This document shows positions 1 through 44,153 of a DNA stretch of 44,153 nt, in pieces. The DNA lies in assembly GCA_030622755.1 (NCBI GenBank), contig JAUXFT010000010.1:1-44153 (forward strand), given 5' to 3'. Each line of letters begins with the position of its first letter. Position 1 is the first letter of the stretch. The notes under the pieces are model-generated. The model made no database searches, was not told where the DNA came from, and saw only the letters and a program-made list of their open reading frames with translations. Source of the DNA: Aestuariirhabdus sp. (GTDB lineage Bacteria > Pseudomonadota > Gammaproteobacteria > Pseudomonadales > Aestuariirhabdaceae). The position numbers and the translations under genes were made by a program.

Positions 1-78
1 AAGCCACCTATACTAGATGCCATCAAGTTTTTACTTGACTCCTATTTACTTGACTCCTAATTGGTACACTCTTTTATG

Positions 79-113
79 CCCCGACCATGTATTTGCTGGC
101 GGGGTATTTTTTT
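79..113 (+). terminator. Rho-independent terminator of an upstream gene
   Basis: CCCCG (79-83) pairs with CGGGG (100-104), helped by CCA/TGG inside the stem (one bulged A), and is followed by a T-rich tract (105-113). It reads as a terminator for a plus-strand gene ending left of the window. No coding sequence of that gene is visible. Confidence 0.6.
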
Positions 114-427
114 GCGCGTAGCTTTTCTGCGCGTGTCATAACGCGTCTCACAAACCTCTCGTTAAAAATGCACGATTATTCTGACGCCCGGGAACCGAAT
201 AGATCCGTCAGGCTTATGCAAACATCAGCCACTACCTCTCAATTATTTCACGCTTGAATTTTGAACACATGCTTCAATCTGCACCATCCATGCATAACGG
301 AGATCATTACTGCCTGGCTTTTATTATAAGATTTTTGAATAGTAATCTCATATTTTCGTATAAAGAAATGCGGTATGTAACGTCGCGCTCGATCTATATT
401 CGTTTTTTATTTCACGCTGTTGCTAAA
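114..427. other. Intergenic region without a recognisable gene
   Basis: This stretch between the terminator and the end of lrp is AT-rich. It holds one short plus-strand reading frame (254-454) that runs into the antisense of lrp, has no convincing ribosome binding site and resembles no family. I see no RNA gene or promoter I can defend. Confidence 0.4.
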
Positions 428-922
428 TTAACGGCCATCCTGGACAGGGATTGATAACGTTTCTTTTAGCTCTTCCATCACAATGTAACTCTTGGATTCC
501 CTGACTCCTGGCAGCTTCAATAAAATATCTCCTAAGAGCTCCCTATAAGATGCCATCTCGGAAATTCTCGCTTTCACTAAATAATCAAAATCCCCGGATA
601 CCAGATGGCACTCCAAAACATGAGGCAGACCGATAACTGCCTTGCGAAAATCATCGAAAATATCAGCAGACTTCGAGTACAGGCTAATCTCTACGAAAAC
701 CAATAAGCCTGCCTGCAACATCCGGGGATTCAGTTTGGCGGAATAACCCTGGATAACATCTTCCCTTTCCAGGCGCTTCACACGTTCCATACAGGGGGTG
801 GTGCTCAGCCCAACTTTGTTCGCAAGCTCCACATAAGAGATACGTCCCTCTTTTTGCAGCTCCCTCAGTATATTGCGATCTATGCGATCCAGTTGCCGCA
901 CCGTCTCTTTTTTATTGCGCAT
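428..922 (-). CDS. lrp: Leucine-responsive regulatory protein Lrp
   Basis: Global feast/famine regulator of the Lrp/AsnC family that binds DNA as a multimer and senses leucine or other amino acids. The product is 164 residues, the same length as E. coli Lrp, and collinear with it. The N-terminal winged helix-turn-helix starts with LDRIDRNILRELQKEGRIS and continues with VGLSTTPCMERVKRLER. The C-terminal RAM ligand-binding domain carries the family stretch ECHLVSGDFDYLVKAR. The ATG is preceded by an AGGAG Shine-Dalgarno about 8 nt away. It is transcribed divergently from the XRE/cupin regulator. Such close identity to true Lrp favours this over a specialised AsnC paralogue. Confidence 0.93.
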   Translation of the reverse strand: MRNKKETVRQLDRIDRNILRELQKEGRISYVELANKVGLSTTPCMERVKRLEREDVIQGYSAKLNPRMLQAGLLVFVEISLYSKSADIFDDFRKAVIGLPHVLECHLVSGDFDYLVKARISEMASYRELLGDILLKLPGVRESKSYIVMEELKETLSIPVQDGR

Positions 923-983
923 AATTTGCTCCTGAATACCCGTTATTTATTCGACTTTACCACCAGCTTGCTTCTTATTGGCA

Positions 984-1016
984 GCTATATAATTCATATT
1001 TTCAACAATATATAGC
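984..1016. promoter_or_regulatory. Inverted repeat in the lrp / cupin-regulator intergenic region
   Basis: GCTATATA (984-991) and TATATAGC (1009-1016) form a perfect 8-bp inverted repeat with a 17-nt AT-rich spacer, about 65 nt upstream of the lrp start. Lrp represses its own gene in enterobacteria and binds AT-rich imperfect palindromes, so an autoregulatory operator is plausible. The divergent regulator could equally be the ligand. Confidence 0.3.
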
Positions 1017-1186
1017 GAACACACCTGATTTTAGATCCATGGCACCCTTAGTTGGCTAGGCCCTGCCCAGGCCTTACCGAGTATCATGAAACCTTTCATT
1101 CGTTCGCATGTTGCAAATTTTGAACACTCGTGTGATTATCATTTTATTATCTGTTCCTTACATTTTTTTATTATCGGAGTAACCCT

Positions 1187-1744
1187 TTGGACCCTGTCGA
1201 CGTAGGAGAGCGCCTCAAAACTATCCGTAAATCACACGGCTTATCACAGCGTGAACTGGCTAAACGTGTTGGTGTCACTAACAGCACAATTTCCATGATT
1301 GAAAAAAACAGTGTCAGCCCTTCGGTCAGCTCCCTGAAGAAGGTGCTTAGCGGTATTCCGATGTCACTAGTCGAGTTCTTCTCCATGGATCTCGAACAAA
1401 ACAATCAACAGAAATGCGTATACCGTGCTAACGAACTCCTCAATTTAGGAGTTGCTCCTGTTGAAATGTTGCTTGTCGGTAAAGAACGGCGTGAACGCGC
1501 TATGGCTTTTCTTATCGAAACCCTGCCTCCCGGCAGCGATACAGGCTCAGAAATGCTTAACCATGAGGGCGAAGAAGCCGGTGTAGTTATCGAAGGTAAA
1601 CTAACGCTTACCGTTGGCAATGACGTTTCCGTACTTGAGAAGGGCGATAGCTATTACTTCGACAGCACGCTGCCCCACCGTTTTCAAAACCTCTTTGACG
1701 AGTCCTTACGACTGATAAGCTGCACCACTCCTGCTAATTTTTGA
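1187..1744 (+). CDS. XRE-family regulator with C-terminal cupin domain (PuuR-like)
   Basis: Transcription factor with an N-terminal lambda-repressor-type helix-turn-helix (about residues 7-62: RLKTIRKSHGLSQRELAKRV, then TNSTISMIEK) and a C-terminal small-molecule-binding cupin (about 110-183, with LNHEGEEAGVVIEGKLTLTV and LPHRFQN). The length of 185 residues equals E. coli PuuR, the putrescine-utilisation repressor, and the domain order is the same. No polyamine genes lie nearby, so the ligand is unknown. The start is a TTG, supported by a GGAG-type ribosome binding site 6-7 nt upstream and the lack of any ATG before the helix-turn-helix. Its stop codon nearly touches the next gene, so the two are probably co-transcribed. 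Confidence 0.85.
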   Translation: MDPVDVGERLKTIRKSHGLSQRELAKRVGVTNSTISMIEKNSVSPSVSSLKKVLSGIPMSLVEFFSMDLEQNNQQKCVYRANELLNLGVAPVEMLLVGKERRERAMAFLIETLPPGSDTGSEMLNHEGEEAGVVIEGKLTLTVGNDVSVLEKGDSYYFDSTLPHRFQNLFDESLRLISCTTPANF

Positions 1745-1749
1745 TTGTC

Positions 1750-2154
1750 ATGAGCAACAACGTAAAGAGTCTGTTTTTTCCGGCTAACAACCGTGGTTTT
1801 ATCGGTAAACGCTGGCTAATGATAAGCCTGCGCACCCTTCACCTGGTTGGTATATGTGGAATTGGCGCGAACTTTTTATTCGAGCTGAGCATCGAGCAAT
1901 CTCACTCTTATCTTTACCTCACTTTCTTTAGTGGTATCGCTATGGTGCTGATCGAGCTATGGAGCAACGGCGTTTGGCTTCTTCAACTCAAGGGAATGGC
2001 TATTGTCGTGAAGCTTCTATTGATAGGAGCGATGCTATGGTGGCCAAATTATTCCGCGGTGCTATTTATAGCCGCTGTTATTATCTCGGGAATAAGTTCT
2101 CATGCTCCGGGCTACATTCGATATTACTCAGTCTGGCATCGACGGCGTATCTGA
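1750..2154 (+). CDS. Small integral membrane protein of unknown function
   Basis: I do not recognise the family. The 134-residue product (ATG at 1750) has four predicted membrane helices, about residues 27-46, 55-75, 83-99 and 101-116, and a basic tail ending in HRRRI. A near-C-terminal SHAPGYIRYYS stretch looks like a conserved motif. A TTG at 1741 would overlap the regulator's stop codon, but the ATG is the more likely start. Being 5 nt downstream of the cupin regulator, it may be its target or partner, for example a transporter or sensor. That is inference only. Confidence 0.6.
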   Translation: MSNNVKSLFFPANNRGFIGKRWLMISLRTLHLVGICGIGANFLFELSIEQSHSYLYLTFFSGIAMVLIELWSNGVWLLQLKGMAIVVKLLLIGAMLWWPNYSAVLFIAAVIISGISSHAPGYIRYYSVWHRRRI

Positions 2155-2182
2155 ATAGTTTCATTCCCGGCATGATTTGATT

Positions 2183-2219
2183 GTTAATAAAAAGGACCCA
2201 ATGGGTCCTTTTTATTAAC
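2183..2219. terminator. Bidirectional terminator, perfect 17-bp inverted repeat
   Basis: The 17-nt arms 2183-2199 and 2203-2219 are exactly complementary around a 3-nt AAT loop. The core is AGGACCC/GGGTCCT, flanked by A-rich and T-rich outer stems, so it gives a GC stem followed by U-run in both directions. It lies between the convergent membrane-protein gene and RND pump gene and serves both. Confidence 0.9.
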
Positions 2220-2242
2220 TCGCCGCTATTCAAGCCTATCTA

Positions 2243-5200
2243 TCACGCACCCTCTTTAGCGACATCCTGATCAATTTTTGCCGGGTTAGGTACCTTAAAC
2301 AAAATAGCATAGAGGATTGGAATAACGATCAGTGTCAATACCGTAGCAAAACCCAACCCAAACATAATCGTTAGTGCCATGTTGACGAAAAACACATCTG
2401 GCAAGAGCGGAATCATCCCTAGAATCGTGGTACTCGCCGCCATCATCACCGGTCGCATCCGACTTACCGCCGCATCCAGAATACCCATATAGGGATCTTT
2501 TCCAGCAGCAATTTGCAGATCGATCTCCTCGATTAATACAATGGCATTCTTTATCAGTAAACCCACCAGGCTAAGCGCACCCAGCAATGCCATAAAATCA
2601 AATGCGCCATTAGTTAACAACAATCCCGCGCTGATTCCAATCACGGCCAGGGGTACCGTCAACCAGATAATCAATGGCTGGCGAATCTTGCCGAACAGCA
2701 GAATGGTGACGATGATCATCATCATGAATCCACCAGGCAAAGCGCCGAATAACGCCCTCTGTGCATTCGCGGTATCTTCATACTCTCCACCCCATTCCAG
2801 GATATATCCCGGCGGTAATTCCATGGCCTCTATTTGCGGCTTCACTCGGCTAAATAAGGGCGTAGCTAACTCGCCTGTCGGGTTTGCAGAAGCAATAATG
2901 GTCGCGCGTCGATCCCGGTTGCGGATAATCGCGTTTTCCCAAACCGTTTGCCACTCCGTAACTACCTGGCCAACAGGAATGGCCGTATCCAGTACCGGAC
3001 TCCACACCTGAATATCCTGCAGGCTGGATACATCCTGCCGCTCTACGTGTGGTGGCCACATGATCATCGGCAATAACCGAATCCCGTCCCGATACAGACC
3101 CACCTGAGTTCCCTCAAAACTTTGCTGCAACGCGTTGGCAAGGTCATGTCGAGTAATACCCAGCTGTCGTCCTACGCTTTCGTTGAAAACCGGGCGAATC
3201 AACTTAACCGGCTGTCGCCAGTCATCACGGATATCCTTGGCCTCATGATCTGCCCTGTAGATAGCCTGAGTCTGCTCAGACAATTCACGCAGCACTGTAT
3301 GATCCGGACCACTAAAGCGGGCCTCTATTTTTGAGTCACGTCCGGGCCCAATGCGTAGGTTCTTTACCTTGGGTTCGGTGTTAGGGAAATTAGCCGCCAT
3401 AAAGTCTTCGATCTTCAGCTTTAAGGGTGCTATCTGCTCCCTCGACTCTACCTCCACAATAATCTGGCCATAAGCCGTACTTGGCGATTCCGGTGTGTAT
3501 ACCAGGGTGAATCTGTCTGCTCCGCCTCCTACAAAGGAAGAGGTGCTAACCACGTCCTGCTGCTCACGAATATATTTATCTATTTCCAACAAGTCATCGC
3601 GAGTATGGCGAATATCGGTGCCTTCAATCTCCCATAAATCGACAAAAAACAGCGGCGTATTAGAATCCGGAAAGAAGGCCTGGCGTACGTATCCGAAGCC
3701 CAGTATCGATGCCACGAAAAGGACCATCACGAGAGTAATACTCACGTAGCGAAAGCGTACCGCCTTATCCAAAAAACCTCGATAGATACGAAAGCCAGCG
3801 CCTGAGTATGCATCAGAGTTGGCTCCATCTTCGGCTTTGGCATCGGGTTTGATCAGCCAGGCACAGAGCATCGGGGTGGTGGTAATTGCGGTAAACCAGC
3901 TCAACAGCAACGAAATTAAAACGACCCAAAACAGTGAGTTTACAAATTCTCCTGTGGCATCCTGCGATAAGCCAATGGCTGAAAATGCCAGGATACCAAC
4001 GATGGTGCCTCCGAGCAGGGGCCAGATAGTCTGATTGACCACTTCACCGCCGGCTTTAACCGGATCCATACCACCACGTATTCGAACCAGCATCCCTTCA
4101 GCTACCACAATGGCATTATCGACCAGCATACCCAATGCGATAATCAGCGCGCCAAGGGAAATTCGTTGCAACTCAATTCCCTTCATATCCATAAACCATA
4201 ATGTGCCGCTCACGGTAATCAACAGCACCGCGCCGATAATCAGACCAACTCGAAGACCCATGAAGAAAAGCAACACCACGATCACAATCACCAGCGCCTG
4301 GCCCACGCTAATCACAAAACCGTTAACCGATTTTTCGACCTCCGCAGCCTGATCGTAGATACGGGTAAACTCGATACCCAACGGCGCAAGTTCCAACAGC
4401 TCTTGTATACGCTTTGACAAAGCCTTGCCAACAGCAGCAACGTTAACTCCCGACGACATGGATATCCCAAGAGTCAGTGCCGGATCACCATTTGCATATA
4501 TCAGTTGCTTGGGAACTTCATCATAACCACGGATAACGGTTGCGATATCTTTCAGGTAGATCAACCGGCGATTCTCACTGCTAATCAGCACGTTACCGAC
4601 ATCCTTAACAGAATGGGATTCGCCGGTTGGCTCGATACGAATGTAATCGTTACCTACACGAATGTGGCCAGCGTCGGCCACGACATTCTGGCTTTTCAAA
4701 ACATTGGTAATATTCTGTGGAGAAATACCCAGCTCGGCCATTCGATTGCGAGATAACTCTATATAAACCACCTCATCCACATATCCGCCGATCACCACTT
4801 TGCGAACACCCGGCACCAACACCAACTCTTTTTTCAAAAAGTCGGCGTAATCCTTAAGATCACGATAGGTGTAGCCTTCTCCGGTCAAGCCATAGTAGAT
4901 GCCATAAACATCCGCATACTCATCATACACAACGGACGGCAGCGCCCCGGGTGGCAGTTTTTTCTGCATATCACCGATTTTGCGCCGAAGTTCATCATAG
5001 ATTTGCGGGAAGCCTGCCTTACGGTATTTATCCTCAAATTCGACATTGACCTCAGAGTAACCTTCGCGAGAGACCGACATTTTTATACGCTTCAACTGCT
5101 CCATCTCCTGAACAGCATCTTCAATGTGATACGTCACCTCGTCATTAACCTGGCTTGCGTTAGCACCAGGATACAGCGTAAAGACTTTAGCCTCTTTAAT

Positions 5201-5323
5201 GGTGAACTCAGGGTCTTCCAGCTTACCCATCCCTTCGTAGGCGCCCAAACCTCCACCCACCAGAATGATGACCACTAACCAGGTTATTACTTTGTTGGTT
5301 ATCGAATACTCAGCAATATTCAT
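2243..5323 (-). CDS. RND-family efflux pump, inner-membrane permease subunit
   Basis: Proton-driven inner-membrane exporter of the AcrB/HAE-type RND superfamily, 1026 residues. It has the usual duplicated plan: a first transmembrane helix (about 12-30), a large periplasmic loop, helices 2-6 (about 340-480), then a second helix/loop/helices set ending near residue 1010. In the fourth-helix proton relay the sequence is GMLVDNAIVVAEG, so only the first of AcrB's two aspartates is kept (D402) and the second is Asn (N403). The reciprocal segment GLLIKNAIVLIEEID keeps the relay lysine. It lies 47 nt downstream of its adaptor in one operon. No outer-membrane channel gene is adjacent, so a TolC-like partner is probably shared. 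The substrate cannot be told. Confidence 0.9.
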   Translation of the reverse strand: MNIAEYSITNKVITWLVVIILVGGGLGAYEGMGKLEDPEFTIKEAKVFTLYPGANASQVNDEVTYHIEDAVQEMEQLKRIKMSVSREGYSEVNVEFEDKYRKAGFPQIYDELRRKIGDMQKKLPPGALPSVVYDEYADVYGIYYGLTGEGYTYRDLKDYADFLKKELVLVPGVRKVVIGGYVDEVVYIELSRNRMAELGISPQNITNVLKSQNVVADAGHIRVGNDYIRIEPTGESHSVKDVGNVLISSENRRLIYLKDIATVIRGYDEVPKQLIYANGDPALTLGISMSSGVNVAAVGKALSKRIQELLELAPLGIEFTRIYDQAAEVEKSVNGFVISVGQALVIVIVVLLFFMGLRVGLIIGAVLLITVSGTLWFMDMKGIELQRISLGALIIALGMLVDNAIVVAEGMLVRIRGGMDPVKAGGEVVNQTIWPLLGGTIVGILAFSAIGLSQDATGEFVNSLFWVVLISLLLSWFTAITTTPMLCAWLIKPDAKAEDGANSDAYSGAGFRIYRGFLDKAVRFRYVSITLVMVLFVASILGFGYVRQAFFPDSNTPLFFVDLWEIEGTDIRHTRDDLLEIDKYIREQQDVVSTSSFVGGGADRFTLVYTPESPSTAYGQIIVEVESREQIAPLKLKIEDFMAANFPNTEPKVKNLRIGPGRDSKIEARFSGPDHTVLRELSEQTQAIYRADHEAKDIRDDWRQPVKLIRPVFNESVGRQLGITRHDLANALQQSFEGTQVGLYRDGIRLLPMIMWPPHVERQDVSSLQDIQVWSPVLDTAIPVGQVVTEWQTVWENAIIRNRDRRATIIASANPTGELATPLFSRVKPQIEAMELPPGYILEWGGEYEDTANAQRALFGALPGGFMMMIIVTILLFGKIRQPLIIWLTVPLAVIGISAGLLLTNGAFDFMALLGALSLVGLLIKNAIVLIEEIDLQIAAGKDPYMGILDAAVSRMRPVMMAASTTILGMIPLLPDVFFVNMALTIMFGLGFATVLTLIVIPILYAILFKVPNPAKIDQDVAKEGA

Positions 5324-5370
5324 GTTTTGTCCTTAATGAAGAGGGCATATCACAAGCCATGAACCACGCC

Positions 5371-6471
5371 TTATTTAGTGGCTGCAGCGGGCTCAGTAAA
5401 GGGCTCAGCTTGCTCTATTTTCGGAAGCAAACGAACTTTCATGCCATCGACCAGAAAGGCGATGCCGGCAATAACCACTCTTTGCCCCTCCTCCAAACCT
5501 TCTATCACCTCAATGGTGTTGCCATGCATCTCTCCAGCTGTGACCTGCTGCGATTTAACGGTCATGGACATCTCATCGACCACCCATACACGAGGGTTCT
5601 GGTTAATGTCACCAAAAATTGCGGCCGTCGGTACCATGTAGGCAACGTTCGACATGTGAGTATCACTCATATCCACCGTCACTGACGTGGTCATACCCGG
5701 CAGTATAATGTGATTGGTCGGTCTCTCCATTGCCAGTGTTACCCGAAAGGTTTGCGTCTGCGAATCAGCAACCGCGGAATATTCCTTTAATTTCAACTCG
5801 AAGGTTTTATCTCCAAAGACGGCAGATACCTTGGGTCTGTAACTCTCTTCACGTAAACGCCGAACATCCCCTTCCGGAATATCAATCTTCACCTCGAGCG
5901 AACTGAGATCCTGTAGCTCCACGATGGTCTGCTTGGCCTGAATCTCTTCAAAGTTTTGCACCAGACGTTGGGCAACCTGACCGGCAAAGGGGGCTTTCAA
6001 ATCCGTATATGCCAAATCTTGACGTGCCGTGGCCAGGGCGGCATCCGCACTTTGGTACGTAGAGTACAGCCTGTCATGGTCGGCTTTGGATATGTGCCCA
6101 TCGGGCAGCAGTTTTTCCGCGCGCAAAAAATTTGCCTTGGCCTCCTGATATCGGGCGCGACGATCACGGGCGACGATCTCCAGATCCGTTCTATCCAGTT
6201 GCGCAATGATTTGTCCCTTCTCTACGATATCTCCCTCTTTTGCTGGCAATTGTTTCAGAATGCCGGAGACTCGAAACGACAGGTCGACCTTTTGATTGGC
6301 ATCAATGACACCAGGAAACACTCTGACGGCCATCGAACCCGGAGCTGTTACCATATATGTTTTTACCGGACGAACTGCCTCTGCAGTTTCCTCTGGTTGC
6401 TGTTCTCCGCAACCCACAAGCAGAAGTGGTATGATTGCAACGCAGATCAAGCCACCAAAAGTTTTACTCAT
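5371..6471 (-). CDS. RND efflux periplasmic adaptor, lipoprotein (membrane fusion protein)
   Basis: Periplasmic adaptor that couples the RND permease to an outer-membrane channel. From the chosen ATG (6471, preceded by GGAG) the protein begins MSKTFGGLICVAIIPLLLVGC, a lipoprotein signal with lipobox LVGC, so the mature protein is lipid-anchored. Next come a lipoyl/barrel-sandwich half (VSGILKQLPAKEGDIVEKGQ), an alpha-hairpin (about residues 95-145), the second lipoyl half (LKAPFAGQVAQRLVQNFEEI), a beta-barrel and a membrane-proximal domain ending near residue 350. In-frame ATGs at 6483 and 6543 would extend it by 4 or 24 residues. The extension from 6543 would bury the signal peptide, so it is unlikely. 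Confidence 0.88.
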   Translation of the reverse strand: MSKTFGGLICVAIIPLLLVGCGEQQPEETAEAVRPVKTYMVTAPGSMAVRVFPGVIDANQKVDLSFRVSGILKQLPAKEGDIVEKGQIIAQLDRTDLEIVARDRRARYQEAKANFLRAEKLLPDGHISKADHDRLYSTYQSADAALATARQDLAYTDLKAPFAGQVAQRLVQNFEEIQAKQTIVELQDLSSLEVKIDIPEGDVRRLREESYRPKVSAVFGDKTFELKLKEYSAVADSQTQTFRVTLAMERPTNHIILPGMTTSVTVDMSDTHMSNVAYMVPTAAIFGDINQNPRVWVVDEMSMTVKSQQVTAGEMHGNTIEVIEGLEEGQRVVIAGIAFLVDGMKVRLLPKIEQAEPFTEPAAATK

Positions 6472-6540
6472 ATACTTCTCCATAAAATCACATCCATCCC
6501 TACTGCATGATGAAACCTCAGCAGGAACAATGAAGCCCTG

Positions 6541-6594
6541 CAATTCGCTAATTGTGGCACAGCATAATACCGTCTGCTTGTTATCAATTCGCTA
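6541..6594. repeat. Direct repeat and palindrome between efflux operon and cls
   Basis: The decamer CAATTCGCTA occurs at 6541-6550 and again at 6585-6594. The first copy is also part of a palindrome, CAATT-CGCT-AATTG (6541-6554). It lies about 60 nt upstream of the adaptor gene, where a repressor or activator of the pump could bind. No regulator gene is adjacent. Confidence 0.3.
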
Positions 6595-6668
6595 GTTTTC
6601 TTGGTATTAGAAGGCATTAGTAGCTTTAATCTATATTATCACTTCTTCTTCATGAAAATTACTGCACC

Positions 6669-8132
6669 GTGATCAGCGAAACGACCCTCTATAGCATTCT
6701 GGCTGCCCTACTCCACTTAACCGTGGCATTGACGCTGGCTATTCGCATCGTACTCAAGCGACGTCCGGTGGGTGTCTCGCTGGCATGGCTACTTCTACTG
6801 GTGTTGCTGCCTGTTGCAGGGATTGCTCTTTACCTGCTGATTGGTGATCACCGCCTTGGCAACAAGCGCTTGAATCGCGCCGCCAGATTACTACCCGCTT
6901 ATACCCGCTGGGCCGAGCAAATGAGCGATACTCATCCTGAATGTCTGCCCGATTTAGCGCCTTGCTATCAAGGGGTTTATCAACTCTCTCAGCGATCTTT
7001 AGGGGTTCCTGTGCTCGGCAATAATCAGCTCACACTAATGACAGACTCTCTGAATATTCTCTCGAGCATTATCGAAGATATCGAGCACGCACAACATTTT
7101 TGTCACTTGCAATTCTACATCTGGGCAGATGGAGGTTCAGCGGATAAGGTTACCGAAGCCCTGATTGATGCAGCTCAGCGGGGGGTAGAATGCCGCGTGC
7201 TGGTCGATGGCGTAGGCAGCTCAAAATTCATCAACAGCGAATGGCCCAGGCTAATGCGCGAGCAGGGCATTCAGGTAAAGGTTGCTTTACCGGTTGGCCC
7301 CATGCGGCTCTTTCTGGAACGATTGGACCTGCGCAACCACCGAAAAATTGTCGTGATAGATGATGCCATTGGTTACACAGGCAGCATGAACTTGCTGGAT
7401 CCACGCCAATTCAAACAGGACGAAGGGGTCGGACAATGGATTGATGCGATGGCTCGTGTACAGGGTCCCGCTGTACACGCCCTGAACGCCGTTTTCCTTT
7501 GGGACTGGCATATTGAAACGGGTCAATCCATCGATGTGTTTCTGGAATATAGCCATCTGCAAATTCCCGAATCCGGCGAGCAGGGCAGGGGGCTACAGGT
7601 TGTGCCTTCCGGCCCAGATGATACTCGCGAACTGATTCATCAGCTTTTATTGGCCACCCTCTATTCTGCGCAACAGGAACTGGTGATCACCACGCCTTAT
7701 TTCGTTCCTGACGAGTCCTTGATGACCGCATTAAAATCGGCTGCCAGGCGCGGCATCAAAGTCCAGCTCATCCTTCCCAAGCGCGTTGATTCGAGGCTGG
7801 TTCGCTATGCCAGTCGTTCCTACTTCCAGGAACTGCTCGACGCTGGCGTTGAAATCTGGGAGTTTTACGGAGGCTTACTGCACACCAAGAGCGTGCTGGT
7901 TGACCGGCACATCGCTATATTTGGCACGGTGAATCTCGATATGCGCAGCGTATGGCTCAACTTCGAAGTGTCACTGGTGGTTTTCGATAAAACCTTTGGA
8001 GAAGCCCTGGGCTATTTACAAAACAGCTATATGACCGAGAGTGAAAAACTCTCGGGTTCCGACTGGAAAAAACGCCCTCTTGCTCGACGCCTGGCCGAAA
8101 ATATTGCCCAGCTAACCAGCCCGCTATTATAA
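6669..8132 (+). CDS. cls: Cardiolipin synthase (phospholipase D family)
   Basis: Membrane enzyme that condenses two phosphatidylglycerol molecules into cardiolipin and glycerol. At 487 residues it matches ClsA-type enzymes (E. coli ClsA 486). Two N-terminal membrane helices (about 8-28 and 36-57) precede two phospholipase-D catalytic halves, each with an intact HKD motif: H224-K226-D231 (HRKIVVID) followed by TGSMNLLD, and H405-K407-D412 (HTKSVLVD) followed by GTVNLDMRS. The start is GTG with no strong Shine-Dalgarno. No ATG exists before the first helix. It is transcribed alone, divergent from the efflux operon. Confidence 0.92.
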   Translation: MISETTLYSILAALLHLTVALTLAIRIVLKRRPVGVSLAWLLLLVLLPVAGIALYLLIGDHRLGNKRLNRAARLLPAYTRWAEQMSDTHPECLPDLAPCYQGVYQLSQRSLGVPVLGNNQLTLMTDSLNILSSIIEDIEHAQHFCHLQFYIWADGGSADKVTEALIDAAQRGVECRVLVDGVGSSKFINSEWPRLMREQGIQVKVALPVGPMRLFLERLDLRNHRKIVVIDDAIGYTGSMNLLDPRQFKQDEGVGQWIDAMARVQGPAVHALNAVFLWDWHIETGQSIDVFLEYSHLQIPESGEQGRGLQVVPSGPDDTRELIHQLLLATLYSAQQELVITTPYFVPDESLMTALKSAARRGIKVQLILPKRVDSRLVRYASRSYFQELLDAGVEIWEFYGGLLHTKSVLVDRHIAIFGTVNLDMRSVWLNFEVSLVVFDKTFGEALGYLQNSYMTESEKLSGSDWKKRPLARRLAENIAQLTSPLL

Positions 8133-8397
8133 GAAAAGCATAAGGGAAATCCTGAGGTATTCAGAAACATTAAAACGGCTGATGTTCTTCGTATAAAACA
8201 GCACCAACACCGTAGCTAGCCCTGTAGATAGGGGCGTCTGTTTAAATCTATCTGTCTGTGGAAAACCTGTGGAACAGTGGGGATATCTTGGAAACAGGCA
8301 CGACAAATCCGAGCAACTTTACTTTAGTAGCCACTCAGAATGTCAAAGTTATGCACAGCATCCGCGGGAGTCATTCCCCCAACGAAAGCAATATCGG

Positions 8398-8562
8398 CTA
8401 GATATCACTCCAGTAGGTGTTGCCGATCATGGTATCCAGTTTTTTGTTATCGAAATGGTCTTCTATGGCCCTGCGGACAAACAGAGAACGTGTAGCATTT
8501 TTCTCTTTTATCGCCCTGGTCGCATTTTGCTTACTGCGCTTCTTGATATTTGCGTTTTGCAT
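8398..8562 (-). CDS. Very small basic protein, possibly PA3496-like
   Basis: A 54-residue lysine/arginine-rich product whose start ATG (8562) has an AGGGGA ribosome binding site 6 nt upstream; the longer upstream frame lacks such support. The segment RSLFVRRAIEDHFDNKKLD resembles the small PA3496-type proteins of Pseudomonas, which have been linked to the envelope, but the match is short and from memory. It follows the phoU gene on the same strand after a gap of about 350 nt, with its own candidate promoter, so it is probably not part of the pst operon. A plus-strand frame across the same bases (8269-8667) is judged spurious. Confidence 0.55.
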   Translation of the reverse strand: MQNANIKKRSKQNATRAIKEKNATRSLFVRRAIEDHFDNKKLDTMIGNTYWSDI

Positions 8563-8915
8563 ATCGATCCCCTGTTTACAGCCATTATTGTTTTTATAGG
8601 TAATCAGTACAGTTACAAAATAAAAAAAACTACCATTAAGCGCAAGAAAAATATCTGTTATTTCTAAAAATAATATGAGTTTTGTTCCTGGTGCTACATA
8701 AAGAGGCAATGCCAGCTCAATTCTCCACAGCTTTCCGTTAAAAGTGGGTATATTTGAAACATTCGCCGCGACATGGCTTTTTAAAGTTCACATATCCAAA
8801 ACCGTTGAATATATACGCCAGCGACTTAGCGCTCGCGCTAAATAACGGCAGCAGGATTGGGTGACGATGCGCTAATCTGTAGAAGTTCAGCAATGAAACA
8901 TCGCCTGTTATTTTA
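8563..8915. other. Gap between phoU and the small basic protein
   Basis: Besides the candidate promoter at 8593-8620, this stretch holds a short inverted repeat at 8826-8841 (TTAGCGC ... GCGCTAA) in the 3' region of the phoU transcript. It has no U-run, so I do not call it a terminator. I see no gene here. Confidence 0.4.
8593..8620 (-). promoter_or_regulatory. Candidate sigma-70 promoter of the small basic protein
   Basis: Reading the minus strand, TTTTGT (8615-8620) lies 16 nt before TATAAA (8593-8598), about 30 nt upstream of the start codon at 8562. The -10 is good and the -35 is weak. Confidence 0.4.
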
Positions 8916-9641
8916 TTATTCCCGCCCTTTCAGTTCCTTTTTTATCTCCTTGTAACTCAAGTGACGTACGTCAGTGCCCTTAACCAGATAAATAACATGC
9001 TCGGCTACGTTTCTTGCGTGATCTCCAATTCGCTCGAGGGAACGCAACACCCAGATGATATTCAATACTCGAGAAATGCTTCGCGGATCTTCCATCATAT
9101 ACGTCACTAGCGCGCGCATTGCACTTTTGTATTCCATATCCAGAGACTTATCCGTTTTGGCAACCTTCAACGCCATGCTGGTATCAAAACGAGCAAACGC
9201 AGTCAGGCTACCTTTCAGCATATCCCGGACCATAGTTCCGATGTGGCGTGTTTCTACATAACCTCTTGGCGCTTCTCCGTCTTCCGTTAAACGAATCGCA
9301 TGACCCGCCACTTTAACGGCCTCATCACCGATCCGCTCAAGATCGCTAGCGGCTTTAGAGCAGGCAACAACTAAACGAAGATCACTGGCTGCAGGGTGTC
9401 GACGCGCCAATATGCGTGTGCACTCCTCATCAATTGTCAGTTCCATAGTATTAATCAGGTCATCCCGTTCACGGACACCTTTGGCAAGCTCACTATCCGC
9501 ACTCATCAACGCATCTATTGCATCAGCAACTTGCTTCTCAACCATCCCCCCCATCGCCAACAATTTGTTTTTTACTTCATCTAGTTCTGCATTAAATTGC
9601 TGAGAGATATGCCTGGTATGTACTTCTGTATTGATTTCCAT
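8916..9641 (-). CDS. phoU: Phosphate signalling protein PhoU
   Basis: Cytoplasmic protein linking the PstSCAB transporter to the PhoR kinase; it keeps PhoR inactive when phosphate is ample. The 241-residue product has the two-fold three-helix-bundle repeat of the family. Characteristic stretches are GGMVEKQVADAIDAL, ARRHPAASDLRLVVACSKAASDLERIGDEA and, in the second half, WVLRSLERIGDHARNVAEHVIYLVKG. The metal-binding E(R)xGD elements are present in both repeats. It is the last gene of the pstC-pstA-pstB-phoU unit, as in other gammaproteobacteria. The ATG follows a GGCGGAGAAAAA leader with a usable Shine-Dalgarno. Confidence 0.95.
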   Translation of the reverse strand: MEINTEVHTRHISQQFNAELDEVKNKLLAMGGMVEKQVADAIDALMSADSELAKGVRERDDLINTMELTIDEECTRILARRHPAASDLRLVVACSKAASDLERIGDEAVKVAGHAIRLTEDGEAPRGYVETRHIGTMVRDMLKGSLTAFARFDTSMALKVAKTDKSLDMEYKSAMRALVTYMMEDPRSISRVLNIIWVLRSLERIGDHARNVAEHVIYLVKGTDVRHLSYKEIKKELKGRE

Positions 9642-9704
9642 TTTTTCTCCGCCACTTTTTCGCTATTTATCATCATCTGGCTTACTGCCTGCTTACCATC
9701 TTGA

Positions 9705-10580
9705 TTAGCCGTAACGGCCAGTGATGTAATCTTCAGTTTGCTTTTTACTCGGATTAGTAAACAGCGTATCCGTGTCACCATATTCGATCATGTCGCCCAT
9801 ATACATAAACGCCGTGTAATCAGAAACACGAGCCGCCTGCTGCATATTGTGAGTAACAATCACAATAGTGTATTTGGATTTGAGTTCATTAATCAGTTCT
9901 TCGATTTTTAATGTTGATATCGGGTCAAGCGCCGAGGCGGGTTCATCCAATAACAGCACTTCTGGCTCGACGGCAATGGTTCGTGCAATCACCAATCGCT
10001 GCTGCTGTCCTCCGGACATGCCCAGCGCGCTTTCGTGCAAGCGATCTTTCACCTCATCCCACAACGCCGCCCCTGTTAACGAGCGCTCAACCACTTCATC
10101 CAGAACACGTTTGTTATTAATTCCTTGAATGCGCAGGCCATAAGCGACGTTCTCAAAAATACTTTTCGGGAAGGGGTTCGGCTTCTGAAATACCATGCCC
10201 ACGCGACGGCGAAGTTCAGCGACCTCGGTTGATCGCTGATAAATATCTTCTCCATCAAGTAATATTTTCCCGGTAATTCGGCAGCCATCAACCAGATCAT
10301 TCATCCGGTTGATGCTCCTGAGCAGAGTCGATTTTCCACACCCGGAAGGTCCGATAAAGGCGGTTACACGCCGTTTGGGAATCGTAATATTAATCCCATT
10401 AAGGGCTTGTTTATCACCGTAATGAAGATTGAGATTTTCAATCTTCATACAGGTTTCTTCATTCTCCAACTGAAGCTGTTGCGGTTTTCGACCCATAGCT
10501 GCGGGATCGATCGCATGCGTTCTACTCCGGCGGTCACCTTCAGTTTTGGCCGTCAGTTCTACCGAACCCGTTTGTGTCAT
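9705..10580 (-). CDS. pstB: Phosphate ABC transporter ATP-binding protein PstB
   Basis: ATPase of the high-affinity phosphate importer, acting as a dimer on the cytoplasmic face of PstC-PstA. It shows Walker [10 protein letters not shown], the ABC signature MSGGQQQR, Walker [14 protein letters not shown] and the switch histidine in [10 protein letters not shown]. The chosen ATG (10580) has GGAG 8 nt upstream. A further upstream ATG at 10607 overlaps the pstA stop codon and is less well supported. The 291-residue form has an N-terminal extension of about 40 residues before the conserved ATPase core, longer than E. coli PstB (257), as in other pseudomonad-type PstB proteins. Confidence 0.95.
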
Positions 10581-10606
10581 TTGATTTTCTCCACTTGCCC
10601 CAAGCA

Positions 10607-12271
10607 TTACACTTCCAGGGCTTTATATTTTTCACGAAGATGGTTGCGAATATATACCGCCGATAAATTAAGTACGGCAATTACCACTACCAGCAATAAA
10701 GCAGTTGCGTAAACCAGCGGCCTGGCGGCCTCTACGTTTGGACTCTGGAAGCCAACATCGAAGATATGAAATCCAAGGTGCATAAATTTTTGATCGAGAT
10801 GCAAATAAGGGTAGTTTCCATCAAGCGGTAACGAGGGGGCTAGTTTCACGACACCCACCAGCATCAAAGGTGCAACCTCTCCAGCGGCACGGGCTACCGC
10901 AAGAATAAGCCCCGTCATCATCGCGGGGCTCGACATAGGCAACACCACTCGCCACAAAGTTTCGGCTTTAGTCGCGCCCAGCGCCAGGCTACCTTCTCGA
11001 ACGGAACTCGGAATACGCGACAACCCCTCTTCTGTGGCCACGATAACGACGGGCAGGGTCAGCAGCGCCAGGGTGATCGATGCCCATAATAATCCCGGGG
11101 TTCCCAAGGTTGGCGCGGGCAAGGCTTCAGGGAAAAACATCTGGTCTATGCCGGAGCCCATAAAGTACACGAAGAACCCTAAACCAAACACGCCATACAC
11201 TATGGAGGGTACGCCTGCCAGGTTGTTAACAGCGATCCGAATCGCTCGGGTTACCGGACCCTGTTTGGCATACTCGCGCAAATATACTGCAGCTATTACC
11301 CCAAACGGCGTCACAATAATCGACATCAATATAACCATCATCACGGTGCCAAATATGGCCGGAAAGATACCGCCTTCAGTATTTGCCTCACGAGGATCGT
11401 CGCTAACGAATTCCCATATTTTCGCCCCGTAAAACCCAACTTTATCCATCAAACTCATCGCATTAGGACGGTAAGCGCGCACTATGTTACCCAGGGTCAT
11501 GGTTACTTCAGTACCGTCGCTGGCGACCCCAATCATCCGATCACGATTCAAACGAACATAAAGGTTACCGAGCTGTGTCTCCAGTGTGGAGTATGTCAGT
11601 TCGAGTTCCTTACGGCTTTCCGCGATAAGCGCATACTGGCGAGGATCCGTCTCACCGCGCAGCTGCAAACCTCTTTCGCGTAACCGTAGACGTTCAATTT
11701 CCGAGTTAATCGAACCGATTTGATGCTTCTCGATATCATAAATTTCCTTGTGGATATCCAAAGCACGTTCAATACGGTTTAACATAACGGGCCAGGCTTT
11801 TTCTCCGCTGGCAACTAATCGATCTTCTTCATATACCGCTTTTAAACGCCCGTAAAAGTTGCCCCATTCGCGACGCTCAACGGCCATCAATTGCTGCGGA
11901 AATCGGCGATCGGCGAGATAGTCATCCAACACCCAGACAAAATCTCCACCGCTGACATCACGGTTACCAATTTTGATCAGGTCTCTTTGCATGACCTCTT
12001 TGTCAACGACCGGCATCCCTGCCTCAGCCAGTCGTACTGACGACACCTCTTCTACTTCAACGATTTCACCAACAATCAAACGCTCCGTTTGACCAGGAAC
12101 ACGATATTCAGATTCCATGATCGCATTCGGCCAAAAATGACCAAGACCTCGTACGCCGATCAACAGCAACAAACCCACCACCATGACCAGGCTTATCGAA
12201 ACCGCTCCGGCGTTCAACCAAACAAAGGGTGATCCGCTTTTATACCAGGATGAGAAAGACTCACGTAACAT
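10607..12271 (-). CDS. pstA: Phosphate ABC transporter permease PstA (long form)
   Basis: Inner-membrane channel subunit of the phosphate importer. At 554 residues it is nearly twice E. coli PstA. The first half consists of one membrane helix (about 22-42) and a periplasmic region (the DUF3333-type extension seen in Pseudomonas and Vibrio) with a likely coiled coil around residues 165-245. The second half is the six-helix permease, with the ABC-contact (EAA) loop in [18 protein letters not shown] and the downstream APLMLVGVV segment. It is transcribed between pstC and pstB, with a 29-nt gap after pstC. Confidence 0.93.
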
Positions 12272-12300
12272 CGTAATTCCTGCCGTTAACTATCGGTCAA

Positions 12301-14598
12301 CTAAAGAGAGCTGTACTTTTTACGCAGGCGGTGACGAACCACCTCTGCAAAGGTGTTCACCACAAAGGTAAACAGGAAGAGCACCATGGCTGCCAGGAAC
12401 AGTACTCGATAATGCGAACTACCTACCTCGGTCTCCGGCATCTCTACTGCAATGTTGGCCGCCAACGTACGCATACCTTCAAAAATGTTGGCATCCATGA
12501 TCGGGGTATTCCCGGTCGCCATAAGTACGATCATAGTCTCCCCTACGGCACGACCCATGCCGATCATGACTGCCGAGAAAATACCGGGGCTGGCGGTTAA
12601 CAGCACCACGCGCGTCAATGTTTGCCAGGGCGTAGCGCCCAATGCGAGTGATCCATAGCTCAAGTGCTTTGGCACACTAAAAATGGCATCTTCAGTGATA
12701 GAGAAGATTGTCGGGATAACAGCAAAGCCCATCGCCAACCCTACCACCAGGGCATTTCGTTGATCATAACTGACGCCCAACTCGCTGGAGAGCCAGCTGC
12801 GCATATTGCCGTTAAAGAACCACAATTCCATCTGCTCACTCATACCCAGAGCAAAGGCGCCTGACAGCAGTACCACTGGAATTAACAAGGCCGCATGCCA
12901 ACCATCGGGTATAAACAAGCGTAACTTATCCGGCAGTTGAGCCCATAAGAAACCAAACAGCACGATGCAAAAAGGCACCAGAATCAACAAGGCGAAAATA
13001 CCAGGAAGCGTATCCTCTACTAAGGGTGCTAACCATAAGCCGGCGAGGAACCCGAGAATGACGGTGGGAAGAGCCTCCATCAACTCAATTGCCGGTTTCA
13101 CTTTTCGGCGCATTGCTGGCGCCATAAAGTAAGCCGTGTATATTGCGCCACAAATCGCCAGGGGTGTTGCCAGCAGCATGGCGTAAAAAGCTGCCTTTAA
13201 TGTGCCAAACGCCAACGGCATCAAACTCATTTTTGGTTCGAAATCATTCGTTGACGCAGACGACTGCCAGATGTAATCGGGCTCGCTGTAATTCTCGTAC
13301 CAGACTTTGTCCCACAACACACTCCAGGATATTTCGGGATGCTCATTGAGCATCGACCAGAATTCCAATTCGCCTTCACCATTAGCGAATAAAAGAGCAT
13401 TCGCCCTGGGGGAAATGGCCATTAAATCAATTTCCCCGGAGCTCATAGACTCCGTCAGCAGGCTTCGATGCGCAGTCGCATGATAAAGGCCAACGTGACC
13501 ACTACTATCTGCTGCAACAAACCCCTTACGGCGATGCTCTGGCACAATGGCGGTAATAGCATCGAAGCCCAGTTTAAAATTTCTAACATTCTGCAAACTG
13601 TAATTGTTGCTATCATCCCGGAGCAGAAACCATTGGCCAATATTCCCGTCGCTATCGCCCACCAACAATGAGATCCCGCCGAGCAGAAAATCAATATCCG
13701 TAATCTCGGCGCCTCCACTGGTGACAGCCAGGACGCTGTTAATGATCGGTTGATCCCGATCCCGCAAATCAAGAACAGCCAATCGATTACCCGACAAGGT
13801 TGCAAATAACCAGCGCTGCTCAGGATCAACCAGCAATCGCTTAACTTCTCCCGGCAAACCGGGTAATTGCAGTTGCTCCTCCTGCAGCGTGACCTCTTCG
13901 GAAAGAAAATCGATCGCCTTATTAAATACCGTGACATGAATACCGGCCTGACTACTGCCAGCCAACACCAGCGCATCATCTCCATCCCGCACGCTTATCT
14001 GCTCTATTGGGCTGCCGGACACGCCAAGCATTATCGGCTCGTCGCCATAGGGGTATTCGATATGCGGGGTGATCTGACGAATATCATCAGGGTAGGTGAT
14101 CCGGTAACTGTGCTTAAAAACAATCACCTCCCCCGAGGAAAAACCCACCACAATTTCCCTGGTACCCGGGTCAGCTTCAGCTAAAGAAGTAATCACCGCA
14201 CCCGTGGGTACGGGTAAACTTAGCTGTTGTTTAACTTGACCATTTTTCGCATTAAAGAAAATAAGGTTGCCTTTGCTATCGACTCGAAGCGCCAATTCAG
14301 ATTGCTCTTCGATGGCCATGTATAGCGTATCCCCACCTGCTTCTACCTGGAGGACGGGGTAGGTTGCCACGCGCTCTATATCCGCACCTTTAAAGAGCGG
14401 TAACACTTCATAGAGCAGGTAAAGAAAGATGAGGAGAATAGCGGCGATTACGCTAATACCACCGACAGCAACTCCCCATCGTGCCAGTCGATCTTTAACA
14501 GATCGAAAACGACGATGACGGCGTAACGCATCGGAATTAAAGTCGATTATTGGGGCAGATTTTTCAAGTGCTGATGAAGTTTCAAGTACTTTGCTCAT
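12301..14598 (-). CDS. pstC: Phosphate ABC transporter permease PstC (long form)
   Basis: Partner permease of PstA. The 765-residue product starts with a cytoplasmic segment containing the RSVKDRLARWGV stretch, one membrane helix (about 45-65), and a large insert (about 90-435) whose repeated short beta-rich segments (such as KGNLIFFNAKNGQVKQQL) suggest a propeller-like extracytoplasmic domain. The permease proper follows, with the EAA loop [21 protein letters not shown] chose ATG 14598 because a Pho box and -10 hexamer overlap the alternative ATG at 14610; that alternative would add four residues. It is the first gene of the pstC-pstA-pstB-phoU unit. Confidence 0.93.
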   Translation of the reverse strand: MSKVLETSSALEKSAPIIDFNSDALRRHRRFRSVKDRLARWGVAVGGISVIAAILLIFLYLLYEVLPLFKGADIERVATYPVLQVEAGGDTLYMAIEEQSELALRVDSKGNLIFFNAKNGQVKQQLSLPVPTGAVITSLAEADPGTREIVVGFSSGEVIVFKHSYRITYPDDIRQITPHIEYPYGDEPIMLGVSGSPIEQISVRDGDDALVLAGSSQAGIHVTVFNKAIDFLSEEVTLQEEQLQLPGLPGEVKRLLVDPEQRWLFATLSGNRLAVLDLRDRDQPIINSVLAVTSGGAEITDIDFLLGGISLLVGDSDGNIGQWFLLRDDSNNYSLQNVRNFKLGFDAITAIVPEHRRKGFVAADSSGHVGLYHATAHRSLLTESMSSGEIDLMAISPRANALLFANGEGELEFWSMLNEHPEISWSVLWDKVWYENYSEPDYIWQSSASTNDFEPKMSLMPLAFGTLKAAFYAMLLATPLAICGAIYTAYFMAPAMRRKVKPAIELMEALPTVILGFLAGLWLAPLVEDTLPGIFALLILVPFCIVLFGFLWAQLPDKLRLFIPDGWHAALLIPVVLLSGAFALGMSEQMELWFFNGNMRSWLSSELGVSYDQRNALVVGLAMGFAVIPTIFSITEDAIFSVPKHLSYGSLALGATPWQTLTRVVLLTASPGIFSAVMIGMGRAVGETMIVLMATGNTPIMDANIFEGMRTLAANIAVEMPETEVGSSHYRVLFLAAMVLFLFTFVVNTFAEVVRHRLRKKYSSL

Positions 14599-14605
14599 GC
14601 CGGGT

Positions 14606-14639
14606 ACCATACACCGCCAATATGACAGTTATATTACAA
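14606..14639 (-). promoter_or_regulatory. Pho box and promoter immediately upstream of pstC
   Basis: On the minus strand TTGTAAT (14639-14633), 4 nt, CTGTCAT (14628-14622) matches the PhoB tandem half-site pattern at 12 of 14 positions. Exactly 10 nt further lies TATGGT (14611-14606), the spacing expected between a Pho box and the -10. The predicted transcription start falls on or next to the pstC ATG at 14598. Confidence 0.65.
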
Positions 14640-14992
14640 CCCGGATGCCACAAAACATGCCATTCATATGAGGCATACGCCCCTTAATCTATAAGAGAGA
14701 ATCAGGTGCAATCGCTGGCATCTCTTTCAGTTATAGCTTCTGGCAATTTCCACGATAATCCGTGAGCAAATCTCGGCAACGGAACCTCAAAAAAGAGGTC
14801 CATTTATCGCGCATTAATCGTCCATTAACGTATAGCGCACTCGCGTATAACGTATAACGTATAAATGGTTAAAACTTTTGCTAAAGGTCGTTTGATTAAT
14901 TTCAACGTATCCCGAGAATTTGTTTACGTAGTTATAAACCCAATAAAAAAAGGAGGCCTCGGCCTCCCTTCTGCAAACAAACCGATCTGTTT
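14640..14992. other. pstS-pstC intergenic region with a tandem heptamer
   Basis: This spacer of about 350 nt separates pstS from pstC. It contains the pstS terminator, three contiguous copies of the heptamer CGTATAA (14844-14864; TTATACG on the coding strand), a related copy at 14829-14835, and a small hairpin ACCTC/GAGGT around 14786-14802. No open reading frame is convincing. The heptamers are AT-rich and could be a binding site or slippage product. Confidence 0.45.
14945..14967 (-). terminator. Rho-independent terminator of pstS
   Basis: On the minus strand GGAGGCC (14967-14961) and GGCCTCC (14958-14952) form a GC-rich stem followed by seven T (14951-14945), 25 nt after the pstS stop codon. 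It should separate pstS transcripts from pstCAB-phoU, at least partly. Confidence 0.85.
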
Positions 14993-15973
14993 TTAATTTA
15001 ACCCAAGCACCGCCAGCTGCTTATCAACCACTTTAGCGGGCAATGGAATATAGCCATCCTTGACCACTATATTTTGTCCCTGTTGCGACAAGACCATCTT
15101 AAGAAACTCGCGGTCAATAGGTGACAATGGCTTATTGGGTGCTTTGTTGATGTATACATAAAGGAACCGAGCCAATGGGTATGCCCCACTTACCGCATTT
15201 TCTGAAGTTGCATCAACGAAAGGCTGTCCTTCCTTTTTTGCCAGAGGAACAGTACGTATGCTTGAAGTCTTATAACCTATACCGGAGTAGCCAATCCCAT
15301 TAATGGAAGAACTCACCGCCTGAACCACTGATGCAGAACCAGGCTGCTCATTCACGCTACTCTTGAAGTCACCCTTACACAGCGCTTTCTTTTTGTAATA
15401 TCCGTAAGTTCCTGACACCGAGTTACGGCCATACAACTGGATGTCTCGCCCTTGCCATTCACCCTCAAGCCCCATAGCCCCCCAGCTATCAAGGTTCTTG
15501 TCGTAGCCGCACTTACGCGTCGATGAAAAAACCGCATCCAGCTGCGCGATAGTCAGGCCTTCGATTGGATTGTCTTTGTTCACAAAAACCGCCAAGGCAT
15601 CGATGGCAACCGGTACCGCAGTGGGTTTATATCCATATTTTTTCTCGAAAGCTTCCAGCTCCTTGTCCTTCATCTTACGACTCATTGGCCCCATATTAGA
15701 GGTACCTTCAGTCAATGCAGGTGGAGCTGTAGATGAGCCTGCAGCTTGAATCTGAACATTTACGTTTGGATATTCACGCTTGAATTGCTCGGCCCACAGG
15801 GTCATCAGGTTAGCCAGAGTATCAGATCCAACGCTGGACAAATTTCCAGAAACACCGCTGGTTTTTGTATAGCTCGGTATATCTGCATCAACTGAAGCTG
15901 CTGCCATAGTAATACTCATACTTCCGGCTACCAGCACAGTCGTCATACCTTTGATCACGGTATTCATATTCAT
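14993..15973 (-). CDS. pstS: Periplasmic phosphate-binding protein PstS
   Basis: Periplasmic receptor that captures inorganic phosphate for PstCAB. The 326-residue precursor has a Sec signal peptide (about residues 1-26, ending SMSITMAAA). Phosphate-contact regions are recognisable: [34 protein letters not shown] and [18 protein letters not shown]. The last two are typical of the pseudomonad/Vibrio type rather than E. coli PstS. The ATG has GGAG 9 nt upstream; a second in-frame ATG lies two codons later. It is transcribed alone from a PhoB-type promoter and ends at a strong terminator, so it can be made in excess over the membrane subunits. Confidence 0.95.
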
Positions 15974-16039
15974 TTACGGTCACTCCAATCTATGATTTCG
16001 TGTAATTACTGACACCCAGTATCAATATCCTTTGTTGCA

Positions 16040-16073
16040 AATATATTGCTCGTTCATGACAGTTTTGTGACGA
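16040..16073 (-). promoter_or_regulatory. Pho box and -10 of the pstS promoter
   Basis: On the minus strand TCGTCAC (16073-16067), 4 nt, CTGTCAT (16062-16056) forms a PhoB box (second half perfect). It is followed after exactly 10 nt by TATATT (16045-16040) as -10. A transcript would start near 16033, leaving a leader of about 60 nt before pstS. Confidence 0.8.
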
Positions 16074-16141
16074 AGGGTGTCTGATTAGCCAATTCCATAA
16101 AAATCAGACGTGCCACTTACACCCAAGGCACTAATTCCGGG

Positions 16142-16147
16142 TATAAT
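16142..16147 (+). promoter_or_regulatory. Candidate -10 element of the thioesterase gene
   Basis: A perfect TATAAT lies 79 nt upstream of the thioesterase ATG on the plus strand. I find no good -35 at 16-18 nt, so this is a partial promoter call. Confidence 0.4.
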
Positions 16148-16226
16148 CCGCGCAGAAAACTAATGCCGGTTTACGTCTCGGGATCGGAGATAAACCATCC
16201 ATAGCAATAAAAATAACGGAACCCTG

Positions 16227-16619
16227 ATGATCAGTATTGAAGAATCCCCGCAGCCCAAAGGCGAGCTTTGCCTTCAGCTTCAAGCAATGCCCAAAGACAC
16301 CAATGCCGAAGGCGTGATCTATAGCGGCTGGCTGGTTGGGCAGATGGATTTAGCCGCTGCCATGCTAGCAAGCCGGATGGCACATGGCCGCGTAGCAACT
16401 GTTTCTATGGACAACATGGCTTTCATGGTACCCGTGAAAGTTGGCGATTGCCTGAGCTTCTACGGCTCTATTGCCAACAGCGGGCGTAGTTCGGTGAGCA
16501 TTGCTATAGAAGTTTGGAAACCTGCAACCCCAACCTCCGAACGCTGTAAAGTCACCGATGGCAATATTGTACTGGTTGCCATCGATAAAAGTGGCCGCAC
16601 ACGGCCAATTAATAACTGA
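16227..16619 (+). CDS. YciA-type acyl-CoA thioesterase (hotdog fold)
   Basis: Hydrolyses acyl-CoA thioesters to free acid and CoA in the cytoplasm. The 130 residues form a single hotdog domain closely resembling E. coli YciA. Visible landmarks are MPKDTNAEGVIYSGWLVGQMD, with the catalytic-region D24 and N26 and helix Asp D41, then AHGRVATVSMDNMAFMVPVKVGD and the tail VAIDKSGRTRPI. The usual FGGW is YSGW here. The ATG has GGAA 7-8 nt upstream. It stands alone, divergent from pstS. Confidence 0.85.
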   Translation: MISIEESPQPKGELCLQLQAMPKDTNAEGVIYSGWLVGQMDLAAAMLASRMAHGRVATVSMDNMAFMVPVKVGDCLSFYGSIANSGRSSVSIAIEVWKPATPTSERCKVTDGNIVLVAIDKSGRTRPINN

Positions 16620-16654
16620 TAAGTAACTAAACAATAACTGAACAATATTCCTGG

Positions 16655-16978
16655 CTACTCTGTTGAGGTTCTGGAATCCTGTTCTTGCAAGACGTTAAGC
16701 GCGGACAGGATTTCTGTAATGGCCGCCACCGTCATTTGATGGGTTTTCTCAATCGCTTGCTGATCTCCATCGGCAACTGCCTGCGCCATCGCGACCCGAT
16801 GCTGCGCCTCTGCTATCTTTTCCTGCTCACTCTGGCCCACCCTGATGGTTCCGATTGAGCTACCTAACAGCCGTACCAGCTGTACCAGCTGCCCCTTACT
16901 GCGTGATGCCAATGTTTCTTCCAGCAGCTGATTAAAGTGCTGTATTTTCTCAAAATTCACTTCTTTCGTTTCACTCAA
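16655..16978 (-). CDS. Small hypothetical protein resembling the end of an FCD domain
   Basis: The 107-residue product is alpha-helical by appearance and not firmly recognised. Its second half (EAQHRVAMAQAVADGDQQAIEKTHQMTVAAITEIL) resembles the C-terminal helices of the FCD ligand-binding domain of GntR-type regulators. The winged-helix DNA-binding domain is absent and the upstream 95 nt cannot hold one. It may be a stand-alone remnant, a small sensor, or a coincidental likeness. The start is TTG with AGGAG 9 nt upstream. It lies just downstream of uvrD on the same strand. Confidence 0.5.
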   Translation of the reverse strand: MSETKEVNFEKIQHFNQLLEETLASRSKGQLVQLVRLLGSSIGTIRVGQSEQEKIAEAQHRVAMAQAVADGDQQAIEKTHQMTVAAITEILSALNVLQEQDSRTSTE

Positions 16979-17014
16979 CGTTATCTACTCCTCGGTAAAT
17001 TGGCTGATCCATTT

Positions 17015-17064
17015 ATCAAAATTAAAAAGATCAGACTTAAAAAGATCAAAATTAAAAAGATCAG
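17015..17064. repeat. Tandem 15-nt AT-rich repeat downstream of uvrD
   Basis: Three 15-nt units related to AAAATTAAAAAGATC occupy 17018-17062. The first and third are identical and the middle one differs at its first four positions. As a result a 20-nt word (17015-17034) recurs exactly at 17045-17064. It lies between the uvrD stop codon and the start of the next gene. Confidence 0.7.
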
Positions 17065-17073
17065 CATTAAATC

Positions 17074-19263
17074 TTATATCGCTTGCAGTTTGGCATACGA
17101 CAGCATCAGCCATTTAGTGCCTTCGCTATCAAAATTGACCTGCACTCTTGCCTGGGCGCCCTGGCCTTCATAATTCAATATGACACCTTCCCCAAACAAC
17201 TTATGCAATACGCGTTGGCCCAACTTAAAACCCGTCTCCGGTACTTCACTATTGCGTAAAGGAGATGCAAACATCCCCTGACTTACCGGCCTGGAGATGC
17301 GAGCTTTCATGCGCACCTCCTGCAATAAATCTGATGGTATCTCACTTATAAATCGTGATGGTGAGTTTAGCGTTTCCCTACCGTGCAAACGACGGGATTC
17401 GGCGTAACAGATATAAAGCTTTTTCATCGCCCGGGTAATACCCACATAGCAAAGCCGCCGCTCCTCCTCCAGCCCGTTAGCCCCATCTAAAGACATTTTA
17501 TGGGGAAACAAGCCCTCTTCCACGCCTGCCATAAACACCAAGGGGAACTCCAGGCCTTTTGCAGAGTGCAAAGTCATTAACTGCACACTTTCCTCATATT
17601 TATCGGCCTGGTTATCACCTGCTTCCAGTGCCGCGTGATCAAGAAAAACGGCCAATGGAGAGGCATCTTCCTCCTCTTCCTCATCATGATAAGGCGACTC
17701 ATCCAGCGAGAACTCACGAGTAGCACTGACCAGCTCTTCCAGGTTTTCTATTCTCGCCTGAGCTTTTTCTCCTTTCTCCTTGCGGTGGTGATCAATTAAA
17801 CCCGTGCTGGAAATCACTTGATCCACCAGTTCATGCAGTAACATTTCACCGGTTTCGATTCGTAACTCCTCAAGTAACTCCATAAACTGGCGAACCGAAC
17901 CACTAGCCCGTGCAGGCAATAACTGCTGCTCAATCACCCTTGAGCAGGCCTGCCACAGGGAGACACTTTGTTCACGCGCGCAATCGCGTATTTTTTGTAC
18001 GCTGCGCTCACCTATTCCCCGAGTCGGCACGTTAATAACCCGCTCCAGCGATGCATCATCGTCTGGATGATTGAGCAAACGCAGATAGGCCAGGGTGTTT
18101 TTAATTTCTGCCCGATCAAAGAATCGCTGGCCGCCGTAAATACGATAAGGTACCGAGGCACGAATCAGAGATTCCTCAAGCACCCGTGACTGGGCGTTGG
18201 AGCGGTACAGAATGGCAATTTCACTACGACTGTGTCCCTGCTCCAACCACTCCTGAATACGATCGACGATAAACCGAGCCTCGTCCTGCTCATTAAATCC
18301 CGCGTACAGCTGGATGGGCTCTCCATCTTCCCCATCGGTCCACAACTCTTTGCCGAGACGATCCGTGTTATTGCGAATTAACTCGTTGGCCGCTTTCAGG
18401 ATGGTCGCCGTAGATCGGTAATTTTGTTCCAATCGAATAATTTGTACGTCAGCCAGGTCTTCATCAAAGCGGCGAATATTTTCAATACGTGCACCGCGCC
18501 AACCGTAGATTGACTGATCGTCATCTCCTACCGCCATTACCTGGCCATGCTCACCGGCCAGCAATCGTAACCAGGCATATTGAATCGCATTGGTATCTTG
18601 AAATTCATCCACCAGCAGGTGGGCAAAGCGGCGCTGATAATGTTCACAAATCGGCTGTTTATCTCTTAATAACTCATGAGCACGCAGTAACAGTTCCGCA
18701 AAATCTACCATTCCGCCACGCTGGCAGGCTTCTTCATAACGCTGATATACCCGTACCATAGTTTGGGCAAACAGATCGCCAGTGGTTTCTATATGTTGTG
18801 GGCGCAACCCTTCATCTTTTTGCTGATTAATAAACCATTGGGCCTGACGAGGCGGCCAGCGGGAATCATCTAATTCGAGCTCCTTGCAAATGCGTTTCAC
18901 CAGACGCAACTGATCATCACTATCAAGAATCTGGAAGTTCTCCGGCAAGTTTGCATCACGCCAATGCGCCCTGAGCAAGCGATGCGCCAGACTATGAAAA
19001 GTACCTACCCACAACCCCTTCAACGAGCTGCCCCAAAGCTCCTCGATGCGCGCACGCATCTCAGCGGCGGCTTTGTTGGTAAATGTCACCGCCATAATAC
19101 TGTATGGTGATTCCCCCTGGCCGACCAGCCAGGCAACCCGGCTGACCAGCACTCGAGTCTTGCCACTACCTGCACCGGCTAATACCAGATAATTGCCAGG
19201 TTTCGCGGTCACCGCTTGTTGCTGGGCATCGTTTAACGACGCCACCTGTTGGTTCACATTCAT
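17074..19263 (-). CDS. uvrD: DNA helicase II (UvrD)
   Basis: ATP-dependent 3'-5' helicase of superfamily 1 acting in nucleotide excision repair, mismatch repair and replication fork clearance. The 729-residue product is collinear with E. coli UvrD (720). Motifs: Q-motif LNDAQQQAV (10-18), Walker A AGAGSGKT (29-36), motif Ia VTFTNKAAAEMR, DExx LLVDEFQDTN, motif III GDDDQSIYGWRGA, motif IV LEQNYRS, motif V QLMTLHSAKGLEFPLVF, motif VI CYVGITRAMKKL. The C-terminal Tudor-like tail (LGQRVLHKLFGEGVIL) that contacts RNA polymerase in UvrD/PcrA is present. ATG 19263 was chosen over 19287 because AGGA precedes it at a good distance. Confidence 0.95.
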   Translation of the reverse strand: MNVNQQVASLNDAQQQAVTAKPGNYLVLAGAGSGKTRVLVSRVAWLVGQGESPYSIMAVTFTNKAAAEMRARIEELWGSSLKGLWVGTFHSLAHRLLRAHWRDANLPENFQILDSDDQLRLVKRICKELELDDSRWPPRQAQWFINQQKDEGLRPQHIETTGDLFAQTMVRVYQRYEEACQRGGMVDFAELLLRAHELLRDKQPICEHYQRRFAHLLVDEFQDTNAIQYAWLRLLAGEHGQVMAVGDDDQSIYGWRGARIENIRRFDEDLADVQIIRLEQNYRSTATILKAANELIRNNTDRLGKELWTDGEDGEPIQLYAGFNEQDEARFIVDRIQEWLEQGHSRSEIAILYRSNAQSRVLEESLIRASVPYRIYGGQRFFDRAEIKNTLAYLRLLNHPDDDASLERVINVPTRGIGERSVQKIRDCAREQSVSLWQACSRVIEQQLLPARASGSVRQFMELLEELRIETGEMLLHELVDQVISSTGLIDHHRKEKGEKAQARIENLEELVSATREFSLDESPYHDEEEEEDASPLAVFLDHAALEAGDNQADKYEESVQLMTLHSAKGLEFPLVFMAGVEEGLFPHKMSLDGANGLEEERRLCYVGITRAMKKLYICYAESRRLHGRETLNSPSRFISEIPSDLLQEVRMKARISRPVSQGMFASPLRNSEVPETGFKLGQRVLHKLFGEGVILNYEGQGAQARVQVNFDSEGTKWLMLSYAKLQAI

Positions 19264-19414
19264 CAAGTTCCTGCCGAGTACACTCATGGCGCTATTGCCG
19301 GTGTACTATCACTTAGGGTTAAATGGAGTAATAGGTAGCCTATAATATCAAAAGCCTGCACGCTCGGCTCACTGTCCGTTCGAAGCTGGAAAAACATGTT
19401 AACAGAGCCCATCC

Positions 19415-22267
19415 ATGATTAACGCTATCAAGCGTTTAATTCCTTCCCTCGGTGACTCGCCAGAGGAAGACAAGAAAAACAACGGCCAGTATCATAAAAT
19501 GGCCATCAATACCCGCGCCCAATTAACACAACTACACTTGCTCCATCGCTCCCCACCCTGGCTGGTTTGTTTCGGCTCCTTGCTAATGCTGGGCTTCTTA
19601 TGGCCTGCCCTCAGTGCCCACACTTTGCTTCTCGCCCCTGTTGCCATCGCCCTTCTGATGCTGGCCCGTTACAACATGGCGATTCGTTTCGCATACATTG
19701 ATTCCTCTGTCGAAAAACGCTGGTTATTGCTTTCATGCCTACCGGCCATCCTCGGCGGGACTGGAATCGCCTTACTCTTTATTCACGTGCTGCCCAAAAT
19801 CTCTCTGGCAACCAGTGGAGTTATGTATCTGTTGTTACTGACAGCAGTCCTTATTGCCATGTTGTTTTACGCTATTTTCCCGCCAGCATTTTTCGGTTTC
19901 GCCGTTACGGCCATCACCCCCATCGCGCTTGAGTTATTTTTACATGGCGATGACCAGCATCAACTCGCGGCTTTATGTCTGTTACTGGTATTAGCCATCA
20001 GCAGCTACGGCGCACTAATTGCCAATCGATTCTTGATCCAGCAAGCAAAGTTCAAAGAACAGGGTGATAAGCTTCAGAGACAACTGCAGCAAGCCCAGCA
20101 AAAACTTGCCCACGCAGCAACACCAAAAACCGTCACCGAAAAGCCCAAAGCCAATTCTCACCCGCCACAGGAACAGCAGTTACGCGAGAAAATAAAACTG
20201 GCAGAGGGTGCCGTTCACATTAGCGAACAACGACTCTCCATGGCCCTCGAAGTCGGCTCATTAACACTGTGGGATTGGGACTTGAGCCACGATCGTTTTC
20301 TCCACCCACAATCGATGGAGATGCTCGGCATCCGAATGGACGGGCACCAGGGTTTCATCGCCAGCATTAAGTCCCTGGTCACGGAACAGCATCTGCTTCA
20401 AATTAAAGAAGCGATGCAGCATTACCTGAATAACAACACGACCCGTTACCAAATCCAGTACCGGGCTCGCCACAAAAACGGGCAATGGCTGTGGCTGGAA
20501 GATAATGGTCACGCCGCAGCATGGGACCAACAAGGCAGGGTTACTCGGGTACTGGGCACTCGAAAAGAGATTACTCTTGAAAAGCAGCGAGAAGCAGAGA
20601 GTTCATTGTTTCGCAAACTCAGCGAGTTGAGCACTCAGGCCGTTTTCCTGCTCGATCATCAACTGCGCTTTGTACAAGCAAATAACGCTTTTTGTGAACT
20701 CTCCGGCTTTTCCTTTGAAGAGCTTCACGGTAAGCAGATCAGTCAAATTTCACCGCGCAATCATGACGCCATGCTCTACCAGAAAATTTCAAAAGGGTTA
20801 CGACGCTCTGGATACTGGAGCGGTGATCTTTTGGAATATCGTAAAGATGGCCAAAGCTATCCGGTTACTGCCAGCTTCACCACCATTGATGATCCACAAG
20901 GCAACCACGAATATTATCTGGGTGTCTACAGCGACCTCAGTCAGAAACAGCAAAACGAAAAGCGACTGCATTTCCTCACCAGCTTTGATGGCATGACCGG
21001 ATTGGCCAATCGGGACCTTTTCCTTCGACATCTGCAACAAACAACTCAGGAAGGCAAACCGCTCACCCTGTTGATGCTAAATCTGGATCGCTTTAAGCAA
21101 ATCAATGAGTCTCTGGGGCATGAGGTTGGCGACCAGCTGTTAATTCAGGCATCTCGCCACCTGCGTAAAATGTCGCGAGATGCCCACTTGATTGCCCGCA
21201 CCGGCAGCGACGAATTTGCGGTGTTATTCCCAGGCAACCCGGGGCTGAGCAGCATCTCTGAACTGACTCAAAGAATTTTATCCAAAGTCGGACGAGAGTA
21301 TCGCATCGGTCGCCATGAACTCACGATCTCCATCAGCGCCGGAATCTGTCTTTTCCCTCAGCAGGCGCGTAATTCTCGAGCCCTGTTACAGGGAGCATCC
21401 AAAGCATTACTGGAAGCTAAAAAGTTTTCCGGTAACCATCACCAATTCTACACCGACAACCTTGCTGATGAAGCCTCACCGCTGCCGTTGCTCGAAGGTG
21501 CACTGCCGAAAGCGGTTCGAAACAAAGAGTTTGAAGTCTATTATCAACCCAAGTTGCATCTGGACAGCAACCGTATCTGTGGCGTCGAGGCGCTGGTGCG
21601 CTGGCAACATCCTCAACTGGGCTTAGTGGAACCTGAACGGTTTATTTACCTCGCGGAGGAAAACGGATTAATTCATGCGATTGGTGAACAGGTAATGGTG
21701 CAAGCCTGCACGCAAGCCAAACAATGGCTTGATGATGGGCTGGGTGATATTCAGGTATCCGTTAACCTTTCAGCGCAACAACTTCGCCAGGGCAACGGCC
21801 CGGCAATGATCGAGCGCACCTTGCAGCAAACCGGGTTGCCTCATCATTTGCTCGAATTGGAGCTCACGGAGGGTATCTTGCTAGAGGAAAGCAGCGGCGT
21901 TTCTCATAGCATCGACCGTATTCGTGATCTGGGCGTCAGTATCAGCATCGATGATTTTGGTACCGGTTATGCTTCTCTCAGCTATCTCAGGCGCTTCCCG
22001 GTGAACGCTCTGAAAATCGACCGAAGTTTTATCAGTGGTATTCCAGATAACGAAAACGACTGCACAATTACTCGTGCAATTATCGCTATGGCCAACAGTC
22101 TCGACTTGCAGGTCATTGCCGAAGGAGTAGAGAGCCCACAACATGCTGACTTTTTACGCGACGCCGGCTGCCACTATATCCAGGGTTATTTAATTAGCAG
22201 ACCGGTTCCCGCTCATGAGATGAGCGCCCTGTTAACAGCGCAGCTTGCCCGGGATCCTGAGAGCTAA
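19415..22267 (+). CDS. Membrane PAS-PAS-GGDEF-EAL protein, probable c-di-GMP phosphodiesterase
   Basis: The 950-residue product has about five to six N-terminal membrane helices (48-205), a glutamine-rich coiled coil (205-272), two PAS domains (about 275-390 and 398-515), a GGDEF domain (about 520-680) and an EAL domain (about 695-940). The signature loop is GSDEF (597-601), with Ser for the second Gly, and the inhibitory RxxD site is absent (R588-D-A-H591). The EAL domain keeps EAL (725-727), the metal aspartates of DDFGTGY (846-852), K867 and E903. I infer net c-di-GMP breakdown, with the GGDEF part as a possible GTP sensor. Diguanylate cyclase activity cannot be excluded, as some SGDEF-like variants work. 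Confidence 0.88.
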   Translation: MINAIKRLIPSLGDSPEEDKKNNGQYHKMAINTRAQLTQLHLLHRSPPWLVCFGSLLMLGFLWPALSAHTLLLAPVAIALLMLARYNMAIRFAYIDSSVEKRWLLLSCLPAILGGTGIALLFIHVLPKISLATSGVMYLLLLTAVLIAMLFYAIFPPAFFGFAVTAITPIALELFLHGDDQHQLAALCLLLVLAISSYGALIANRFLIQQAKFKEQGDKLQRQLQQAQQKLAHAATPKTVTEKPKANSHPPQEQQLREKIKLAEGAVHISEQRLSMALEVGSLTLWDWDLSHDRFLHPQSMEMLGIRMDGHQGFIASIKSLVTEQHLLQIKEAMQHYLNNNTTRYQIQYRARHKNGQWLWLEDNGHAAAWDQQGRVTRVLGTRKEITLEKQREAESSLFRKLSELSTQAVFLLDHQLRFVQANNAFCELSGFSFEELHGKQISQISPRNHDAMLYQKISKGLRRSGYWSGDLLEYRKDGQSYPVTASFTTIDDPQGNHEYYLGVYSDLSQKQQNEKRLHFLTSFDGMTGLANRDLFLRHLQQTTQEGKPLTLLMLNLDRFKQINESLGHEVGDQLLIQASRHLRKMSRDAHLIARTGSDEFAVLFPGNPGLSSISELTQRILSKVGREYRIGRHELTISISAGICLFPQQARNSRALLQGASKALLEAKKFSGNHHQFYTDNLADEASPLPLLEGALPKAVRNKEFEVYYQPKLHLDSNRICGVEALVRWQHPQLGLVEPERFIYLAEENGLIHAIGEQVMVQACTQAKQWLDDGLGDIQVSVNLSAQQLRQGNGPAMIERTLQQTGLPHHLLELELTEGILLEESSGVSHSIDRIRDLGVSISIDDFGTGYASLSYLRRFPVNALKIDRSFISGIPDNENDCTITRAIIAMANSLDLQVIAEGVESPQHADFLRDAGCHYIQGYLISRPVPAHEMSALLTAQLARDPES

Positions 22268-22341
22268 GCTCACAGCACACTGTTCGCTTCCTCTAAAAAT
22301 CAGGTTCGCTAATTTTTCCCGTTAATACTTAGTGTTAATAT

Positions 22342-23649
22342 TCAGGAATCTTTGTGGACGGTCATGACAGGATCAAAATGGCAACTAAAGGTGCTGCCTT
22401 TACCCAATACGCTACGCACCGATAATAAGCCTTGATGGCGAAGCATCACGTGTTTAACAATCGCCAGCCCTAACCCCGTACCCCCGGTTGCCAGTGCACG
22501 GCTTGAATCTACTCGATAAAAACGCTCGGTAAGCCGTGGAATATGCGTTGGATCGATACCGATACCTTCATCTTTTACTGCCAGATGAGCGCCTGTTTTA
22601 TCCTGCCACCAGCGGATATAGATCGCGCCTGGAGACGGCGTGTATTTAATCGCGTTGATGATCAGATTGGTAAATGCACTGTGCAATTCCTGTTCATGCC
22701 CCAGCAGCATGGCGTTTTCTTCACATTCGAGGTGAATGGTCTGTTCTTTCCCTGCCAGTACGGCAGCGCCCTTAACAATGCCATCCAGCATCGGCCTAAT
22801 TGCCACCTTGCACAACCCAGTCGCCTGCCCGCTATTTTCGAGTCTCGACAATAGCAACAAATCAGTTACCAGATCGCTCATCCTGTCCGTTTGTTTTGCC
22901 ATTATATCGAGGGGGCGATGCCACCTATCGGGCACGCTTTCAGGACTACTTTGCATCGTTTCCAGATAGCCCCTGATCACCGTCAACGGCGTACGCAGCT
23001 CGTGGGAAACATTGCCCACCAGATCCTTACGCATCTGCTCCAGGGTATGTAATCGTGTCACATCCCGAACCAATAACAATCGCTCACCTTGTCCAAAACG
23101 AGTTATGTCGTACTGCAGTATCACCCGTTCATCCACCGGGGATGGCAAACTCAGGGATTCTTTATAGTCCTGTCGGGTAAAATAACTGGCAAAGCGAGGA
23201 TCACGAATCAGGTTTGTGATCAATTGCCCCCGGTCATCAGGTGAGCGCAGCCCTAACAGCTTTTCTGCGGCAGTGTTCCACCAATCCAGACTGCTGTTGG
23301 TGTCCAACATGAGTACTGCTTCATTCAGCGCGGCAGTAGAATCCTGGATTTTTGCAATGACCGATTGAAGACGTTGCCGAGCGTGTAGATGCCTTTTCTG
23401 CATGCGATAAATGGCATCAAACAGATCACCCCATATGCCCACACCTTGTGGGGGGTCCTCTGTAGCGAACTGATCGTTCTTCAACCACCGCAACATTCTG
23501 GCAACATTGATTAAAGTCCATACAAGATAAACAACCACCACTAGCAGCAGGCTAAACAGGAATTCTCCCGTTAAAAAACCCAGCAATATACTGCTACCAA
23601 ACAGCCAAAAAATATTACTGCTGAGTCGTTGCTGCCAGCCTTGCTCCAT
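22342..23649 (-). CDS. phoR: Phosphate regulon sensor histidine kinase PhoR
   Basis: Membrane-bound kinase/phosphatase that phosphorylates PhoB under phosphate starvation. The 435-residue product follows the PhoR plan: two close N-terminal membrane helices (about 10-50) with almost no periplasmic loop, the PhoR-specific linker, a PAS domain (about 95-205), the dimerisation/phosphoacceptor helix with H216 (VGNVSHELRTPL), and an ATPase domain with N box FTNLIINAIKYTP, G1 VKDEGIGID and G2 GGTGLGLAIV. It starts 1 nt after the phoB stop codon, so translation is probably coupled. PhoU and the Pst transporter encoded nearby would provide the phosphate signal. Confidence 0.95.
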   Translation of the reverse strand: MEQGWQQRLSSNIFWLFGSSILLGFLTGEFLFSLLLVVVVYLVWTLINVARMLRWLKNDQFATEDPPQGVGIWGDLFDAIYRMQKRHLHARQRLQSVIAKIQDSTAALNEAVLMLDTNSSLDWWNTAAEKLLGLRSPDDRGQLITNLIRDPRFASYFTRQDYKESLSLPSPVDERVILQYDITRFGQGERLLLVRDVTRLHTLEQMRKDLVGNVSHELRTPLTVIRGYLETMQSSPESVPDRWHRPLDIMAKQTDRMSDLVTDLLLLSRLENSGQATGLCKVAIRPMLDGIVKGAAVLAGKEQTIHLECEENAMLLGHEQELHSAFTNLIINAIKYTPSPGAIYIRWWQDKTGAHLAVKDEGIGIDPTHIPRLTERFYRVDSSRALATGGTGLGLAIVKHVMLRHQGLLSVRSVLGKGSTFSCHFDPVMTVHKDS

Positions 23650-23650
23650 A

Positions 23651-24340
23651 TTACCCCTTGGTAGAAAAACGATACCCCGTCCCTCGGACGGTTTGAATCA
23701 GTTGATCATATTGACTACCCAACACCTTACGCAAACGACGAATATGCACATCGACAGTACGTTCCTCGACGTAAACATTTCCGCCCCATACCTGATCCAG
23801 TAACTGATTCCGAGTATAGGCTCGTTCCTGATGCGTCATAAAAAAATGCAGTAACCGAAATTCTGTAGGGCCTATCTCGGTTGCTTGTTTATCGATGGTG
23901 ACTCGATGACTAACAGGATCAAGCGCCAGCCCCCCAACCTGAATAAATTCCTCTGGAGAATGCAACTGCGCACGGCGTAATACGGTTTTTAGGCGGGCAA
24001 CCAGCTCGCGAGGTGAAAATGGTTTGGTAATATAATCGTCTGCGCCAATTTCCAGACCCTGAATCTTGTTGTCTTCTTCACCTTTCGCGGTCAGCATAAT
24101 AACCGGGACAGACGATGTGAGATCGTCACGCTTCAAGCGTCGCACCAACTCCACACCTGAGATCCCCGGCATCATCCAGTCCAGCAATATCAGGTCGGGC
24201 ATGCGGTCGACAATCAGCGCATGAGCTTGCGGGGCATCGCCCGCTTCCAGTGTTTTATATCCGGCCATCTCGAGGGCAACCGAGATCATCTCTCTAATGG
24301 CTACTTCATCATCAACAATCAATATGGTTGTATCGGTCAC
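23651..24340 (-). CDS. phoB: Phosphate regulon response regulator PhoB
   Basis: Transcription factor that, when phosphorylated by PhoR, binds Pho boxes and contacts sigma-70. The 229-residue product has a receiver domain with acidic pocket D10-D11, phosphoacceptor D54 (LILLDWMMPG), T84 and K106. An OmpR-type winged helix (about 130-227) follows, ending VDVHIRRLRKVLG and VRGTGYRFS. The start codon is GTG with AGGA 7-8 nt upstream. A Pho box and promoter lie just upstream, implying autoregulation. Confidence 0.96.
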   Translation of the reverse strand: MTDTTILIVDDEVAIREMISVALEMAGYKTLEAGDAPQAHALIVDRMPDLILLDWMMPGISGVELVRRLKRDDLTSSVPVIMLTAKGEEDNKIQGLEIGADDYITKPFSPRELVARLKTVLRRAQLHSPEEFIQVGGLALDPVSHRVTIDKQATEIGPTEFRLLHFFMTHQERAYTRNQLLDQVWGGNVYVEERTVDVHIRRLRKVLGSQYDQLIQTVRGTGYRFSTKG

Positions 24341-24376
24341 GGCAATTCCTGTCCGTCATAGTGTGCATTCGGCACC

Positions 24377-24410
24377 ATTACAACGGGACTTTGTTACAGT
24401 CTTATTACAA
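24377..24410 (-). promoter_or_regulatory. Pho box and -10 of the phoB-phoR promoter
   Basis: On the minus strand TTGTAAT (24410-24404), 4 nt, CTGTAAC (24399-24393) is a PhoB-type tandem site. Exactly 10 nt further is TGTAAT (24382-24377), one mismatch from the -10 consensus. The predicted start near 24370 leaves a leader of about 30 nt. Confidence 0.75.
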
Positions 24411-24451
24411 GGTGGCTGCGAATCAGACTATAAGCCAATGTGGATCGTAAT

Positions 24452-25333
24452 TTATGCCGATTTCAACCCCAGCTCCAATGCCAAACCAATGAACACTACC
24501 ATGCCTACCCAGTGGTTATTTAGAAAAGCCTTGAAGCAATCTTCCCTGGCGCGTAACCGTGTCAGCTTGAACTGATAACAAAACAGGGCCACTGCAGCCA
24601 ACAAACCAGCATGGTAATACAACCCTAATTTCAACTGACTACCCACCATCAGCAATATAAACAACGTAAAAAGCTGCAGTATTACAATGATCAGATTATC
24701 GGCTTCACCAAACAGAATCGCGGTAGATTTTATGCCCGCTTTAATGTCATCGGCACGATCAACCATCGCGTACTGAGTATCGTAGGCAACGGTCCACAGC
24801 AGCGTTGCCAGATAGAGTAAGCCGGCAACGGCATTAACTTCACCGCTTTGCGCCGCATATGCCATTGGAACCGACCAGGCAAAAGCAGCACCCAACACCA
24901 CTTGAGGTAGATAAGTGTAACGCTTCATAAAGGGGTAGCACGCGGCTAAAAGCAACCCGCCGACAGAGAGATAAATGGTTAAGGTATTGGTAAACAAAAC
25001 CAGGATAAACGCCAGGGTAATCATCACTACAAAAAACAGCAGTGCTTCCCCGGCGTTTATTCTGCCCGTCGCCAATGGACGATCACGAGTTCGCTCCACC
25101 AGGACATCCAGTTTACGGTCCGCAAAGTCATTAATGACACAGCCTGCACTGCGCATCAAAATGGTGCCTGCCACAAAAATAAACAGCAGATCCAGCCGAG
25201 GCATACCATCTGCGGCTGCCCACAGTCCCCACAGGGTTGGCCACAACAGCAGATAAATACCAATCGGCTTGTTCAGTCGAGCCAACGAAATGAAATCTGG
25301 AAGCCGAGGAAAACGCGTACCTATCCAATGCAT
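24452..25333 (-). CDS. ubiA: 4-hydroxybenzoate polyprenyltransferase UbiA
   Basis: Integral membrane enzyme that attaches the polyprenyl tail to 4-hydroxybenzoate, the second committed step of ubiquinone synthesis. The 293-residue product has eight to nine membrane helices. It carries the two Mg-diphosphate motifs of the family: NDFADRKLD (68-76) and YDTQYAMVDRADD (184-196). ATG 25333 is preferred to the TTG one codon earlier. It follows ubiC on the same strand after about 110 nt, the usual ubiC-ubiA order. Confidence 0.95.
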   Translation of the reverse strand: MHWIGTRFPRLPDFISLARLNKPIGIYLLLWPTLWGLWAAADGMPRLDLLFIFVAGTILMRSAGCVINDFADRKLDVLVERTRDRPLATGRINAGEALLFFVVMITLAFILVLFTNTLTIYLSVGGLLLAACYPFMKRYTYLPQVVLGAAFAWSVPMAYAAQSGEVNAVAGLLYLATLLWTVAYDTQYAMVDRADDIKAGIKSTAILFGEADNLIIVILQLFTLFILLMVGSQLKLGLYYHAGLLAAVALFCYQFKLTRLRAREDCFKAFLNNHWVGMVVFIGLALELGLKSA

Positions 25334-25446
25334 CAAAGCAGGTGTCCAATCTAAAATTCAGGGGCAAAGATAACGGTTGCCGTCATCACCAAAATTTGAA
25401 GTCTATGGGCTCGTATCGGCGATTGCAATCCAGGTTACCCGATCTT

Positions 25447-25992
25447 TTATTCAAACATAGAGGGCAAAAAAACTTCACATACCGAGAGCGGTAAATGATC
25501 GAGATAAAATACCGAACGGCGTCCCCATCCGATTTGATCATCATAGCAATGCGGCAGATGTGCGTTCAGTTGTCCTACAGACAACGGGGCAATTTCAATC
25601 TCTCCTCGTGTCATTAGGGGATTGGAAAACAGGTAGGCTCCCAATGGTTTTGTATTCAACCGCAACAAACGCCGGTTGGCACCAACCAGCGTTGACTGAG
25701 GCAGTACACTCCGGGCAAACACTCGTGGTTTTCCATCACCGATCAACAAGACTTCACGAATACTGGCGATTTCGCGTTGCGCTATTCCCAGACAACGCCG
25801 CTCCGAAGGGGTAGGACGACCCCACCCTTGATGTAACAGTTTAACTCGAAATGTTCCGGGATAACGCTTTTGCAAGCGCTGGGTCAAGGATCCACGGTCG
25901 AGCAGCCACGGCCTCCAGGGAAACGGCAATTGAGATTTTAGAATCTGGCTTTGAGGTCGCCATTGATTAGCATAGAGTGTCGTCAGCGGCAA
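25447..25992 (-). CDS. ubiC: Chorismate pyruvate-lyase UbiC
   Basis: Converts chorismate to 4-hydroxybenzoate and pyruvate, the first step of ubiquinone synthesis, in the cytoplasm. The 181 residues align along the length of E. coli UbiC (165): WLLDRGSLTQRL, EVLLIGDGKPRVFARSVLP, KPLGAYLFSNPLMTRGEIEI, WGRRSVFYLDHLPLSVCEVFLP. The conserved arginine (ARSVLP) and the C-terminal glutamate (CEVFLP) that bind the substrate are present. The start is TTG with AGG about 8 nt upstream. Competition with MenF for chorismate is expected because menF is also in this window. Confidence 0.92.
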   Translation of the reverse strand: MPLTTLYANQWRPQSQILKSQLPFPWRPWLLDRGSLTQRLQKRYPGTFRVKLLHQGWGRPTPSERRCLGIAQREIASIREVLLIGDGKPRVFARSVLPQSTLVGANRRLLRLNTKPLGAYLFSNPLMTRGEIEIAPLSVGQLNAHLPHCYDDQIGWGRRSVFYLDHLPLSVCEVFLPSMFE

Positions 25993-26105
25993 AATGTTAC
26001 CTGGATAAATCTTGGCAGGCGGGAGTGTGAAGCAAAACTATTGCCCTGTTCGATAGGTCTCGAAGTATATCACAAAGCATGGAGACGCCTATTGCAACGT
26101 GAATT

Positions 26106-26117
26106 CCTGTTAACAGG
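26106..26117. promoter_or_regulatory. Perfect 12-bp palindrome between ubiC and hup
   Basis: CCTGTTAACAGG is a perfect palindrome about 90 nt upstream of the HU gene and about 115 nt upstream of ubiC. It could be an operator for either divergent gene. It does not fit the LexA consensus well. Confidence 0.25.
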
Positions 26118-26207
26118 CAAGCAAAAAAATCTTCCCTTTTTACGGCCCTGCTGGTTAGATAGCATATCTGACATAATAAATATAAATAAACAGGTCATGG
26201 AGGATTC

Positions 26208-26486
26208 ATGCGCAAACCCGAACTAACCGCAGCAATTGCCGAGCAAGCTGATTTAACCAAGGAACAGGCCAGCGAAGCCCTGACAGCCATTCTTGAACAG
26301 ATAACCTCTGCCGTTAAAAATGATGACTCTGTGAGCCTGATAGGCTTTGGCACCTTTGGCCAGCGTCATAGAGGAGCACGTATGGGTAAAAATCCGCAAA
26401 CCGGCGAGGCTATTCAGATAAAGGCCAGTAACACAGTAGCCTTTAAACCGGGTAAAGGGCTAAAAGAGAGCGTGAACCAAAAATAG
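26208..26486 (+). CDS. hup: HU-family nucleoid DNA-binding protein
   Basis: Small histone-like protein that bends DNA and helps shape the nucleoid; it acts as a dimer. The 92-residue product has the two N-terminal helices (MRKPELTAAIAEQADLTKEQ), the signature VSLIGFGTFGQRHRGARMGKNPQTGE and the DNA-minor-groove arm with an intact proline (RMGKNPQTGE), and ends with FKPGKGLKESVN. The ATG has a strong GGAGG 6 nt upstream. Whether it is the alpha, beta or a stand-alone HU subunit cannot be decided. Position near ubiC and recG recalls the Pseudomonas gene order. Confidence 0.92.
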   Translation: MRKPELTAAIAEQADLTKEQASEALTAILEQITSAVKNDDSVSLIGFGTFGQRHRGARMGKNPQTGEAIQIKASNTVAFKPGKGLKESVNQK

Positions 26487-26554
26487 CATTTACTTGTTTT
26501 CTAGAATTCACTGAACCCTCTTAAACTGGATTCAACAAAACTAAATTCACGAAA

Positions 26555-26580
26555 AAAGGACTGCTTAACTGCAGTTCTTT
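26555..26580 (+). terminator. Probable terminator of the HU gene
   Basis: AAAGGACTGC (26555-26564) and GCAGTTCTTT (26571-26580) pair around TTAACT with one G-T pair. The 3' arm ends in TTCTTT, a weak U-tract. It lies about 70 nt after the stop codon and is oriented to serve either this gene or, on the other strand, the MarR gene. Confidence 0.5.
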
Positions 26581-26762
26581 GCGTATGTGCTAACGCCAGG
26601 CATTAACCCCTCATCCAGTGCTCTGCAAACTCAACGTACAATCGGCAACGCTCAACCGCACTGTCGATTCACCACCGCTCATTATATATGGTTTCCTTCG
26701 CTACTAAATCGGCGGGTTTTAACTGTATATATTTCAACTGGCAGCCTAAATCTTCCACACTT

Positions 26763-27224
26763 CTATTCAGCTTTGATATTCGCCAGATACTGTAAAACAT
26801 CTGCGCATTGATCGAGTACATCGCTACCGAAACGGTGCTCTAATAGCTGGTTATTACTGCAAATAATGGGCTTAACCTGAACCAACGCCAACAAGCCATG
26901 CTCACTGATATGCAGGGAAAAAGCACGCCGATCATCCAGACTCCGGCGTTTTTCCAGCAACTCCTTACGACATAAGCGTTCGACCATACCGGTAATGGCA
27001 GATGTATCCAGTTTCAATCCGGCGGCTAACTCTTTTTGCTGGCAACCGTCATGCTCTTCCATAAATAACAATGCGGCCACCTGAGCCCCCGTGACGCCAG
27101 CGGCTTCGACCATGATTTTATCGATATAGAGTTTCAACTGATGCTGGGCTTGATTCAGCAAAAAATAGATCCGACGTTCTTGCTCCATGCGTACCCATGT
27201 AAAAAAATTAAAGAACTTGATCAT
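26763..27224 (-). CDS. MarR-family transcriptional regulator
   Basis: Dimeric winged-helix repressor of the MarR family, 153 residues. The helix-turn-helix and wing are clear: GVTGAQVAALLFMEEHDGCQQKELAAGLKLDTSAITGMVERLCRKELLEKRRSLDDRRAFSLHIS (about residues 43-107; read piecewise), with the DDRR wing tip typical of the family. The ligand and targets are unknown; no obvious efflux or catabolic gene is adjacent. An internal ATG at 27188 would remove 12 residues (IKFFNFFTWVR region) and may be the true start. It is followed upstream by recG on the same strand with a gap of about 50 nt. Confidence 0.82.
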   Translation of the reverse strand: MIKFFNFFTWVRMEQERRIYFLLNQAQHQLKLYIDKIMVEAAGVTGAQVAALLFMEEHDGCQQKELAAGLKLDTSAITGMVERLCRKELLEKRRSLDDRRAFSLHISEHGLLALVQVKPIICSNNQLLEHRFGSDVLDQCADVLQYLANIKAE

Positions 27225-27277
27225 CGCTTAAAGCTAGCGCCAATGGCAAGCAAAAGGCCTATCTGTCTCTGGACGCC

Positions 27278-29371
27278 TTAAACCTGCGCATAATGATCCC
27301 TCTCGCCCATCCATCGCAGAATTATCGCTTTTATGGCCTCACCTTCTCCCGCTTGTAATAGCGAGTGTGCAGCTTCCTGAACCACGTCCAGGAGGTGGGC
27401 ATCACGCTGAAGATCCGCTATGCGAAATTGCATGAGCCCGGTTTGCCGAGTGCCCAGCAACTCTCCAGGGCCTCTTAACTCAAGATCTTTTTCAGCAATT
27501 ACAAAGCCATCGCTCGATTCACGCATGATGGCTAATCGCTCCCTGCCAAGCTGCGATAGCGGCGAATGATATAACAACACACAGTAGCTATCGGTTGCTC
27601 CTCGACCAACACGGCCACGTAATTGATGCAGTTGTGCCAAGCCTAAACGCTCAGGATTTTCGATGATCATCAAGCTGGCATTAGGCACATCCACCCCGAC
27701 TTCAATCACCGTAGTAGCCACCAGCAATTGCAGATCACCGCGTTTAAACGCATCCATTACCTGTGCTTTCTCTGCAGATTTCATACGCCCATGAACCAAT
27801 CCAATATTCAGTTCCGGTAACGCTGCTTTCAGCTCTTCAACAGTAGCTTCCGCCGCCTGGCATTCCAACGCCTCTGATTCCTCGATCAGCGTGCACACCC
27901 AATATGCCTGCCGCCCTTCTGCGCATCCGTTACGCACTCTCCCAATCACTTCATGTCGTCGATCATCGGGAATCACCACAGTCTCTACCGGTGTTCTTCC
28001 AGGCGGCAACTCATCGATAATCGAGCAATCCAGATCCGCATATGCACTCATCGCCAACGTTCTTGGGATCGGAGTAGCTGTCATAATGAGCTGGTGTGGC
28101 TGGCTACCGTCGTGGCCGCCCTTTTCCTTGAGCGCCAAACGCTGGTGCACGCCGAAGCGATGCTGTTCATCGATAATCACTAAGGCCAGACGGTTGAATT
28201 CAACATCTTGCTGAAACAAGGCGTGCGTGCCAACCACCAGTGCAGCGCTACCACTTGCTATTGCCTCGAGTTGTTCCTTGCGCTGGCGGACACCCAGCTT
28301 GCCAACTAACCAGGCTACATTTAGCCCTAAGGCTTCAAACCATTCACTAAAATTCCTTAAGTGCTGCTCTGCGAGAATTTCCGTTGGCGCCATCATGGCC
28401 ACCTGCATATTATTCTCGATCGCGCGTAAAGCCGCTAATGCAGCAACAACCGTTTTCCCTGAGCCTACATCTCCTTGTACCAGACGCAACATCGGATGAG
28501 GTTGTGACACATCTCTATCGACTTCTTCGGCTACCCGTTGCTGGGCGGAGGTTAACGCATATGGCAGGTTCTGTTTGAACCTTTGCTGCAAGTCTCCACG
28601 AGAGATCAGTGCTGGCGCCTGCGTCATTTTAACTTTTTGCCGCAGTTCCAATAAACTCAACTGATGCGCTAATAACTCCTCCATCACCAATCGGAGTTGA
28701 GCCGGATGCTGACCCTCCAGTAGCTGCTGTACTGGCGTATCCGGCGGTGGTCGGTGCAACAGTGTTACCGCTTCTTCAAGCTCCATTAGGTGGTATTTGT
28801 TGCGCAGGCTTTCCGGCAACCATTCCTGCAATCCTCCACACCGTTGCAGCAGCGTTATTGCTTGCTCACACAGGTTGCGCAAGCGAACTTGATTCAGGCC
28901 TTCGGTGGTTGCATAGACTGGCGTTAGATACTGCTCTACCTGTTCAGTACTCTGCTCATCAACACGTTTATATTCCGGATGGTATAACTCAAGCCCCGAG
29001 CTTCCCCTGCGCACTTCCCCATAGCACCGAATCAGAGTGCCTTCTGTCAGGCTCTGTTTCTGCGCCGCGCTAAAGTGAAAGAACCTCAAAGTAACTGTGC
29101 CACTGCCATCCTGAATGCGGCACAGCAAACTCCGGCGGCGACCCATAACGATATTTACCGAAGATACATGTCCTTCAACGACTGCATCCTGCCCGTAGCG
29201 CAAACTGCCGATTGGCGTGATCCGCGTGCGATCCTGGTAACGTAAAGGGAGATGAAAAAGCAGATCCTGCAACGTGCGAATCTGTAATCGCTCTAACTTT
29301 AATGCCAGCTGAGGACCCACCCCGTTCAGTTCGGTGACTGGTAGCCCGCTTACCCCTTCTCCATCACTCAC
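27278..29371 (-). CDS. recG: ATP-dependent DNA helicase RecG
   Basis: Superfamily 2 helicase that reverses stalled replication forks and branch-migrates recombination intermediates. The 697-residue product matches E. coli RecG (693). The N-terminal wedge/OB domain (about 60-150) is followed by helicase motifs: Walker A GDVGSGKT (300-307), MAPTEILAEQH, DEQH (401-404), MTATPIPRTLA, VATTVIEVGVDVPNASLMII and QLRGRVGRG. The C-terminal segment FRIADLQRDAHLL is also present. Its ATG overlaps the oxyR stop codon by 4 nt (29368-29371), so the two are translationally coupled, an arrangement known in Pseudomonas. Confidence 0.96.
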   Translation of the reverse strand: MSDGEGVSGLPVTELNGVGPQLALKLERLQIRTLQDLLFHLPLRYQDRTRITPIGSLRYGQDAVVEGHVSSVNIVMGRRRSLLCRIQDGSGTVTLRFFHFSAAQKQSLTEGTLIRCYGEVRRGSSGLELYHPEYKRVDEQSTEQVEQYLTPVYATTEGLNQVRLRNLCEQAITLLQRCGGLQEWLPESLRNKYHLMELEEAVTLLHRPPPDTPVQQLLEGQHPAQLRLVMEELLAHQLSLLELRQKVKMTQAPALISRGDLQQRFKQNLPYALTSAQQRVAEEVDRDVSQPHPMLRLVQGDVGSGKTVVAALAALRAIENNMQVAMMAPTEILAEQHLRNFSEWFEALGLNVAWLVGKLGVRQRKEQLEAIASGSAALVVGTHALFQQDVEFNRLALVIIDEQHRFGVHQRLALKEKGGHDGSQPHQLIMTATPIPRTLAMSAYADLDCSIIDELPPGRTPVETVVIPDDRRHEVIGRVRNGCAEGRQAYWVCTLIEESEALECQAAEATVEELKAALPELNIGLVHGRMKSAEKAQVMDAFKRGDLQLLVATTVIEVGVDVPNASLMIIENPERLGLAQLHQLRGRVGRGATDSYCVLLYHSPLSQLGRERLAIMRESSDGFVIAEKDLELRGPGELLGTRQTGLMQFRIADLQRDAHLLDVVQEAAHSLLQAGEGEAIKAIILRWMGERDHYAQV

Positions 29372-30291
29372 GCTGCCGGCTTACCCGCCAGACTGCACTG
29401 TCGTATCGCATCAACCAGCACATCTATTGCCTTGGGTCTTGGGAAACTTACTCTCCAGGCCAAGGCTACAGTACGCTGCGGTGCGGGCGCCTGAAATGGC
29501 CGGGTAGTGATCATCCCTGGCGCATAATATCTGTCTCCGGCTGCAGACATCGGGAGCACCGTAATGCCCATGCCAGAAGCCACCATATGACGCAGCGTTT
29601 CCAGTGACCCACCCTCCACATCCGTGCGTACTTTGTTACCCCGAGCTTCTTTGGCGGTCAATCCGGGACAGGCTTCAAGAACCTGGTCTCGGAAGCAATG
29701 CCCCTCTCCCAATAACAGTAATTCGGTTTCGCACAATTGATCCCGACGAATTTCCACTTGTTCACTGAGCGGATGCTGGTCCGGCATCAACACCGTAAAA
29801 GGCTCATCATAAAGTGGCTTCGTCAGCACATCCGCTTCTGTGAAAGGCAAGGCAATAATAATGGCATCCAGCTCACCCTTGCGGAGTTTCTGGCGTAATA
29901 CCGCGGTGAAATTTTCCTCGATATAGAGCGGCATCGTTGGTACCTGACTCCTTAATTCTGGAACCAAATGAGGAAAGAGATAAGGACCAATAGTATAAAT
30001 CGCGCCAACCCGTAGCGTTGTGCCCAGCTGGTTCTTCCCCGCTGTGGATATATCCCGAACCCGATCCGCTTCTTCCAGCACCTTTTGCGCCTGGCTAACA
30101 ATCTTTTCACCTAACGGCGTGATGCGAACCGAACTCTTGGTACGTTCAAAAATCGAAATACCCAGTTCTGCTTCGAGCTTTTTCACCCCAACGCTGAGCG
30201 TAGGCTGGCTGACAAAACAGCGGCCGGCTGCCTTACCAAAATGTTGTTCTTGCGCGAGGGTCACGATGTAACGAAGTTCAGTAAGCGTCAT
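29368..30291 (-). CDS. oxyR: Peroxide-sensing LysR-type regulator OxyR
   Basis: Tetrameric activator of catalase and peroxidase genes, switched by a disulfide when H2O2 oxidises it. The 307-residue protein has an N-terminal LysR helix-turn-helix (residues 1-60, FGKAAGRCFVSQPTLSVGVKKLE) and a regulatory domain with LLLGEGHCFRDQVLEAC. The two redox cysteines fall exactly at C199 and C208, as in E. coli OxyR. It is divergent from the SDR gene and overlaps recG. The Shine-Dalgarno is weak. Confidence 0.95.
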   Translation of the reverse strand: MTLTELRYIVTLAQEQHFGKAAGRCFVSQPTLSVGVKKLEAELGISIFERTKSSVRITPLGEKIVSQAQKVLEEADRVRDISTAGKNQLGTTLRVGAIYTIGPYLFPHLVPELRSQVPTMPLYIEENFTAVLRQKLRKGELDAIIIALPFTEADVLTKPLYDEPFTVLMPDQHPLSEQVEIRRDQLCETELLLLGEGHCFRDQVLEACPGLTAKEARGNKVRTDVEGGSLETLRHMVASGMGITVLPMSAAGDRYYAPGMITTRPFQAPAPQRTVALAWRVSFPRPKAIDVLVDAIRQCSLAGKPAA

Positions 30292-30376
30292 AATTAATAA
30301 AACTTATTAGGTTATGAGTTATGTTAGCCTTATCTTAAAACAGTAATTGACTGATAACACCTTTTTGGAGCGAACT

Positions 30377-31270
30377 ATGCCCACTAATCCTGCTTCTCCA
30401 CGAGTATTGATCGTCGGTTGTGGAGACATAGGCAACCGTTTGGCCCAAAAAATGTTCGAGCAAAAATGGCAAGTATGGGGGATGCGCCGAGACACCTCGT
30501 TACTGGCACCGGGTATACACGCCATTAGCGGTGACTTTAGGGATCCAGAAAGCTTTAAAGCTGTACCTGACTCAATGGATTACCTGCTCTTTACCGGTGC
30601 CGCAACAATGCGTAGCGAAGAGGGCTACCGGCAAGCCTACATAAAGGGTGTACAAGCGATGATTACTGCAGCAGAAGCCATGTCGATCCCACCCAAACGC
30701 TTATTCTTCACTTCCAGCACCGCGGTCTATCACCAACATCAGGGAGAAGTTGTGAATGAGCACTCTTCCACCAAGCCCGGCAAGTTTAATGGTCAGTGCA
30801 TGTTGCAAGCGGAATCTCTATTGCTGACGAGTCACTTCAACGCTACCAATGTGCGTTTTTCCGGAATCTACGGTCCGGGACGTGACCGATTGATCCGGCG
30901 CGCACTCAGCGGCCAGGGGTGTGATCTGGAACCATCACCTGTCACCAACCGAATCCATAGTGAGGATTGTGCCGGAGTGCTGCAACACTTGTTGATGCTG
31001 GACCAACAAAAGAAGGCGGTAGAGGACCTTTACATCGCCAGTGATCACGCACCATGTTCACTGGATGAAATTCTTAATTGGCTTGCCAGTAAGCTCGACA
31101 TCCCACTTGAGCCGCTATCAAAGCAGTCCTCGAAGATTAGTAACAAGAGGTGTTCTAACCAGCGACTGCTGGACAGTGGTTACCAGTTCATTCACAAAGA
31201 CTATCGCAGCGGCTATGGAGCTATGCTCTCAGCCGCTGCCGGCAACGCCGACCTCAAGATCAAGACTTAA
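30377..31270 (+). CDS. Atypical short-chain dehydrogenase/epimerase-like protein (YeeZ-like)
   Basis: Rossmann-fold protein of 297 residues from ATG 30377, which has GGAG 6 nt upstream; a TTG at 30347 would lengthen it without support. The dinucleotide-binding motif is [14 protein letters not shown] (GxGxxG, 14-19). Further landmarks are [16 protein letters not shown] and [15 protein letters not shown]. The canonical Tyr-xxx-Lys catalytic pair of extended SDRs is replaced in the region [13 protein letters not shown], which puts it with atypical SDRs like E. coli YeeZ whose reaction is unknown. It ends tail to tail with ridA, overlapping by 3 nt. Confidence 0.8.
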
Positions 31271-31653
31271 GCCAGCTCGAGTACGCCATCCATTTCAACA
31301 GGAACGCCTTTTGGCAGTTCGGCTACACCAATCGCAGCTCGTGCCGGGTAAGGCTCCTCAAAGTAACGCGCCATCACTTCATTCAGTTTGGCGAAATTCC
31401 CCAGATCGATAAGAAAAATATTCAGTTTAACCAGATCCTGTAAACTTCCGCCGGCCGCCTCAGCGACTGCCTGCAAGTTTTCAAATACACGCACCACGTT
31501 GGCTTCAAAGTCCCCGTCCACCAGCTCCATTGTTTCGGGTATTAAGGGTATTTGCCCTGACAGATACACGGTACTGCCTACCTTGACTGCTTGTGAGTAG
31601 GTACCAATCGCAGCGGGTGCTTTGTCAGTCGTGATGATTTGTTTATTACTCAT
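31267..31653 (-). CDS. ridA: Reactive intermediate/imine deaminase RidA
   Basis: Hydrolyses reactive enamine/imine products of PLP enzymes (2-aminoacrylate, 2-aminocrotonate), protecting metabolism; acts as a cytoplasmic trimer. The 128-residue product covers the whole family: [48 protein letters not shown], and the signature region [21 protein letters not shown] with the substrate-binding arginine and glutamate. ATG 31653 has a strong AGGAGG 6 nt upstream; the upstream ATG at 31674 would add seven residues and is unlikely. It lies 42 nt downstream of spoT on the same strand. Confidence 0.93.
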
Positions 31654-31695
31654 CCTTGCCTCCTGGAAGATCAAACGATAACGGGCGTCATGGGT

Positions 31696-33816
31696 TTAAC
31701 CCCGAGTCCGGATAATGGAATTAACCACCTTTATAGCCCTTAACTTCTTGATAGTACGGGCCAGATGCAACCGATCATTAACATTAATCAGCAGATCAAC
31801 CATGGAGAAACGGGCATCGCGTTCTTCCAAACTGATTTTTTCAATACTGGCATCAGCTGAAGTCACTGCCGTCGCCAGGGTAGCAACCATACCTCTCTGA
31901 TGCTCAAGCTCAACCCGTAGCTCAACGGTAAATTCACCGCTAACGTTTTTATCCCACTCAACCTCGAGACAACGTTCTGGATGTTCACGAATATCTCCAA
32001 GATTGCGACAAGATTGGGAGTGAATCACCATGCCTCGGCCGGAGCTTACATGACCTAGAATTGGGTCACCTGGAATCGGATAGCAGCATCTTGCGAAGGT
32101 AATAACCATTCCTTCCGTACCACGAATAGTCAGTGGTTGTTGGGAATCGCTGTTATCCAGTTGATCCTTACGTTCCCCGGTGCTATCCACCAGGCGACGC
32201 GCCACCATATAGGCCATACGGTTACCCAAACCGATCTCTTCCAGCAACCCATTCAACGTTTCGATTTGTGCTTCTTCAAGAAATGCTGACATACGCTCTT
32301 CAGACACCTGATCCAGCGAGGAATTCAGGCTCACCATAACGCGATTGAGTAATCTCCGGCCAAGCTCAACAGAATCGGAATGACGCTGATGCTTAAGATA
32401 ATGACGAATATTTGAACGCGCTTTACCGGTTATGACAAAGCTCAGCCAGGCGACATTCGGTTTCGCTCCCGGCGCAGTAATAACTTCAACTGTTTGCCCA
32501 CTCTCAAGAGGTTGGCTGAGAGAGGCTAATCGACGGTCTATACGACAAGCCACACAGGTGTTCCCCACATCCGTATGCACGGCATAAGCGAAGTCAACGG
32601 CGGTGGCTCCTTTTGCCAACTCCATGATGTTGCCTTTAGGAGTAAACACGTAGACTTCATCAGGAAACAGGTCAATCTTGACGTTTTCAATAAACTCCAA
32701 CGGGTCCCCGGCATTCTGCTGAAGCTCGAGCACCCCTTTTAACCACTGCCTGGTACGGTCGTGGCTACCAATCAACGCTTCCTCTTCCGACTTATACAGC
32801 CAATGCGCCGCGATCCCATAGTTCGCCATCTCCTCCATCTCCTGGGTACGGATCTGGATCTCAATGGGTACACCATGCATACCGAATAACGTGGTGTGCA
32901 ATGATTGATAACCGTTGGCTTTGGGAATCGCAATATAGTCTTTGAAACGACCAGGGAAAGGTTTATAAAGATTGTGCACGGCACCTACGGCCAGATAACA
33001 CTCGTCAACCGTTGGCACAATAATCCGGAAGGCATAGACGTCCATAATTTCGGAGAATGGCTTTTTTTGCCCACGCATCTTCTTGTAAATACTATAAAGA
33101 TGCTTCTCCCGCCCGGTTACCGATCCTTCCAGGCCGTGCTCACGTAATCGGGTGTTGATTGCATCACGAATCACCGAGACCAGCTCAGTACGATTCCCCC
33201 GAGCTTGTTTTACCGCTTGCTGAATGCAGCGAGAGCGCATCGGATAGATCGCTTTAAAACAGTGCTCTTCCAGTTCTACCCGAACCGAATGCATGCCCAG
33301 GCGGTTTGCTATCGGCACATAAATATCCATGGTTTCGCGCGCTTTACGCCGCTTTTTTTCTTGCGGCATTACACCCATGGTGCGCATGTTGTGCATTCGG
33401 TCGGCTAATTTGACCAGGATAACTCGAATATCCTTCGCCATGGCCAGCGCCATTTTTTGGAAGTTATCCGCTTCCTGCTCAGCCTTGGTTTCAAAGCGCA
33501 TCTGGGTTAGCTTGCTAACCCCATCAACCAGCTCGGCTACTACTTCACCAAACTGGGCACTGATCGCTTCCTTGGGTATTCCGGTATCTTCAATAACATC
33601 GTGTAGCATGGCAGCCATCAAACTTTGATGGTCCATATGCATCGTCGATAAAATATTAGCAACCGCTAAAGGGTGAGTAACGTAAGGTTCGCCACTGCGT
33701 CGACGCTGGCCGTCATGCGCCTGCTCTGCATAGTAATATGCCCGACGAATCTGAGCGATTTGCTCTGCTGTCAGGTATATAGAGAGGCTTTGAGCCAGAT
33801 CATCAATGGTGGGCAA
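31696..33816 (-). CDS. spoT: Bifunctional (p)ppGpp synthetase/hydrolase SpoT
   Basis: Controls the stringent-response alarmone level, including under carbon and phosphate stress. From the proposed TTG start (33816) the protein is 706 residues. The ribosome binding site AGGAGG lies 6 nt upstream, the N-terminus reads (M)PTIDDLAQSLS as in Pseudomonas SpoT, and the hydrolase HD pair falls at H72-D73 as in E. coli. An ATG at 33930 would add 38 proline/arginine-rich residues and lacks such a site. Domains: HD hydrolase (about 30-180), synthetase (about 220-350, RIIVPTVDECYLAVG, GRFKDYIAIPKANGYQSLHT), TGS (VFTPKGNIMELAKGATAVDFAYAVHT), helical/zinc-finger-like (FARCCYPIPGDPI), ACT (about 630-706). 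Confidence 0.94.
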   Translation of the reverse strand: MPTIDDLAQSLSIYLTAEQIAQIRRAYYYAEQAHDGQRRRSGEPYVTHPLAVANILSTMHMDHQSLMAAMLHDVIEDTGIPKEAISAQFGEVVAELVDGVSKLTQMRFETKAEQEADNFQKMALAMAKDIRVILVKLADRMHNMRTMGVMPQEKKRRKARETMDIYVPIANRLGMHSVRVELEEHCFKAIYPMRSRCIQQAVKQARGNRTELVSVIRDAINTRLREHGLEGSVTGREKHLYSIYKKMRGQKKPFSEIMDVYAFRIIVPTVDECYLAVGAVHNLYKPFPGRFKDYIAIPKANGYQSLHTTLFGMHGVPIEIQIRTQEMEEMANYGIAAHWLYKSEEEALIGSHDRTRQWLKGVLELQQNAGDPLEFIENVKIDLFPDEVYVFTPKGNIMELAKGATAVDFAYAVHTDVGNTCVACRIDRRLASLSQPLESGQTVEVITAPGAKPNVAWLSFVITGKARSNIRHYLKHQRHSDSVELGRRLLNRVMVSLNSSLDQVSEERMSAFLEEAQIETLNGLLEEIGLGNRMAYMVARRLVDSTGERKDQLDNSDSQQPLTIRGTEGMVITFARCCYPIPGDPILGHVSSGRGMVIHSQSCRNLGDIREHPERCLEVEWDKNVSGEFTVELRVELEHQRGMVATLATAVTSADASIEKISLEERDARFSMVDLLINVNDRLHLARTIKKLRAIKVVNSIIRTRG

Positions 33817-33898
33817 TCGCCGCCTCCTGCTGTAGTCAGCCGGATCGTTCCGGGGTGGATCGAATGTGGCGGCGATAAGACAACATGGTGGGAAATCG

Positions 33899-34156
33899 TT
33901 AGCCGATAGAATCGGCTTCATCGAGAGCAAAAGAGATCATCTCTTCCGGCTCAGGCTTATCGGACAACACTTCGTCAGTAATCAGATTTTCGGAAATTTC
34001 ACGCAAAGCCATAACGGTCGGCTTATCATTTTCCCACTCCAGCATGGCATCTTTACCACCTGTAGCCAACTGACGGGCACGTTTACTGGCGACCATAACC
34101 AGCTCAAAACGGTTATCTACATTTTCCAGGCAATCTTCAACAGTCACACGAGCCAT
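33899..34156 (-). CDS. rpoZ: RNA polymerase omega subunit RpoZ
   Basis: Small subunit that assists RNA polymerase assembly and contributes to ppGpp binding. The 85 residues begin [30 protein letters not shown], with the near-invariant VDNRFELV and RARQ segments, and end in an acidic tail. The order gmk-rpoZ-spoT is the standard gammaproteobacterial arrangement and links the ppGpp enzyme with its polymerase target. Confidence 0.95.
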
Positions 34157-34252
34157 GGTTTTACTCCGAAAGACAAAAATAGGGCTTGAACAATCATATC
34201 AGCCAGCGGGGACGCCGGCAAAAAGGTTGTACATTTTACGAGCAGCCGCGCA

Positions 34253-35237
<985 letters not shown>

Positions 35238-36569
35238 TTGACGCGTGCGGGACAAGCTCTAGGCTCCCGACTGCTCGCTCTGCAGCCAGCTGAAGTCACC
35301 GTTCAGCTGAAAGAAACGCTGCACGCAGATTTCAGCGTCGTTTTGCCTCAGTGGCTGGCGGCGCAGTCATTGTATCCCAAGCTACTCTGGTCCTCTCGCG
35401 ATGGAAGCAGCCATACGGCCGCCATCGGTGAAGCACTGCGCGTCGATTCCTGTCCGCGCAATGAACAGCTGCAACAAGATCCTCACCAGCGCCTGTACTG
35501 CATCCATAGCTTCGACGACAATCAGCCGCAGTGGCATGATTTCGAACAACAACTCTATTATCTTCCTGACATCGAGATACGTCTGGATGCCGGATGCTGG
35601 AGCCTGCACGTCACCACCTGCAAGCACAGTGACATCACGAAGCTGTACCGCCAGCTCACCAGCATAGCCAGGTTTGACCCTCTGTTTGCAAGTGACCAGC
35701 CAAACCCCGCATTACTCGATAGAACCGACTACCCAAGCCTGAATGAGTGGCAACATTCGGTGGCACAGGCGCAACAACAGATAACGAATCGCTCATTACA
35801 AAAGGTCGTTCTCGCTCGCGAAACTCGCTTGCAGCTAAGTGAACCACTATCATTCTGGGATGCCTTCTTACGGTGGGATCAGCAAGCCATAAACAGCTAT
35901 CGGTTTGCCTATCAAAAATCGTCCGGCAAGGGATTTATCAGTTTTTCACCGGAACGTCTTTTACTTCGTGAAGAAAATAACCTCTTTAGCGAGGCGCTGG
36001 CCGGAACCTGCGCACGCTCGGTCAACGCTGCGACCGCCCGTACCGAAGCGCGCAGGCTTCTCAATGATCCCAAAAACCGCATGGAACATCGTCTGGTCAT
36101 AGATGACATCACCCAAAAGCTTCAACTTCTGGGCGTTCAGGTCAATGACCGCTGTGAAACTTCCCTGCTACAACAACCAAATATTCAACATCTGCATCAC
36201 CTGATTCACGGTCTGGGTACACCTTTACCGGATGACTTGACACTACTTCAACAACTTCACCCAACCGCAGCCATTGGCGGTTTACCCGTGAAAATAGCAC
36301 AGGATTTTATCCGGCAAAACGAGCCCATCAAGCGTGGCTGGTATGCCGGTTACTACGGTTACCTCGGTTTGGAAAAATCAGAGCTGGCGGTTGCCATTCG
36401 CTGTGCGCATATCGACCATAACTTTATATCGCTATATGCCGGAGCTGGAATTATTGAACAATCTGATGCCTTGCTCGAATGGAACGAGCTGGAGCAAAAA
36501 ATCACCGTCCCCCTATCGCTTTTCCTGACCAACCTAGACAATGTTCGCCAACACTCATCGATCTCTTAA
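35238..36569 (+). CDS. menF: Isochorismate synthase MenF
   Basis: First enzyme of menaquinone synthesis: chorismate to isochorismate, Mg-dependent. The 443-residue product has the chorismate-binding C-terminal fold: K189 (SLQKVVLARE, the catalytic lysine equivalent to E. coli MenF K190), ISFSPERLL, E252 in SEALAGT, NRMEHRLVIDDI, HPTAAIGGLP and WYAGYYGYLG. The start is uncertain: TTG 35238 is the first usable codon in frame, but no clear Shine-Dalgarno precedes it. A divergent or translationally unusual start further upstream is possible, since the frame stays open. The 3' end overlaps menD by 29 nt. EntC-like enzymes for siderophores are excluded by the men context. Confidence 0.92.
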   Translation: MTRAGQALGSRLLALQPAEVTVQLKETLHADFSVVLPQWLAAQSLYPKLLWSSRDGSSHTAAIGEALRVDSCPRNEQLQQDPHQRLYCIHSFDDNQPQWHDFEQQLYYLPDIEIRLDAGCWSLHVTTCKHSDITKLYRQLTSIARFDPLFASDQPNPALLDRTDYPSLNEWQHSVAQAQQQITNRSLQKVVLARETRLQLSEPLSFWDAFLRWDQQAINSYRFAYQKSSGKGFISFSPERLLLREENNLFSEALAGTCARSVNAATARTEARRLLNDPKNRMEHRLVIDDITQKLQLLGVQVNDRCETSLLQQPNIQHLHHLIHGLGTPLPDDLTLLQQLHPTAAIGGLPVKIAQDFIRQNEPIKRGWYAGYYGYLGLEKSELAVAIRCAHIDHNFISLYAGAGIIEQSDALLEWNELEQKITVPLSLFLTNLDNVRQHSSIS

Positions 36570-38298
36570 CGAGCTGTGGGCTTCTTTGTTGCTCGAAGAA
36601 CTCGCTCGCCGGGGAGTACAACATTGCTGCCTGGCACCCGGCTCCCGCAGCGCACCATTAGTAATGGCCGCGAGCCGACGAGCTGATTTACAGCTACACC
36701 ACCACTTTGATGAGCGTGGATTGGGCTTCCTCGCCCTTGGAATGGCGAAAGGTAGCCGCCAGCCTGTCGCCATCATTACAACCTCCGGTACCGCCGTCGC
36801 TAATCTCTATCCTGCGGTGATCGAGGCAACCCTCAGTGGCGCACAACTGGTTATCCTTAGCGCCGACCGTCCCCCCGAGCTGCATAATTGTGGCGCCAAC
36901 CAGGCCATCGACCAGCCGGGGTTGTTTGCCCAATACCCAAAACGCAGTCTCTACCTGCTACCGCCTCAGCTCGATCATTCCGCGCGCTCTTTATTAACGG
37001 ATATCGCTGGCGGCATGCAACATATTCAACAATCCGGTGGTGTATTCCACATCAACTGCATGTTTGATGAGCCGCTTTATCCTGATGAGGATGCCACCGA
37101 TGCCTCTGAATGGATCGATACGCTAGGCACATGGAGAACGAATAACGCCCCCTGGCCACTTCCCCCCCCGATACCGGAAGCCAATCCAGTCGCACCCGAA
37201 CAATGGCAACGATTCTCCAGCCAGCCTGGAATAATTGTTGCCGGACGTCTGGATAATACAGCTGATGCCCGGGCGGTTTTAGCCCTCTCGACATCCCTGG
37301 GTTGGCCGCTATTGGCCGATATCCAGTCCCAGCTCAGGGGAGAAACTGTCAGTATCCACTGCGCCGACCTGCTGTTGTGCCAGCCATCGGCCCAAAGACT
37401 CCTGATTGAGCACACGCGGTTGCTGCAGTTCGGTAGTCATCTGGTGTCAAAACGCTTGCAGGAACTGGTTGATTCCGATCATTGGCAAGATTTCTGGCTA
37501 GTGCATGAGAATTCATCACCTCTAGCCCCTGGACGCAATCAAAGCGCTTTCTTCTCATCCAATATTGCGCTCTGGTGTCAACAACGAGAAATCCACCATC
37601 CTCCAGTCAGACAATCCACTGAACGGCTAAAACAACTGGATCGTGAGATGCTCACCAAACTGGATACTTATTTCTCGTCAAGTATCGATAATGCCAGGCA
37701 GCTCAGCGAACCAGTTGTCGCCCGACAAATCTGCAACTTATTACCTCAACGACATCAACTCTTCGCCGGTAATAGCCTCAGTATTCGGCTGCTGGACCAA
37801 TTCTGCGGACAGTTGCCTGACGGTATCCACGTTCTGAGCAATCGCGGTGCCAGCGGAATTGATGGCCTGGTTGCCACCGCCGTTGGCTGTACATTGGTTA
37901 ACGATACGTCGACGACGCTGCTGCTTGGAGATACTTCGCTTCTTTACGACCTGAATTCCCTGGCATTGTTACGACGACACACTCTGCCACTGGTCATTGT
38001 GGTTCTCAACAATAATGGTGGCGGAATCTTTAACTTGCTACCGATCCCGGATCCCGACATTCGTCGACAGCATTTCCAGTGCCCACACGACCTCAGGTTC
38101 GAACAAGCCTGCGCCATGTTTGCGATTGACTACCATGCTCCGGAAAATCTGGGCGAGTTCACCGCATGCTACCAGTCCGCCATCAGTACAAGCACTCCAT
38201 GTCTTATCGAAATCACCTGTGATGGCGCCGAAACAGCACGGATTATTCAGCACCTCAGCACAACCAATCTACTCACCGAATCAACAGCGAGAGCCTAA
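36541..38298 (+). CDS. menD: SEPHCHC synthase MenD
   Basis: Thiamine-diphosphate enzyme joining isochorismate and 2-oxoglutarate to give SEPHCHC, with loss of CO2. The 585-residue product has the pyrimidine-binding half with [11 protein letters not shown] (30-40), [12 protein letters not shown] with the catalytic-type glutamate E58, and [18 protein letters not shown]. The diphosphate-binding half has [15 protein letters not shown] and [11 protein letters not shown]. It overlaps menF by 29 nt and its stop codon overlaps the menB ATG, so coupled translation is likely. Confidence 0.94.
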
Positions 38299-39152
38299 TG
38301 AAATACGGGTTAAATGAAGAACAACTGTACGCGCCTATCGAATGGCAAGACCATAGCGATGGCTATGAAGATATTCTGTACAGCAAAGCAGAAGGCATCG
38401 CTAAAATAACCATTAATCGACCCAGCGTGCATAACGCATTTCGCCCAATGACGGTCCGTGAAATGTCTCGTGCCCTGGACGATGCCCGATACGATGCTGA
38501 CATTGGCAGTATTATTTTTACCGGCGCAGGAGAGCAGGCCTTCTGCTCTGGCGGCGACCAATCCATCCGCGGATCGACCGGTTATCAGGATAGCCAGGGC
38601 AACGAACACCTCAATGTACTCGATCTTCAGCGCCAGATCCGTACCTGCCCCAAGCCCGTGATAGCAATGGTTGCCGGCTATGCCATTGGTGGCGGGCACG
38701 TACTGCATCTGGTTTGTGACCTGACGCTGGCCGCAGATAATGCGCGCTTTGGACAAACCGGTCCGGCCGTAGGCTCCTTCGATGGCGGCTATGGTTCCAG
38801 CTACCTGGCACGAATTGTCGGGCAGAAGAAGGCGCGAGAGATCTGGTTTCTATGTCGCCAGTATGATGCCCGGCAAGCACTGGAGATGGGCCTTATTAAT
38901 GCCTGCGTGCCGCTTGCTGAACTCGAACGGGAGACCGTGCGCTGGTGCCGGGAGATATTACAAAACTCACCAATGGCACTGCGCTGCCTGAAATCTGCAA
39001 TGAACGCCGACTGCGATGGGCAAGCGGGATTGCAGGAGATGGCCGGTAACAGCACCCTGCTGTTCTATATGTCGGAAGAGGCGCAGGAGGGCCGCAACGC
39101 TTTTATGGAAAAACGACGACCAGAGTTTAACAAGTTCAAGCGTTCACCCTGA
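38298..39152 (+). CDS. menB: 1,4-dihydroxy-2-naphthoyl-CoA synthase MenB
   Basis: Crotonase-fold enzyme closing the second ring of the naphthoquinone (o-succinylbenzoyl-CoA to DHNA-CoA). The 284 residues are very similar to E. coli MenB along their length: [94 protein letters not shown] (read piecewise), [20 protein letters not shown] and the C-terminal [13 protein letters not shown]. The conserved active-site Gly and Asp/Tyr regions are intact. In E. coli menH lies just before menB; here menD abuts menB directly. Confidence 0.96.
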
Positions 39153-39162
39153 TAACTGCACC

Positions 39163-40149
39163 GTGAGCCAATTGCCCCTTAGCCGCCAAGCCGCGCTTTA
39201 CCGTTACCGGATACCCTTGTTGGCTCCGTTGCGAATCGGCGACCTGCAACTGAGCGTCCGCGAAGGCTTAGTCGTTGACTTGCAAGAGGGTCAACAACGA
39301 GGCCAGGGCGAAGTTGCGCCTCTCCCTGGATTCAGCAAAGAAACCCTGCAGCAAGCAGCGCAGCAATTAATTGATCAACTGCCACACTGGTTACAAGGAC
39401 GCCAATCGCTATTGACGATTCCCTCTGCGGCCTTCGGGATGGATTGTGCCTGCGCGGAGTTAAGCAACGCAGACGCAATCCCGCTAAATCCTCCCTGTCA
39501 GGGTCATCCCCTACTATCCGGTAGCAATAATAAAATCATCGAACGCTGGCAAAATTGGCAATCCCCACTTCCGGATTTAGTGAAGTTAAAACTTGGCCGC
39601 CAATCGCTCGCCAAAGATATCGCGTTACTGCAAAAGCTTGTTGCTATCAGCCCGGATACGCGATTTCGCATCGATGCCAACCGGGCCTGGACCCTGCAAC
39701 AGGGCATCAGCCTACTGGCAGCCATTCCCAGAGCCTGCATCGACTATCTGGAGGAGCCCTGTCATGAGCTATCCGAAACACTAGCCCTGGCCCAACAACA
39801 ACAGGTATTTATCGCGCTGGATGAGAGTGCCCGGGATGCTGGCTTCAAGCTGCCCGCATCTGTCTGGATCCGCGCGCTGATCCTCAAGCCCAGCCTGACC
39901 GGTTCCATCAACCGTCTAAGCGAGATCACCCGTTCGGCGCAGAGTCGCGGTATCAACGTAATTTTATCCAGCAGTTATGAATCCAGTCTGGGCATCAGCC
40001 ATATACTTCAGCTGAGCCAACAGCTAACACCGCACCAACCGGCCGGCATCGATACGCTTCAGTCTTTCAGCGCTAACCTGCTGCGCACCCGGCAAACGGA
40101 CAAGCCGACCCTTAAACTCTCTGACATGGAGCTGCTATGGCGCAGCTAA
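39163..40149 (+). CDS. menC: o-Succinylbenzoate synthase MenC
   Basis: Enolase-superfamily dehydratase turning SHCHC into o-succinylbenzoate. From GTG 39163, ten nt after menB, the product is 328 residues (E. coli 320) and begins (M)SQLPLSRQAALYRYRIPLL. Catalytic and metal residues are all in place: K141 and K143 in VKLKLG, D171 in RIDANRAW, E198 region in DYLEEPC, D220-E221 in ALDES and K242 in ALILKPSLTG. The frame stays open upstream inside menB, but residues there have no family likeness. No clear Shine-Dalgarno precedes the GTG, which suggests coupling to menB. It overlaps menE by 13 nt. Confidence 0.92.
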   Translation: MSQLPLSRQAALYRYRIPLLAPLRIGDLQLSVREGLVVDLQEGQQRGQGEVAPLPGFSKETLQQAAQQLIDQLPHWLQGRQSLLTIPSAAFGMDCACAELSNADAIPLNPPCQGHPLLSGSNNKIIERWQNWQSPLPDLVKLKLGRQSLAKDIALLQKLVAISPDTRFRIDANRAWTLQQGISLLAAIPRACIDYLEEPCHELSETLALAQQQQVFIALDESARDAGFKLPASVWIRALILKPSLTGSINRLSEITRSAQSRGINVILSSSYESSLGISHILQLSQQLTPHQPAGIDTLQSFSANLLRTRQTDKPTLKLSDMELLWRS

Positions 40150-41543
40150 TCTGCCCTCTATCCAGAGCTGCTAAAAGACACCCACACCATCCCGCAATGC
40201 AATCTGGACAACAGCTGATCAGTTATCAAGCACTCGAGCGCCAGGTGCAGTCAACAGCTCTCGAAATTCTCGAATACGGCGTACAGCCCGGGGATCATCT
40301 GGTCATCATCAGCCGTGACCAACTGCTTATCGCACGTTTGCTCTTCGCGTCACTGCGTCTGGGCTGCGTCACTATCCCTGTTAATCCAGCGCTGCCACCA
40401 ACGCAACAGCAGAACCTGGTGCGTCGTGCAGATGCTCGCTGGCTATACGCCGACCATATCGACTTTGAGTTACCAGCGGAATGTAGGCGCTTGACCAGTC
40501 CTGACCTCGACCTGGCGACTGAAATGCAGGATGGCGAGATCACTATCGACGCAACTTCACCGATCAGCGGCATATTCACTTCCGGCACAACCGGCCAACC
40601 CAAGCTCGCACTGCACAGCTACGCTAATCACTATTTCAGCGCTCAGGGCAGCGCGCAGCAGATTCCTGTACAGCCTGGTGACGGCTGGGCGCTCACTCTG
40701 CCGCTGTATCACATCGCCGGCATCGCCACAGTATTTCGCACCATAATCGCCGGTGCGATGCTGGTGGTTCCTAATACCAAAGACTTGAGGGAGGTTATCG
40801 ACAATCCGCGCGTTACCCATCTTTCCGCCATCAATACACAACTGCTGCGATTGCAACATCAGGATATTGCTCTCGATAGTGGCTCACTGCGCCACCTGCT
40901 ACTGGGCGGTAGTGACTTCGCCAAACCATTGTTGCGATGGCTCAGCACCTTCTCCATTAAAAGTCATATGAGTTATGGACTGACCGAGATGAGCTCGCAA
41001 GTGATGACAGGCCCTGTCAACGATCAATCACGGATAAGCACCCTGCTGCCGTACCGCCAATTGCGCCTCTCGGACAGTGGCGAGATTCTGCTTCGCGGCG
41101 AAACGCTCTGGCTCGGTTATTACCAACAGGGAGAAATTCACCGCCATCTAGACAGCGATGGCTGGTTCCATAGCCGTGACCTGGGTGAACAGGATAGCAG
41201 GGGGGGATTACGTATTCTGGGGCGGCTCGACAATCAGTTCATCTCTGGCGGCGAGAATATTCAGCCAGAAGCCATTGAAGCCATAATTCACTCATTCAGG
41301 GGGATCGATGAATGCTACGTTGTCCCCATTACTGATGAAGAGTACGGACAACGTCCTGTTTGTTTCCTGCGACCGCTGCCTGTCGATCAAGGCGAGGCTT
41401 TGGCGGCATTCCTCAAACCCCGGCTTGCGGTATACCAGCAACCGCTGCGCTATTTTGAGCTCTTACCGGAGCATAACTCAGGCGGACTGAAGGTCAGCCG
41501 GCAACAATTAACCGAGCTGGCGGCGCAACAAGGGAATAGTTAA
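40137..41543 (+). CDS. menE: o-Succinylbenzoate-CoA ligase MenE
   Basis: AMP-forming acyl-CoA synthetase activating o-succinylbenzoate for MenB. The 468-residue product has the superfamily motifs: A3 GIFTSGTTGQPK (about 145-156), A5 MSYGLTEMSS, A7 WFHSRDLGE, A8 GRLDNQFISGGENIQPEAIE, and the C-terminal NSGGLKVSRQQL with the A10-type lysine. The ATG overlaps the menC end. It closes the menFDBCE operon. Later genes for DHNA-CoA thioesterase, menA and the methyltransferase are not in the window. Confidence 0.93.
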   Translation: MAQLICPLSRAAKRHPHHPAMQSGQQLISYQALERQVQSTALEILEYGVQPGDHLVIISRDQLLIARLLFASLRLGCVTIPVNPALPPTQQQNLVRRADARWLYADHIDFELPAECRRLTSPDLDLATEMQDGEITIDATSPISGIFTSGTTGQPKLALHSYANHYFSAQGSAQQIPVQPGDGWALTLPLYHIAGIATVFRTIIAGAMLVVPNTKDLREVIDNPRVTHLSAINTQLLRLQHQDIALDSGSLRHLLLGGSDFAKPLLRWLSTFSIKSHMSYGLTEMSSQVMTGPVNDQSRISTLLPYRQLRLSDSGEILLRGETLWLGYYQQGEIHRHLDSDGWFHSRDLGEQDSRGGLRILGRLDNQFISGGENIQPEAIEAIIHSFRGIDECYVVPITDEEYGQRPVCFLRPLPVDQGEALAAFLKPRLAVYQQPLRYFELLPEHNSGGLKVSRQQLTELAAQQGNS

Positions 41544-41820
41544 CGGTCACTCTATATTCTGTATCTGCTTGTTGATTTTTATTAATTATCCGTTATTAAT
41601 CAGCATGTTATCCACCTTAAATTTTGCGAAAAACTGAATTACCCCCCGATATACTCCCCACTTTTCATGTGCTTATAATCTAAAAGCTCATGATTAATGA
41701 CTCTATTACTTGGCATTCTCTCTCAATATCAGCAGGTGCTTTGCAGTCTCAGAATACTCATGATCGACAGTATTGGGAAATACGTATGCTAAAGGTCAAG
41801 TATATACTCGGTAGGCTTAA
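41544..41820. other. Junction between men operon and mobile element
   Basis: This AT-rich stretch follows menE. I find no tRNA gene, no clear terminator and no recognised attachment site, although the chromosome/element boundary must lie here or inside it. A short frame at 41690-41875 has no likeness to integrase N-termini and is left out. Confidence 0.4.
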
Positions 41821-42702
41821 GTTAAACGTAGTCAGGTCTCAGCCAACCACCATGCTGCCATTGAAAAGATGCTAGTAAGAGCAGCGTTCCCTCTTTTGGG
41901 AGCAATTCCGATTCGAAGCCTCACTCCGCCCATGGTGGTAAATGTATTTCAACCTCTAGCAAAGCAGGGCAAGCTGGAAACCGTGAGGCGGCTGTGTCAA
42001 AACGTCAACCAGATAGCCACCTACGCTGTTAATACCGGTTTACTGCTCAGTAACTCTCTCACAGGCGTGGGGCGTGCCTTTGCTGTGCCTGAAGATAGAC
42101 AAATGGCAACCATCAAGCCCGATCGGCTGCCCGAGTTTATGTTAGCTATGTCTAAATCAGATTTTTACATCGGGGCGCGCTGTCTTTTGTTATGGCAACT
42201 GCATACTGCCGTTAGACCAAATGAGGCTGCAGCGACCCGATGGGATGAAATTGATACAGTTAATGCTTTATGGACAATTCCAGCGTTAAGAATGAAACGT
42301 AAGCGCGAGCATGTAGTTCCGCTTACTTCACAGGCTCTTTCCATTCTCGAGTCTATCAAGCCCATTAACTCTCATTATGAGCATGTGTTCCCACAGCAGC
42401 GTACACCCTCAAATTCAGCTCATGCTCAGACAGTGAACGGCATTATTAAGCGTCACATCAAGTTTGATGGACTTGTATCCCATGAGTTTCGATCAATCTT
42501 TAGCACTGCCGCTAATGATGCCGGTCACCCCCCGCATGTTATTGAAGTGTGCTTGGCTCATGCTGAGGGTAGTCAGTCTTAGAGGTCTTATAATCGTTCG
42601 CAGCTATTGGGGCAACGGCGAGAGGTAATGGATTGGTGGAGCCTCTTTATTATGCAGGCGATGAATCATGAAACTTATATGGATAGCAGAACTTATTTTT
42701 AG
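41821..42702 (+). pseudogene. Broken P4-type tyrosine integrase
   Basis: The reading frame (open from 41821; ATG 41869) matches the core-binding and catalytic domains of P4-like integrases: HHAAIEKMLVRAAFPLLGAIPIRSLTPP (read piecewise), RRLCQNVNQIATYAVNTG, LLLWQLHTAVRPNEAAATRWDEID with the first catalytic Arg, and SHEFRSIFSTAAND with the usual HxxR shifted to HEFR. The N-terminal arm-binding domain is absent (stops at 41812 and 41818). After LAHAEGSQS an in-frame TAG (42580-42582) interrupts the gene. The frame then continues RSYNRSQLLGQRREVMDWW, containing the catalytic tyrosine, to a TAG at 42700-42702. Both defects argue for a dead gene, so the element is probably fixed. Confidence 0.85.
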
Positions 42703-42797
42703 AACTGATAGTTAATAGAAATCACATCGTATCGGCAGAAGGTTGCATAAATAATGAACTATATATGTAAGGCGCTTGCAAAAAGGATCATTCAAGG

Positions 42798-43412
42798 ATG
42801 AGTAAAGAAAAGATGCTGTTTGAGTCATTGGAAATAAAGCTAGAAAAGTGGTTTAAAACACCTTTTGAAAAATTACCTGGTGAAATTGTAAATCGTATTT
42901 CTGAAGGTTTTTTTCCATATGATTGGAGAACTCTTTCTCCAGAGCTAAGGCGGCAGGTAGCTCAGCAGTGGGATGAACAGAATACCCCGGATCTTACTGA
43001 AAGCAGGGAGAGTATGTTCGATGAATTTGTACAGATCGAGTCACTTAAAAAACAACTTGCGCAATGGGAAAACGCAGGCGGTACTTCTGTTGGGGGTTTA
43101 GCCCTTAAGGAGCAGAAGGTTGAGGAATTGAGAGGGAAAATCAAAAATAAATACAGCAGTTTTGAGCATGATCATGGAAAGGGCTCCTATGAGGTAGGAT
43201 CGAAAGAGTGGCGTAAAAAAAATGCCCAGGAAGCGGCCAATGCGCGTCATGCTCAGCCAGGTGGTTCCCATGATAAAAGAAAGTCAATTATGGAAATATG
43301 GTCAACCGGTAAATACAAAACAAAATCAGCGTGTGCTCAGGCTGAGAGTGAAAAGCTGGGAATGTCCTTTAGTACCGCTTTAAAAGCGCTGAGAGAGCCG
43401 AAAAAGAGATAG
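42798..43412 (+). CDS. Hypothetical protein of the integrated element
   Basis: I do not know a function. The 204-residue product is hydrophilic, with a predicted coiled coil (about 72-120), a basic linker with RHAQPGGSHDKRK, and a C-terminal module IMEIWSTGKYKTKSACAQAESEKLGMSFSTALKALR. That module resembles a short domain common in proteins of phage-like islands and looks like a small helix-turn-helix. Codon and base usage are AT-richer than in the men operon. The ATG has AAGGA 9 nt upstream. It stands between the dead integrase and alpA, the spot where satellite elements often carry regulators, so DNA binding is a guess. Confidence 0.65.
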   Translation: MSKEKMLFESLEIKLEKWFKTPFEKLPGEIVNRISEGFFPYDWRTLSPELRRQVAQQWDEQNTPDLTESRESMFDEFVQIESLKKQLAQWENAGGTSVGGLALKEQKVEELRGKIKNKYSSFEHDHGKGSYEVGSKEWRKKNAQEAANARHAQPGGSHDKRKSIMEIWSTGKYKTKSACAQAESEKLGMSFSTALKALREPKKR

Positions 43413-43470
43413 TAGCGAGCCTTTACTTAGCAGGGGCTCGCTACTGCTAAGTAAAGGGTATTTAGATTTT
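43411..43470 (+). promoter_or_regulatory. Two overlapping, mutually exclusive hairpins before alpA
   Basis: Arm A (43411-43421) is exactly complementary to A' (43435-43445), 11 bp. Arm B (43420-43433) is exactly complementary to B' (43444-43457), 14 bp. The order is A-B-A'-B' and each pair of neighbours shares 2 nt, so both stems cannot form fully at once. B-B' is followed by a T-rich stretch (43460-43470, ATTTAGATTTT region), giving it a terminator look, while A-A' would act as antiterminator. The stop codon of the preceding gene lies inside arm A. Confidence 0.6.
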
Positions 43471-43525
43471 TCTTAGCAACGACAACAATCCTCAGCCATG
43501 CAAACAACGCCTAGGAGGCACTAGC

Positions 43526-43741
43526 ATGGCTACAACAATTCTCAGACTTCCAACAGTGAAGTCCCGTACAGGTCTTTCACGTAGTACGATCTATTTGCGC
43601 ATTTCAGAAGGAGGCTTCCCAAAGCCTATCTCGTTGGGTTGTCGTGCCGTCGGTTGGATCGAATCCGAAATCAATGAATGGTTGAATCGACAGGTTGATG
43701 CTAGTCGAAGCAACTCCGTGAAGGGAGGTGCTGAAAAATGA
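43526..43741 (+). CDS. AlpA-family excisionase/transcriptional regulator
   Basis: Small MerR-like helix-turn-helix protein of 71 residues, typical of P4-like prophages and islands. There it activates the integrase gene or assists excision. The motif ILRLPTVKSRTGLSRSTIYLRISEGGFPKPISLGCRAVGWIESEINEWL (read piecewise, residues 5-54) is the classic AlpA pattern. The ATG has a strong AGGAGG 7 nt upstream. Its last codons overlap the primase start by 4 nt (ATGA), so the two are co-translated. Since the local integrase is broken, its role here may be limited to controlling the primase or downstream cargo. Confidence 0.93.
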   Translation: MATTILRLPTVKSRTGLSRSTIYLRISEGGFPKPISLGCRAVGWIESEINEWLNRQVDASRSNSVKGGAEK

Positions 43742-44153
43742 GCCTCTCTATTAATGCGTTTATCGAAGCGATCATTGCTGCTGGACTGCAGCCCCCTTCT
43801 CATATTGAGCCTGAAATTATTTGCCGGTTTCCTGGTAATGGTAAGGGGCGCTCTAATAAATCTGGGTGGTGCATTCTATTTTCTGATGGCTTGGGTGGTT
43901 GCTTCGGCGACTGGTCTGCAGGTTTTACACAATCTTGGAGATCAAACGACACCTTTGTTATGAGCTGTTTCGAGAAACAAGCTTGGAAAAATAAGGTAAG
44001 CGATGCTCGTAGGTTAGAAGCCAAGCTGCGCCAAGAACGTCAAAATAAGGCAGCAGCTAAGGCAGCCAGGTTGTGGGGTTTGTCTCAACATTTGTCGCCA
44101 AATAATCCATATGTTATTCGAAAAAATATCCAGCCATTCGGTGCAAGAGAGTA
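43738..44153 (+). CDS. Phage/plasmid-type DNA primase, N-terminal part (cut by window end)
   Basis: Only the first 138 residues are present; the frame is open at the end of the window. The visible part matches the N-terminal region of toprim-type primases of P4-like elements: INAFIEAIIAAGLQPPSHIEPE, then a FPGNGKGRSNKSGWCILFSDGLGGCFGDW stretch (read piecewise) typical of their nucleic-acid/zinc-like domain, and an alpha-helical RRLEAKLRQERQNKAAAKAARLW segment. It probably supports autonomous replication of the element or is a leftover from it. The ATG overlaps the alpA stop and has GGGAGG 9 nt upstream. Confidence 0.85.
   Translation, partial: MSLSINAFIEAIIAAGLQPPSHIEPEIICRFPGNGKGRSNKSGWCILFSDGLGGCFGDWSAGFTQSWRSNDTFVMSCFEKQAWKNKVSDARRLEAKLRQERQNKAAAKAARLWGLSQHLSPNNPYVIRKNIQPFGARE

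Follow-up and report, generated by a model that had tools for sequence, protein, structure and literature searches.

AlpA has been described as the master regulator in Gram-negative PICIs. In these islands and in P4-like satellites, the genes follow the order int, alpA and replication genes (PMC4936722, PMC10111431), and alpA, which its own promoter region drives, has the key regulatory role (PMC4936722, PMC11773190, PMC10111431). The corresponding zone of described elements, such as AH14b and EcCIMP1, contains an integrase, a variable gene, alpA and replication genes (PMC4936722, PMC11773190, PMC10111431). Neither an operator pair nor a DNA-binding regulator encoded between int and alpA, of the kind proposed below, was found in the PICI and P4-like literature that we searched.

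We analyzed a window of 44,153 nt from an Aestuariirhabdus sp. contig, in which the same zone can be recognized. It consists of a tyrosine-integrase fragment (41869..42582; PF00589, E 3e-21), an open reading frame of 204 aa from the same element, hereafter X (42798..43412), alpA (43526..43741; PF05930, E 2e-21), and a primase-like gene truncated by the contig end (43738..44151; phrog_2249 DNA primase, E 5e-6), all on the forward strand. The int-alpA-primase order is that of a P4-like satellite or Gram-negative PICI; unlike the described elements, the window carries a broken integrase, and the right part of the element lies outside the contig. Specifically, within 41690-42660 the N-terminal part of the integrase is absent and an in-frame stop cuts the protein short of where its C-terminus usually ends; the element therefore appears cryptic. 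The window contains no tRNA gene, and the attachment site is therefore not obvious. Directly upstream of the element is a menaquinone-type gene cluster (35238-41543), which, judged from the sequence, includes isochorismate synthase, menD-, menB-, menC- and menE-like genes. The E. coli element CP4-57 was considered as a yardstick for this zone and set aside, since its gene at the X position, yfjH, lies on the other strand.

The junction between X and alpA is occupied by an array of interleaved inverted repeats on the forward strand. Arm A (AGTAGCGAGCC, 43411-43421) pairs at 11 of 11 positions with arm A' (43435-43445), and arm B (CCTTTACTTAGCAG, 43420-43433) pairs at 14 of 14 positions with arm B' (43444-43457). 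The first-pass annotation had described perfect repeats of 11 and 14 bp that interlock, with the first arm overlapping the stop codon of the upstream gene. Both statements are confirmed: the shared edges are 43420-43421 and 43444-43445, and arm A begins inside the TAG codon (43410-43412) of X. This is the sole interleaved perfect pair totalling at least 18 bp in the window. When the 160 nt ahead of alpA were shuffled 20,000 times with dinucleotides preserved, no shuffle matched its combined helix (stacking) energy; the interleaved feature is real and non-random. Two further features come in addition to the two repeats described earlier, namely a third B copy that matches the motif at 10 of 11 positions (TTTTCTTAGCA, 43468-43478) and a hairpin over the alpA RBS and start codon (43494-43531). 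Copies of the B/B' pattern elsewhere in the same genome are no more numerous than those of a reversed-pattern control, and DNA searches with the region returned no relative, either in 145 nearby genomes or in plasmids.

We propose that these repeats probably form a two-site DNA operator, located between the X and alpA genes of a P4-like or PICI-type element and bound by X. The proposed site 1 (TTACTTAGCAG, 43423-43433, centre 43428) lies within arm B, and the proposed site 2 (CTGCTAAGTAA, 43444-43454, centre 43449) lies within arm B', giving a spacing of 21 bp; arm A' forms the spacer between them. The sites were assigned by homology to L014, a locus of a Thiotrichaceae MAG, which among the relatives sharing this X C-terminus is the closest. 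A gapless alignment of the two loci keeps CTTAGCAG-n-GGCTnGC-nn-CTGCTAAG and GTATTnA, in which CTTAGCAG belongs to site 1 and GGCTnGC to the spacer. The core of B/B', the spacer and the bases past B' are thus kept at the same place in L014, where the equivalents of both sites are palindromes of the form CTGCTwAGCAG. By contrast, L014 offers no partner for arm A, and the A-A' pairing occurs only in the window. Downstream of B', the hexamer TATTTA (43459-43464, forward strand) resembles a -10 element without a -35 match, and L014 has TATTCA at an equal distance from B'. As a possible -10 element of the alpA promoter it is only suggestive, and a sigma-70 scan did not detect it.

The geometry of the array fits this proposal. 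The dyad centres of A-A' (43428.0) and B-B' (43438.5) are offset by 10.5 bp, or one turn of B-DNA, and two reflections 10.5 bp apart generate a 21-bp repeat. Conversely, sites spaced by 21 bp place dyad axes every 10.5 bp, so that a binding protein would meet one face of the helix. Most likely, the A-A' dyad is centred on site 1 and that of B-B' falls between the two sites; at the RNA level they resemble two competing hairpins. Two related palindromic sites lying whole helical turns apart in a putative promoter region, as in tandem palindromic operators, are what we found here. A two-dyad protein-binding site had also been offered earlier, as a second option; it fits much better than the RNA reading discussed below, with dyads one helical turn apart and recurrent 21-bp palindromes.

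To place the 21-bp spacing in a wider frame, we searched the collected loci for paired palindromic sites ahead of alpA and scored these against shuffles, with a cut-off of p<=0.02. In the first locus set, nine loci passed and seven of them had a spacing of exactly 21 bp, a value taken by 4.1% of the best spacings in shuffled sequence. Three or four of these seven had prompted the hypothesis, and L150, L156 and L159 had not. The 21-bp pairs of this set are located at -90 to -106 relative to alpA; across relatives, the range is about -90 to -110. In a second set of 77 loci collected later, eight passed (about 1.5 expected), with a spacing of 20-22 bp in four and of exactly 21 bp in two. Pairs at 21 bp were recorded at L007, L011, L014, L020, L150, L168 and L244, and a detectable pair was absent from most alpA loci scored; across these sequences the pattern appears recurrent, not universal. 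In the window itself the pair is so degenerate that this test does not single it out, and its most likely assignment follows from the homology to L014 together with the dyad geometry. Loopless palindromic sites, of which ACCGAATTCGGT is an example, are better explained by recognition as DNA than by hairpin formation in RNA.

A second relative, L020 from Limnobaculum, encodes an X with an alignable C-terminus and carries an A-B-A'-B' array starting from the TAG stop codon of X, with unrelated sequence and a dyad offset again of 10.5 bp. Its score alone was reached by 67 of 20,000 shuffles, and score plus an offset of 10-11 bp by 2 of 20,000; given that 68 loci were scanned, the replicate of the layout is suggestive to moderate. 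Looking for the same layout in related islands, a check that the first-pass annotation had put forward, showed A-B-A'-B' again in L020 and no A-A' pairing in L014.

The same observations bear on the reading that the first-pass annotation had put first, a translation-dependent RNA attenuator in which termination of X translation blocks arm A, shifts the leader from A-A' to B-B' and changes alpA expression. Its two helices are indeed alternative structures, being mutually exclusive and strong (about -21 to -23 kcal/mol; A-A' -21.7, B-B' -21.1 to -22.7 kcal/mol), arm A overlaps the stop codon in L020 also, and the third B copy supplies a further partner for B'. However, a scan of 42500-44153 detected no terminator-like site, and neither A-A' nor B-B' directly precedes a U-tract. 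The T-rich tract said to follow the second repeat does exist (43467-43471), but it starts 9 nt past B' and does not form a terminator tail. A transcription attenuator would include an intrinsic terminator among its alternative structures and keep its alternative pairings in relatives; we found no such terminator, and the layout is present only in L020. For a translational attenuator, exposure of the RBS should differ between states, yet the alpA Shine-Dalgarno sequence and AUG showed identical predicted pairing in five constraint states, in which A-A' or B-B' was forced or A or 43400-43425 was blocked. A ribosome at the X stop codon, supposed to block A and favour B-B', would cover part of B too. 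Additionally, the sites of most relatives are palindromes without a loop, and interleaved pairs are not general among the alpA leaders examined. Because there is no terminator, the Shine-Dalgarno/AUG pairing is unchanged and A-A' is absent in L014, the attenuator reading is poorly supported, and we consider it improbable.

The candidate binder X has no Pfam, PHROG, NCBIfam or PADLOC match and no viral matches. Its C-terminal domain (about residues 130-204) is predicted to adopt a three-helix, HTH-like fold: AlphaFold models three helices with pLDDT of about 90, and the structural neighbours, all of them weak, are mostly HTH DNA-binding proteins, with a best Z of 4.4 (TrpR). The model is thus compatible with an HTH-like domain. 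This C-terminus is about 46% identical to that of the L014 gene, and a class-wide search with the X domains of the window, L014 and L020 found no additional clear relatives. The X proteins are mosaic, as their N-termini differ between loci, and their C-terminal groups coincide with the groups of sites. Three such groups were distinguished: the window and L014 with CTTAGCAG; L011, L168, L244, L243 and L287 with ACCGAATTCGG; and L007 and L150 with a TGCGG type (CCGCAAyTGC type).

This correspondence was put to a prediction test. A plasmid search with the X domain of L168 alone returned one record, L244 from Legionella adelaidensis, in which ACCGAATTCGG and ACCGAACTC lie exactly 21 bp apart, right after the X stop codon and upstream of alpA. 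With at most one mismatch, CCGAATTCGG precedes alpA in 4/4 X-family loci versus 1/143 others, the motif having been defined from two of these four loci. Moreover, viral contigs were scanned blind for two copies of ACCGAATTC separated by 15-27 bp. Of the 32 non-coding matches among the loci read, 31 had a spacing of 21 bp, and these matches include L253, L287 and L310, which contain X, the array and alpA. Among the viral loci L245-L324, we observed ACCGAATTCGG(T) pairs 21 bp apart, often 10-13 nt past a stop codon. For most ACCGAATTCGG-type arrays in phage contigs, the DNA examined contains no X relative (mostly no nearby X or alpA), so another protein may use such sites. X and its downstream array are adjacent and could be co-inherited.

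The same operator might instead be bound by AlpA, for autoregulation and as accessory sites for excision. In Gram-negative PICIs, AlpA is an activator of its own promoter (PMC10111431, PMC11773190), and the sites immediately precede alpA. A related array also lies directly after alpA in a phage contig (L077:4366-4660), as a two-unit 21-bp repeat of CGGCTAACCCCTGCTwAGCAG, which resembles the L014 array but lies on the opposite side of alpA; this contig was the only informative result of a viral scan for CTTAGCAG-N-CTGCTAAG, which otherwise gave mainly chance matches. However, AlpA does not group with the sites. The GLSRSTIYL helix and 60-70% identity are common to the AlpA proteins of the window, L014, L244, L007 and L150, whose loci represent three site types, so that an identical predicted recognition helix (window, L244, L007 and L150) would have to serve three unrelated sites. 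Reciprocally, the diverged AlpA of L243 is just 25-36% identical to the others, yet the locus retains a ACCGAATTCG site, in one copy. As judged by these alignments, the site sequence tracks the C-terminal domain of X, not AlpA, which makes AlpA an unlikely binder of the operator.

For the proposed X-bound operator, the comparison shows the 21-bp phasing, the position and the match between site and X C-terminus; binding by X, the sign of regulation and the inducing signal are what we infer. Specifically, X, encoded by the element, would bind the two sites via its C-terminal HTH-like domain; the operator would overlap the alpA promoter region, so that binding there would switch alpA and the primase gene. 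Repression appears the more likely sign, and an inducer or helper signal, perceived by the variable X N-terminus, might lift it. By analogy, this arrangement would be like the Stl-type master repressors of SaPIs, with X as the element-encoded DNA-binding protein that would silence the island until a helper signal arrives. In contrast to Stl, X is co-directional with alpA and the putative operator follows its own stop codon; the likeness is functional, and no sequence relation is claimed.

Two further explanations of the repeats were weighed against the X-bound operator. The first takes them as inert, either as a hairpin at the 3' end of the X transcript or as a template-switching by-product. 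Several relatives do have hairpins past the X stop codon without a common layout, and A-A' is window-specific; but the 21-bp phasing and the site sequence are retained across distant elements and a terminator-like tail is absent, which leaves the inert reading little chance. The second takes the array as an immunity locus with an antisense RNA of the P4 CI/C4 type, since P4 also has repeated complementary segments in a satellite operon leader. Here B' would be seqB, and B and the third copy would be seqA and seqC, so that the seqA-seqB-seqC order is reproduced, and RNAs of this type are present in Gram-negative PICIs (PMC10111431). Unlike those loci, however, the window stretch has no covariance-model match to C4, isrK or the int-alpA RNA at E<=5, neither the third copy nor the layout was seen in L014, and the known RNAs occupy another gene zone, all of which renders such a locus highly improbable.

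About 60 nt downstream of the A/B arms, the two-stem hairpin noted above (43494-43531, forward strand) closes the RBS (GGAGG) and AUG of alpA. Covariation supports it: both sides change in 9 of 14 pairs among 11 relatives, a result matched by 0 of 500 shuffles. A covariance model of this hairpin gave 16 matches over the first locus set and six further alpA loci, and in 369 genomes it gave seven matches at E<=1e-4, all seven at alpA genes. Unrelated hairpins cover the RBS at other alpA genes. Translational control of alpA via this leader hairpin, not via the A/B arms, is plausible, and the hairpin, conserved in many alpA leaders, is a candidate new cis-regulatory RNA motif. Covarying on the alpA start and without a match in Rfam 15, it points to a second, translational layer of control. 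Together with the proposed operator, its adjacent candidate binder and the predicted code between X C-terminus and site, what silences and releases alpA becomes testable.

More tentatively, X might represent an unnamed class of master regulators that swap domains and control AlpA-type satellites, a possibility that we hold with some reserve. An exchangeable C-terminal HTH-like domain and the matching 21-bp-phased operator after its own stop codon would then move as one travelling cassette, and alpA would be gated twice, by X on DNA and by the RBS-closing hairpin on mRNA.

Like the leader hairpin, the int-alpA RNA (Rfam RF02996) is an RNA element; in related islands it lies between the integrase gene and alpA. 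Unlike those islands, the window has no match to it at E<=5, and the same library detects a copy at L093:820-888 (75.6 bits), about 600 nt upstream of alpA; L093 has no match to the leader-hairpin model. Finally, a 22-nt imperfect direct repeat (82%) spans the alpA start in the window, with its copies at 43482-43503 and 43532-43553.
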